Assembly (NCBI GenBank): GCA_011389735.1
Contig: JAABTS010000027.1
Span: 1 to 45,811, forward strand
DNA length: 45,811 nucleotides
Direction of reading: 5' to 3'
From: Desulfobacteraceae bacterium
GTDB taxonomy: Bacteria; Desulfobacterota; Desulfobacteria; Desulfobacterales; JAABTS01
The first letter of the stretch is position 1; every line of letters begins with the position of its first letter. Below are positions 1-45,811 of this stretch, in pieces. The notes under the pieces were generated by a model that saw only the letters and a program-made list of their open reading frames with translations, was not told the origin of the DNA and did no database searches. The position numbers and the translations under genes are program-made.

Positions 1-118
1 GCGGGTCTCTTGCTCTGAGCGGGTTTGTAACCCGCGACTTACGAAGCGCGGTCTCCGGCTTTAGCGCTCCAGAGCAACCCGAGAAATTATGGCCGAAATT
101 ATAAACCAAGCCCGGCTG
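1..118. repeat. Dispersed palindromic element B, copy 1
   Basis: Contains the perfect-looking palindrome GCGGGTTTGTAACCCGC, followed by a tail (from CTTACGAAGCG to GGCCGAAATTA) that recurs nearly word for word at about 33782-33870. The palindrome also recurs near 16255, 18520 and 43424. It is noncoding. The left end is cut by the window edge. Confidence 0.75.
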
Positions 119-313
119 TTTAAACAGGCAAGGATGCCTGTTCTACGGGGTTAAAGCCGGCTGAATGGTATGCATTCACTGGCATTGATTTTAGTACTAT
201 CAAAAGAGCATCAAAACGGGAACTTTAAGGGGATTTGGTTTTGTTAAATGGCTTGTTACGGCGCACTCGCCGCCTGATAGGCGGCGTCGCCGGCATGGGT
301 GCGTTTGCTTTGG
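119..313. other. Intergenic stretch with two hairpins
   Basis: No gene is visible here. AACAGGCA-AGGA-TGCCTGTT (123-142) and CGCCGCCT-GAT-AGGCGGCG (268-286) are perfect inverted repeats able to form hairpins. Neither is followed by a clear T-tract on either strand, so they are better read as repeat debris than as terminators. Confidence 0.5.
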
Positions 314-418
314 TATAGCCTTTCAGATATTAAATTTCAGTGCGTTATCGGTCGGAGAGATACGACTTGTATTATTTCCTTACTCTATGCTTCTGAAATG
401 TAATCTCTGAAAACCTAT
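314..418. repeat. Dispersed palindromic element A, copy 1
   Basis: An imperfect inverted repeat of about 105 bp. It starts TATAGCCTTTCAGATATTAA and ends in the near-complement CTCTGAAAACCTAT. It lies four bases beyond the stop codon of the DHH gene. The same layout recurs about a dozen times in the window, always between genes. Confidence 0.7.
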
Positions 419-421
419 GGA

Positions 422-1366
422 TTAATTTTCGGATTTCAGCCGGTATAGAATTTCGCCGAGAATACGATCGGCGTCTTCTTCGGAAACCTGGCAGGTTCCG
501 ACGCGTTCATGGCCGCCGCCTCCGTATTCGAGCATCAGCGAGCCGATATTGGTTTTGCATGTGCGGTTGACGATATTGTGGCCGGCGGTGATGAAAATGT
601 TATCGTTCTTTTTGCTCCGGAACACTCGGACGGATACGTTCTGTTCGGGAAACATGGCGTGGCTGATGAACCGGTTTCCGCTGTAGAGGGGGTCGGCTTT
701 TCTAAGATCGGTGACGAGGACGTTTTTTTCCACCCGCGTATGTGTTTTCAGCATTTCGCGGTATTTTTCAGCTTGATCGAAGTATTTTTCCACCCGTTCC
801 TTTACATCGCCGATTTCCATGATTTCATCGATGGAAAGGGTTCTACAATATCCGATCATATCGATCATCAACTGTTCGTGGCTGATTCTGAACTGGTGGA
901 TATGCAGGCCGGTGCGGGCGTCCATGATAAACGACAGCAGAGTCCAGCCGGTCGGATTAAGAATTTCATCGACCGTAAAATCGGCCATGTCGCTTTTATC
1001 GACCGCCTCCATGAGCCCGCTTTCGTCAAATTTAGCGAATTCCTGAGCGCCGCCGTAGTAATCATATATCACCCTGGCGCAGCTCGGCGCATACTTTGAA
1101 ACACCGTTGAAAATACGCGGCGCAGACCCTATTTTAAAATCGCCGTTTAAATTGAGACGCTCCATTTCGCTTGAATGATGGTCAAACCATAATCCGCATC
1201 CATGGGCATAAGGGACGTTCGCCATAACATCCGTTTTTTCGACTTCGATTTTTCCGTCCTGAACTTCTTTGGGGTGAACAAATTTATATGTGCTGACAAT
1301 CCCTAATTCTTCAAGCAACGCGGCGCAGGCTAAACCGTCAAAATCGGCTCTGGTAATCAATCGCAT
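422..1366 (-). CDS. DHH-family phosphoesterase
   Basis: This 314-residue protein carries the hallmarks of the DHH superfamily, whose members hydrolyse phosphodiester or phosphoanhydride bonds (oligoribonucleases/pAp phosphatases, c-di-AMP phosphodiesterases, exopolyphosphatases). The N-terminal RADFDG motif (D8, D10) and FDHHSS (D62-H63-H64) supply metal ligands. A C-terminal DHHA1-type GGGGHE motif lies near residue 283. There is no signal peptide, so it should be cytoplasmic. The start has a strong ribosome site, AAGGAGG, seven bases upstream. It stands alone between two copies of repeat A, so its substrate cannot be read from context. The fold is secure; the exact substrate is not. Confidence 0.88.
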   Translation of the reverse strand: MRLITRADFDGLACAALLEELGIVSTYKFVHPKEVQDGKIEVEKTDVMANVPYAHGCGLWFDHHSSEMERLNLNGDFKIGSAPRIFNGVSKYAPSCARVIYDYYGGAQEFAKFDESGLMEAVDKSDMADFTVDEILNPTGWTLLSFIMDARTGLHIHQFRISHEQLMIDMIGYCRTLSIDEIMEIGDVKERVEKYFDQAEKYREMLKTHTRVEKNVLVTDLRKADPLYSGNRFISHAMFPEQNVSVRVFRSKKNDNIFITAGHNIVNRTCKTNIGSLMLEYGGGGHERVGTCQVSEEDADRILGEILYRLKSEN

Positions 1367-1437
1367 TCGATCCTCCTTAGCTTTTAGGGTTTCAATGATT
1401 TCGTTTCACAGGCCGACAGGGAAGAAAGTACGCCCTG

Positions 1438-1552
1438 ATATAGCCTTTCAGATATTGAATTTCAGTGCGTTACCGGTCAAAAAGCGATACGAATTGGACT
1501 TGCATGATCTCCTCACTTTATACTTCTGAAATATGATATCTGAAAACCTATG
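1438..1552. repeat. Dispersed palindromic element A, copy 2
   Basis: The same architecture as the copy at 314-418 in the same orientation (TATAGCCTTTCAGATATTGA ... ATATCTGAAAACCTATG). The middle has diverged. The two copies bracket the DHH gene. Confidence 0.7.
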
Positions 1553-1632
1553 TATCGATGACTGAAAAACAATCAGGTTTATCTTCGGAGAGTATTGAAT
1601 TGCATACATTTTCATTTCAATTATTCCGAATA

Positions 1633-2667
1633 TTATTCATTGCCATAATCGCCTTTAAAATACAACACTTTTCCAGGGTATATGGATCGATAGTCAATGC
1701 CCTGTCGTTCAGCTTCCTGTCTCCAGGCGGTTTTTGAACCGGTTCCTATAATTTTTTTGCAGATTTGAGAAAACGTGTCGCCGGATTTGACTTTGTATGC
1801 GATCCGTCCGTCGGGCAATTCCATGCTGTTTCCGTTTTCGAGCGCCTTCAGCCGTTCCGAAACGCTTTTTTCGGCCTTTGCCAGGGTCATTTGATCTTTT
1901 TTGGATTCTGAATCCGGTTCCGCTGCTGTGATAGGCCCGGTTTCCATAGGGTTGGATTCGAGGGTTTGGTCCTGGGGTTCAGCGGATTCAACAGGATCGG
2001 TAACAGGTTGGGCGTCGAGAATTTCGCCTGTTTCAACACCTTCGCTTTCGGTCGATTCATCCATGCCGCCGGGCGGCGTTTGGTCATCGAACGATCCGTC
2101 AATGGGCGCTTCGGCCATATCCGACGCCGTATCATCGAATTCTTGTTCATCTATCGGAAGTTCATCCGCCTCTGTTTCCGATAACGCCATTGGATCGTCC
2201 TTATCCGCTGTATCCGGTTCCGCGTAATTGTCGTCCAATCCGTCGGCTTCATTTATATCCGCAAGCCTTTCGGTTGGTTCCTCGCCAGCAAATTCGTCCG
2301 GCGGTTCTGGAATTTGAATGTCTTCGGTCATTTCGTCATCGGCCTGAGCCAGGGTGAGTGGCGGTTTTGGTTCAACGTCCGGCGCGTTTTCTGAGGCTGG
2401 CTGATTTTTCGGTTCGTCCGGCTGTTTGGCGTCGGATGTCTCCAAAGGAGCCGGTTCGGCGGCGATTGTTACAGGCGGCTTTGTATCGGCGGGTTTGGTT
2501 TTAATATCTGGTTGCGGTTTTGTGGATGGTTCAGGTTTTGCCTGCTTTTCGGCGATGTACGATCCGGCCATATCGCCGACCACGGGGCCCAGTGAAACTC
2601 CGGCGGCGGCCATCGCCACGGAAAACACAATGAAAGTGATCAATGCAATTACGACATCTTTGTTCAT
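1633..2667 (-). CDS. Membrane-anchored acidic protein with C-terminal LysM domain
   Basis: 344 residues. A single hydrophobic segment (about 7-29) probably anchors it in the inner membrane. Then follows a long, strongly acidic, proline-rich low-complexity linker (about 38-265), rich in Glu, Asp, Pro and Thr. The last 55 residues form a LysM-like module (YKVKSGDTFSQI ... IYPGKVLYF), a fold that binds peptidoglycan in other proteins. The likely role is a cell-wall-spanning tether or a peptidoglycan-associated factor; no catalytic domain is visible. The start is backed by GAGGAGG upstream. The linker composition makes homology calls in that part unreliable. The architecture resembles FimV/TonB-like linkers without matching either clearly. 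Confidence 0.75.
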   Translation of the reverse strand: MNKDVVIALITFIVFSVAMAAAGVSLGPVVGDMAGSYIAEKQAKPEPSTKPQPDIKTKPADTKPPVTIAAEPAPLETSDAKQPDEPKNQPASENAPDVEPKPPLTLAQADDEMTEDIQIPEPPDEFAGEEPTERLADINEADGLDDNYAEPDTADKDDPMALSETEADELPIDEQEFDDTASDMAEAPIDGSFDDQTPPGGMDESTESEGVETGEILDAQPVTDPVESAEPQDQTLESNPMETGPITAAEPDSESKKDQMTLAKAEKSVSERLKALENGNSMELPDGRIAYKVKSGDTFSQICKKIIGTGSKTAWRQEAERQGIDYRSIYPGKVLYFKGDYGNE

Positions 2668-2784
2668 AAACTCCTCCTCGTATGTTTTTAACGCCGCACC
2701 TTTTGGACGCAGCTTCCCTTTAACATGCGGTACGCAAATATAATCCTGAAACGGGGTTTTGTCATTCTTAAAATCATATTGTTT

Positions 2785-4953
2785 TCAATCGTTCAGTTCG
2801 TCGATAAAATGCCCGATCGTCCGGTGTACTTTTTCAGAACCTTTGCCCAGCAGGATACCGTGCCGGTCAAAATTGAACAGCACGTAACGTTTGTCTTCCG
2901 AACCTAAAAGTTCGAAAATACGACGCGAACCGACCGGATTGACCACGGGGTCCTTGTAAGATTGCGCCACCAGCGCCGGAAAATGAATTTCAGGAAGCTT
3001 GTTTTCCACGTCGTCCATCAGCAGTTCAATTTCCCGGACCCCGGAAATCGGGTTTCTGAAATAATTAATATGAGGGTTTTCAGGTGTATTTTCAATAAAT
3101 TCTTTGGTTGCCCGGTCGATTTTTACCATATGCATAAAGCGGTTCCAGGCGTCGACCGCGCCCGCGAACCGGGATGATACGTCCTGGAGCCGAAGGGGCG
3201 GGCAAATGGCGAACACGCCTTTGAGGTAAGAAAGACGGGATGCGAGTTCCAGAGACAGGGCGGCGCCGGTTGAAAAACCTCCGACTACCACCCGGCTGCA
3301 AACGCTCCGGATAATGGCGTAGCCCTGATCGACCGATTTAATCCAGTCCCAATATGTCCGCCCCGCGAGATCCTCAGGAGAGGTGCCGTGTCCTTTGAGA
3401 CGGGGTGCGTAAACCCAGTAGCCTTTCTGGTTCAGGTAATGGGCCAGGCTTGCAATTTCAGGAGGCGCGGCCATGTATCCGTGAATCAGCAGCACACCGG
3501 TTTGTTTTCTCCGGCTCCGGAGCAAAAAGGGTGTTCCGATGCTTTTTCCCTTGCTTTCACCTTCTATATAATATGTCGTATAATCCGTTTCGAATTCTTC
3601 AACGGTCTTTTCCATAAGACGGTTTCGAATTCGGAGGCGTCCCATATAATTGGGCAGCCAGGCGATACGCTTGATGATGTTTTGGAGACAGGTCAAAGGC
3701 TCCACTTCGTTGGCGATCACCGATAGCGGATTTTCGATCCGCACTTGATGGAAATCGGACACCGTGGCGAATTTGGAATTGTCTTTGATCAGTGTCGAAC
3801 CATCCTGAACAACAATTCCCTTGTCAATGGCGAGCCTGATAAAATCCCGGAATTTTCGATACCGGTCGTCGGTAAGCAGGCTGACCTGATCCTCGTTCAA
3901 CGAAGAATGAAAACACCCGCATACGTTATCGAAATTTCTCGTGGCCACAAGATACGCCTTGTTTTTGAGATCCTGGATTTCTATGGTTTTTCCGGGAATA
4001 TATTTTAAAAGCGATGAGAAAATATGGTCGTGATTCACTGTGGTCATTTGATAGATCGATTCCATATACCGTTCCATGATTTCAACGGCGATTTCTCTCA
4101 TGACGCTGCGGGAGGCGATGGGATCATCGAAATCGAAGCGGCGGCGGGTCGAAATGTCGTTGAAAATTACATTTTTTTCCATGAATGCGGATACTTTCAG
4201 CGCTGTTCCGAATCTAATGTCGATATCGACGCCGGCCAGAAGCATGGTTCCTTCGGTCATCAGTTCTTCCATCATTCTTTCGGAAGGAGCTTCGATGAAC
4301 CGGGCGGCCAGTTCGCTCAGGATATTTTCCCTAGCCCGGATCGGATAATAGGTGATGTTGACCGGAACGATACAGGTGCTTTTGCCGCTGACCGCATCGA
4401 CGGATTCGATCCCGTACATGTCCATCAAGCGTTTGGATTCGGTTTCGACTTCGTGGGCGGTGCTCTGAATGCGTTGGCGGTAGAATTCCGTACGAAGCGC
4501 CAGGGTCGCGGCTCCTGTGTGCGGCCTGTGTGCGCCTTCTCCGGACGACACCATGAACCGGCCTCGTTCGAAGATTTTTTTGTTTTTTACCATGCGGCCT
4601 TCGGGAAAAATGATCCAGTTGGCTTCGCCTGTCAAAAGTGATTTGACTATCAGCCGGTCCCTGTGAGGATCCCGCGTGGACACCACGCCGATCCGATCGA
4701 ATATCGACGCCAGCCCGCCCTTGAACAATGTGTAATCCGCCAGCGACCAGACCGGAATGTTCGTCAGCCTGAAAATATGGTAAGGCATGATCATGGTTTC
4801 AAGCCGGGTGAAATGGTTGATGACAAAAATCGTGGGGCCGTCCGGAATATTTTCACGGTTATGGATTTGGATTCGAGCCCTTGAAAGCCCCGAAACCATC
4901 TTGATGGCCCATCCGGTCGTCAGATATGCGAATCGGTTTAGCATTTCAAACAC
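2785..4953 (-). CDS. PlsC-like acyltransferase fused to alpha/beta hydrolase
   Basis: A 722-residue fusion. The N-terminal third resembles lysophosphatidic acid acyltransferases: NHFTRLE at 46-52 (H47, with Glu at the place where HX4D has Asp) and FPEGR at 116-120. The last 240 residues are an alpha/beta hydrolase of the monoacylglycerol-lipase/carboxylesterase type: oxyanion region LLIHGY (488-493), nucleophile elbow GFSTG with Ser561, then Asp668 (YKDPVV) and His698 (DRHG) as a plausible triad. The middle (about 280-470) is not recognised. One chain could thus both acylate and de-acylate lipid. It follows the Mla lipid-transport operon on the same strand, 280 bp downstream, which fits a membrane-lipid role. 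The start has AAAAGGTG upstream. Confidence 0.82.
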   Translation of the reverse strand: MFEMLNRFAYLTTGWAIKMVSGLSRARIQIHNRENIPDGPTIFVINHFTRLETMIMPYHIFRLTNIPVWSLADYTLFKGGLASIFDRIGVVSTRDPHRDRLIVKSLLTGEANWIIFPEGRMVKNKKIFERGRFMVSSGEGAHRPHTGAATLALRTEFYRQRIQSTAHEVETESKRLMDMYGIESVDAVSGKSTCIVPVNITYYPIRARENILSELAARFIEAPSERMMEELMTEGTMLLAGVDIDIRFGTALKVSAFMEKNVIFNDISTRRRFDFDDPIASRSVMREIAVEIMERYMESIYQMTTVNHDHIFSSLLKYIPGKTIEIQDLKNKAYLVATRNFDNVCGCFHSSLNEDQVSLLTDDRYRKFRDFIRLAIDKGIVVQDGSTLIKDNSKFATVSDFHQVRIENPLSVIANEVEPLTCLQNIIKRIAWLPNYMGRLRIRNRLMEKTVEEFETDYTTYYIEGESKGKSIGTPFLLRSRRKQTGVLLIHGYMAAPPEIASLAHYLNQKGYWVYAPRLKGHGTSPEDLAGRTYWDWIKSVDQGYAIIRSVCSRVVVGGFSTGAALSLELASRLSYLKGVFAICPPLRLQDVSSRFAGAVDAWNRFMHMVKIDRATKEFIENTPENPHINYFRNPISGVREIELLMDDVENKLPEIHFPALVAQSYKDPVVNPVGSRRIFELLGSEDKRYVLFNFDRHGILLGKGSEKVHRTIGHFIDELND

Positions 4954-4978
4954 CTTTTTCGTTTATCACGATTGATTC

Positions 4979-5084
4979 TACAGATTTTCAGAAATTAAAT
5001 TTCACAAGGCGGAAGGCCCGGGATCATACTATTCCCGTATTCCGGGCCGGCGGCACAGTGATATTGAATTTCCGGAAGGCTATA
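4979..5084. repeat. Dispersed palindromic element A, copy 3
   Basis: Arms read CAGATTTTCAGAAATTAAAT and ATTGAATTTCCGGAAGGCTA. They enclose a second GC-rich palindrome, GGCCCGGGAT ... ATTCCGGGCC. It fills most of the gap between the Mla lipoprotein gene and the acyltransferase fusion, transcribed in the same direction. Confidence 0.75.
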
Positions 5085-5170
5085 AGGGAAGTCACAGAAA
5101 ATAAGCTTCCCATCTTGCTTGCCTTTTGGCGCAATATTGGGTAGTTTATTTCCAGCACCTCCCCTAATGA

Positions 5171-5218
5171 GTTACATTTTTGTAACCTGTATAGTTTTCA
5201 AAACGCCGTTTTTTCGGC
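5171..5218 (-). terminator. Possible terminator after the Mla operon
   Basis: Just past the lipoprotein stop codon, read on the minus strand, GCCG-AAAAAA-CGGC is followed by GTTTTG, and then the perfect hairpin GTTACA-AAAA-TGTAAC. The first stem is only 4 bp, so the call is weak. Confidence 0.3.
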
Positions 5219-5233
5219 TAAAAACGGTTCCGG

Positions 5234-5881
5234 TTATTTCGATTCACGGTAAAAACGGCTCAAGGCCCCGTAAATATCGAGCAGCATGTTCACCGACACC
5301 GTGGACACCGCTTTGCTCATGGCTTCAGCCAGCGCCAGAGGGGTTTTTTCCCTGCACGGTTCCCTGGCCGAATATTTTTTTTGAAGCAAAACAGCGTTCT
5401 GTGCTTTCATGGCTTTTTCGTTGATCAGGCTGACGGACACCTGGATCACGGCGTACCAGACATCCGGCGTGTCATCTTCGTGAAACACGTCAACCGACCC
5501 TCGAAGGGAATGGGTGGCCGGCATGGTGCGGTCAAACGCGAAAACCGCCTCGAACAGGGATGCGGCTTCAAGATCCCGTGCAAAAAAGGATGTCGTCATT
5601 TCATTGGGCTTGGCCCACCATCGATGGTATACGTAAGCGTTTTTTTTGAACGGTCCTTCCTGATATACGATTTTTCGAGTGTCATATTCGGGGGCTACGG
5701 AAAACATATCGATTCGCAGAGTCGCCGGGAGCTGTTTGTTGACGTTGACCTCCGGAGGCGCGTATTCCAGGCTGTAATAGTCGACTTTTTGAGCCGGCTG
5801 TTTTACGGTTAAGCAACCGCAGGTCGCCGCTGAAATGAAAAACAGACCTCCGAACAGCATGAATTTCATCATATATTTCAT
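5234..5881 (-). CDS. ABC-type transport auxiliary lipoprotein of an Mla-type system
   Basis: 215 residues with a lipoprotein-type signal: a hydrophobic stretch (7-19) ends in TCGC, giving Cys23 as the likely lipidated residue. After it comes the short YYSLEYAPP motif, typical of the PqiC/auxiliary-lipoprotein family (YYxL). The family partners MCE-protein lipid transporters and is thought to sit in the outer membrane facing the periplasm. The gene starts four bases after the mlaD stop, with AAAGGAA upstream, so it is the last gene of the four-gene operon. An alternative lipidation site at Cys21 is possible. Sequence conservation in this family is low, so the call rests mainly on the signal, the YYxL motif and context. 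Confidence 0.75.
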   Translation of the reverse strand: MKYMMKFMLFGGLFFISAATCGCLTVKQPAQKVDYYSLEYAPPEVNVNKQLPATLRIDMFSVAPEYDTRKIVYQEGPFKKNAYVYHRWWAKPNEMTTSFFARDLEAASLFEAVFAFDRTMPATHSLRGSVDVFHEDDTPDVWYAVIQVSVSLINEKAMKAQNAVLLQKKYSAREPCREKTPLALAEAMSKAVSTVSVNMLLDIYGALSRFYRESK

Positions 5882-5885
5882 GGTT

Positions 5886-6737
5886 TTATTTCCTTTTATC
5901 CAGCATTTTTCTAGAAGGCGGCGGCTCTCCGAACATCAACTGAGACGGCTGGTCCGAAATCAGATCGATAAATGCGTTCAAATTTTCACTGGCCCGTTCC
6001 AGGTTTTGCATGGTGACCATCAGATGGTTTTGAATGCCTGTCAGATTGGCGTTGGATCGCTTTAAAATCCCGACGCCTTCCTGGAGGAAAATGTCTGCAT
6101 TGACAATGGATCGCTTGAGTGATGAAAACACATCGTCCAGCTCGTTTTTGTTTTCGGATATGATGCCGTTGATCATGACCACGGTTTCATTGGCGTTGTC
6201 AAGCGTCCGGTTCAGATTATGGACGCCGATTTTCAATTTTTCGGATATGGTTTCCGTGTCGAATTTGAGAATCAGATTACGCAGATCGGTCATTCCATCC
6301 ATAAACATTTTCATGCCTGAGGGCTTGGATTGAATGACAGGGTAGGGGGGTTCAAAGGAAATTTCCAGATCCCGGATTTTTTCTCCTTCCTCCTTTCTGT
6401 CGATTTCAATGAACATGAGGCCCGTGATGCCGACGCTGGTAAGCTGAGCGACCATGTTATCCTCCAGATCCATGTCTTTTTCCACGGCAATAACCACCTC
6501 GATCATCGCTGAATCCGGAGCCAGTGAGATTCCGTCGACCCGGCCGATGGAAACGCCCCGGAATTTGACCGCCGAATCGATATCCAGCCCTTGAACGGAT
6601 TCATCGAAATATACGACGAATTTTCGCCCCTGGGAAAAATAATTGGATGCTCCGACCCAGATAATGGCCGTGATCGCCATGGCAAGGCCGATAATGACAA
6701 AGAGGCCGACATTGAATTTGGTTTTTTTAGACGCCAT
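5886..6737 (-). CDS. mlaD: MlaD-family (MCE domain) lipid transport protein
   Basis: 283 residues. One N-terminal membrane helix (about 9-31) is followed by a single MCE domain (about 38-116; note FDESVQGLDIDSAVKFRGV and the GRVDGI turn), which forms the hexameric lipid-conducting ring in MlaD proteins. The rest is a long helical, coiled-coil-like tail (about 140-265) with many Asn, Leu and Ile residues. This is typical of the longer MCE proteins that bridge the periplasm. Its start lies inside the 3' end of mlaF (11-bp overlap), pointing to translational coupling. Together with the ATPase, permease and lipoprotein it should move phospholipids between inner and outer membranes; the direction cannot be read from sequence. 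Confidence 0.9.
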   Translation of the reverse strand: MASKKTKFNVGLFVIIGLAMAITAIIWVGASNYFSQGRKFVVYFDESVQGLDIDSAVKFRGVSIGRVDGISLAPDSAMIEVVIAVEKDMDLEDNMVAQLTSVGITGLMFIEIDRKEEGEKIRDLEISFEPPYPVIQSKPSGMKMFMDGMTDLRNLILKFDTETISEKLKIGVHNLNRTLDNANETVVMINGIISENKNELDDVFSSLKRSIVNADIFLQEGVGILKRSNANLTGIQNHLMVTMQNLERASENLNAFIDLISDQPSQLMFGEPPPSRKMLDKRK

Positions 6738-7503
6738 TGGATTTGTTCGCTTTTTCAGGGTTGGGATTGAAAAATCGTTTTACTTTGGGATTATCGCTTT
6801 CGTTCATCAATTTTTGAGGCCGGCCTTCGGCGATAACGCCTTTGGCTTCTTTATCCAGCATGATGACCCGGTGCGCCAATCTGAATATACTGGCCAGTTC
6901 ATGGGTGACAATTACTACTGTGGCGCCCGCGGTTTCATTGATGCTGATAATCAGGTCGTCGATTTCGGCTGATGTGATCGGATCCAATCCGGCCGACGGT
7001 TCATCCAGAAACAGGAATTTGGGATTGAGCGCCATCGCCCTTGCCAGGCCGGCTCGTTTTTTCATGCCGCCGCTGATTTCCGACGGAAAATGGTCTTCAT
7101 AATCGCCCAGCCCAACAGTTTTCAGTTTGATTTTGACAATATCCTTGACCGCTTCGGCGGGTAGTCCGGAATATTCGGTAATGGGCAGGGCTACGTTTTC
7201 ACCTACGGTCATGGAACCCATCAGTGCGCCGCTCTGAAACAAAACGCCGATTTTCCGTCTGACCGAACAAAAGTCCATATCCGCACAGGTGATGATATCC
7301 GTACCGTCCACCAGAATGCTCCCGGATATCGGTTTTTCCAGCCCGATCATATGTCGCAGCAAAGTGCTTTTGCCGCATCCGCTCCCCCCCAGAATGATAA
7401 AGATTTCATGCGGCTTGACGTAAAACCCCACATTTTCAAGAATCATGGAATCCCCGTATCCGGCGGACAGATTTTTAACTTCTATGGCTGTCAAAAGTTC
7501 CAT
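6727..7503 (-). CDS. mlaF: ABC transporter ATP-binding protein, MlaF type
   Basis: 258 residues with a complete nucleotide-binding domain: Walker A GGSGCGKST (39-47), Q-loop Gln90, signature SGGMKKR (144-150), Walker B LFLDEP (164-169) and the H-loop His in IVTHEL (near 198). The SGGMKKR form of the signature and the 'GALMGSMTVGENVALPI' region are characteristic of MlaF/Ttg2A proteins rather than of nutrient importers. It powers the MlaE permease from the cytoplasmic side. It begins 9 bp after mlaE stops and overlaps mlaD. No defect is seen. Confidence 0.93.
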   Translation of the reverse strand: MELLTAIEVKNLSAGYGDSMILENVGFYVKPHEIFIILGGSGCGKSTLLRHMIGLEKPISGSILVDGTDIITCADMDFCSVRRKIGVLFQSGALMGSMTVGENVALPITEYSGLPAEAVKDIVKIKLKTVGLGDYEDHFPSEISGGMKKRAGLARAMALNPKFLFLDEPSAGLDPITSAEIDDLIISINETAGATVVIVTHELASIFRLAHRVIMLDKEAKGVIAEGRPQKLMNESDNPKVKRFFNPNPEKANKSNGV

Positions 7504-7512
7504 TGTTGTCCG

Positions 7513-8673
7513 TTATAAACTCCGAATGACCGCGAACAAGGAATCGAACAAAATAATGAAAAATATGCTTCTGACCACGGCTGATGTAGCGGCGTTTCCG
7601 ACAGCCGCAGCCCCGCCGCTCGCCCGAAACCCCTGCAAACATCCGATCAGCGCGATCAATACGGCGAAAACAGCGCTTTTGCCCGTACCCCAGGCCATTT
7701 CCTTGAGGCTGAGCACCTCAACGGTTTCCCGGATATAGGTGACGGCGCTTAGATCCAGCATCAACACTCCGACCATCAACCCTCCGAAAATCGCGAACAG
7801 GTTCGAAAACAGAGTTAAAATCGGCACCACTATAAATGCGGCGATCAATCGAGGCGCCGCTAAAAACAATGTAGGATCGAATCCCATTGTGGTCAGGGCG
7901 TCGATTTCTTCGTAAATCTTCATGGTTCCGATTTCAGCGGCGTAGGCCGAACCGGAACGGCCGGAAACCACAATGGCGGTCATAATGGGCCCCAGTTCCG
8001 ACACCATGGCGAATCCCACAAGGGACGCCACGTACAAGCCGGCGCCGAATTGACGGAATTGAATCGCCGCCATGAACGCCATGATCGATCCCAGCAGAAA
8101 ACTGATAAGCGCAATGATCGGCAGCGCCGCCACTCCTGTTTTTTCCATATGATCGATAGTGTCCCCGATTCGAAGTTTTTTCGGATTGGCGCCGATCTTT
8201 ACAAACGCCATAACCACCGATCCGATAAAAACCAACAGGAACCCAAGGTGTTTGGTCTCCTCGATGGTTGTTTCTCCAAGCCGGGTTATCAGAGGGCCCA
8301 ATCGCCGTTTTTTTTCAAGAAGTTCAGGCTGTTTGCCGTCGAACACGGGGTCATCGAGCAATTCCCTTCCGTTTTCCGGATACGGTTCGCGGATTTGGAA
8401 CGTATCGCCGACCGTTCCGGTGATTCGCTTGATATGATGAACCGCGGCGGCGCCGTAGTCGTCCATGTAGGTGACTTCGGAAAGATCCACAGCGGCCGTG
8501 CGTGGAGACCGTCCCGAAATTTCGGACGAAATCGAATCGAGCAAATCCCCCGCGGTGTGATTGTCCAGTACGCCCTTGAAACGGATCAACACGCCGTTTT
8601 CGCCGGTTTCCGTTATTGTGTATGAAAACCGTGAATCTGATTCTAAATGCGCTGTTTTAAATTCGTCAGACAT
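7513..8673 (-). CDS. mlaE: MlaE-family permease with N-terminal STAS domain
   Basis: 386 residues. The first 120 form a STAS-like domain (VDLSEVTYMDDYGAAAV near 63-79), a module that in other Mla systems is the separate MlaB protein or is fused to MlaE as here. Residues from about 140 on are the permease, with five or more membrane helices and the family signature around AAEIGTMKIYEEIDALTTMG, the cytoplasmic coupling region that meets MlaF. First gene of the operon mlaE-mlaF-mlaD-lipoprotein. The start is the first Met; no strong ribosome site is visible. A partial copy of repeat A lies just upstream. Confidence 0.92.
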   Translation of the reverse strand: MSDEFKTAHLESDSRFSYTITETGENGVLIRFKGVLDNHTAGDLLDSISSEISGRSPRTAAVDLSEVTYMDDYGAAAVHHIKRITGTVGDTFQIREPYPENGRELLDDPVFDGKQPELLEKKRRLGPLITRLGETTIEETKHLGFLLVFIGSVVMAFVKIGANPKKLRIGDTIDHMEKTGVAALPIIALISFLLGSIMAFMAAIQFRQFGAGLYVASLVGFAMVSELGPIMTAIVVSGRSGSAYAAEIGTMKIYEEIDALTTMGFDPTLFLAAPRLIAAFIVVPILTLFSNLFAIFGGLMVGVLMLDLSAVTYIRETVEVLSLKEMAWGTGKSAVFAVLIALIGCLQGFRASGGAAAVGNAATSAVVRSIFFIILFDSLFAVIRSL

Positions 8674-8701
8674 GTTTGTTATGTTCCCATAAGGCGGCCA
8701 T

Positions 8702-8748
8702 GTCGATATATATCATTTTCCGGAAATTAAATTTCTGAAAATCTGTAT
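8702..8748. repeat. Short form of palindromic element A, copy 4
   Basis: The two arms of repeat A (TCATTTTCCGGAAATTAAAT and TTTCTGAAAATCTGTAT) are joined without the GC-rich middle. It lies between mlaE and the small Cys-rich gene. Confidence 0.5.
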
Positions 8749-8750
8749 CA

Positions 8751-9041
8751 TCATGTGTCCGCCGATTTTGTACAGGATCTTGTTTCCGCGAGAATGTTTC
8801 GCAGTTCGTCTAAAATAGGGCAGTCTTCAAAACATTTTGGAAATTCGTTTCTATCCGGACAGTCCTTGCAAGGGCTTTTTTTCAACGTTCCGATTTCAAA
8901 ATCAAATTTATATTTATAATAGGTCATATCAATTCGTTTACCGTGTACGTTCATATGGGGCGCGGCCATTGATTTTAAAGGGGGCGCGCTTGTAATATCC
9001 ATTTCCATGATTATCATATCATTTTGTTTACAACAAGACAA
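8751..9041 (-). CDS. Small Cys-rich hypothetical protein
   Basis: Not recognised. Up to 96 residues if the TTG at 9041 is used; no Shine-Dalgarno site decides between this and later ATGs (residues 8, 11, 13, 24, 30 or 40). The C-terminal half holds two Cys pairs in a compact pattern, CKDCPDR and CFEDCP, followed by an acidic helix, which suggests a small metal-binding or Fe-S protein. It is on the same strand as the Mla operon and 78 bp upstream of mlaE, but repeat A separates them. It may start at the ATG around 8924 (MTYYKYKF). Real coding is likely because of the patterned Cys residues, but it is not proven. Confidence 0.5.
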   Translation of the reverse strand: MSCCKQNDMIIMEMDITSAPPLKSMAAPHMNVHGKRIDMTYYKYKFDFEIGTLKKSPCKDCPDRNEFPKCFEDCPILDELRNILAETRSCTKSADT

Positions 9042-9234
9042 AAAGGCGGTTTATTGTATCGATGAAGAGAAAACCGGAAAAAAATGTTGTCTTGACAGCC
9101 GGGCGCTGAATCATTAATGTGCTGTAACTTTTTAACGGTTGAAACCGTCATTGAAAATAGTGGCGATCGAGCCCCGGCGTAGGGCTGAACATTTTAAAAA
9201 CTGTAATTGTTTCAAGGAGATAAGGACTAATAGG

Positions 9235-9975
9235 ATGGATGTTTTAAGCAGCTATTCAAAACGATCACTGATCTGGATCGTTTTATGCCTGGCCGTTTTA
9301 TGTGTTTTGGTCAACGCAATCGTATACAATTTGAATGATATTCCGGCCCTGATCGCCCAAAGTAAAGGATTTTTTCCATTGTTGAGCGGGGTTGACCCCG
9401 GAATGATTGCGGTATCCTTCGTGTCGGCCGTTTTCGGCGTTATGGGAATGATTATGTGGTTGCTTTTGAGAGGTTCGGTCAAACGGTCTCTGAAACAATT
9501 GGAACAAACGCCCGCCAAAAAGGGGAAGCCGGGGAAAATAGATTCGGCCGATCAAAAAACAAAGGCCGAATTAAAGCAGGAAACACGGAGACGGGAAAAG
9601 CGGATTTTTCTCCACTTATTGTCAGTTTTTCAAAGTGAAGGCCGGTTGATTGATTTTTTTGAAGAAAATTTGGACGATTACGAAGACGACCAGATAGGCG
9701 CGGCCGTCCGCAACATACATGAAAACTGCCGTAAGGTGATGAACAAATATATAAAATGCAAACCCATTGTCGAAGATGATGAAGACAATGAAATCACGGT
9801 CGCCGCGGGGTTTGATCCGTCGGCGATGAAGTTGACCGGGAATGTCACCGGCGATCCCCCGTTTACCGGCGTTGTGCGCCATAAGGGCTGGAAAGCTGCA
9901 AAAGTCGAAATGCCGGCCTTATCCGGAGAGCAAAATCCCGATATTATCGCTCCGGCGGAAATTGAAATTCAATAA
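9235..9975 (+). CDS. DUF2760-type membrane protein of an Hsp70 cluster
   Basis: 246 residues from ATG 9235, chosen because AAGGAGATAAGGA lies just upstream; an open frame extends back to a TTG at 9139 without a ribosome site. Two membrane helices (about 10-31 and 50-75) precede a charged linker. The conserved C-terminal domain (about 120-246) contains LLSVFQSEGRLIDFFEENLD and the ending with FTGVVRHKGW, the pattern I associate with DUF2760. Its biochemical role is unknown. It is the first gene of a tight plus-strand set with two Hsp70-like ATPases, 22 bp before the first. The arrangement recurs in Desulfobacterota and Myxococcota genomes as far as I recall. This suggests a membrane anchor or adaptor for these chaperone-like ATPases. 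Confidence 0.8.
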   Translation: MDVLSSYSKRSLIWIVLCLAVLCVLVNAIVYNLNDIPALIAQSKGFFPLLSGVDPGMIAVSFVSAVFGVMGMIMWLLLRGSVKRSLKQLEQTPAKKGKPGKIDSADQKTKAELKQETRRREKRIFLHLLSVFQSEGRLIDFFEENLDDYEDDQIGAAVRNIHENCRKVMNKYIKCKPIVEDDEDNEITVAAGFDPSAMKLTGNVTGDPPFTGVVRHKGWKAAKVEMPALSGEQNPDIIAPAEIEIQ

Positions 9976-9997
9976 CAGATAAGCAAAGGAGATCAAT

Positions 9998-11818
9998 TTG
10001 TCTGAAGCATCCTATATTATCGGAATTGATCTGGGAACCACCAACAGTATTGTGGCTTATACGGAGGCTCGGATCGAAAAAGGAAAGCAGCCGGAGATCC
10101 ATGTTCTGGAAATCCCCCAGTTGACCGGGCCGGGGGCGATTGAAAACCGGATGATGCTTCCGTCGTTCATACTGATTCCCGGGTCTCATGAAGTTCCGGA
10201 AGGGGCCCTCAGGGTTCCCTGGAACCCGGATGCGAAAACAGCCGTCGGTGAATACGCCCGCGAGCGCGGCGCTGAGATACCGAATCGGCTGATTTCGTCT
10301 TCCAAATCCTGGCTATGCAACACCCTGGTGGATCGTAACAGCCCCATTCTTCCCTGGAACGCCGGAGACGAAACCATGAAGCGATCTCCGGTCGAGGCGG
10401 CGTCCCTGATACTGGAACATGTCCGGAACGGCTGGAACCATGTCATGGCGTTCGAAGATCCGGATCTGGAAATTGAAAATCAGGAAATTCTACTCACGGT
10501 TCCGGCGTCGTTCGATGCGGTCGCGCGCGAACTCACGGTCCAGGCGGCTGAAATGGCCGGGCTGACCAACATTACGCTTTTGGAGGAGCCTCAGGCGGCG
10601 TTGTACGCCTGGATAGACGCGGGAGGAGACCATTGGCGGGAATACGTTCAAAAAGGAGACCGGATTCTGGTGTGCGATGTTGGCGGCGGAACTTCCGATT
10701 TCAGCCTGATCGACATAACCGAAGAAGACGGGGATCTGGTTCTTGAACGGGTCGCTGTGGGAGACCATTTGCTGGTGGGCGGTGACAACATGGATCTTGC
10801 CCTGGCCTATTCGGTGGCCGAGGAAATGAAAAAGGAAGGCCAGAAGATTGATAACCGTCAGATGCGGGGACTCCGGCACGGATGCCGCAAGGGAAAAGAA
10901 CTTGTTATGGCGGATTCGGATCTGGATTCGTTTCAGGTGACGGTGCTGGGAAGCGGGAAAAGTTTGATCGGAGGGACGAAAAAGAAACAAGTGTTGCGCC
11001 AAACCGTTGAGAGTACGGTTATCGAAGGGTTTTTCCCAAATTGTCAAATCGGAGACAGGCCGGCCGAAGCCGCCAAGGTGGGCCTTAAAGAATACGGCCT
11101 GTCCTACGAATCCGATCCGGCGGTCACCCGGCATTTGGCCGCCTTTTTAAATCGGAACCGGACCGGCGGATCTGAAAAATTGCCCACGGCCGTTTTGTTT
11201 AACGGCGGCGTAATGAAAGCGCCGCCTGTTCGCAGGCGGATCATGGACGCTATTTCGTCCTGGAGCGAGAGTGGGTCGGAAACCGGGATACGCGAGATCG
11301 AAAGCAAAGATTTCGATTTGAGCGTGGCCCGTGGAGCCGCCTATTACGGGTTGGCCCGGCGGGGCGGCGGCATTAGAATCCGAGGCGGATTAAACAAGTC
11401 CTACTATATCGGCGTGGCCGCATCCATCCCCGCCGTGCCCGGAATGCCCACGCCCATCAAAGCGCTCTGCGTCGCGCCCTTTGGAATGGAAGAAGGAACC
11501 CGGGTACGGCTGGAGGACAGGGAATTCGTACTAGTCGTCGGAGAACAGGTCAAGTTCGACTTTCTGGGATCTTCGCAGCGGATCAACGATACATCCGGAG
11601 CCGTAATCGACGACTGGGAAGACGAAATTGAAGAAATATCCACGCTGGAAACCTTTCTGGACGGAGAAAACGGAACAGTTGTCCCTGTTTTTATCGAATC
11701 CGCCGTAACGGAAATCGGGACTCTCGAAATCCACTGCGTTTCCCGTGAAGACACCTCCATGAAATGGAAACTCGAATTCAATGTAAGGGAGACAGACCAT
11801 ATTGAATCTTCCGGATAA
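9998..11818 (+). CDS. Hsp70-like ATPase (first of two)
   Basis: 606 residues from a TTG start, with AAAGGAG upstream. The actin-like ATPase fold is clear: phosphate-1 loop IGIDLGTTNS (8-17), phosphate-2 loop ILVCDVGGGTSDFSL (about 223-237) and a later GGVMKAPPVR region corresponding to the adenosine motif. The canonical DnaK substrate-binding beta-sandwich is not evident; the C-terminal about 130 residues are a different, beta-rich, acidic segment. It is therefore not DnaK but a divergent Hsp70 homologue, possibly acting on a dedicated client. Its last 17 bp overlap the start of the second Hsp70 gene, indicating coupled translation. Both proteins share the stretch running from IGIDLGTTNS to the LTGPG/LTGAG motif, so they arose by duplication. 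Confidence 0.88.
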   Translation: MSEASYIIGIDLGTTNSIVAYTEARIEKGKQPEIHVLEIPQLTGPGAIENRMMLPSFILIPGSHEVPEGALRVPWNPDAKTAVGEYARERGAEIPNRLISSSKSWLCNTLVDRNSPILPWNAGDETMKRSPVEAASLILEHVRNGWNHVMAFEDPDLEIENQEILLTVPASFDAVARELTVQAAEMAGLTNITLLEEPQAALYAWIDAGGDHWREYVQKGDRILVCDVGGGTSDFSLIDITEEDGDLVLERVAVGDHLLVGGDNMDLALAYSVAEEMKKEGQKIDNRQMRGLRHGCRKGKELVMADSDLDSFQVTVLGSGKSLIGGTKKKQVLRQTVESTVIEGFFPNCQIGDRPAEAAKVGLKEYGLSYESDPAVTRHLAAFLNRNRTGGSEKLPTAVLFNGGVMKAPPVRRRIMDAISSWSESGSETGIREIESKDFDLSVARGAAYYGLARRGGGIRIRGGLNKSYYIGVAASIPAVPGMPTPIKALCVAPFGMEEGTRVRLEDREFVLVVGEQVKFDFLGSSQRINDTSGAVIDDWEDEIEEISTLETFLDGENGTVVPVFIESAVTEIGTLEIHCVSREDTSMKWKLEFNVRETDHIESSG

Positions 11819-14588
11819 ACGCTATATTATCGGAATCGACCTGGGAACCACCAACTCCGCCGTATCCTATGTAGACCTGAGCGAAGACGGAGACCTTTCG
11901 AAGCGGATTAAACTGTTTCAGGTTCCTCAGTTGACCGGCGCCGGCGAATTCGCCAACGCGCCCGTGCTGCCGTCGTTCATGTACATCCCCGGAGAATATG
12001 ACATTTCCCGGGACGCCATATCCATTCCCTGGCCCACCGAAGAGGACGATTTTGTCGGCGCTTTCGCCCGGGATCACGGCTCAAAAGTTCCTGCCAGGCT
12101 GGTGTCGTCGGCCAAAAGCTGGCTCTGCCATTCCCGGGTGGATCGGCGGGCGCGAATTTTGCCGTGGGGCGCCGGAGAAGAGGTCTACAATGTCTCCCCG
12201 GTTCAGGCTACAGCCGCTTATTTGAAACATATCCGCAAAGCCTGGAACAGCACAAAGGGGGATAATGCGGATGAATATTTGGAAAATCAGATAGTTATTG
12301 TTACGGCTCCGGCGTCTTTCGACGAGGTGGCCCGGGATCTGACCGTTGAAGCCGCGACAATGGCCGGGTTAAATGAAATCACACTGCTCGAAGAACCGCT
12401 GGCGGCCTTTTATAGCTGGTTGATCCGTCATGAAAAAGACTGGGATCAATATGTTCAACCCAATGAATTAATTCTTGTTTGCGACGTGGGCGGAGGGACG
12501 ACGGACTTTACGCTTATCACGCTGCGGGAGGTCGATGGAAGCCCCCGGTTTGAACGAATCGCCGTCGGGGATCACTTGATCCTGGGCGGAGATAACATTG
12601 ACCTGGCCCTTGCCCGGCGGATTGAAACCGCCATTTCCGGAAAACGAAAAAAAGGCCTGTCTTTGACTCAGGATAAATGGAAGGCTCTTTGTCACGAATG
12701 CCGCCAGGCCAAGGAAATGATCCTTGGAAACAAAGCTGAATCCCGCAAGATTACCCTTGTGGGCGAGGGCCGCAAACTGATTTCCGACACTATTTCCGCG
12801 GAAATGAAACGAGATGAGGTGGAAGAAACCGTGCTGGAAGGGTTTTTTCCCGTCGCTGATCCCCGTGAAGCCCGAAAGACCGAGACCCGGAAAGGCATCA
12901 CCGAGTTCGGGCTTCCTTACGAACAGGAACCCGCTATAACGCGCCATATCGGATGGTTTCTGGACCGCCACAAAGAACAGGTTCTCAATGTTCTTCAACG
13001 GGAAGACTATACGCCGGATCTGATTTTATTTAACGGAGGTTCGCTCAAATCCGGAATCGTGCAGGAAAGAATCCGCGCCGGAGTGCGCCATTGGTTCGGA
13101 CTTGACGATCCGGGGGCTCCAAGGGTGCTCGAAAATCCCGATCCCGACCTGGCTGTGGCTTACGGCGCTTCGTATTACGGGCTCGTCAAGACAGGCATAG
13201 GCGTCCGCGTCGGCAGCGGCAGCGCCAGATCGTATTATATCGGCGTGGGGCGGAACTCAGGGGCGGATGCGGATGAGCGCAGCGCCGTGTGTATTGTGGA
13301 ACGAGGCCAGGAAGAGGGGAGCCAACTGGAGCTTGCCGGCCGGGATTTCGATGTACTCGCCAATCAGCCGGTGACCTTCGATCTGTATAGCTCCAGCTTT
13401 CGATCCGGAGACCGGTTCGGAGATATCCTCAAAGTGGATGAAACTCTGACCCCTCTTCCGCCTATCCAGACCGTAGTTCAATACGGAAAAAAAGGCGCCA
13501 GAACCACTATACCGGTGCGTATCGAGGCCGCTTACACCGAAATGGGAGTCCTGGCGCTCTGGTGCCGGTCTCAGGTGAGCAACCATAAATGGCGGCTTCA
13601 GTTTCAGCTCCGGGACGCCCCTAAATCAGCCGAAGTCAAACAAAAAGACGTGTTCGACGAATCTGTGGTGGCGGAGGTCAAGGAACTGGTTCGCGTTGCA
13701 TTTTCGAAAACCGGCGATCAAAGCCTGCTCGACGGTTTGATGAAAAGCATCGGCGGCGTAGTCCAACGGTCGAAGAACGACTGGCCTTTAACTTTGATTC
13801 GAAGCATCGCCGATGAATTGATCGCCATGTTGCCGCTCAAGGGCGTATCCCAAAAATTTGAACTCCGATGGCTCAACCTGGCCGGATTCTGCATGCGGCC
13901 CGGATTTGGCGACGGATTCGACGAGGAACGAATCAAGGCTCTTTGGAAATTGCACGACAAGGGGCCAATCAACGAAGGAAATCCCCAGGTTCGTTCGGAA
14001 TGGTGGATTTTCTGGCGTCGGGTCGCCGGAGGACTTCAGCCGGGCAGGCAAAGACAATTCATCCAGGATTTGACGTCCATCCTGGCTCCGAAAAAGAAAG
14101 GCGGCAAAAAGCTGCATCCCCAGGAGCACCTTGAAATCCGGATGGCCGTGGCCAATATGGAACGTCTGCTGGTGAAAGATAAAATACGCTGGGGAAATGA
14201 GCTGCTCAAGGAAATCAATCCCAAAAAAGCAAAGCCTCAGCAATTATGGGCTCTGTCCCGGATGGGGGCCCGCGAATTGTTATACGGCTCGGCTGATCGA
14301 GTTATTCCTCCGGAGGAAGCGGCTAAATGGATCGAACGAATGATATCGGAACCCTGGGCCAATTCCAAACAGGTCGCGGACGCACTGGTTCAAATCGGCC
14401 GGAAAACAGGTGATCGAACCCGTGATATACCCCCGGAACTAGTTGATAGAATAATTCAATGGCTTAAATCTGTCGATCTCGCCGACGATTATGAAAAATT
14501 CCTGACCCGGGTGATACATTTCGAAAAACAGGAGGCTAACCGGATTTTCGGAGAATCATTGCCGTCAGGGCTTATCTTGCGGGAATAG
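11802..14588 (+). CDS. Hsp70-like ATPase with C-terminal helical extension (DUF3731-like)
   Basis: 928 residues from a TTG start inside the end of the previous gene, with AAGGGAG ten bases upstream. The N-terminal 600 residues repeat the plan of the preceding protein: IGIDLGTTNS near 10-19, LVCDVGGGTTDFTL near 227-240, and FNGGSLKSG in the adenosine region. The extra about 300 residues are helical and rich in Trp, Arg and Lys (e.g. SEWWIFWRRVAGGL), matching what I recall as DUF3731, an extension peculiar to these Hsp70 homologues. Paired Hsp70-like proteins of unequal length suggest a heteromeric complex with the DUF2760 membrane protein. Function is unknown; ATPase activity is very likely. 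Confidence 0.88.
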   Translation: MNLPDKRYIIGIDLGTTNSAVSYVDLSEDGDLSKRIKLFQVPQLTGAGEFANAPVLPSFMYIPGEYDISRDAISIPWPTEEDDFVGAFARDHGSKVPARLVSSAKSWLCHSRVDRRARILPWGAGEEVYNVSPVQATAAYLKHIRKAWNSTKGDNADEYLENQIVIVTAPASFDEVARDLTVEAATMAGLNEITLLEEPLAAFYSWLIRHEKDWDQYVQPNELILVCDVGGGTTDFTLITLREVDGSPRFERIAVGDHLILGGDNIDLALARRIETAISGKRKKGLSLTQDKWKALCHECRQAKEMILGNKAESRKITLVGEGRKLISDTISAEMKRDEVEETVLEGFFPVADPREARKTETRKGITEFGLPYEQEPAITRHIGWFLDRHKEQVLNVLQREDYTPDLILFNGGSLKSGIVQERIRAGVRHWFGLDDPGAPRVLENPDPDLAVAYGASYYGLVKTGIGVRVGSGSARSYYIGVGRNSGADADERSAVCIVERGQEEGSQLELAGRDFDVLANQPVTFDLYSSSFRSGDRFGDILKVDETLTPLPPIQTVVQYGKKGARTTIPVRIEAAYTEMGVLALWCRSQVSNHKWRLQFQLRDAPKSAEVKQKDVFDESVVAEVKELVRVAFSKTGDQSLLDGLMKSIGGVVQRSKNDWPLTLIRSIADELIAMLPLKGVSQKFELRWLNLAGFCMRPGFGDGFDEERIKALWKLHDKGPINEGNPQVRSEWWIFWRRVAGGLQPGRQRQFIQDLTSILAPKKKGGKKLHPQEHLEIRMAVANMERLLVKDKIRWGNELLKEINPKKAKPQQLWALSRMGARELLYGSADRVIPPEEAAKWIERMISEPWANSKQVADALVQIGRKTGDRTRDIPPELVDRIIQWLKSVDLADDYEKFLTRVIHFEKQEANRIFGESLPSGLILRE

Positions 14589-14625
14589 TTTCCGGGTGAA
14601 AGGCCAGCAGCCTCTGAAAGATCGG

Positions 14626-14657
14626 GGTCGGTTCGAAAACCGGCCTATTATGTTTTT
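14626..14657 (+). terminator. Hairpin terminator of the DUF2760-Hsp70 operon
   Basis: GGTCGGTT-CGAA-AACCGGCC forms an 8-bp stem with a stable tetraloop (14626-14645), followed by TATTATGTTTTT. It lies 38 bp after the Hsp70 stop codon and fits intrinsic termination. Confidence 0.6.
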
Positions 14658-14664
14658 GGATACT

Positions 14665-14736
14665 ACCACGAAATACACGAAATACACGAAAATACTGATG
14701 AAATTTTTTTTTGGCGTGTTTCGTTTATTTCGTGGT
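14665..14736. repeat. CACGAAAT inverted repeat
   Basis: ACCACGAAATACACGAAATA on the left is answered by TTTCGTTTATTTCGTGGT on the right, with an AT-rich loop. The iterated CACGAAATA units also give direct repeats. A shorter relative (GGATTTCGTGGATTTCGTGG) is at 33902-33921. It is noncoding; a 70-codon open frame across it is judged spurious. Confidence 0.55.
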
Positions 14737-14854
14737 TTTATTAAAATGGCGAACTTAGAACCAGGCCCGAAAGATAATTCCTTATCCCGACGATGCTTGA
14801 AGCGATGAGGAACGCTTCACAAAGCTTGAATTCCGGAATAGAAAAGCCGTAACT

Positions 14855-15787
14855 ATGGAAACGAGAACACTAAAATGTGACGCATTATTACTCCTGACTG
14901 CGACCATATGGGGATTCGCGTTTGTGGCCCAGCGGATCGGCATGGATTATGTCGGCCCGTTCACCTTTAACGGAATCCGGTTCGCTCTGGGCGGCCTGTC
15001 CCTTCTTCCGTTGATCCGGTTCATGGATAAATCAGCGGCGAAACGAGGGGTTGAACGGCCCAAACCCACTCGAAAAATGTTTCTTCTCGGCGGAATCCTG
15101 GCCGGAACGGCCATATTCGCCGGCGCGTCGCTTCAGCAGGTGGGCCTTGTGTACACCACGGCGGGAAAAGCTGGTTTCATTACGGGATTGTATGTGGTGA
15201 TCGTACCACTTATGGGGCTTTTCTGGCGTCAGCGTCCCGGCGCGGGAACATGGGTGGGGGCGATTCTGGCCGCTTCAGGTCTTTACCTGTTGAGCGTCAC
15301 TGAATCCTTTACCATCGCCAAAGGAGATTTCCTGGAGCTTATCGGCGCCTTTTTCTGGGCCGGTCATGTACTCATTATCGGATGGCTCTCGCCCAAGATC
15401 GATTCCTTGAAACTGTCATCCCTTCAATTTCTGGTCTGTTCCCTGTTGAGTTTGATCGTCGCCCTTATATTCGAAGAAATTACTCTTATCGGGATTTATC
15501 AGGCGTTGATTCCTATATTATATGGCGGACTTCTTTCCGTGGGAATTGCTTACACTCTTCAGGTGGTGGCGCAAAAAAACGCTCCCCCGTCTCACGCAGC
15601 CATTATCTTGAGCCTGGAATCCGCTTTCGCCGCACTCGGAGGCTGGATCGTTCTTGATGAAGTCCTGTCGAACCGAGGGCTGCTTGGATGCGCATTGATG
15701 TTGAGCGGTATGATTTTATCCCAGATGCAATCTTTATTTTTTCGCCCAAAGCCAAAACCGGGGGCGTTGAGCGAACAGCCCGGATAG
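14855..15787 (+). CDS. DMT-superfamily (EamA) transporter
   Basis: 310 residues with about ten hydrophobic helices in two homologous halves, the EamA pattern. The first half has the family motif LLLTATIWGFAFVAQRIG near 11-28; the second half contains SLESAFAALGGWIVLDE near 252-268, the typical E-SAFAAL-G motif. Such carriers export or import small metabolites such as amino acids and nucleotides; the substrate cannot be named. A short cytoplasmic Lys/Arg-rich loop sits at about 55-75. It is isolated between the Hsp70 terminator and a repeat A copy. The start has no strong ribosome site; ATG 14855 is the first one in frame. Confidence 0.88.
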   Translation: METRTLKCDALLLLTATIWGFAFVAQRIGMDYVGPFTFNGIRFALGGLSLLPLIRFMDKSAAKRGVERPKPTRKMFLLGGILAGTAIFAGASLQQVGLVYTTAGKAGFITGLYVVIVPLMGLFWRQRPGAGTWVGAILAASGLYLLSVTESFTIAKGDFLELIGAFFWAGHVLIIGWLSPKIDSLKLSSLQFLVCSLLSLIVALIFEEITLIGIYQALIPILYGGLLSVGIAYTLQVVAQKNAPPSHAAIILSLESAFAALGGWIVLDEVLSNRGLLGCALMLSGMILSQMQSLFFRPKPKPGALSEQPG

Positions 15788-15793
15788 CCGGGG

Positions 15794-15898
15794 TATAGCT
15801 TTTCAGATGATTAATTCCACTGCGTTGTCGGCCCGGGATGTACGAATAGTATTTCCCGGGCCCGCCGCCTGGTGAAATTTAATTCCTGAAAAACTATA
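15794..15898. repeat. Dispersed palindromic element A, copy 5
   Basis: The clearest full-length copy: TATAGCTTTTCAGATGATTA ... AATTCCTGAAAAACTATA as outer arms and GGCCCGGGAT ... ATTTCCCGGGCCC as inner arms. It begins about 6 bp after the transporter stop codon. Confidence 0.8.
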
Positions 15899-15924
15899 TT
15901 ATGGTAAAAATAGATATTCTACCA

Positions 15925-16173
15925 TCATGATTTCGAACCAAAAACTTTCATCCAGATGAAATGAAATCGTTTTTCAATCTTCTCATCTGGAATGTTGGGG
16001 GTAAAATTTTTATATTTCAGGACTTTTTTTAAAGTATCCTCTTGGTCTGTATCCCCTATTTACTTGAGTATCTCCATCGCATCATCAATATCTTTGTTCC
16101 CCCTGAATGCGCCGGTGAGTTTCATCCCAAGCATTTCTTCCCATTCTGAGGCATAAAGTATCAGATTCTCCGG
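15925..16173 (-). pseudogene. Unrecognised gene remnant with an in-frame stop
   Basis: On the minus strand one frame reads ENLILYASEWEEMLG and KLTGAFRGNKDIDDAMEILK, stops at TAA (16060-16062), and goes on without another stop for 44 codons (VLKYKNFTPNIPDEKIEKR, FHFIWMKVF). No start codon or upstream domain remains because the frame opens right after a TAA. The residue pattern looks protein-like (amphipathic, no low complexity). It could be the 3' end of one small gene followed by the end of another, or one gene with a nonsense mutation. I do not recognise the family. Confidence 0.4.
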
Positions 16174-16224
16174 TTACCGACATAAACCGGGACACGCGTC
16201 ATAACTGCGTCATATGGTGTATGT

Positions 16225-16355
16225 GCGAGGGCCTCTTGCTCTGAATGCTCTGAGCGGGTTTGTAACCCGCGCCATACGAAGCACCAGGCTCCGGCTCCAT
16301 GCGACAGGCTAAGCCGGGGGTTGCAAACCCCCTCTGAGCGGGATAGTAGGACGGC
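16225..16355. repeat. Dispersed palindromic element B, copy 2
   Basis: Contains both palindromes of the family: GCGGGTTTGTAACCCGC near 16255 and GGGGGTTGCAAACCCCC near 16315. Between them is a diverged middle (ACGAAGCACCAGGCTCCGGC), also present in the copies at 1 and 33780. Confidence 0.75.
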
Positions 16356-16384
16356 CCTGAAAAGTGTCCCGGATTATAGCGGTA

Positions 16385-16446
16385 GCCCATTACGCCAAAA
16401 TCAGCGGCGCGGCTTTTTGCGTCCGCTGGATTTTTTTGTTATGTGC
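16385..16446 (-). other. Integron attC-like site 2, probably decayed
   Basis: Read on the minus strand: R'' ACATAAC, left arm AATCCAGCGG, loop ACGCAAAAAGCCGCG, right arm CCGCTGATT, then R' GTAATGG where GTTRRRY is expected. The left arm carries one extra base relative to the right arm (ATC-C-AGCGG against ATC-AGCGG), the extrahelical base typical of attC folding. The loop and arms match the site at 17565-17629. The GTT to GTA change suggests loss of function. Confidence 0.6.
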
Positions 16447-16829
16447 CATTTTCGCCTTGCAAATTTTATCTTCAATTTTCTATAGTCCAGACTTCTTCAA
16501 AGGGATTTTGTCAAGGGGGTCTCCATATCGATATAAATAAATATAGTTATATCAGTATGATTAAAAAATGCCCATTTTCGATTGCCTAATTTTGCGACAT
16601 TTCAATAAATGCCTGTTTTTTAAAAAATGTTTTCCTCCGCCTTGATGAATTGGCGAAGTCTGAAAATCAATATTTATATTACAATTATTGACCGTTACGG
16701 GGGCATTAAAAAAAAGGCATATTGATAGCACGAAGCAGCCCACCCCAATAGGGCAAACGTTCGTTTGATATTCTAAACTTTTTCTGTTCTTGCGAAACTT
16801 TTGCATAGGATAATTATGTGCAACTCCGA
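16447..16829. other. AT-rich stretch inside the cassette
   Basis: An AT-rich region of about 380 bp between the PAS gene stop and attC-like site 2. An 81-codon open frame on the minus strand (16561-16806) is the only one of note. It has no ribosome site, domain or sensible composition pattern, so I do not call it a gene, though cassettes can carry a second small frame. Confidence 0.35.
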
Positions 16830-17549
16830 TTAATCATCATACAGGTCCATATCGGGATAGTATTTTTCTGCACACTCCTTGCAAATGCTGTGACTAAACT
16901 CAGCATCGGAATGCTCATGGATGTATGCCTCTATTTGTTTCCAATACCCTTTATCATCTCTGATTTTTTTACAATGCATGCATATGGGAAGGAGACCGCT
17001 CAGTTTTTTCACTTTGGCCAAAGCTTCTTGAAGATCGGAGATCAACTGTTCCTTTTCCAATTCGGCTTCTTTTCTCGCCGTAACATCCGTGTGCGTGCCC
17101 ACAACACGCAGAGGCTTATCATCATCTGTCCAGCTTAAGATCTTGCCTCGATCGAGAATCCATTTGTAAGAACCATCTTTGCATTGAAGCCTATGCTCGT
17201 TTTCGTAGTAAGGAGTATTGCCTTCCAAATGCGCATTGAGATCTGCGTACACTGAATCTCTGTCGTCAGGATGAATGCGTTTATCCCATTCTGTTAATTC
17301 GTTCAATATTTCATTTTCCTCGAAGCCAAGCATCTTTTTCCATCTCGTCGAAAAGAAGACCTTTCCGGTAACAGCATTCCAGTCCCAAACACCATCACGA
17401 TTCCCTTCCATTGCGTAGACCCAACTTAGCTCTTTATCTTTCGAATTTTGAGCAGCCTCAGTAAGATTGGTAGCTACTCTTTTTAAATCGGCAATCTGAT
17501 TTTGGAGGTCTTTGATTAGATGCTTACTTGTGTTCTCTTGATTGCTCAT
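16830..17549 (-). CDS. Cassette-borne PAS-domain protein with C-terminal Cys motif
   Basis: 239 residues from the ATG at 17549 (GAGGATATCC just upstream; a frame reaching 17570 is also open but runs into the attC site). An N-terminal coiled coil (about 8-40) is followed by a PAS_3-type domain with PAC tail (about 45-160; WDWNAVTGKVFFSTRWKKML and VVGTHTDVTARKEAE). Next is a short coiled coil and a C-terminal module LSGLLPICMHCKKIRDDKGY with a later ICKECAEKYYP. That Cys/His-rich tail is common at the ends of PAS and response-regulator proteins of this group of bacteria. No kinase or GGDEF output is present, so it is a stand-alone sensor or titrating partner. It starts 16 bp after an attC core site, the usual cassette position. 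Confidence 0.8.
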   Translation of the reverse strand: MSNQENTSKHLIKDLQNQIADLKRVATNLTEAAQNSKDKELSWVYAMEGNRDGVWDWNAVTGKVFFSTRWKKMLGFEENEILNELTEWDKRIHPDDRDSVYADLNAHLEGNTPYYENEHRLQCKDGSYKWILDRGKILSWTDDDKPLRVVGTHTDVTARKEAELEKEQLISDLQEALAKVKKLSGLLPICMHCKKIRDDKGYWKQIEAYIHEHSDAEFSHSICKECAEKYYPDMDLYDD

Positions 17550-17564
17550 GGATATCCTCATAGG

Positions 17565-17629
17565 CCACATAACGTGGCTCTTCAGCGGGCGCGGTTTTTT
17601 GCGATCCGCTGCAAGAGCATGGTTATGTT
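17565..17629 (-). other. Integron attC-like site 1
   Basis: On the minus strand: R'' ACATAAC, left arm GCTCTTGCAGCGG, loop ATCGCAAAAAACCGCGC, right arm CCGCTGAAGAGC, R' GTTATGT. The left arm has exactly one unpaired extra base (G) relative to the right arm, the diagnostic extrahelical base of attC sites. It sits 10 bp after the stop of the upstream gene and 16 bp before the PAS gene start, exactly as between two integron cassettes. Confidence 0.75.
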
Positions 17630-17639
17630 ACCAGTTGTA

Positions 17640-18000
17640 TTAATGGATATTTCGAACTCTTGGCAACTTGTTTTCTGCTGCTCCAATAATTTTTTCAGGT
17701 AATGACGATATTAATTCGTTGATTTCGTCATATACATATGTCTTCAAAACCCAAGGAAAACTTTTAAAATGTTCGAACATTCCATATTCATGCTGAGAGC
17801 TAAGAAGTATCGGCTGAATTGGTACAGACGGTAAACTTGGAACAATACGCATAAGCTCCTGTGGAACACTTTTCGCGTCGGTGAGGTCCGCTATGATGAA
17901 ACGCGCCATATGCGCTAAAATTGATACAGTTTCAGTTATATCTCTACCTGATGGTTTCTCGAAATCAAATAAAACTGGCAAATAGTCTTTTTTCCCCCGG
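17640..18000 (-). pseudogene. 5'-truncated cassette gene (TIR-associated-like hypothetical)
   Basis: About 115 codons look genuine: DYLPVLFDFEKPSGRDITET, LAHMARFIIADLTDAKS and FKSFPWVLKTYVYDEINEL match in memory a conserved C-terminal region of small Rossmann/TIR-like hypothetical proteins often carried by cassettes. Upstream of about 17990 the frame runs into an IS21-type terminal repeat, so the N-terminal half is gone and the Met at 18047 is fortuitous. The stop lies 10 bp before attC-like site 1, so this was the preceding cassette. Probably nonfunctional. The family name is uncertain; the truncation is better supported. Confidence 0.55.
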
Positions 18001-18455
18001 ACGGCCACCCAAATTCCCCCACCCGTGGCCACTTCAAAATCCCCCATCTGAGGTAGCTATCTCTAACCAATAGAAATAACGTATAATTTTCTATACTTTT
18101 TTGGCGACAAAGCGTTAAATGGGCTCTCACGATAATTTATCAAAGAAGGGAGCCGGAAAGGATGAACGTTTTGAAACCAAATAAAAAAAATGCAATCACC
18201 GTACTTCTCGCTAACAATTTGAGTCAACACGAAATTTGCCGTAAAACCGGCATTGATCGAAAAACAATTCGGAAATACGCCGCTATATTAGCGAACGAAG
18301 ATTCACAATCAAAATCCCCTATCATCAACGAGGCGGCAGCCGGCCGGATTGATGGCGTAAATCAAAATCCCCCACCCCGACCACCGGAGAATAATCAGGC
18401 ATTCGAAAATGACCTGAAGATCCCGGTTCATGCCAAATCCGCATGTAAACCTCAT
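17988..18455 (+). mobile_element. Left-end remnant of an IS21-family element
   Basis: Two related direct repeats, CGGCCACCCAAATTCCCCCA (18002-18021) and TGGCCACTTCAAAATCCCCC (18026-18045), are like the multiple terminal repeats of IS21-family ends. They precede the start of a truncated istA. The right part of the element and istB are missing. Its left edge cuts the cassette gene at about 17990; the exact end base is unclear. Confidence 0.6.
18162..18455 (+). pseudogene. istA: Truncated IS21-family transposase istA
   Basis: About 98 N-terminal residues remain. A helix-turn-helix (LSQHEICRKTGIDRKTIRKY, 20-39) and the conserved NQNPPPRPP segment and IPVHAKSACKPH are typical of IstA proteins, which normally run to about 350-520 residues with a DDE catalytic core. 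After H98 (base 18455) the frame leaves the family and enters unrelated sequence and repeat B. The catalytic core is absent. The start has GGAAAGG directly upstream. Confidence 0.7.
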
Positions 18456-18514
18456 CAGGGTGTGTTACGCCGCTCATACCGATTTTCCATAGAATACCTC
18501 ACGAATGTCTTCAC

Positions 18515-18590
18515 TGCTCTGAGCGGGTTTGTAACCCGCGTGTACCCTCTCGCGGCCAACGGGGATTGCAAATCCCCTTGGAGCATGAGG
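18515..18590. repeat. Dispersed palindromic element B, copy 3
   Basis: GAGCGGGTTTGTAACCCGCG followed at about 30 bp by CCAACGGGGATTGCAAATCC. The same two-palindrome order and spacing occur at 43421-43481. Confidence 0.75.
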
Positions 18591-18607
18591 CGGTTTTCCT
18601 TCAGCCA

Positions 18608-18832
18608 CTAATTATTTCTTTTACGCGGCCATTTGGGTTCAGTTTTCTTTTTTCTGAGATATTCGCCTGTGCCGGATTCGAACCGATCAACAAAGGAATC
18701 GTCGCCAAAAGGCGCGTCCCGTTCATGACAAAAGAGGGAAATAAAAATAGTTTGTCGCCGGCGATCGCCCATGTGCCCATGTGTTATCTGATTCGCATAT
18801 CGAGCAATCACGGCTCTTGCCGTCCGCACCAT
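18608..18832 (-). pseudogene. Probable C-terminal remnant of a REP-associated (Y1) transposase
   Basis: The minus-strand frame ends HERDAPFGDDSFVDRFESGT plus EYLRKKKTEPKWPRK, resembling the tail of TnpA-REP (RAYT) transposases, which typically end with a GRPLGDDxFVxxLE ... LRPQKPGPK pattern. The catalytic HUH and Tyr motifs are missing and the upstream part does not match. This would fit a genome littered with REP-like palindromes, but the identification rests on a short tail. Confidence 0.4.
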
Positions 18833-19009
18833 GAAAAGAGATATCGAAAATTTGGGAGACTTTTTCGATAATTAAGTGTTATGTCCCCTCAATTGCCCTG
18901 TGGTTGCATATCCCGCGGTCACATGGTAAAATATGTCGAAAAAGCGGAGTTTGATGTTTATAATATATTTTGGAATGTCGTAAAAGATCAGTAAAAACGG
19001 AGATAGAGT
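18833..19009. other. Gap upstream of the Rpn gene
   Basis: AT-rich near its right end. A 23-codon frame (18922-18993) is present but has no support. No repeat or clear promoter is recognised. Confidence 0.3.
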
Positions 19010-19930
19010 GTGGAAAGCAAAAACGGAACGGATTATGCTCAAAATTATGATGTGACCGTCAAATGGATGGCGGAAGCGCTCATTGGCCAGACTCTTGAAG
19101 TTATCGGCGTCAAAACGGGCCGGATCAAGGAGGTATTCGGATTTGAACCCACGGAAATTTCCGTCCAAACCGGCCGGGTGGATCTCATATTGAAAGATGA
19201 AGCCGGCGCGCTGTTTCATATCGAAGAACAGCGGAATCTGAAAAAATCGGATATGTACCGGTCCGCTGCTTATCATTTCATGGCCGCAAAGCAATGGGGA
19301 GATCGGATCACGGACATCATTCTTGCATCCGGAAATATATATTCCGGCAAGAAAAGCATCGCCACAGATTCCGGGAAATATACGCCGGTAGTAATCGACT
19401 TTGGTCAACGGGACGGGAGAAAACGGCTGGAAGAAATCCGGCGGGAAGTCGAAGCAGGCGTATTCGATAACTGGCTGGAATTGGTGTTTTTGCCGCTTTA
19501 CGGCAAAGAAACCGGAACAGCTCGAAGTAAGATGGTGGAGAAGTTGATCCGGTTCGAAACGGAACTCTTACGTATGGAAAAAATATCCGAAAGGCTTTTA
19601 GCCGCGACATTGGTCATGGCCAATAAAATAATCGATAAAGACCGTATCAGAGAATTATGGGAGGAAATCAAAATGCTTGATGTGCTTGAGGTCGCAAAAG
19701 AGATAGGAATAGAAAAAGGTAAAACCCTCGGTATACTTGAAACAACCCGCAAGATGCTGATCGATGCGCTATTTGAAAAATATGGGGTCTTACCTCCCAG
19801 AATTCCGGAACAAATCGGAATGATTGATAATCCAATTTCCCTTGAATCCCTTTTCCGGCAAGTGTTCCGGTGCGAGGATATGGCCGCTTTTGAGGAAATG
19901 CTGCAACGGGTGGCTGTGGAAAAACGGTAA
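19010..19930 (+). CDS. Rpn-family PD-(D/E)XK nuclease / putative transposase
   Basis: 306 residues from a GTG start with GGAGATAGAG upstream. The N-terminal half shows the restriction-like core of the RpnA/PDDEXK_2 family: YDVTVKWMAEAL, then RVDLILKD with Asp58, followed by HIEEQ (E72-x-Q74). The C-terminal half is helical with the typical ILETTRKMLIDALFEKYG region. RpnA proteins promote recA-independent recombination and are DNA endonucleases; many genomic copies are annotated as transposases but act as solitary nucleases. It is the first intact gene after the IS21 debris. The product is likely functional because the catalytic residues and full length are present. Confidence 0.8.
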   Translation: MESKNGTDYAQNYDVTVKWMAEALIGQTLEVIGVKTGRIKEVFGFEPTEISVQTGRVDLILKDEAGALFHIEEQRNLKKSDMYRSAAYHFMAAKQWGDRITDIILASGNIYSGKKSIATDSGKYTPVVIDFGQRDGRKRLEEIRREVEAGVFDNWLELVFLPLYGKETGTARSKMVEKLIRFETELLRMEKISERLLAATLVMANKIIDKDRIRELWEEIKMLDVLEVAKEIGIEKGKTLGILETTRKMLIDALFEKYGVLPPRIPEQIGMIDNPISLESLFRQVFRCEDMAAFEEMLQRVAVEKR

Positions 19931-19991
19931 ATGATACAAAGATCAACGGCCCCGGTCTTTTCCCGCCGGAAGCGTTGAAAATCGATGATGA

Positions 19992-20213
19992 GCTTACCAT
20001 GGGCGAATCTGGAATGCGGCGCGTTTCGCCCGATCCCTCGGGACGTCGGAAAACACAGTCAGACGCTGTCTTGATATCCTCTCCGGCGCATACATGGTGA
20101 TGATACTGCCGCCCTGGTTTGCAAATCTGAAAAAAAGCCAGGTTAAATCGCCGAAAGTCTATATTCGGGCCGGCGGAATCCTCCACGCATTGCTGGCGTT
20201 GGAAACGACGTAG
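19992..20213 (+). pseudogene. C-terminal remnant of a DUF4143 AAA ATPase
   Basis: A frame free of stops reads [52 protein letters not shown] and GGILHALLA before TAG. This is the DUF4143 region that follows the AAA domain in a large family of mobile ATPases (usual text: [30 protein letters not shown]). Two TGA codons lie directly upstream in the frame and the whole ATPase domain is missing. It also shows substitutions at normally fixed residues (DSG to AGG). A dead fragment 61 bp after the Rpn gene. Confidence 0.7.
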
Positions 20214-20316
20214 TTACAGCTCCGGGAAAAGCATACGAAATTTTAAAAAAATCCAGCAAAATCGACAAGCCGGGCATCAATTTATTTTCAAAGTATTAGC
20301 GGAAGAGCATCCAGAA
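20214..20316. other. Short gap before the immunity-like gene
   Basis: AT-rich, with no recognisable feature. GCGGAAGAG about 15 bp before the ATG at 20317 may serve as a weak ribosome site. Confidence 0.3.
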
Positions 20317-20598
20317 ATGGATAAACATAAGAACATTATCGATCAATGTGAAGTAGCCGTCAAAAGCGTCGAAAGTATTCTATCAGCAGAAGAGTTTTCG
20401 GAATGTATTGATTACGTTCTTAAACATAATGAATGGCTATTAGGCTTGGAATTCGCCATTGACTGGATTGTCGAAAATGACAGAAAAATTGATGAAAAAA
20501 TTTTCAAGGAATTTGAAAAGGCATATCATTTAATGGGTTTATCTTATGATGATCATCTTAAGGATTTAAAAGAGCAAATCATCGAAAGATTAAATTAA
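20317..20598 (+). CDS. Small MafI-like immunity protein
   Basis: 93 residues, acidic and helical. The arrangement of LSAEEFSECIDYVLKHNEWL, LEFAIDWIVEN and FEKAYHLMGL resembles MafI-type immunity proteins, small helical proteins that neutralise polymorphic or Maf toxins. No toxin gene is visible on either side, so it would be an orphan immunity gene, a common outcome in toxin competition. Codon use is clearly more AT-rich than in purN or the Hsp70 genes, pointing to acquisition. The family call is from pattern memory and is moderate. Confidence 0.5.
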   Translation: MDKHKNIIDQCEVAVKSVESILSAEEFSECIDYVLKHNEWLLGLEFAIDWIVENDRKIDEKIFKEFEKAYHLMGLSYDDHLKDLKEQIIERLN

Positions 20599-20668
20599 AA
20601 CCAATACCCGTGAATGATTTGCGTGACATTTTATAAAAACAACTTTCGAAAACCACAAAAAATTGATA

Positions 20669-20820
20669 TATAGCTTTTCAGATAATTTATTTCACTGCGT
20701 TTTCGGCCCGGGATATACGAATAGTATTATCCCGGGCCGGCCGTTTTGTGAAATTTAATTCCTGAAAACTATAGCGTTTCAAAAATTGAATTTCACAAGG
20801 GGCCGGACTTGGGATTATGC
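20669..20820. repeat. Dispersed palindromic element A, copy 6, plus a partial copy
   Basis: Full copy 20669-20775 (TATAGCTTTTCAGATAATTT ... AATTCCTGAAAACTATAG with CCCGGGAT ... ATCCCGGGCC inside). Its end runs straight into a part copy of one arm (TTTCAAAAATTGAATTTCAC, to 20820). It lies 26 bp upstream of the purN start, so it may be transcribed in the purN leader. Confidence 0.75.
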
Positions 20821-20846
20821 TTTAAAGATTAACAACAGGAGGGGCA

Positions 20847-21653
20847 ATGGCGAATCAAATTAGAATCGGCGCATTGATTTCAGGCGGCGGAACCAATTTA
20901 CAGGCCATTATTGATTCATGCGAATCGGGAGCGATAGACGGACGGATGGTTTTCGTCGGAACGGACAACCCTCGTGCGAAAGGATTGGCGAGGGCGGAGG
21001 CCTGTCAAATTCCAAGCTTTATCGTGGATTACGGGGCGATCATCCGTCAGTTCCGGGATGATCCCGATCCTCGAGCGTTGCCGCGGGATTTTGACATCGA
21101 GGAGATCTCGACCAGACAGACGCTTGTTTCCAAAGACGCGGATCAGGAAAAAATCAATCGATTCCTGCAAACAAGGGCTATCGCCGAAGCCGCCCTGATC
21201 CGGGAAATGGAACGGCGCCCGTTCGATCTTCTCGTTCTGGCCGGATTCATGCGCAACCTGACTCCGTATTTTATAGACCGCGTCAACACCACCCCAGGTT
21301 CGCCTCGAATTATGAACATCCATCCGGCTCTTTTGCCCGCATTTCCCGGAGTGGACGGTTACGGCGACACGTTCCGGTACGGCTGCAAAGTCGGCGGATG
21401 CACGGTTCATTTTATCGATTACGGGGAAGATTCAGGCCCGATTATCGGGCAGGCGGCTTTTGACATCCTCGAAGACGACACTCTGGATTCAGTCAAAAAA
21501 AAGGGCCTGGCGCTCGAATGGAAACTCTATCCGGAATGTATACAAAAATTCGCTGAGAACCGGCTTAAAACCGTTAAAATGACTTATACGCTGGATAACG
21601 GCCGGATCTACGAACGGACTGTGGTGAAAGTTGTTGAAAATAGACTCCTATAA
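20847..21653 (+). CDS. purN: Phosphoribosylglycinamide formyltransferase
   Basis: 268 residues; transfers the formyl group of 10-formyl-THF to glycinamide ribonucleotide in purine synthesis. GGGTN (13-17) binds the phosphate; N157-I-H159-P holds the catalytic Asn and His; Asp195 in DYGEDSGPII is the third catalytic residue. It is longer than the usual about 200-210 residues because of a charged insertion (about 66-110) and a C-terminal tail. GGAGGGGCA supports the start. The final residues VVENRLL are not original: the 3' end (21501-21638) is repeated at 22204-22505, where it ends VVEG and stop. The gene therefore appears to have been split by an inserted two-gene module, with a full 3' end regenerated. 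Confidence 0.9.
   Translation: MANQIRIGALISGGGTNLQAIIDSCESGAIDGRMVFVGTDNPRAKGLARAEACQIPSFIVDYGAIIRQFRDDPDPRALPRDFDIEEISTRQTLVSKDADQEKINRFLQTRAIAEAALIREMERRPFDLLVLAGFMRNLTPYFIDRVNTTPGSPRIMNIHPALLPAFPGVDGYGDTFRYGCKVGGCTVHFIDYGEDSGPIIGQAAFDILEDDTLDSVKKKGLALEWKLYPECIQKFAENRLKTVKMTYTLDNGRIYERTVVKVVENRLL
21501..21638 (+). repeat. purN 3'-end duplication, left copy
   Basis: 138 bp from AAGGGCCTGGCGCTCGAATG to GTGAAAGTTGTTGAA. It is nearly identical to the right copy at 22204-22505 once the 156-bp and 8-bp insertion there is removed; only a few single-base differences are seen. Confidence 0.85.
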
Positions 21654-21679
21654 TGGAAATGAATCCAAGGATTGAAAAA

Positions 21680-21964
21680 ATGCAGATTCGTTTTTACATC
21701 GATCCGGAAACAAATCGGCCCCATATTTATAACCATGATGTTAGTGAAGATGAAGTCGAATATGTATTGAAAAAGCCCGATGAAGATCGTACCGGGCGTG
21801 AGGGCTCTCGTATTTGTATCGGGCAAACCCATGCCGGGAGGTATTTACGCGTTATTTATGTCCCCGATCCTGTTCCCAAGAGTCTTTTTGTAATAACGGC
21901 TTACGATTTAACAGGCAAAGCGCTTAAAGCTTATAAACGACGTAGAAAAAGGAAATTAAAATGA
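21680..21964 (+). CDS. BrnT/DUF4258-like toxin candidate
   Basis: 94 residues from ATG 21680, chosen for AAGGATTG just upstream; an earlier in-frame ATG at 21653 overlaps the purN stop as TAATG and may allow coupling. The pattern NHDVSEDEVEYVL ... GRYLRVIYV ... FVITAYDLTGKALKAYKRRR matches the small RNase-like toxin fold seen in BrnT and DUF4258 proteins, with a basic C-terminal helix. Its stop codon overlaps the next start (ATGA), the usual toxin-antitoxin layout. Toxicity is inferred from fold and context only. Confidence 0.55.
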   Translation: MQIRFYIDPETNRPHIYNHDVSEDEVEYVLKKPDEDRTGREGSRICIGQTHAGRYLRVIYVPDPVPKSLFVITAYDLTGKALKAYKRRRKRKLK

Positions 21965-22176
21965 CAAATCAAAGCAAATATCCAAAAGGGTGGAATGAAG
22001 AGCGTGTACAACGTGTTCTGGAGCATTATGAAACCCAATCATTAGAAGAAGCTGTTGCCGAGGATGAAGCAGCTTATGAAGATGAGGACCATACTTTTAT
22101 AGAAGTTCCTAATGCGCTTTTGCCTACAGTTCGAGAGCTTATCGCTAAAAAGATAGAAGCTGCCCCAAATATTTGA
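21961..22176 (+). CDS. Antitoxin-like acidic partner protein
   Basis: 71 residues, strongly acidic (EEAVAEDEAAYEDEDH), beginning with KYPKGWNEERVQRVLEHYE. I recall this as the constant partner of small DUF4258/BrnT-like genes in cyanobacteria and other bacteria, without a named family. It overlaps the preceding gene by 4 bp (ATGA). No DNA-binding domain is obvious, so autoregulation cannot be deduced. Likely an antitoxin that sequesters the basic toxin. Confidence 0.5.
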   Translation: MTNQSKYPKGWNEERVQRVLEHYETQSLEEAVAEDEAAYEDEDHTFIEVPNALLPTVRELIAKKIEAAPNI

Positions 22177-22203
22177 GCAGAACAACGCATTTCAAGGGAC
22201 AGC

Positions 22204-22511
22204 AAGGGCCTGGCGCTCGAATGGAAACTCTACCCGGAATGGGCATCCTTCATCTGTCAGTTTACACTTTGAAATCGGGATCGCTATCGGGATCGCTATC
22301 GCTATCGAGAGCGAATTGTTTCTATCCCGATAGCGATCCCGATCCCGATCCCGACTTGGAAAGTGTCAACCACTTTCCTGGGTTTATGAAGGATGCCCCG
22401 GAATGTATACAAAAATTCGCTGAAAACCGGCTTAAAACAGTTAAAATGACTTATACGCTGGATAACGGCCGGATCTACGAACGGACTGTGGTGAAAGTTG
22501 TTGAAGGTTGA
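22204..22511 (+). pseudogene. Detached original 3' end of purN, right copy
   Basis: Carries the same sequence as 21501-21638 and then the original ending GAAGGTTGA (E-G-stop). A 156-bp element plus an 8-bp duplication interrupts it at 22242-22405. It has no start of its own and is not expected to be translated as a protein. The open frame that spans it from 22173 is an accident of the fusion. Confidence 0.8.
22242..22397. mobile_element. 156-bp MITE-like inverted-repeat element
   Basis: Perfect 12-bp terminal inverted repeats (GGCATCCTTCAT ... ATGAAGGATGCC) are flanked by the direct repeat CCGGAATG at 22234-22241 and 22398-22405. That 8-mer occurs once at the matching place in the intact purN copy (21531-21538), so it is a target-site duplication. 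The interior is a long snap-back of GATCGG/CCGATC units with GTTTACACTTT / AAAGTGTCAAC near the ends. It has no coding capacity. Related sequence lies at 33515-33700. Confidence 0.75.
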
Positions 22512-22516
22512 GTGTT

Positions 22517-24148
22517 TCAGGGTTTGGCGAAAAGCCGGGTGATTTCATCGGCCTCAAACCGGGGCCATTCGGAGGGGACGCCGGATTCATAGGCGGCCAC
22601 GCCTGTTCCGGGTTCGCGTATTTCGCCGATCACGGAAATCAGGATTCCGGCTCTGGCCACGCTTCGGATGAGATCGCCGCAGCGGTCCGGCCGGCAGCAG
22701 ATGAGCAGGCTGCCGGAACCGATCAATCCCAGGGGATCGAGTTCCAGGGCGTCACAAAACAGTCTGGTCACAGGCAGCACCGGAATTTGTTCAAAATCGA
22801 TCCTTATTCCATGCCCTCCGGCGAGGCTCAATTCTTCAACGGCCGTGGCGACGCCGCCTTCAGTGACGTCGTGCATGGCGGTGACGCCTGTATTTTCCGA
22901 TGCAATGCGGGCTTCCGTGATGATTTCGATACTGTTCAACAACTTTTCGGCCTCGCCGATTTCTTCGGGCGTCACGCCGTGAACGGCCAGCCGTTCCTCG
23001 AAATCCCGAGCGATAATGGCCGTTCCTTCAACAGCGACACCCTTGGTGACCAGCACTTTGTCTCCGGGACGCATGTTTCGCTTTTCAATCAACCGGTTTC
23101 GTGCGACTGTTCCGGCGATCATTCCGGATATCACCGGCCGGTTCACGGCGTCCGTGATTTCCGTGTGGCCGCCGCAGAAGGTGATTCCCCATTTCCGGCA
23201 TATCGCATGCAAAGCCGAGATAACGGCGAAAACCTGAGCGCAATTGGTGAGACCGCCCGCCGGAAGCAGAAGCGTGGCCAGGAACCATAAAGGTTCGGCG
23301 CCGACGGTGACAATATCGTTGGCGTTGACGATTACGGCGTATTCGCTGATGGAATCCGATGCAAAGGTGATGGGATCTGATTTCAGCACCAGTACGTCGT
23401 TCGACGTCATAAGCACCGCGGCGACATCTTCGCCCACATCCGGCGAAATCAGAATGTTGGGATCTTCTGGAGCGATCCGGCGCATGATTTCCTGAAGCAG
23501 ATCGTTGGGGAGCTTGCCGGCCGGCAGAGGCGCCAGGGAACGGGCGATCGGCTTTAATTCGGACAACCGGTGAATTATAAAATCGCTTTTGGATTCCAAA
23601 CCGTTTCCGGAGATTCCGGATACGAAAAACACCGTAACCGCTCCAGCCCGGCCCCCGGCCTCCATGTCAAAATGAAAATCGCCCACCACCATGATCCGTT
23701 CAGGATCGGTTTTCCACCGGTCGGCCGCGAATAGAACGCCTTCGGGGCTGGGTTTGGGAGCGATAGGGTCGTCCCGGGTGATTACGGGATCAAAATCCGA
23801 TATATCAAGATCCTTGAAATTTTTCAGGGCCGTTTCGATAGACGACCGTCTGTTGCGTGTCAGGAGCCCGACTCCAAGCCCCAGCGATTTCAGATAGCGA
23901 ACTGTCGATTCTGCATCCAGTCCCGGTTCGCAGCGTTCGGCGGATTCACTTTCCCGGCGGTCAAGAATCTCGTGGGCGCGGCGCCTGTCCTCCGGGTCCC
24001 GGAGGGCGTCGATAAACTCCAGCACCGGCTGATCCGGCGGGCATCCGATCTCTTTTTTTATGGACGGAAAATCAATACCGCCGGGCCTGGTCAAAGTTCC
24101 GTCAAAATCGAACAGCACCGCATCAATCGGCGATTTCTTCGTTCTCAT
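22517..24148 (-). CDS. HAD hydrolase fused to an AIR-synthase-like (PurM/HypE) domain
   Basis: 543 residues. The N-terminal about 215 are a HAD phosphatase of the phosphoglycolate-phosphatase type: DFDGT (D14, D16), TRNRR near 97-101, Lys in APKPSP near 131, and VVGDFHFDME near 154-163. Residues about 220-543 have the two-domain AIR-synthase fold (PurM, HypE, SelD, ThiL relatives), with SPDVGEDVAAV, NANDIVTVGAEPLWF, GGHTEITDAV and GVTAMHDVTEGG. The second part binds ATP in homologues to phosphorylate a substrate; the first would remove a phosphate. The substrate is unknown. Its start overlaps the MFS gene end by 26 bp, so the two are co-translated. Downstream it converges on the purN remnant. 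Confidence 0.83.
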   Translation of the reverse strand: MRTKKSPIDAVLFDFDGTLTRPGGIDFPSIKKEIGCPPDQPVLEFIDALRDPEDRRRAHEILDRRESESAERCEPGLDAESTVRYLKSLGLGVGLLTRNRRSSIETALKNFKDLDISDFDPVITRDDPIAPKPSPEGVLFAADRWKTDPERIMVVGDFHFDMEAGGRAGAVTVFFVSGISGNGLESKSDFIIHRLSELKPIARSLAPLPAGKLPNDLLQEIMRRIAPEDPNILISPDVGEDVAAVLMTSNDVLVLKSDPITFASDSISEYAVIVNANDIVTVGAEPLWFLATLLLPAGGLTNCAQVFAVISALHAICRKWGITFCGGHTEITDAVNRPVISGMIAGTVARNRLIEKRNMRPGDKVLVTKGVAVEGTAIIARDFEERLAVHGVTPEEIGEAEKLLNSIEIITEARIASENTGVTAMHDVTEGGVATAVEELSLAGGHGIRIDFEQIPVLPVTRLFCDALELDPLGLIGSGSLLICCRPDRCGDLIRSVARAGILISVIGEIREPGTGVAAYESGVPSEWPRFEADEITRLFAKP

Positions 24149-25583
24149 AGCGTTTAAGATCCTTTCCCCGCATAAACGAGACTATACTTCCGGCGCCGGC
24201 GATCAGCGCCCCGGTCAACATGGCGTTTCCAAATGCGTCCATAAAGACAGGGGCCGTTTCCGGAGCGTACGCCTGCAATTCCAAACCCCCGCTCATGGTT
24301 TTAAAAGTCGAATTAAATACGGTTCCGGCGACAGCGATCCCGAAAACCATGCCAAGATTCCGGGCGGCGGCTAGGGTAGCCGCTGCAATGCCCTTGTGTT
24401 TTTCAGGCACGGAGGTCATCACGACCGCGCTGTTAGGCGGTAAAAACAAAGCCGTGCCGGCGCCGACCAGCGCCAGACGCCAGACCACGGCGGACAGAGG
24501 CGCGCCGTCCGACAATGTCCCCAGCAGGTAAAGCCCGGCGGCCAGCCCTCCCATGCCGGCCGTACATAAAAACCGCGACCCGATCCGGTCGGAAAGCGTT
24601 CCTGAAATCGGAGACACGACAAACAAACATAAAAACGGCGTCATCATGATATGACCGGTCTTTTCCATAGAACATCCCTGAGGGTGCGTCAAATAAAACG
24701 GCATTAGAAAGACTACGAAAAAAAGCCCCGCAAAAAGAATCATTCCGGCGGCCAGCGGCAGTGAAAACAACCGTATATTCAACAGATTCGGATCCACAAT
24801 GGGATGAGTCCGCCGTAGCTCCGTCCGCGCCAGTCCCGCAAACGAAGCCAGAGAAACCAGCGCCATTACGATCACCGGGACGGAGCCGAACCCCAAATCA
24901 TGCCCCCTGGCCGCCACGAACACAAGCGACCCCAGGCTTGTAATCAACAAGATCGCTCCCAAAAGGTCGAAGGATTCGGACCGAATCACATCGGCGTGGG
25001 TGCCTTTCAACAACACCGAAGAAAGCACGGCGGCGCCGAATCCAATGGGTATGTTGATCAGAAAAATGTAGTGCCACGAAAGGTATTCCGTGATCAAGCC
25101 TCCCAGAACAGGCCCCAGGGTGAGCCCGGCGGCCACAATGGTTCCGTTCATTCCCAGCGCCTTGCCGCGTTCGGAAACCGGAAACACGTCGGTGATCAAA
25201 GCCGGGGTGCAGGCCATGATCATGGCGGCGCCTATTCCCTGAAACGCTCTGGACGCTATCAGCGTAAAAGGCCCTGTGGAAATCCCGCAGAATAAAGATC
25301 CGGTCGAAAATATGACCAGCCCCCGCACGAACACCCATCGCCTTCCCTTGATGTCGCTAAGCCGCCCGAAACTCAACAACAACGACGACACGGTCAATAA
25401 ATAGGTCAGCATTATCCATTCGATCACGCCCAGCGACGTTTCGAAATCGGCCATGATTTCCGGCAGAGCCACATTGACGATACTTCCGTCCAGTGTGGAC
25501 ATAAATATGCCGATGGACACCAGGCCGAAAATGGTCCACTTGTTTGCCTGCTTGTTTACGCCGGGCGCCTTTGATTGATTCAT
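24123..25583 (-). CDS. DHA2-family MFS drug/metabolite exporter (EmrB/QacA type)
   Basis: 486 residues with about 14 membrane helices. The N-terminal motif SIGIFMSTLDGSIVNVALPE (helix 1, motif D1) is diagnostic for the 14-helix DHA2 exporters. It is followed by motif A in loop 2-3 (GRLSDIKGRRWVFV) and motif C in helix 5 (GPVLGGLITEY). These are proton-driven inner-membrane exporters of drugs or metabolites; no EmrA partner is nearby. It lies 69 bp after the MBL-hemerythrin gene and overlaps the HAD fusion gene, suggesting one operon. No ribosome site is strong; Met1 is the first in frame. Confidence 0.88.
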   Translation of the reverse strand: MNQSKAPGVNKQANKWTIFGLVSIGIFMSTLDGSIVNVALPEIMADFETSLGVIEWIMLTYLLTVSSLLLSFGRLSDIKGRRWVFVRGLVIFSTGSLFCGISTGPFTLIASRAFQGIGAAMIMACTPALITDVFPVSERGKALGMNGTIVAAGLTLGPVLGGLITEYLSWHYIFLINIPIGFGAAVLSSVLLKGTHADVIRSESFDLLGAILLITSLGSLVFVAARGHDLGFGSVPVIVMALVSLASFAGLARTELRRTHPIVDPNLLNIRLFSLPLAAGMILFAGLFFVVFLMPFYLTHPQGCSMEKTGHIMMTPFLCLFVVSPISGTLSDRIGSRFLCTAGMGGLAAGLYLLGTLSDGAPLSAVVWRLALVGAGTALFLPPNSAVVMTSVPEKHKGIAAATLAAARNLGMVFGIAVAGTVFNSTFKTMSGGLELQAYAPETAPVFMDAFGNAMLTGALIAGAGSIVSFMRGKDLKRYENEEIAD

Positions 25584-25652
25584 TTTATACGGTCGGCCCC
25601 ACAGCCCGCCAATCTGTTGAATGAACAGCCGGACAGCCCGATAACCGGACGC

Positions 25653-28268
25653 CTATTCATTCCGGCGTAAAAAATCCACAAATTTCTTATCTTCCGTTTT
25701 AATCTCGATCAGGGTCCAGCCGTTGAAAAAATCGAGCAGGTTTTTATCGATTTTCAGGTTCAATTGTTTGGATTGCTCGACCAGCTTCTTTAGTTCGGCC
25801 AGGAACAGGTTATGCCTTGATTTATGGGCGTCGATATCCGGATAATCGTTTTCGGCCATGTAGGCTTCTTCATCGGCGAAATGCGCGTCGATAGCCGAGA
25901 TGACCCGGTTAAGTTGTTCAACGAGCAAATGGGCGCTTTCGCCTTCTTCGAGGGACTTTTTGACCATGGCCCCTGCATCGAATATTTTTTTATGGGCTTC
26001 GTCGATTCGGGGGTCGCCAAGCCGGTAATCGTCTTTCCAGGCCAGGGACGTCAATGTGACCGACGAGGGCCGGAGTATCATTTTCATCCGTTTTTGATAG
26101 GTTTCGAACAGTTTCCATCGCACCACCGGAATATCGAGCAGAACATGCCCTGGAATCTTGTAAAGTTCCGAATCTTCCGCCGCCCGGATTTGAAAGGTGT
26201 TCGTTGTATTGAACAGGACGCCTTCTTCACCGAAAAAATCGCCCCGCTTGAGCATTTCAAAAACGTCGCCGCCAAAAAATTTTTCAAGAGCCCCGCTCTT
26301 GACCAGATATATGGCCGAATCCAGCTCCCGTGAAAAAACAGACCCTTTTTCCGCCGTGATATATCGCATTTCCTGAGCCAGGCGGTTTTGAGTCGGATAA
26401 GACACGACTTCGCCGAACAGCCAGGTCTTTTGCAGGAACTCTCTGTTGTTCAAAAGCCGCTTGATATTGTCTTTCAATTTATTGCATTCAAGGAATTTCA
26501 TGTACAAAGTGATGGGAATCCGCAATGCGTGAACAAAATTGACGGCCCGGTATGTTCCGATCGCGGCCATGCCTTCGAGAATGGCGGAAATTTCACCGAT
26601 CATGGCGCCGGCCGACAGAGTGCTCCGAACCCCTAAATCGGATTTGATCAACTCCACGTTGCCGGTCAGCACCAGAAAGATATCGCCTGGCGCCGTTCCC
26701 CGGCGGATCAATATGGATTCCGGGTTGAAATGCACTATTTCGCCGTTGAGCAGGATGTTCAACTGGCAGATCGGAGCGGTCGGAAAATAGGATTGAAGGA
26801 AATCTACGGCGTAGGTGTTGAGATAATTATGAGCGGTGGGGATGAGGACATCGACCATTCCGAAGGGGGCTCCGGAACCGATTTCTTTCTGCTTGGGGCT
26901 CAATTCGCTGGATGTGTGCGAGAGAATGATCTTATCGGAACGGTCTTCGATGAAATCTTCCGCATCGCCGTGGATCAGCCCTCCGCCTACGTCGATCTTT
27001 TTTACATGAACCCTGGTCAAATAGGTGCTTTTGACAAGATCGAAATATTTTCGGGTCACCCCGTTTTCACTCGGATTATCCGTGACCATGCCTTTTAGAA
27101 TTTTGAGCGCGACGATATCGGCGAGGTGGGCGTATGTTTTGTGCCCGTCCTCCCATAAGGTTCTGAAAAAAAGGATGCTGGTTTCCACGGGATGAGGTGA
27201 AAACACCGGCATGACCTCGAGGCCGTCGATGTTGTTCCATGTATCGAATTCAAGATCATGCACTTCGAAATAATCGAACAGATTTTTTTCTTCGATCGAC
27301 ATCAGGGTGGATAATTTTTTGGACACGGACGACCTCACAAGCGGCGTTGCATAATATTTTATCCGATGATCCGACCGCATCAGGGTGGTAAAGCCGGAAA
27401 AATGGTCGTCATGGGCGTGAGTGTGAAAAATGCCTTCGATTTCGTTGACCCCGATCCCGAGGGACATCAGGCTGTAAATCACGTTGGGCCCGGCGTCGAT
27501 CAGATAAATTTTCCCCTGAAACATCAGGATGCTCGACATACAGGGATGATCCACATTCCATCCGTCGCCTTCGCCCGAATGGATGACGCCGAAATATTCC
27601 CGATGGATCTGGTGGAACCCGAGCGGATACGGAACGCCGTAGCTCCTGTCCGGCGGTAGATTGAGATTCACCGTGATCGCCTCGTTTTTATAGCTGAATT
27701 CGAACACATTGAGCGCCAGACGGCGGATAAACACATTGTTGCGTATTTCCACCGGCTTGCTTTCCACGACCCGGGTATCGAGCAGCTCTTCGGCGGGGCT
27801 GATTTTTCCGAAAGCGAATTTCAGCTTCAACCGCATCATGTGCGCGGCTGTTTTTTCTTCAATCCCGGCCTCCATGATTTCGTCTTCGGACACCAGCCCG
27901 TAATTGCCCCGGTAGATGTACTGCATCTGAGCCTCCACCTGCTCGGACATCCCGATCAGCATGGGCTTTATTCCGGTATTGTTCGGGTGCCCCGGAATGA
28001 TCATGCCCTGCTTGTACAGCATCTGAAGAACGGGGAATTCCGCCAGGTTGGCGAAGCTCCCGTTCTGAACCAGGACATCCGACAGCAGCACGACATTCGG
28101 CCCTGTCTCAAAGATGACGCCGTTTTCTTCCCTGGTGAGTATCAGGCCCCGTTTCATCAAATGTTTTACGCTGTCCGCCGGGCATCCGCATAAAATCTGG
28201 AGGTTCGCGTCGGGAATTTCGACAAAATACACACCTTCAGTGACTTGAATTTTTCCGATCTTCGTCAT
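25653..28268 (-). CDS. Metallo-beta-lactamase / cNMP / cNMP / hemerythrin fusion protein
   Basis: 871 residues. The metallo-beta-lactamase domain occupies about 225-500: THAHDDH gives H284, H286, D288 and H289; H359, D384 and H451 are likely remaining ligands. Two cNMP-type beta-roll domains follow (about 505-600 and 615-725). Both keep GE turns (IGEIS, FGEEG) but lack the Arg of the phosphate-binding cassette, so they may not bind cyclic nucleotide. The C-terminal hemerythrin domain (about 743-868) has H759, H796, E800, H815, H819 and D860, but Glu855 stands where the fifth His is expected (WTLIEI against WLxxHI). An N-terminal about 220-residue region is not recognised. It is probably a soluble O2/redox-responsive hydrolase or sensor. 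It leads a possible operon with an MFS exporter. Confidence 0.82.
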   Translation of the reverse strand: MTKIGKIQVTEGVYFVEIPDANLQILCGCPADSVKHLMKRGLILTREENGVIFETGPNVVLLSDVLVQNGSFANLAEFPVLQMLYKQGMIIPGHPNNTGIKPMLIGMSEQVEAQMQYIYRGNYGLVSEDEIMEAGIEEKTAAHMMRLKLKFAFGKISPAEELLDTRVVESKPVEIRNNVFIRRLALNVFEFSYKNEAITVNLNLPPDRSYGVPYPLGFHQIHREYFGVIHSGEGDGWNVDHPCMSSILMFQGKIYLIDAGPNVIYSLMSLGIGVNEIEGIFHTHAHDDHFSGFTTLMRSDHRIKYYATPLVRSSVSKKLSTLMSIEEKNLFDYFEVHDLEFDTWNNIDGLEVMPVFSPHPVETSILFFRTLWEDGHKTYAHLADIVALKILKGMVTDNPSENGVTRKYFDLVKSTYLTRVHVKKIDVGGGLIHGDAEDFIEDRSDKIILSHTSSELSPKQKEIGSGAPFGMVDVLIPTAHNYLNTYAVDFLQSYFPTAPICQLNILLNGEIVHFNPESILIRRGTAPGDIFLVLTGNVELIKSDLGVRSTLSAGAMIGEISAILEGMAAIGTYRAVNFVHALRIPITLYMKFLECNKLKDNIKRLLNNREFLQKTWLFGEVVSYPTQNRLAQEMRYITAEKGSVFSRELDSAIYLVKSGALEKFFGGDVFEMLKRGDFFGEEGVLFNTTNTFQIRAAEDSELYKIPGHVLLDIPVVRWKLFETYQKRMKMILRPSSVTLTSLAWKDDYRLGDPRIDEAHKKIFDAGAMVKKSLEEGESAHLLVEQLNRVISAIDAHFADEEAYMAENDYPDIDAHKSRHNLFLAELKKLVEQSKQLNLKIDKNLLDFFNGWTLIEIKTEDKKFVDFLRRNE

Positions 28269-28305
28269 AATGTCAACCTCGTGGGAATTCTTTATCCGAT
28301 TGGCC

Positions 28306-28467
28306 TCCTGAAATTCAATCTCACCGGCCGAAACGTATCAGCGGATCACCCCGAACCCGCTTAACCGCGCCGTTTAATTTCACAAAGCGGCGGGCCCGGG
28401 AGACGCTGTTCGTATATTCCAGGCCCAAAACACGGTGAAATTTAATTTCCGGAAGACTATATCCTTG
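28306..28467. repeat. Dispersed palindromic element A, copy 7, with an extra arm
   Basis: The core copy is 28372-28467 (TTTAATTTCACAAAGCGGCG ... GTGAAATTTAATTTCCGGAA with GGGCCCGGGA and CCAGGCCC inside). A further arm, CTGAAATTCAATCTCACCGG, lies at 28306-28325. It sits between two divergently transcribed genes. Confidence 0.7.
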
Positions 28468-28528
28468 ACAATTGCGTCGTACAAACGATCTTCACGCCAA
28501 CACCAATCCGCAAGAACTGTAAAAAGGG

Positions 28529-28558
28529 TTGTAATTTGAAAATCCTTTATCATATACA
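28529..28558 (+). promoter_or_regulatory. Possible sigma-70 promoter for the receiver-like gene
   Basis: TTGTAA, 18 bp, TATACA, in an AT-rich patch about 95 bp before the start codon. Only the two hexamers support it. Confidence 0.25.
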
Positions 28559-28652
28559 TAATTTTATCGTATAGATCAACAGCCTTTCCGTAATTAATCC
28601 GGTCGGGCCTCAAAAAACCCGCAACGCTTAACATGACAAGGAGTGTGTATCG

Positions 28653-29216
28653 ATGAATCAGAACAAAACAGGCTATGACAACCTTGAAACAATCCTTTTG
28701 CTGATCGAAGACGATCCGGAACAACGGATCAATCTCGAAAAAACAGCGCTCCGGTATCTTGGCGAAGAACCGGCTACAGGCGTATGCGTCGCTGAAAACA
28801 CCACCATTGCGCTGGAAAACCTTCGTAAATACATGAAAGGGTCTCCCAAAGCCGGACTCATCGCCGTCATGGATTACAACATGGGCTTGAATGTCGCAGG
28901 CCATAAACGGCCGACCGAAATGCTCTTTTATCACGATTATTTTCAGTTCTTCCTGCGAAACGGCGGGATTGTAATCATATACAGCGGCTATCCGGAACAG
29001 GTGAAACAATCACCGGAAATCATCGGAGCTCAAGAACGTTATCCGAACCTGGCGCTGCTTATCGCCGAAAAAAGCATGGTGCGGCTTGAAGACGTGTTCA
29101 GGCTGATCAAGGGAACCAAAATGGAAACGATTCCCAAATTGAGAACGGCCTCGGAAAAGTTCAATCTCGACCTGGGCAAAATTATCGCCGCTCACAGGAA
29201 AGCTCGAACCAGATAG
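28653..29216 (+). CDS. Stand-alone receiver-like protein
   Basis: 187 residues with the four marks of a response-regulator receiver in the right order: acidic pair in LLIEDD (E19-D21), phospho-acceptor Asp74 in AVMDYNMG, Ser111 in IIYSGYPE and Lys140 in LLIAEKS. It is longer than a classical receiver (about 120) because of an insertion around 80-100 (GHKRPTEMLFYHDYFQFFLR). It ends with a helical tail. No output domain is present, so it may act like CheY or Spo0F as a relay or by protein contact. AAGGAG lies about 10 bp upstream of the start. It converges on the hybrid kinase gene, whose stop is 16 bp away, so the pair may form one pathway. Confidence 0.7.
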   Translation: MNQNKTGYDNLETILLLIEDDPEQRINLEKTALRYLGEEPATGVCVAENTTIALENLRKYMKGSPKAGLIAVMDYNMGLNVAGHKRPTEMLFYHDYFQFFLRNGGIVIIYSGYPEQVKQSPEIIGAQERYPNLALLIAEKSMVRLEDVFRLIKGTKMETIPKLRTASEKFNLDLGKIIAAHRKARTR

Positions 29217-29232
29217 GCGGGTTTTTTCGAGT

Positions 29233-31305
29233 CTACACCGGAGAACCGGATTTCAGATAATGGATGACGGCGTCTATACACCGGTTCAGCTCCCGGTAAT
29301 GGACGGCTGCGGCCTCCATGTCGTTTTCCTCGGCGGCCAGTTCTATTTTTCGGGATATCTCCACGGCTGAGTGCGCCTGTATAAAACCGGCGATATTGAC
29401 GATGGAATGGGCTGCATGCCGCACCGCCGCGCAATCGTTTGCTTTCACGGCGGCTTCCAGATCGCTCATTGCAACGGGAGTTTCTTCCATAAAATTGGAA
29501 AACAATTCACGAAGAAACTCATTCTGATCCGGAAAACGCGCGATCAAATTTCGAATATCCGTTACAAAATTCGAATGCTCCGTATCTTGAGCCTGATACG
29601 GAACGTTTTCTCGGATATGTGAGGAAGTCGCCTGGGCGATCTTCAAAAACAGCTTGTTCCAGTGGATAGGTTTGGAAATATAGTCGTTTATTCCGGCGCG
29701 AAAAAAGGTTTCCCGCTCACTGTCCATGGCGTAGGCCGTCAAAGCGATGATCGGCGTTTGGGGATCGAAACGGTCGGCCGAAGCCGCTCGAATTTGCTTT
29801 GTGGTTTCTATCCCGTCCAATTCCGGCATCCGGATATCCATCAAGATAAGATCGAACGGTTCCTGTTCCAGGCGAGTGATCGCTTCAACGCCGTTGGCGA
29901 CGGTGGTTATCCGATGCCCGGCTTTCCTCAGCACATGGGAACAGATTTTGCGGCTCAGAAGATTGTCGTCCGCAATAAGAATATTTTTTGAGGCGGCGAC
30001 CGGGCTTTCTATAATGAAATCCTTGCTTTCTCCGGATTTGAGCTGTGACGCTTCAAGGTGCGCCTTTCGGTGAGGAATCCGGAAATAAAACACGCTCCCC
30101 TCCCCTCTCCGGCTCTCCGCCCACACATCCCCGCCCATCAATTTGCTCAGCTTTTTGCAAATCGCCAGCCCCAGCCCCGTGCCCTGCACTTTTTTCGAAT
30201 AGGAACTCCCTAACTGGCTGAAAGTTTTGAACAGCTTTGGAATGTTGTCCTCCCAGATACCGATTCCGGTGTCGGAAACCGTAAACAAGATCCATGAACC
30301 TGAATCCTTTTCGCCGATCGTTTCTACCTTGATCCTGACTTCGCCTTCGTCGGTGAATTTGATAGCGTTGCTTACCAGGTTCCGGATTACCTGTCCCAGC
30401 CGATTGGGATCGCCGCACACGGTCACGGGGACTCCCGGAAGAATCCGCAATTTCAAATCCAGCCCCTTTTTCACGGCTTCCAAACTGAACACGCGTTTGA
30501 TGATAATCAATGTTTCCCATAAATTGAAATCGACTTCCAGGATTTCCAGCTTCCCGGCTTCGATCTTGGAAAAATCGAGGATGTCATTGACGATAATGGC
30601 AAGCGAGTTTGCGGATTCCTGGACGATTTCAAGGATTTCGCGGTGCTCTTCGGACAGATCCGACGCCAGCAGGATCTTTGTGGCCCCAATAACCCCGTTG
30701 ATGGGAGTGCGGATTTCATGGCTCATGTTCGCCAAAAATTCGCTCTTCGCGAAATTGGCGCTTTCAGCCCGTTTCCAAGCTTCGGCGATCTGGGTCTCGA
30801 TCTCTTTCCGGAATGTCACGTCCTCAACGATACCGTCGATAAATTCCGGTTTCCCGGAATCTCCGGGCACGGCTTTCACCTTCAACGCCGCGATCAGGAC
30901 GCCGCCGTCTTTCCGCCTCAATCCCACATTGAACGTCGTGAAATCTTTGCTGTTCGTTATAATTTTGAGGATATCCGAGATCGACCGGTGGGAAAGGTGT
31001 TTGACGTCGATAATATTGGCGATATCGCCGATCAGCTCGTCCGGATCCATATACCCCAGCATCATGGAGATCGTCCGGTTGATCATAAGAATCTCGCCCG
31101 TCAATGTGCATCGAAAAATCCCGATTCCGGCGTTATTGAAAATGGAATCGTACACGCCGCGCATCGAATCGAGTTCTTTTTTGCAGCCCGCCAATTCTTT
31201 TTCAAGCCGTTTCACGGATTTTCCGGTTTTGTTTTTGGTCTTCGGGTTTACGGCTTGATCTTCGGTTGCGCTCATGGAATCGGTAGATCGTTTGTTCAAT
31301 GTCAC
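29233..31305 (-). CDS. Hybrid histidine kinase (PAS-HisKA-HATPase-REC-Hpt)
   Basis: 690 residues, soluble. A coiled coil (about 30-50) leads to a PAS domain with PAC tail (about 50-170). HisKA follows with His196 in NMSHEIRTP, HATPase_c (about 300-412, N-box NAIKF, DTGIGI, GTGLGL), a receiver with Asp490 (LILMDIRMP), and an Hpt domain with His633 in AAHSIVNIAG. The whole phosphorelay is thus in one chain, as in BarA/ArcB but without membrane segments. The start is GTG at 31305, chosen as the first in frame, next to an arm of repeat A. It is 36 bp downstream of the rhomboid-like gene and may share its transcript. Confidence 0.9.
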   Translation of the reverse strand: MTLNKRSTDSMSATEDQAVNPKTKNKTGKSVKRLEKELAGCKKELDSMRGVYDSIFNNAGIGIFRCTLTGEILMINRTISMMLGYMDPDELIGDIANIIDVKHLSHRSISDILKIITNSKDFTTFNVGLRRKDGGVLIAALKVKAVPGDSGKPEFIDGIVEDVTFRKEIETQIAEAWKRAESANFAKSEFLANMSHEIRTPINGVIGATKILLASDLSEEHREILEIVQESANSLAIIVNDILDFSKIEAGKLEILEVDFNLWETLIIIKRVFSLEAVKKGLDLKLRILPGVPVTVCGDPNRLGQVIRNLVSNAIKFTDEGEVRIKVETIGEKDSGSWILFTVSDTGIGIWEDNIPKLFKTFSQLGSSYSKKVQGTGLGLAICKKLSKLMGGDVWAESRRGEGSVFYFRIPHRKAHLEASQLKSGESKDFIIESPVAASKNILIADDNLLSRKICSHVLRKAGHRITTVANGVEAITRLEQEPFDLILMDIRMPELDGIETTKQIRAASADRFDPQTPIIALTAYAMDSERETFFRAGINDYISKPIHWNKLFLKIAQATSSHIRENVPYQAQDTEHSNFVTDIRNLIARFPDQNEFLRELFSNFMEETPVAMSDLEAAVKANDCAAVRHAAHSIVNIAGFIQAHSAVEISRKIELAAEENDMEAAAVHYRELNRCIDAVIHYLKSGSPV

Positions 31306-31341
31306 CTCACACAGTGGAATTTAATTTCCGGAAGGCCCTTT
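31306..31341. repeat. Single arm of palindromic element A, copy 8
   Basis: CAGTGGAATTTAATTTCCGG fills the gap between the rhomboid-like gene and the hybrid kinase. It overlaps the kinase translation start region. Confidence 0.45.
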
Positions 31342-32082
31342 TCAGTGCAATGTGGGCGGCTTTCCATCGTCTTTATCTTTGTATCCGTTGTATACCTTGA
31401 ACCGTGAACGTTTTTTACGTTCATACCGCCATGAAACATATTTCAGATAAAACAGGTTCGGATCGAACAGATTCTTCGGCCCTTTCAGAAATACGACCCC
31501 AAACAGAATCCCTCCGAGATGATAAGCGCCGTGAGGGTTGACCTTGGCCAGAAACGTCAGGAAGGTCACCAGGATGGTTCCATAGCTGATGTATTTGCCT
31601 TTGACGGGGATGACGAACATCAGCAATATGACCGCCTCGGGATATAACAGCCCGAATACGACCACCATGGCGATGATGCTCGGCGTCATTCCCATGAAAG
31701 ACACGCTGAAACCCGATACGCCGCTGAACAGTTGCCCCAGCAAAAGACCGCCGAACGCGCAGAAATAAAAAAATCGGATAAACGATTTCGACCCGAAGGC
31801 CCGCTCGAGACTCCCCGCAAAAAAGAAAAACACCAGACAATTGATCAAAAAACCCAGCGGGCCCGAAGGATCATGAACGAACGGATGCGTCACGATTTGC
31901 CAGAGATGAAACGAATCATGCCACACCGGATACACCATCAGCCATGACGCCGCAGGAACGCCGAACCAGTGAACAAGCAACAATTCGCCGACATAAATCG
32001 ATCCGTACACGATCAGAAAGGTTTTAACCAGATGCGTCCAGTTCGACCCGAAATCAAAACTCATTCGATTGTATTCATACAT
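31342..32082 (-). CDS. Rhomboid-family membrane protein with altered active site
   Basis: 246 residues, about six membrane helices. The fold is rhomboid: an amphipathic WQIVTHPFVH entry, Asn81 in the FLINCLVF helix, and His188 in YHLGGILFG, matching the catalytic His of the dyad. Where active rhomboids have GxSG in helix 4, this protein has G131-M-T-P-S135, so the nucleophile Ser position is Thr133. That suggests a proteolytically dead, derlin/iRhom-like protein; Ser135 is two residues off. The C-terminal tail is basic, then acidic. The start has GAGAGGTAGAGAAG upstream. Its neighbours are a cNMP-DUF4388 gene (upstream) and a hybrid kinase (downstream), same strand. Confidence 0.75.
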   Translation of the reverse strand: MYEYNRMSFDFGSNWTHLVKTFLIVYGSIYVGELLLVHWFGVPAASWLMVYPVWHDSFHLWQIVTHPFVHDPSGPLGFLINCLVFFFFAGSLERAFGSKSFIRFFYFCAFGGLLLGQLFSGVSGFSVSFMGMTPSIIAMVVVFGLLYPEAVILLMFVIPVKGKYISYGTILVTFLTFLAKVNPHGAYHLGGILFGVVFLKGPKNLFDPNLFYLKYVSWRYERKKRSRFKVYNGYKDKDDGKPPTLH

Positions 32083-32127
32083 GGGTTACTTCTCTACCTC
32101 TCTTTCAGTCATGGGGTTCGCGAAACA

Positions 32128-32150
32128 CGTTTACCGATTACGGATAAACG
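32128..32150. other. Hairpin between the cNMP and rhomboid genes
   Basis: CGTTTACCG-ATTA-CGGATAAACG is a near-perfect stem in the 143-bp gap. No T-run follows on the transcribed (minus) strand, so termination is unlikely; it may stabilise mRNA ends. Confidence 0.3.
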
Positions 32151-32225
32151 ACGCCTTCCCGCCATAGGCGATTTCGCCGGAGCGAGGGGGAGCCGTCTTC
32201 ACGGAAGAATACGAATTTCCCGCGG

Positions 32226-33272
32226 TCATTCCGATTCATCAATCCGCTTGATGCCCTCCATTAACACGGCCATGAAATCGCCGATAGGAGGCGCTTCCCG
32301 TTTTTCAGGAGGCAGTTCGGTGTCAAACCGGAACCGGCCGTCGGTTTCTCTCAATATTTCAAAAAATGCGTCCCGGCCCTTTTTATTGTTATAGACCGCT
32401 CCGACAAGTTCGCCGTCTCGGAAACACACCCTGGCCTCGCCTTTGGACAGCTCGAAATCGAGCATGCCGCTCTTTTGATTGAGATTGAAGGTCTGAAACA
32501 AAACCGAGGGCAACATTTCGGAAAGCCTTCCCACCATGCCCGAAGAAAATTCTTCGGACAGCACGACATTGGTTTTCGCCAGCCGCCTGGCCAGAAGTCG
32601 CGATATATACATTTGCAAAGCCGGTTTTTTGTTCAGGATCTTCCGAAAATAGTTACCGTCAAGGGATAAAATTTTGGCCGCCTCAGCCACTCGAATGGTG
32701 GCTCCCACCGGATCTCCTGAAAGGAGGCTCATTTCACCGAATATTTCCCCGACTCCCAGAAACGCGATATTGACGCCGGCGCTCCCCACGACCTCGACCT
32801 TCCCGGATACGATAATGAACAGACGCCGCCCCTGCTCGCCTTTTTCGATCACCGTGTCCCCGGCGTCATATTTGTTCATCTTCAACGACGACACCAGATC
32901 CTTGATATTCATTTCATCCAGAACCTGGAAAAATGGAAACCGGGTCAAAATCTGCACCGTGGAACTGATATCCTTACCATTCCGGGTTCTGACAACCCTA
33001 GATTCACCGGCTTTGATCGATTGGTATTCCAGGCGAATTTTACCCGTACATCCACTGCAATCCAGCATGTCTCCGGATTCGGCGCCCATCAGGGAATCTT
33101 CCATGCCCTCGCATTTCATGAAAATTTCAATGTCCCCGATCAGGGTAAGGCAGGCCGGTTTATCCGGAGGGAGTTTCAATCGGATCTCTCTGAGTTCAAA
33201 TTCGTCGCCCGTGTCGTACATGGGGCAGTCGTCTTGGGATATAATCTTAAAAAGCGCCGTAGGGGGATTCAT
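32226..33272 (-). CDS. Cyclic-nucleotide-binding-like protein with DUF4388 domain
   Basis: 348 residues. The N-terminal about 100 (with a CxxC pair, LDCSGCTG) are unrecognised. A cNMP beta-roll spans about 110-235 (GEQGRRLFIIVSGKVEVV, FGEMSLLSGDP). The phosphate-binding cassette has Val where the conserved Arg should be (DPVGATI), so ligand binding is doubtful. The C-terminus (about 245-345) matches DUF4388 (GMLDFELSKGEARVCFRDGE, DAFFEILRETDGRFRF), a PatA-like module frequent in delta-proteobacterial signalling proteins. No DNA-binding domain is present. GAGGAG lies upstream of the start. It is the first gene of a probable set with the rhomboid-like protein and hybrid kinase. Confidence 0.82.
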   Translation of the reverse strand: MNPPTALFKIISQDDCPMYDTGDEFELREIRLKLPPDKPACLTLIGDIEIFMKCEGMEDSLMGAESGDMLDCSGCTGKIRLEYQSIKAGESRVVRTRNGKDISSTVQILTRFPFFQVLDEMNIKDLVSSLKMNKYDAGDTVIEKGEQGRRLFIIVSGKVEVVGSAGVNIAFLGVGEIFGEMSLLSGDPVGATIRVAEAAKILSLDGNYFRKILNKKPALQMYISRLLARRLAKTNVVLSEEFSSGMVGRLSEMLPSVLFQTFNLNQKSGMLDFELSKGEARVCFRDGELVGAVYNNKKGRDAFFEILRETDGRFRFDTELPPEKREAPPIGDFMAVLMEGIKRIDESE

Positions 33273-33317
33273 ACTTACTCCTCGAATTTCGAAATCGTTT
33301 TTTTTGCCTTACCTGTT

Positions 33318-33354
33318 ATAGTCTTCCGGAAATTTGATCTCTGAAAGCCGCTAT
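33318..33354. repeat. Short palindromic element A, copy 9
   Basis: TATAGTCTTCCGGAAATTTG followed by ATCTCTGAAAGCCGCTAT: the arms of repeat A without the GC-rich middle, 46 bp upstream of the cNMP gene start. Confidence 0.45.
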
Positions 33355-33514
33355 TTTGCCATAAAGCTGAATAATACACAACAATTTATTGGAGAATCCT
33401 ACTCTAAACGGCTGATCTAAATCCAGGGGCCCGGTTATAATTTCGGCCAAATTATAGGAACCATGAAATAGACGGAATACGGGCTTGGTTCTATTTTCGG
33501 CCAATCGATATGTT

Positions 33515-33700
33515 CAAATCGGGATCGGGATCGTAATCGGTATCGAAGGATTCAATTTCGATCCCGATCCCGATCCCGATCCCGATACCGATTTGGGAAG
33601 TGTAAACTGGAAGCTGGGAAGGCTATATGGGATTATTGTGTAGCGATCCCGATCCCGATACCGATTTGGGAAGTGTAAACTATTTATCAGCATTTATGAA
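33515..33700. repeat. GATCCC snap-back repeat related to the 156-bp element
   Basis: CAAATCGGGATCGGGATCGT (33515 on) pairs with the GATCCC run ending CCGATTTGG (to 33597). The 38-bp segment ending in CCGATTTGGGAAGTGTAAAC occurs twice directly (33571-33608 and 33644-33681). The interior and right side, GTGTAAAC ... TTTATGAAAAATGC, resemble the element in purN. This is a rearranged or composite copy; no clean ends or target duplication are visible. Confidence 0.65.
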
Positions 33701-33735
33701 AAATGCGGGCTTGATTCTAAGATCGGCCGGAGCGC

Positions 33736-33885
33736 CAGGGTAAGCCGGGGGTTGCAAACCCCCTCTGAGCGGGTCTTTTGTTCTGAGCGGGTTTGCAACC
33801 CGCGACTTACGAAGCGCCGGTCTCCGGCTTTGGCGCTCCGGAGCAACCAGAGAAACTATGGCCGAAATTAAAATCAAGCCCAACA
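33736..33885. repeat. Dispersed palindromic element B, copy 4
   Basis: GGGGGTTGCAAACCCCC followed by GCGGGTTTGCAACCCGC. The tail CTTACGAAGCGCCGGTCTCC ... GGCCGAAATTA is almost the same as that at 37-100. The order of the two palindromes is swapped relative to copies 2, 3 and 5. Confidence 0.75.
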
Positions 33886-34081
33886 ATGCCAACATTTTCA
33901 TGGATTTCGTGGATTTCGTGGCTGCGTTTTGAAATACAGGCGGACGGCTTTTGACCTGAACTTAAATAAAGCATCACTCCACAGAGGTTTCCGATTGACT
34001 CATTATAATCATTTCCCTATAATCGGCGAAAACGTGGTATAAAACAGCGTTTCAAATAACGATTTTCAGATTCTGAACTTC
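33886..34081. other. Intergenic stretch without gene
   Basis: Holds a short GGATTTCGTGGATTTCGTGG direct repeat (33902-33921) and otherwise AT-rich unique sequence. No open frame of note. Confidence 0.4.
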
Positions 34082-34087
34082 TGAAAG

Positions 34088-34219
34088 GTTACAGGTTTCC
34101 GGATAATGCAGTCTTCCTGAAAATTAAATTTCACTGAGTTATTGAACTGGGAGATAGGAATAATGGTATTGCCCCCGGCCCCGTCGTTTTGTGAAATTTA
34201 ATTTCCGAAAACCTGTAAC
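34088..34219. repeat. Dispersed palindromic element A, copy 10
   Basis: Outer arms GTTACAGGTTTCC and GAAAACCTGTAAC are exact over most of their length. Inner arms are AATTAAATTTCACTGAG and CGTTTTGTGAAATTTAATTT. It ends 18 bp before the WYL regulator start codon, so it lies in or at the promoter of that operon. Confidence 0.75.
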
Positions 34220-34236
34220 GAGGAGCGACCGTCATT

Positions 34237-35262
34237 ATGGCCAGAGGGGATCAACTGGGCAGGCAATGGACCATCATTCAGCATCTGCTGTCTTCGCGGC
34301 GGGGAAAAACAGCCGCTGAAATCGCCGCTGATCTGAACTGTCATTTACGAACCGTGTACCGGGATCTCGAAGCCCTGCAAACAGGCGGATTCCCAATATA
34401 CAACGAAAAAATCGACGGCAAAAGCGTTTGGTCGCTCCTGGAGACCGCAAAACACAACATTCCGATTCCATTTACCCTCACGGAACTCATGGCCCTCTAT
34501 TTCAGCCGGGACATGCTGAAAATCTTCAAGCACACCATGTTCTACGATTCCCTGGAATCCTTTTTCCAAAAGCTTAAATCCACGCTTCCCCCCGAATACA
34601 TCAACTATCTGAATCAAATTCAAAAAACGCTTCATGTGGAACTGAAGCCATACCGGAATTACGAACAATTCAAGGAAATCATCGAGCTGGTCAACCAGTC
34701 TGCGGTCAATAAAACGTATATCGATATGACCTATTTCGGACAGGGACGCAAAGAGGAAACCCGCCGGGAGGTGGCGCCGTATAAAATCTGGTTTTTTGAC
34801 GGCACGTTCTATATGATCGGATATTGCATGTTGAGGAAAGAAATACGAATTTTCGTTGTGGATCGTATTCGTGAAATCACTGTTACGAATCGATCTTTCG
34901 AGATACCGGACGATTTTGATTTCGACCGGTACATGAAATCGAGCTTCGGAGTTTTCACCGGTGATCCGCGGAGAGTAAAAATTCGATTTTCAGAGGATAT
35001 CGCGGGGCATATCAAGGGGAAAATCTGGCATGAAACCCAGCGGCTGGAAGATCTCGAGGGCGGGGGCGTTCTATTCGAAGCCGATGTGGCGGTAACCGAG
35101 GAAATCAAGGCGTGGATCATGAAATGGGGAGCCAGAGCCGAGGTTCTCGAACCGGCCTCCCTGCGAAACCTTATTTTACAAGAAACCGGCGATATGATGA
35201 AATTGTACGAACAACAAACCGCCGGGCCGTATATAAAAGACGATAAAAAAAACAAAGGATAA
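34237..35262 (+). CDS. WYL-domain transcriptional regulator (YafY type)
   Basis: 341 residues. The N-terminal winged helix-turn-helix (HTH_11) spans about 8-65: GKTAAEIAADLNCHLRTVYR DLEAL. A helical linker leads to a WYL domain at about 150-225 (RREVAPYKIWFFDGTFYMIG YC and the Arg-rich FVVDRIREI), and a C-terminal WCX-like extension about 245-325 (VKIRFSEDIAGHIKGKIWHE). WYL proteins bind nucleotide or single-stranded DNA ligands and act as repressors or activators. GAGGAG is upstream of the ATG. It is first of a three-gene operon with a membrane hybrid kinase (12 bp on) and a diguanylate cyclase. A transcription factor co-transcribed with kinase and cyclase may control the set. Confidence 0.88.
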   Translation: MARGDQLGRQWTIIQHLLSSRRGKTAAEIAADLNCHLRTVYRDLEALQTGGFPIYNEKIDGKSVWSLLETAKHNIPIPFTLTELMALYFSRDMLKIFKHTMFYDSLESFFQKLKSTLPPEYINYLNQIQKTLHVELKPYRNYEQFKEIIELVNQSAVNKTYIDMTYFGQGRKEETRREVAPYKIWFFDGTFYMIGYCMLRKEIRIFVVDRIREITVTNRSFEIPDDFDFDRYMKSSFGVFTGDPRRVKIRFSEDIAGHIKGKIWHETQRLEDLEGGGVLFEADVAVTEEIKAWIMKWGARAEVLEPASLRNLILQETGDMMKLYEQQTAGPYIKDDKKNKG

Positions 35263-35274
35263 ATTTCCAAACCG

Positions 35275-38200
35275 ATGTCCATTAGAATTAAACTGCTGAT
35301 TCAAACCCTGATCGCCATTTTCGTCGTAGTGGTGTTTGGTGGAGCGTCTTCACTATGGGTGTCCGCGAATCAGAACAAACAACTGGTTTACGAGCGGATG
35401 GCCTCCAATCTCAACCAACTGGCCGCCGAAATGAATCAGATCGCCGAAAATGTTTACACCACCATGCTTTTCGAAATACGCAACCCGGAGATAATCAAAA
35501 GCTCTCAGGCGGCCAATGATTACGCCGGAATCGAAGACTCTTTTCTCACAGAAAGCATCGTCAACAGAACCATACGGCATCTGAGAACGGTCATACGCAA
35601 CAGTAAATACGATTCCGTGGCCTATTACGGAAAAGACGGCTCGTTATACGGATACGCCACGCCGGCGGACGTCAATGTGATCTCCAGAGGGGAACGCGGA
35701 GAAACGGTCAGTTATGAACCCGCCGAATCGTACGCGAACATGCGGTTTTGCAAGGAAGCATGGATACCGTCGGAAGATCCTGCGCCGTTTCCGATGACTA
35801 TCGACGCGCCGGTGGATAACAATGTCCGGTTGATATGCAAAAACGATCAAATCGTTTTTGAAGCAAAAGGAAATATTGTCGGGGATCGTTATGATTCGGC
35901 GGCGAAACGTTTCCAGGAAGAAGTTTCAGGCGTTTTGTTGTTCCGCAAACATGTTACGAGCGCCATGATTTTGAAATACCGGAAACAAATGGAAGTCAAC
36001 GCTGATTTTTTCAGTATCGACGGCCGGCTTCTGGCCGGAACCATGATGGCTCCGAACCGGGATATGGCCCCGGTTATCGAGGCTGTATCCGGAAGGCGGG
36101 ATTTTTTTTCCGATTTGAAAATCGACGGAGAATCCTACTATGTTCTGGTCAGACCGTTCAGGTTTCAGAGGGAACCGGTTTTGAACATGGCGGCCTATAT
36201 TTCCCGGGATTTGGTTCTTCAGAATATCGAGCACGTCATTCTTCTGCAATCCGCCGGAATGCTTATCGGCCTGTTTCTGGCCATTTCAATCGCATTGTTA
36301 ATGGAAGGGTTCATCTCAAAACCGATCGTCCTGATCGCTCAACAAATGAAACGAATTTCAGAGGAAAAAATCTATGATCAAAAGGTTTCCATTCGAAGCA
36401 AAGATGAAATAGGAACCCTGGCGGATGCGTTCAATCGCATGGTGGATATGCTTTGCCGTCGAAAAGAAGAAATTGATGAATACATTGACAAAATGAACTA
36501 CATCAACGCAAGGCTCAAAGAATCCGAAACCAAATACCGGGCTTTGTATGAAAACGCGGTCGAAGGAATTTTCCAAACCACGCGGGACGGGGTTTTCACC
36601 GGCGTAAATCCGGCGCTGGCCCGGATATTGAAATACGATGACCCGGACGAGCTGCTCCGTTCCGTGAAATCGCCTATCAGCCTGCTTCATGTAAACGTCG
36701 AAGATCCGGCGCATATCCAACACACGCTTATCGATAAAGGCCGGATCGTCGGGTACGAAACTCAGATGTACCGCAAAGACGGAAGCCGCGTATGGGTGTC
36801 CTATTCGGCCCGCGGCGTCTACGACGAAAACGGGAATCTCGAATACTACGAAGGATCTCTCACGGACATCACCGAACAAAAGGAAAAGGAACGGGCGGAA
36901 AAAGAACGGAAGGAAGCCGAGGCCGAAAGCAAGGCCAAAAGCGAATTCCTTGCCAATATGAGCCATGAAATCAGAACCCCCTTAAACGCGATCCTCGGCT
37001 TTACGGAAATGATGCTCGTAAAACGCCGGAGTCCCGATTTCAACGGATATTTGAAAAGTATTCATTTCAGCGGAAAAATCTTGCAGCGGCTCATCGAGGA
37101 CGTTCTCGATCTTTCGAAAATCGAAGCCGGCAAAATGGAAATTCAGCCGGAACCGGTCAATATCAAAACATTACTGGCTGAAATCGAACAGATGTTCGTT
37201 TATGAGTTGAGTGAAAAACAGATCGAACTCATCATGGAAATTCATGAAAACCTTCCGCCCCGGTTGATGCTCGATCTTCTCAGAATCCGGCAGATACTGA
37301 TAAACCTGATCGGAAACGCCTTGAAATTCACGTCCGAAGGCTATATCCGGGTGCGAAATTACTGCAATATAATCGATCATGAAAACAGGAAAGCCGATAT
37401 TGTTTTCGAGATCGAGGACACCGGAGCGGGAATCCCCTATGAAGAGCATGACGCTATTTTTGAAAGCTTCCGGCAGCAGGACGGCCAGAAAACCAGAAAA
37501 CACGGCGGAACCGGTCTCGGACTGGCCATCACCAAAAGCCTGGTCGAAATGATGAACGGTGAAATATCCGTATACAGCGAAGTGGGCAAAGGCAGCATTT
37601 TTCATGTGTTCCTGTCCGCTGTCGAATTTTTGGAAACGGATTCCGACGCGGATTCTTATTCGGCGGAAAAACCGCCCGTCGAATTCGATCCGGCCACTAT
37701 CCTCGTCGTGGACGATATCGCCGCCGGCCGCCGGCTTGTCAAGGATTATCTCGGACGTCTCGCAAACAGGCCGGCCGTCGCCGAAGCCCGGAGCGGAGAG
37801 GAGGCTGTGGAAATCCTGCAAAACGAGCCCGAAACCTCCGAAAAAAAGATATCCCTGGTGTTGATGGATCTTAAATTGCCGGGCAAGAGCGGTTATGAAG
37901 TCACTAGATGGATCAGATCTATCCGGCCTCGAGAATCCCTCCCGGTGATAGCCATGACAGCCCTGCATATCGACAAAGCCGAATTGATAGACGACTCGCT
38001 CTTTGACGGATATCTCAAAAAACCGTTATCGGCCGATGAACTTATCCAGGAACTCAAAAAGCATTTGCCCCACCTGGAAAAAAAGCCTGAAATCGAAATA
38101 CCCGACTCCGGCGATACCGATTCGGAACCCCCGCCGCTCCGTATTCCGGATCATGTCCTTCACCGAATGCCGGACCTGATTCAATACATGGAAAACGAGA

Positions 38201-38472
38201 TGACGGAAAAATGGAACAGCCTCCGGGAGGCCTATTATATCGACGAAGCTGAGGACTTTGCACTAGAGATCATCCAGCTTTCAGAGCAATACGAGATTGA
38301 ATGGTTGACGGATTACGGCAAAAAGCTGTATATGATAGCCATGCGTAGTCAAATCGAGGAGATCAGCCGATACATCCAGGCGTTCCCCGAAATCGTCAAA
38401 CAATTGAAGATCGAAACCGCCCGAATCACGACCGGAGACCGGCTTTCGTTCGACACGACGGAGTCGCCCTGA
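35275..38472 (+). CDS. Membrane hybrid histidine kinase (sensor-HAMP-PAS-HisKA-HATPase-REC)
   Basis: 1065 residues. Two membrane helices (about 8-30 and 318-345) flank a large periplasmic sensor (about 31-315). HAMP follows (345-400), then PAS with PAC (about 420-535), HisKA with His564 in NMSHEIRTP, HATPase_c (about 665-785: NALKF, DTGAGI, GTGLGL), a receiver with Asp865 (LVLMDLKLPG), and a helical C-terminal segment (about 955-1050). The last part is shaped like Hpt but has no AHxxKG motif. The external signal is unknown. It is transcribed with the WYL regulator before it and the REC-GGDEF protein 29 bp after it. The phosphoryl group could pass to that cyclase. Confidence 0.9.
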   Translation: MSIRIKLLIQTLIAIFVVVVFGGASSLWVSANQNKQLVYERMASNLNQLAAEMNQIAENVYTTMLFEIRNPEIIKSSQAANDYAGIEDSFLTESIVNRTIRHLRTVIRNSKYDSVAYYGKDGSLYGYATPADVNVISRGERGETVSYEPAESYANMRFCKEAWIPSEDPAPFPMTIDAPVDNNVRLICKNDQIVFEAKGNIVGDRYDSAAKRFQEEVSGVLLFRKHVTSAMILKYRKQMEVNADFFSIDGRLLAGTMMAPNRDMAPVIEAVSGRRDFFSDLKIDGESYYVLVRPFRFQREPVLNMAAYISRDLVLQNIEHVILLQSAGMLIGLFLAISIALLMEGFISKPIVLIAQQMKRISEEKIYDQKVSIRSKDEIGTLADAFNRMVDMLCRRKEEIDEYIDKMNYINARLKESETKYRALYENAVEGIFQTTRDGVFTGVNPALARILKYDDPDELLRSVKSPISLLHVNVEDPAHIQHTLIDKGRIVGYETQMYRKDGSRVWVSYSARGVYDENGNLEYYEGSLTDITEQKEKERAEKERKEAEAESKAKSEFLANMSHEIRTPLNAILGFTEMMLVKRRSPDFNGYLKSIHFSGKILQRLIEDVLDLSKIEAGKMEIQPEPVNIKTLLAEIEQMFVYELSEKQIELIMEIHENLPPRLMLDLLRIRQILINLIGNALKFTSEGYIRVRNYCNIIDHENRKADIVFEIEDTGAGIPYEEHDAIFESFRQQDGQKTRKHGGTGLGLAITKSLVEMMNGEISVYSEVGKGSIFHVFLSAVEFLETDSDADSYSAEKPPVEFDPATILVVDDIAAGRRLVKDYLGRLANRPAVAEARSGEEAVEILQNEPETSEKKISLVLMDLKLPGKSGYEVTRWIRSIRPRESLPVIAMTALHIDKAELIDDSLFDGYLKKPLSADELIQELKKHLPHLEKKPEIEIPDSGDTDSEPPPLRIPDHVLHRMPDLIQYMENEMTEKWNSLREAYYIDEAEDFALEIIQLSEQYEIEWLTDYGKKLYMIAMRSQIEEISRYIQAFPEIVKQLKIETARITTGDRLSFDTTESP

Positions 38473-38501
38473 CCGCAAACAAAAAATGAAAGAAAATTCC
38501 G

Positions 38502-39449
38502 ATGGCGGATTCAACTCCAAAAGCGTCTTTACTGATCATTGACGACAATTCCAAAAACCTTCAGATACTAGCTGAAATGCTGCGGCAAAACAATTACCGG
38601 GTGGCGACGGCCAAAGACGGACTAAAAGCGATCAACTTCGCGAAAAAAAGGAAACCCGACCTCCTGATGCTCGACGTCATGATGCCGGAAATAGACGGTT
38701 TCGAGGTCTGCCGCCGCTTGAAAGAAGATCCCGACACATCGGACATTCCGATCATTTTTATCAGCGCTCTGGCCGACACCGAAGACAAGGTGAAAGGATT
38801 CCAGGCCGGAGGAGTCGATTACATCACCAAACCGTTTCAAAAAGAGGAAGTTCTGGCGCGGGTAGACACTCATGTCGAATTGAAACGGTCCAGAGAAGAT
38901 CTGAAAGACGCTTATCGAAAATTATATGAAGCCAACAAGGAGCTGGAAAGAGCCGCCCACACCGATTCGCTCACCAAACTATCCAACCGCAGGGATATCA
39001 CCGAAAAAATGCTCTATGAAAAAAAGCGGTCCGAGCGCAGTGATAAAACGTTTTGCCTGATCATAGGAGATATTGACGATTTCAAACAGTTCAACGACCG
39101 GTACGGCCATGAATGCGGCGATGAGGTGCTTGTGGACGTGGCCGCGCTGCTAAGGGATCGCGTAAGAAAACAGGACGTTGTTTCAAGATGGGGCGGCGAG
39201 GAATTTTTGCTGCTGCTTCCGGAAACGGACCTGCCGGGCGGCAAAGCCCTCGCGGAAATGCTTCTGAGCGAACTGGAAAAATACGAATTCGAATACAACG
39301 GCCTGAAATTGAACATCAGCATGACCTTCGGCGTCAGCGACTACCAAAAGGGAGAAAATATAGAACAATGCATCAAACACGCCGATGATGCGCTCCTCGA
39401 AGGCAAACGGGCGGGGAAAAACCGTGTATCAGTAATCAGCCGTCAGTAA
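38502..39449 (+). CDS. REC-GGDEF diguanylate cyclase
   Basis: 315 residues, PleD-like in plan. A receiver (about 9-125) with phospho-acceptor Asp58 (LLMLDVMMPE) and Lys in ITKPF; a coiled-coil linker (about 127-153); then a GGDEF domain with the active GGEEF motif (231-235). The inhibitory I-site RKQD (222-225) lies five residues before it, so product feedback by c-di-GMP is expected. It makes c-di-GMP in the cytoplasm when phosphorylated, probably by the preceding kinase. Third gene of the WYL operon. Only a weak AAAGAAAA ribosome site is seen. Confidence 0.92.
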   Translation: MADSTPKASLLIIDDNSKNLQILAEMLRQNNYRVATAKDGLKAINFAKKRKPDLLMLDVMMPEIDGFEVCRRLKEDPDTSDIPIIFISALADTEDKVKGFQAGGVDYITKPFQKEEVLARVDTHVELKRSREDLKDAYRKLYEANKELERAAHTDSLTKLSNRRDITEKMLYEKKRSERSDKTFCLIIGDIDDFKQFNDRYGHECGDEVLVDVAALLRDRVRKQDVVSRWGGEEFLLLLPETDLPGGKALAEMLLSELEKYEFEYNGLKLNISMTFGVSDYQKGENIEQCIKHADDALLEGKRAGKNRVSVISRQ

Positions 39450-39451
39450 TA

Positions 39452-39549
39452 TGTTGAATGTTGAGTGTTGAGTGTTGAATGTTGAGTGTTGAATGTTGAA
39501 TGTTGAGTGTTGAATGTTGAGTGTTGAATGTTGAATGTTGAGTGTTGAA
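39452..39549. repeat. Heptanucleotide tandem repeat, TGTTGA(A/G) x14
   Basis: Fourteen perfect-length 7-bp units alternate in an irregular A/G pattern and begin 2 bp after the cyclase stop codon. The same ATGTTGAATGT string begins again at 45804 at the window edge. Confidence 0.9.
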
Positions 39550-39560
39550 TGTGAGCCCCC

Positions 39561-39628
39561 CATTTAACATTTAACATTTAACATTTAACATTTAACATTT
39601 GAAATTTAACATTTAACATTTGAAATTC
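39561..39628. repeat. Heptanucleotide tandem repeat, CATTTAA type
   Basis: Five perfect CATTTAA units, then CATTTGAAATTTAA variants. The spacer GTGAGCCCCC divides it from the TGTTGA array. The two arrays are partly complementary (TGTTGAA against TTTAACA with a G-T wobble), so they could fold into one long hairpin between the convergent cyclase and galE genes. Confidence 0.85.
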
Positions 39629-39663
39629 AATACAATCCCGCCGCCGCCTTATGAAATGAGGGA

Positions 39664-40686
39664 TCACCGGTGAGAACTCCGATACCCGTTCGGATTATCT
39701 TTCTGCCATTTCCATGCGTCCCGGCACATGTCTTCGACGCCCAGTTCGGCTCGCCATTCCAGTTCTTGTGCGGCGAAAGCGGTGTCCGCGTAGCAGGAGG
39801 CGATGTCTCCCGGCCGTCGGGCCGTGATTTCATAAGGAATCTTGACGCCGGCCACCGATTCGAATGCCTTGATCATTTCAAGGACGCTGTATCCCCTGCC
39901 CGCGCCCAGGTTGTAAGCGGCCAGGCCTGGAGATTGTTCCAGCTTTTTCAAGGCCGAAACGTGCCCTTTAGCCAGATCGACCACGTGAATATAATCTCTG
40001 ACCCCGGTTCCGTCGGGAGTCGGATAGTCGGCGCCGAAAACCCGGACTTTTTCCAACCGGCCGATCGCCACCTGCGTAATATAAGGAAACAGATTGTTGG
40101 GCGCGCCGTTGGGATCTTCCCCGATCCGCCCGCTGGGATGCGCTCCGACCGGATTGAAATATCGTAAAAGGGCTATATTGAGTGAATTGTCCGCATGAAA
40201 GAGATCCCGGAAAATATCCTCGATCATCAATTTGGAACGTCCATAGGGATTGGCGGCCGACAAAGGAAAATCTTCGGTTACGGGAACCCGTTCCGGCTGC
40301 CCGTAAACCGTGCAGGACGAACTGAACACGATATTCTTGACGCCGTGAGCCCTCATGGCCCAACACAGATTCAAGGTTCCCTCGACATTGTTCCGATAAT
40401 ATTCGAGCGGCATGGACACCGATTCGCCGACCGCCTTCAACCCGGCGAAATGGACGACGGCGTCGAAGGCGCCCGCCTCGAACAAATCATTCAACCCTGC
40501 TTTATCCAGCAGATCGATCTTGTGAAACTCCGGCTTTTTTCCCGTCAATTCCGCAACGCGATGCAGCGATGTCTCGCTGCTGTTGGACAGGTTATCGATA
40601 ACGCGGATATCATATCCGGCCTCGATCAGCTCCACACAGGTATGGCTGCCGATATAACCGGCGCCTCCCGTCACTAATATCGTCAT
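39664..40686 (-). CDS. galE: UDP-glucose 4-epimerase
   Basis: 340 residues, the normal length. NAD-binding [10 protein letters not shown] (7-16), catalytic Ser124 in FSSSCTVYG, and the Tyr148-x3-Lys152 dyad (YGRSK) mark an extended short-chain dehydrogenase. [20 protein letters not shown] and [11 protein letters not shown] are the classic GalE stretches. It interconverts UDP-glucose and UDP-galactose, supplying sugars for lipopolysaccharide or exopolysaccharide. AAGGAGG precedes the start. It stands alone on the minus strand and converges on the cyclase operon. Confidence 0.95.
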
Positions 40687-40747
40687 CGCTCCTCCTTCGG
40701 TAGCCGCATAACATTGCCGGGCATCCGGCCCATGGACGCCTGTATAC

Positions 40748-40782
40748 GCCGGTTTTCAGAAATCGAATTTCCGAAAACCGGC
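40748..40782. repeat. Short palindromic element A, copy 11
   Basis: GCCGGTTTTC-AGAAATCGAATTTCC-GAAAACCGGC, a perfect 10-bp stem in the 118-bp gap between fadD and galE. No T-tract follows. Confidence 0.5.
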
Positions 40783-40804
40783 GGCTTCTGAAAAACCGAT
40801 TCTT

Positions 40805-42496
40805 TTATTGCATTTCCTTCAATTCCATCAGCCGCAAATCTTTGCGCAAAATTTTGCCCACATTGCTTTTGGGGAGTTCATCCCGGAATTCGATCATGGT
40901 GGGCAATTTGTATCTGGCCAGCCGTTCGGCGCAAAAAGCGATCATTTCTTTTTCGTCGGCCGTTTCGTTTTCCTTCAGCACGACAAAGGCTTTTATCTGC
41001 TCGCCGCGGCTGGGATGCGGCACGCCTATACAGCACACCTCCTGAATTTTCGGGTTTTCGTATAGCACCTCTTCGATATCCCTGGGATAAACGTTGTACC
41101 CTCCGGAAAGAATCATGTCCTTTACACGGTCCACAATGAAAAAATAGCCGTCGTGATCCATTTTGGCGATATCGCCGCTGTGAAGCCATCCGTCCACAAT
41201 GGTTTTGGCGGTTTCTTCGGGCATGTTCAGGTAGCCCGCCATGACCTGGGGGCCTCTGACGACCAATTCGCCTTCGGTTTCCGGCGGCAATTCCGTTTTG
41301 CCGTCGCCCAGATCCACGATACGGCAAATCGTATCGGGAAAAGGCACGCCCACGCTGCCGGTTTTCCGCCTGCCCTCGCCCATGGGGTTCGCCAGCACGG
41401 CGGGCGAAGATTCGGTCATGCCGAACGCCTCGATAATGACCGACTTTGTTTTTCGTTCAAAATCACGGATTACCTCCACGGGCAGAGGAGCGCTTCCGGA
41501 AAAACACATTTTGATCGATGACAGATCGGAATTCTCGATTTCCGGATGATTCAAGAGGCCGATAAACATGGTCGGCACCAGGGGAGCCAGAGTCGGCCGG
41601 AATTTGGTGATCGCCTCGAGCAACTGGTCGGGCTGCGGCTTGGGAACCAGAATATTGGCCCAACCCTTGTAAATCGACAAATTCATCGAGATTGTAAGCC
41701 CCATGACATGGAAAAAAGGTAGCGCTCCAAGCATGGCTTCCTCGCCGCTCTTGTATTTAGTCCAGGCGTCGGCCTGCTGAACGTTGCTGCTCAAATTCCG
41801 GTGCGTCAGGATAGCGCCTTTTGAAACGCCTGTGGTGCCGCCGGTGTATTGATATATGGCCACGTCATTGACGGAAAGATCCGCCTGCTGATCGTTAGCC
41901 GGATACCTGGCCATGACGTCTTTCCATTTTAAAACCCCGTCGGCCGGTTTTACATCGGCGGCGAGTCCTTTTTTCTTCCCGACAAAAGGAAACAACACGC
42001 TTTTGGGAAAAGGCAGATAATCCCCGATCGATGTATAGATGATCTTTTTGATCCCGGTAGTGTCGCGAAGATCGATCATCCGATTGGCGAGCAGATCCAG
42101 GGTGATGAGTATTTCCGCCCCGGAATCGTTGAATTGATGAGCCAGTTCCCGGTCCGTGTAAAGCGGGTTGTTCATCACCGCCACGGCGCCGATTTTCAGC
42201 GCCGCATAAAAACTGACCGGACAGGGAATGATGTTGGGAAGAAGTATCGCCACGGCATGCCCCTTTTTGACTCCGAATGATGTCAGGCAGCCGGCGAGCC
42301 TCGAAACCATGTCGTCAAACCGGGCGTAAGTGACCTTATATCCTTGAAAAATAAAGGCCGTTTTGTCTGGGAACCGCTCCACAGTATGCTTCAAAAAATC
42401 AGGAATCGTGATATCTTCATAATCAACGGATTCCGGAACATAATCATCATAATACGCCAGCCAGGGTTTAGCCTGATTCGCTTGATCGTCTTTCAC
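40805..42496 (-). CDS. fadD: Long-chain fatty acid-CoA ligase
   Basis: 563 residues from GTG at 42496, preferred because AGGGAGG sits 9 bp before it; an in-frame GTG at 42517 lies upstream of that site. This acyl-adenylating enzyme activates fatty acids with ATP and CoA. The AMP-binding P-loop YTGGTTGVSKGA, motif II EAFGMTESSP, the FACS region GWLHSGDIAKMDHDGYFFIV with DRVKDMILSGGYNVYPRDIE, and the C-terminal catalytic Lys in PKSNVGKILRKDL are all present. The start region DDQANQAKPWLAYYDDYVPE is typical of FadD from this group. It is followed by galE after 118 bp, in no obvious pathway. Confidence 0.92.
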   Translation of the reverse strand: MKDDQANQAKPWLAYYDDYVPESVDYEDITIPDFLKHTVERFPDKTAFIFQGYKVTYARFDDMVSRLAGCLTSFGVKKGHAVAILLPNIIPCPVSFYAALKIGAVAVMNNPLYTDRELAHQFNDSGAEILITLDLLANRMIDLRDTTGIKKIIYTSIGDYLPFPKSVLFPFVGKKKGLAADVKPADGVLKWKDVMARYPANDQQADLSVNDVAIYQYTGGTTGVSKGAILTHRNLSSNVQQADAWTKYKSGEEAMLGALPFFHVMGLTISMNLSIYKGWANILVPKPQPDQLLEAITKFRPTLAPLVPTMFIGLLNHPEIENSDLSSIKMCFSGSAPLPVEVIRDFERKTKSVIIEAFGMTESSPAVLANPMGEGRRKTGSVGVPFPDTICRIVDLGDGKTELPPETEGELVVRGPQVMAGYLNMPEETAKTIVDGWLHSGDIAKMDHDGYFFIVDRVKDMILSGGYNVYPRDIEEVLYENPKIQEVCCIGVPHPSRGEQIKAFVVLKENETADEKEMIAFCAERLARYKLPTMIEFRDELPKSNVGKILRKDLRLMELKEMQ

Positions 42497-42529
42497 GCTT
42501 GTTTTCCTCCCTTTCACTATTGACCCGGA

Positions 42530-43105
42530 TTACCAGTTTTCCCCATGCAGTTCGAAATATCCCCTGGGATGAATACATGCCGGGCATGGGTCCGGCGCCT
42601 CGGGGCCCGTGTGAAGATACCCGCAATTTCGGCATCGCCACACCACGTTTGAATCCTTTTGAAACACCTTATCCGCCTCGAGATTTTTCGCCAGATCCCG
42701 ATACCGCTTTTCATGCTGCTTTTCAGACACGGAGACGGCGTCCCATGTTTCGGCGGCGCGCTCAAATCCCTCTTCCCTGGCGATTTCGGCGAATCCCGGA
42801 TATAATTCCGTATGCTCGAATTTCTCACCGTCCGCCGCTGCGATCAGATTGTCGTAAGTTCCCTTGACCACCCCGGAAGGAAAACTGCCGCAAATTTCAA
42901 GCTCCCCTCCGTTGAAAAACTTGAAAAACCGGAGAGCGTGTTCGCATTCCTGATTCGCTGTTTCTTCAAAAATATCGGAAATTTGAATATAACCTTCCTC
43001 CCTCGCCCGCCTGGAAAAATACGTGTACCGATTCCTCGCCTGAGATTCCCCGGCGAAGGACAGCAATAAATTTTTTGCTGTCCGGCTGTCTCTGAATTTA
43101 CCCAT
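42530..43105 (-). CDS. Rubrerythrin
   Basis: 191 residues from ATG 43105, chosen because AAGGTGG lies 7 bp upstream; the frame is open to 43126. Non-haem di-iron peroxidase of anaerobes that reduces hydrogen peroxide. The ferritin-like domain has ESQARNRYTYF (Glu ligands), E-x-x-H in NQECEHALRFF and SVSEKQHEKRY. The C-terminal rubredoxin-like FeS4 site is CRNCGYLHTG ... DPCPACIHPRGYF. It has the usual length and all ligands in place. It is near the ferredoxin gene, but a 414-bp gap full of repeats separates them, so co-transcription is unlikely. Confidence 0.93.
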   Translation of the reverse strand: MGKFRDSRTAKNLLLSFAGESQARNRYTYFSRRAREEGYIQISDIFEETANQECEHALRFFKFFNGGELEICGSFPSGVVKGTYDNLIAAADGEKFEHTELYPGFAEIAREEGFERAAETWDAVSVSEKQHEKRYRDLAKNLEADKVFQKDSNVVWRCRNCGYLHTGPEAPDPCPACIHPRGYFELHGENW

Positions 43106-43321
43106 AATCGTCCACCTTATAGTCATTAAAATTCACGACAGGCCGATTTTTGTTTTAAATCGGTCCTGTCGGTTAAGCAAGAAATCGGGCTGAACCGTCC
43201 AGCCTGCAATCGTTTCAACCCGATCCCATCCATAGCCTCAATTTCAGCCTCATTTTCCGGGCCTCAAGAAATATTTTCAGTAGAAATACGTCTCTAATCA
43301 AGGCCCTGAGCGAGTTTACAA
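43106..43321. other. Upstream region of rubrerythrin
   Basis: A hairpin GGCCGATTT-TTGTTTT-AAATCGGTCC at 43141-43166 lies about 36 bp ahead of the rubrerythrin start on the transcribed strand. It is either a leader structure or the end of the preceding repeat region. The rest shows no gene. Confidence 0.35.
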
Positions 43322-43434
43322 CCCCTGCTCTGAACTACAATACTGCCCTGAGCCATAATACTGCTCCGAGTTAAAATACTGATCTGAGCTAAAAATACTG
43401 CTCTGAGCTATATACTGCTCTGAGCGGGTTTGTA
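43322..43434. repeat. Degenerate tandem repeat of ACTGCTCTGAGC units
   Basis: Six 17-19-bp units of the form ACTGCTCTGAGCTAAAAT, each slightly mutated, run straight into the GAGCGGGTTTG of the next element. The unit is therefore an amplified copy of the left edge of repeat B. Confidence 0.75.
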
Positions 43435-43495
43435 ACCCGCGCGTCACTACCACAACCAACGGGGATTGCAAATCCCCTGAGAGCAAGGGCGAACT
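43421..43495. repeat. Dispersed palindromic element B, copy 5
   Basis: GAGCGGGTTTGTAACCCGCG followed by CCAACGGGGATTGCAAATCC, the same two palindromes in the same order as at 18519-18580. It lies 25 bp beyond the ferredoxin stop. Confidence 0.75.
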
Positions 43496-43519
43496 CTAAG
43501 CTGGAAAACCTGTAGCTAA

Positions 43520-43714
43520 CTAATCTCCCGTAACCTCTATCGCTTCCGCTCCGCATTCTTCAGCGGCCTGCCTGACAAGCGCCTTGTATTCATTGGGAAT
43601 TTCATCGAACTTAACTATGGATTTCAATTCATCTTCATCATATTCAAATACTTCCGGACAGATATTGTTGCAATGTCTGTCTCCCATGCATTGTTTTGTT
43701 ACAACCGCTTTCAT
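43520..43714 (-). CDS. Single-cluster ferredoxin with Asp ligand
   Basis: 64 residues. The cluster motif reads C9-M-G-D12-R-H-C15 ... C19-P, with the last ligand at C53. Asp12 takes the place of the second Cys, as in Pyrococcus furiosus ferredoxin, where the cluster can switch between [4Fe-4S] and [3Fe-4S]. C19 would pair with a Cys about eight residues before C53 in the disulfide-bearing relatives, but that partner is absent here. Small soluble electron carrier. The start has AAGGAGG six bases upstream. It stands alone, downstream of a histidine kinase gene on the same strand (254-bp gap). Confidence 0.85.
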   Translation of the reverse strand: MKAVVTKQCMGDRHCNNICPEVFEYDEDELKSIVKFDEIPNEYKALVRQAAEECGAEAIEVTGD

Positions 43715-43968
43715 CGTTTTCCTCCTTTTGTTTTTTGGTTAACCGCTTTGCCGCCGATCAACCTGAATCACGGCGGCGATGAACGTTGATCATTTCTTAT
43801 CCGACTTTTAAAAATATTTCAAGAATTCGTTCACTGAAACATTCCATTTTTCACCACCCGGATATTTCAAACATCCAAAACCTCTTATTTCCGAACCGGT
43901 AAACCACAAACGGGGACGGTTCCAGGACAGGCCGGTGTTATCCCATTCGCGATTTTTCATACAAGTTT

Positions 43969-45546
43969 TCAGTAAGCCGGTCTCTCCGCAACCGGAATCG
44001 TAGCAATGAACTCCGCCCCCGATCCGGGAGTCGATTCCGCCCGGATCGATCCGCCGTGATTTTCAATGATCATTTTCGTAATCGACAGGCCGAATCCGAT
44101 ACCGTGGGTTTTGGTGGTGAACAGGGGCTCGAACACCCTTTCAAGGTTTTCTGATGCGATTCCCGGGCCTGAATCGGAGATGGCGATTTCCACACTTTCC
44201 GATTTCAGCCTCCGCACGGCGACGGTGATTGTTCCGGCCCGGTTTATCGCCTGTTTCGCGTTTTGGATTATATTTTTCAACGCCATGCGGATTTGTTCCC
44301 TGTCCGCATTGATAAAGACCGGATTTTCGGGAAAATTCGTGACGGTTTCGACCGAATGCGGTATTTTACCGCCGTGAATCGATTCAAGAACCAGCTCGAC
44401 GAGATTGCAGTGACCCTCGACCGGTTTTTTCATACGAGACAGATTCAGCAAACTTTCAATAATGTTCGTGCATTTTTTCACATTTCGGCCAATCCGTTCA
44501 AGATGCCGCTGAAGCCTTTCATCGCTCTTGTCGGCCTTAGTTTTCAAAATGTAAACGGAACCGTCGATGACGGCCAGCGGATTGCGAATTTCATGTGATA
44601 TGCTTCCCGCGAAATGGCCGAGTACCGCCAGGCGTTCTTTTTCGAGAAGCTCCTTTTGCGCCCTTTGAAGCTCGGCGGTGCGTTCCTTCACCATTTCTTC
44701 CAAACGATTCGAGTATTCTTGAAGTTGCTGCTCCGCCCGCTTTCTATCCGTAATATCCTCGGCGATTTCCACAACCCCGATCAGGTTCTCTGACGCATCA
44801 AAAACAGGTTCGCCTTTTTCGTCCCAGATTCGACCGTCAGGCGTGGTGATCGTGACATGTTCTGTTTTTCGGGTTTGGAACGCTTTAACAGCCGGACAAC
44901 TCGTACATGGTTTTTCGAAATCCCCCCAAAATTCATAACAGCGGCGGCCGATCATTGAATGGGGAGTTCGCCTTACTGATTCGGCGGCGGCTTTGTTGAC
45001 CCACAGGATTTCCATATTTTCGTTCACGAATGCGATGTTGGTCGTAATTCCGTCCAAAATGGCCTGTTTTTGGGCTTCGCTCGACCGCAGAGCCTTTTCC
45101 GTTCGGTGGTGGTTTTCGATTTCCTGCTGCAATTGCTTGTTTTTACGGACAAGCTCCCTTTGCATGCGCCGAAGCGACAGATGGGTTTCAAGCCGCGCGG
45201 AGATTTCCCGGATGTGAAAGGGTTTGGTGATAAAATCGACCGCTCCCGCTTCAAATCCTTTGATCTTGATTTCCATATCCTCCAACGCCGTGAGGAATAT
45301 AACGGGAATGTCCGAGGTCGTTTCATCCGATTTTATTCGACGGCACGTTTCAATTCCGTTTATTTCCGGCGTCAAAACGTCCAGAAGAATAATATCGGGA
45401 ACGGCGATTATGGCTCGTTTAAGGGCCTCCTCACCGTTTTTGGCGACCAGCACTTCAAACCCCATCGAATCCAGATGGTCGTTCAATACGCTCAGATTCT
45501 CCGGCTCGTCATCCACAATCAAAACCGTTTCTCTATTTTTTTCCAT
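43969..45546 (-). CDS. REC-PAS-histidine kinase
   Basis: 525 residues, soluble. An N-terminal receiver (about 7-122, Asp56 in ILLDVLTPEI, ITKPF) is linked by a coiled coil to a PAS domain (about 155-270). The PAS carries the Cys-rich loop CYEFWGDFEKPCTSCPAVK, often seen in sulfate reducers and possibly redox- or metal-sensing. A second coiled coil (RLEEMVKERTAELQRAQKEL) precedes HisKA (His318 in SISHEIRNPL) and HATPase_c (NIIQNAKQA, DSGPGI, FGLSITK). There is no output receiver, so its target is a separate regulator. Phosphorylation of its own receiver may tune kinase activity. Confidence 0.9.
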   Translation of the reverse strand: MEKNRETVLIVDDEPENLSVLNDHLDSMGFEVLVAKNGEEALKRAIIAVPDIILLDVLTPEINGIETCRRIKSDETTSDIPVIFLTALEDMEIKIKGFEAGAVDFITKPFHIREISARLETHLSLRRMQRELVRKNKQLQQEIENHHRTEKALRSSEAQKQAILDGITTNIAFVNENMEILWVNKAAAESVRRTPHSMIGRRCYEFWGDFEKPCTSCPAVKAFQTRKTEHVTITTPDGRIWDEKGEPVFDASENLIGVVEIAEDITDRKRAEQQLQEYSNRLEEMVKERTAELQRAQKELLEKERLAVLGHFAGSISHEIRNPLAVIDGSVYILKTKADKSDERLQRHLERIGRNVKKCTNIIESLLNLSRMKKPVEGHCNLVELVLESIHGGKIPHSVETVTNFPENPVFINADREQIRMALKNIIQNAKQAINRAGTITVAVRRLKSESVEIAISDSGPGIASENLERVFEPLFTTKTHGIGFGLSITKMIIENHGGSIRAESTPGSGAEFIATIPVAERPAY

Positions 45547-45552
45547 CTTTGA

Positions 45553-45708
45553 TCACTGTTCCTCTCGTTTCAGGCGGGAATGAAGCCATTTTTCAATTTG
45601 CTCCATTTCAAAGCGGTCAAGGCGCAGTCGCATTTTTTCAGATGCAGTCATTCCGGTTATCCGGAATAACAACAAATGTTGGTTTACGCACGGCTTTCCA
45701 ATCGCCAT
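45553..45708 (-). CDS. Possible 51-residue protein ahead of the kinase
   Basis: A short frame from ATG 45708 to TGA at 45553, seven bases before the kinase start. The C-terminal half (MRLRLDRFEMEQIEKWLHSR) is a convincing amphipathic helix. There is no strong ribosome site and no family is recognised; an internal ATG at 45651 is also possible. It could be a leader peptide coupled to the kinase gene or chance. Confidence 0.3.
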   Translation of the reverse strand: MAIGKPCVNQHLLLFRITGMTASEKMRLRLDRFEMEQIEKWLHSRLKREEQ

Positions 45709-45743
45709 ATTAAAAATTTATCCCGCCCCGGCGGGCCGTTCCA

Positions 45744-45811
45744 TAGCTTTTCAGATAATTAATTTTACTCCGTTGTCGGCCCGGGGATATACAATTTATT
45801 ATGTTGAATGT
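45744..45811. repeat. Dispersed palindromic element A, copy 12, cut by the window end
   Basis: CATAGCTTTTCAGATAATTA, TTTTACTCCGTTGTCGGCCC and GGGGATATAC match the left half of copies 5 and 6. The right half is replaced by ATGTTGAATGT, the beginning of a heptamer array like that at 39452. Confidence 0.65.

Follow-up and report, generated by a model that had tools for sequence, protein, structure and literature searches.

The stretch of DNA analysed here, referred to as the window, is an entire contig (C172, 45.8 kb) of a 6.5-Mb genome assembled in 477 contigs. On its minus strand, a gene for a PAS-domain protein lies between two hairpins of the attC type, the 3′ end of another gene lies on the far side of the first hairpin, and DNA of mobile elements is present at both ends of the arrangement (Table 1). 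The PAS gene probably starts at ATGAGCAATCAA, 16 bases past the R′ box of site 1, with GAGGAT upstream of it as a possible ribosome site. Its product consists of an N-terminal coil, a PAS fold and a C-terminal CxxC...CxxC segment, the last of which belongs to no Pfam family. The protein matched PF08447 with an E-value of 4e-24 (85.1 bits against a cut-off of 25.6), and the nearest solved chain was PDB 3mr0 (E 5e-26). Searches of NCBIfam and of anti-phage libraries gave no specific function for either this protein or that of cassette 1.

The stretch between the two crossover points, i.e., the PAS cassette, has TTATGT directly past the crossover G at its start and ACATAAC (R″) at its end. The two ends complement each other exactly, which is what a single circularised cassette would give, and the stretch has the properties by which a gene cassette is recognised, namely a gene with its own attC and complementary ends. 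A preliminary description of this DNA had claimed a stop-attC-start spacing (10 bp and 16 bp) like that of adjacent cassettes. The claim holds at site 1, where the stop of the preceding gene (17640) is 11 bases ahead of R″ and R′ is 16 bases ahead of the PAS start. The description did not mention that 385 bp, containing no recognisable gene, separate the PAS stop from site 2.

The gene ahead of site 1 survives within an ORF at 17640–18047. The 117 residues of this cassette 1 remnant share 57% identity with the C-terminal end of a pentapeptide-repeat protein (341 aa) from another genome of the order. An IS21-like end, present in a second copy on contig C34, cuts the remnant at ~17996. The IstA-like N-terminus that follows matched NF033546 weakly, under the cut-off. 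At the other end of the locus, the R′ box of site 2 (GTAATGG) owes its last one or two bases to a MITE. The genome contains at least 12 near-full copies of this element (86–97% identity), and perfect 8-bp target duplications flank some of them (e.g., TGGAATTC and GAAAAAAT). Since the 8-bp flanks of the window copy differ (GCGTAATG vs. GGAGAATC), a clean insertion at site 2 was rejected, and it is likely that a deletion followed or that MITE copies recombined with each other. Targeting of attC sites by the MITE was also rejected, as the other copies examined sit in unrelated sequence. The MITE carries GAGCGGGTTTGTAACCCGC and GGGGGTTTGCAACCCCC palindromes that are also found alone (e.g., at 33732–33829 and 18515–18540), and past it an open frame (16165–16050, minus strand) ending in ENLILYASEWEEMLGMKLTGAFRGNKDIDDAMEILK and a stop resembles the terminal part of a small, truncated gene.

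Table 1. Coordinates of the features in the window and of integron-related features on other contigs of the genome.
Feature	Position	Strand	Description
PAS cassette	16393–17572	minus	from crossover point in R′ (site 1) to crossover G (site 2)
PAS_3-domain gene	16830–17550	minus	~239 aa from ATG at 17550; ORF open to 17570
attC site 1	17567–17628	minus	fold; R1, 50.0 bits; R2, 56.6 bits
attC site 1, boxes	R″ 17622–17628; spacer 17619–17621; L″ 17613–17618; extrahelical G 17612	minus	R″ ACATAAC
attC site 1, hairpin top	stem 17606–17611/17583–17588; terminal loop 17589–17605	minus	
attC site 1, right arm	L′ 17577–17582; spacer 17574–17576; R′ 17567–17573	minus	R′ GTTATGT
attC site 2	16387–16444	minus	R1, 70.1 bits; R2, 67.9 bits; recurrence of core hairpin in the order
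attC site 2, boxes	R″ 16438–16444; extrahelical C 16429; stem 16423–16428/16402–16407; R′ 16387–16393	minus	R″ ACATAAC; stem CAGCGG/CCGCTG; R′ GTAATGG
Cassette 1	17640–17996	minus	last ~117 codons of pentapeptide-repeat-related gene; 5′ part gone
IS21-like insertion remnant	17996–18611	plus	terminal direct repeats (GGGGGATTTTGAAGTGGCCA type); truncated IstA-like N-terminus 18162–18611
MITE, 216 bp	16172–16387	minus	terminal inverted repeats GGCTACCGCYATAAACCGGGACAC; abuts R′ of site 2
intI of complete integron	C134:5073–6026	minus	TIGR02249, 410.9 bits, over cut-off
Three ORF-attC units	C134: ~7094–7163, 7660–7747, 8382–8465	plus	beside intI
IntI-like recombinases	C46:54286–55221; C278:1361–2293		long open frames (443 and 537 aa); over integron integrase cut-off
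CALIN with two attC sites	C231:1190–4245		DNA methylase after unassigned 184-aa ORF; nucleotidyltransferase-like (DUF6036); DUF4258
Other attC sites with cargo	C6; C270; C125; C344		HNH protein (C6); AAA protein (C270); two sites (C125)

Structure and strand of the two hairpins

The attC-like hairpins had been placed at 17565–17629 and 16385–16446 in the preliminary description. Both are genuine, with slightly narrower limits (Table 1), and the CAGCGG/CCGCTG arms and the ACATAAC and GTTATGT/GTAATGG boxes ascribed to them are read in both sites. On the minus strand, site 1 runs from 17628 to 17567 as ACATAAC-CAT-GCTCTT-[G]-CAGCGG-AT-CGC-AAAAAACC-GCG-C-CCGCTG-AAGAGC-CAC-GTTATGT, and site 2 runs from 16444 to 16387 as ACATAAC-AAA-AAAAT-[C]-CAGCGG-A-CGC-AAAAAGCC-GCG-CCGCTG-ATTTT-GGC-GTAATGG. 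Folding as single-stranded DNA gave -19.5 kcal/mol for site 1 (z -4.7; 0/200 shuffles as good) and -15.1 kcal/mol for site 2 (z -2.8). An attC site is composed of R boxes, an unpaired central spacer, L boxes, an extrahelical base and a variable terminal structure (PMC11641012; PMC12901181), and both hairpins contain the spacer, the L boxes, the extrahelical base on the 5′ arm and the variable terminal structure. The R boxes of site 1 pair at 7/7 positions with AAC/GTT intact, one position off the strict RYYYAAC/GTTRRRY; site 2 has the same AAC box in R″, with GTA replacing GTT in R′. The bulge in the left arm is a single base in each site (G17612 and C16429), so that the claim of exactly one unpaired base stands for the L arm, but a further small asymmetry occurs higher up each hairpin (17604–17605 vs. 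17589 in site 1; A16422 in site 2). The bulged base belongs to the 5′ arm when the minus strand is read, which makes this strand the attC top strand, in line with the direction of the genes. The sites are in tandem, both on the minus strand and 1.1 kb apart.

Both hairpins are G+C-rich and located 3′ of genes, and other palindromic repeats are plentiful in the genome, so they could conceivably be transcription terminators or a REP-like palindromic repeat instead of recombination sites. Site 1 was caught by a hand-written scan for palindromes in the window and the intI contigs; once relaxed, the scan was too permissive for a census and was replaced by covariance models. A search of 194 genomes of the order for the core 27-mer of site 2, two positions of which could vary, found its hairpin exactly in 22, while a reversed control pattern had 0 matches. 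Nearly all of the recurrent hairpins are preceded by an ...AAC box and most are followed, at attC distance, by a GTT... box, whereas their L arms vary. We aligned 22 of these hairpins, all from other genomes and with the window sequence excluded, to build a covariance model (R1). The seed alignment contained 36 double-change cells compared with 17.0 ± 3.6 after shuffling (0/500 shuffles as high; best of seven slides).

In a 171-kb search, R1 matched the minus strand with E-values of 3e-13 at site 1 and 5e-20 at site 2, while on the plus strand site 1 scored just 22.2 bits and site 2 had no match. A wider attC model (R2), also built without window sequence, scored both sites strongly (Table 1). 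As a control, 485 kb of unrelated loci yielded one partial 19-bit match with R1 and none with R2; Rfam at gathering scores had no match in the window or the intI loci. The preliminary description had proposed a covariance search of the minus strand and had named the lack of a hit as evidence against the sites; with our own models, drawn from other genomes, both sites were decisively matched, on the strand that the description had predicted. The AAC/GTT boxes, 3-nt unpaired spacers and left-arm bulge are kept across the order while the L arms vary and covary, the covariance score is strongly strand-asymmetric, and the same type of site occurs beside intI and between typical cassette genes. A terminator or REP-like origin is therefore barely credible, and is refuted as far as sequence allows.

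Integrases and attC sites elsewhere in the genome and the order

The integron integrase model TIGR02249 had no match on the contig, in keeping with the earlier claim that the window lacks an integrase, and with no intI on its contig the locus is not a complete integron. A search of the rest of the genome, as had been suggested, found intI with attC sites on C134, IntI-like recombinases on two contigs and attC sites on five more (Table 1). Only the hand scan and, at a weak score, R1 showed the C134 attC at ~7094–7163, and the last cassette gene of that integron encodes a Uma2 family protein. No attC was found beside the C46 and C278 recombinases; IntI-like proteins of ~370 bits with long frames, resembling these two, recur across the order. 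The cargoes at the other attC sites of the genome are usual cassette cargoes.

Clusters of attC sites lacking an integron integrase are termed CALINs, of which 2961 examples are known from complete RefSeq genomes (PMC9024848). The window agrees with this class in its tandem pair of same-orientation attC sites, in having no integron integrase on the contig and a smaller number of sites than a full integron, and in its degraded ends. It does not differ from CALINs in kind, although its PAS cargo is uncommon and it is bounded by an IS21-like end and a MITE. Single attC sites without an integrase, or SALINs (PMC12690207), are represented by dispersed sites at C6, C270 and C344 and in relatives, whereas the window holds two sites and is thus over the CALIN threshold. 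The complete integron of C134 resembles the window in having attC sites of one orientation with accessory cassette genes, but it has intI and three cassettes, and two of its sites score 25–28 bits with R2 compared with 57–68 bits in the window.

These comparisons leave us highly confident that the locus is a degraded integron cassette fragment without an integrase, i.e., a CALIN, made up of a PAS cassette and the 3′ remnant of another cassette. The preliminary description had also read it as an integrase-less cassette cluster, a reading borne out by the covariance matches, the absence of intI from the contig and the presence of intI and attC elsewhere in the genome. Counted against it are R boxes that depart from the strict consensus, GTA in R′ of site 2, the unusual 385-bp gap and the unequal MITE flanks, and also that no close relative could show an empty site, the family being represented by this one genome. 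Since fragmentation inflates CALIN counts (PMC9024848) and the assembly comprises 477 contigs, the window might truly adjoin an integron whose integrase is on another contig. However, the sites are 16 kb and 28 kb from the contig ends, amid ordinary genes and mobile-element remnants, and the C134 integron owns attC sites of a weaker-scoring type; such an artefact is very improbable.

To place the CALIN in context, attC-like sites and integrases were counted in 116 genomes of the order. R2 at E ≤ 1e-4 detected attC-like sites in 96 and TIGR02249 at E ≤ 1e-60 was found in 63; both occurred in 58 genomes, and 38 had attC-like sites without a detected intI. In three near-complete chromosomes (G048, G069 and G114), attC-like sites are spread over the chromosome and are often distant from any intI; in G048, attC lies near 0.88, 1.79 and 2.62 Mb, compared with 2.18, 2.96 and 3.97 Mb for intI. 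These results suggest that attC sites, often single and distant from an integrase, occur in most genomes of the order. We regard the census as a lead and not a result, since the R2 E-values are rough, many of the assemblies are incomplete and the genomes searched with R2 included no closed one free of integrons. It is a speculative and rather unlikely extension that, throughout the order, IntI acting at non-attI sites spreads cassettes of the CAGCGG-ACGC-AAAAA-CCGCG type one or two at a time, former cassettes, including the sensor, becoming resident genes at large scale.

Origin and fate of the PAS cassette

Among PAS relatives, no attC was present in the fetched flanks of 80 from named genomes, 15 from the order (drawn from 389 genomes) and 1 from a viral contig, and the same PAS gene between attC sites, for which the preliminary description had proposed a search, was found in none of them. 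The best relative among named genomes (66% identity over residues 45–246) is in a Desulfocicer vacuolatum MAG and has the C-terminal CxxC segment in common with the window protein. However, the homologous segment there closes a larger protein of several domains, and the flanks fetched for it contain no attC, whereas the window PAS gene is free-standing between attC sites. Relatives on plasmids were all below 60% identity. Non-cassette flanks of relatives had been named, together with failure of the covariance models, as evidence against a cassette; the flanks agree with that expectation, but the models matched. The attC-free relatives are an ordinary chromosomal family from which a member was captured, and do not mark the sites as false. 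The PAS family itself looks ordinary and its capture into a cassette looks rare. A PAS sensor had been called unusual as cassette cargo, and it is indeed uncommon: besides the lack of an attC-flanked relative, our literature search found no paper that joins integron gene cassettes, attC and the PAS domain. Signal transduction is listed among cassette functions (PMC10963911).

The locus may be understood as two tandem cassettes on the minus strand, a pentapeptide-repeat-like 3′ remnant with site 1 and then the PAS gene with site 2, which an IntI recombinase would have inserted by acting on the folded bottom strand. They could have been part of a now-broken integron or a single insertion at a secondary (attG-like) site, and would later have been truncated by the IS21-like element on one side and by the MITE, or recombination between MITE copies, on the other. 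Sites of the attG type have G-WT at the junction. Arrival through IntI at such a non-classical genomic site, instead of survival from a complete integron at this position, is tenable if somewhat doubtful. In its favour are the dispersed attC sites, a long way from intI, of near-complete genomes in the order such as G048, and the junction past site 2, where a G is followed by non-cassette DNA; yet at least two tandem cassettes occupy the locus, and the junction is G-TA, not G-WT, a comparison confounded by the MITE.

Site 1 should still be a substrate for the resident IntI acting in trans. Site 2 is probably weak in recombination since GTA replaces the GTT that IntI cuts. As a result, the PAS cassette is most likely fixed in place and has turned into a normal chromosomal gene, encoding a small, soluble protein that serves as sensor or adaptor. 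As for the element, it is an ordinary remnant of an integron that provides an instance of a signalling (PAS) gene as cassette cargo. Its novelty is small and limited to the PAS gene as cargo, the damaged ends on both sides and the lead on abundant dispersed attC sites in the order, which is a good place for testing how cassettes settle into chromosomes.

Two further observations concern the remainder of the window. A dispersed repeat of ~106 bp, which contains a near-palindrome around ccgggatgtacgaatagtatttcccgg, occurs at 15797–15900, 20669–20773, 4979–5084, 28373–28442 and 45743–45785, and a 928-aa DnaK-related protein with DUF3731 is encoded at 11802–14588.
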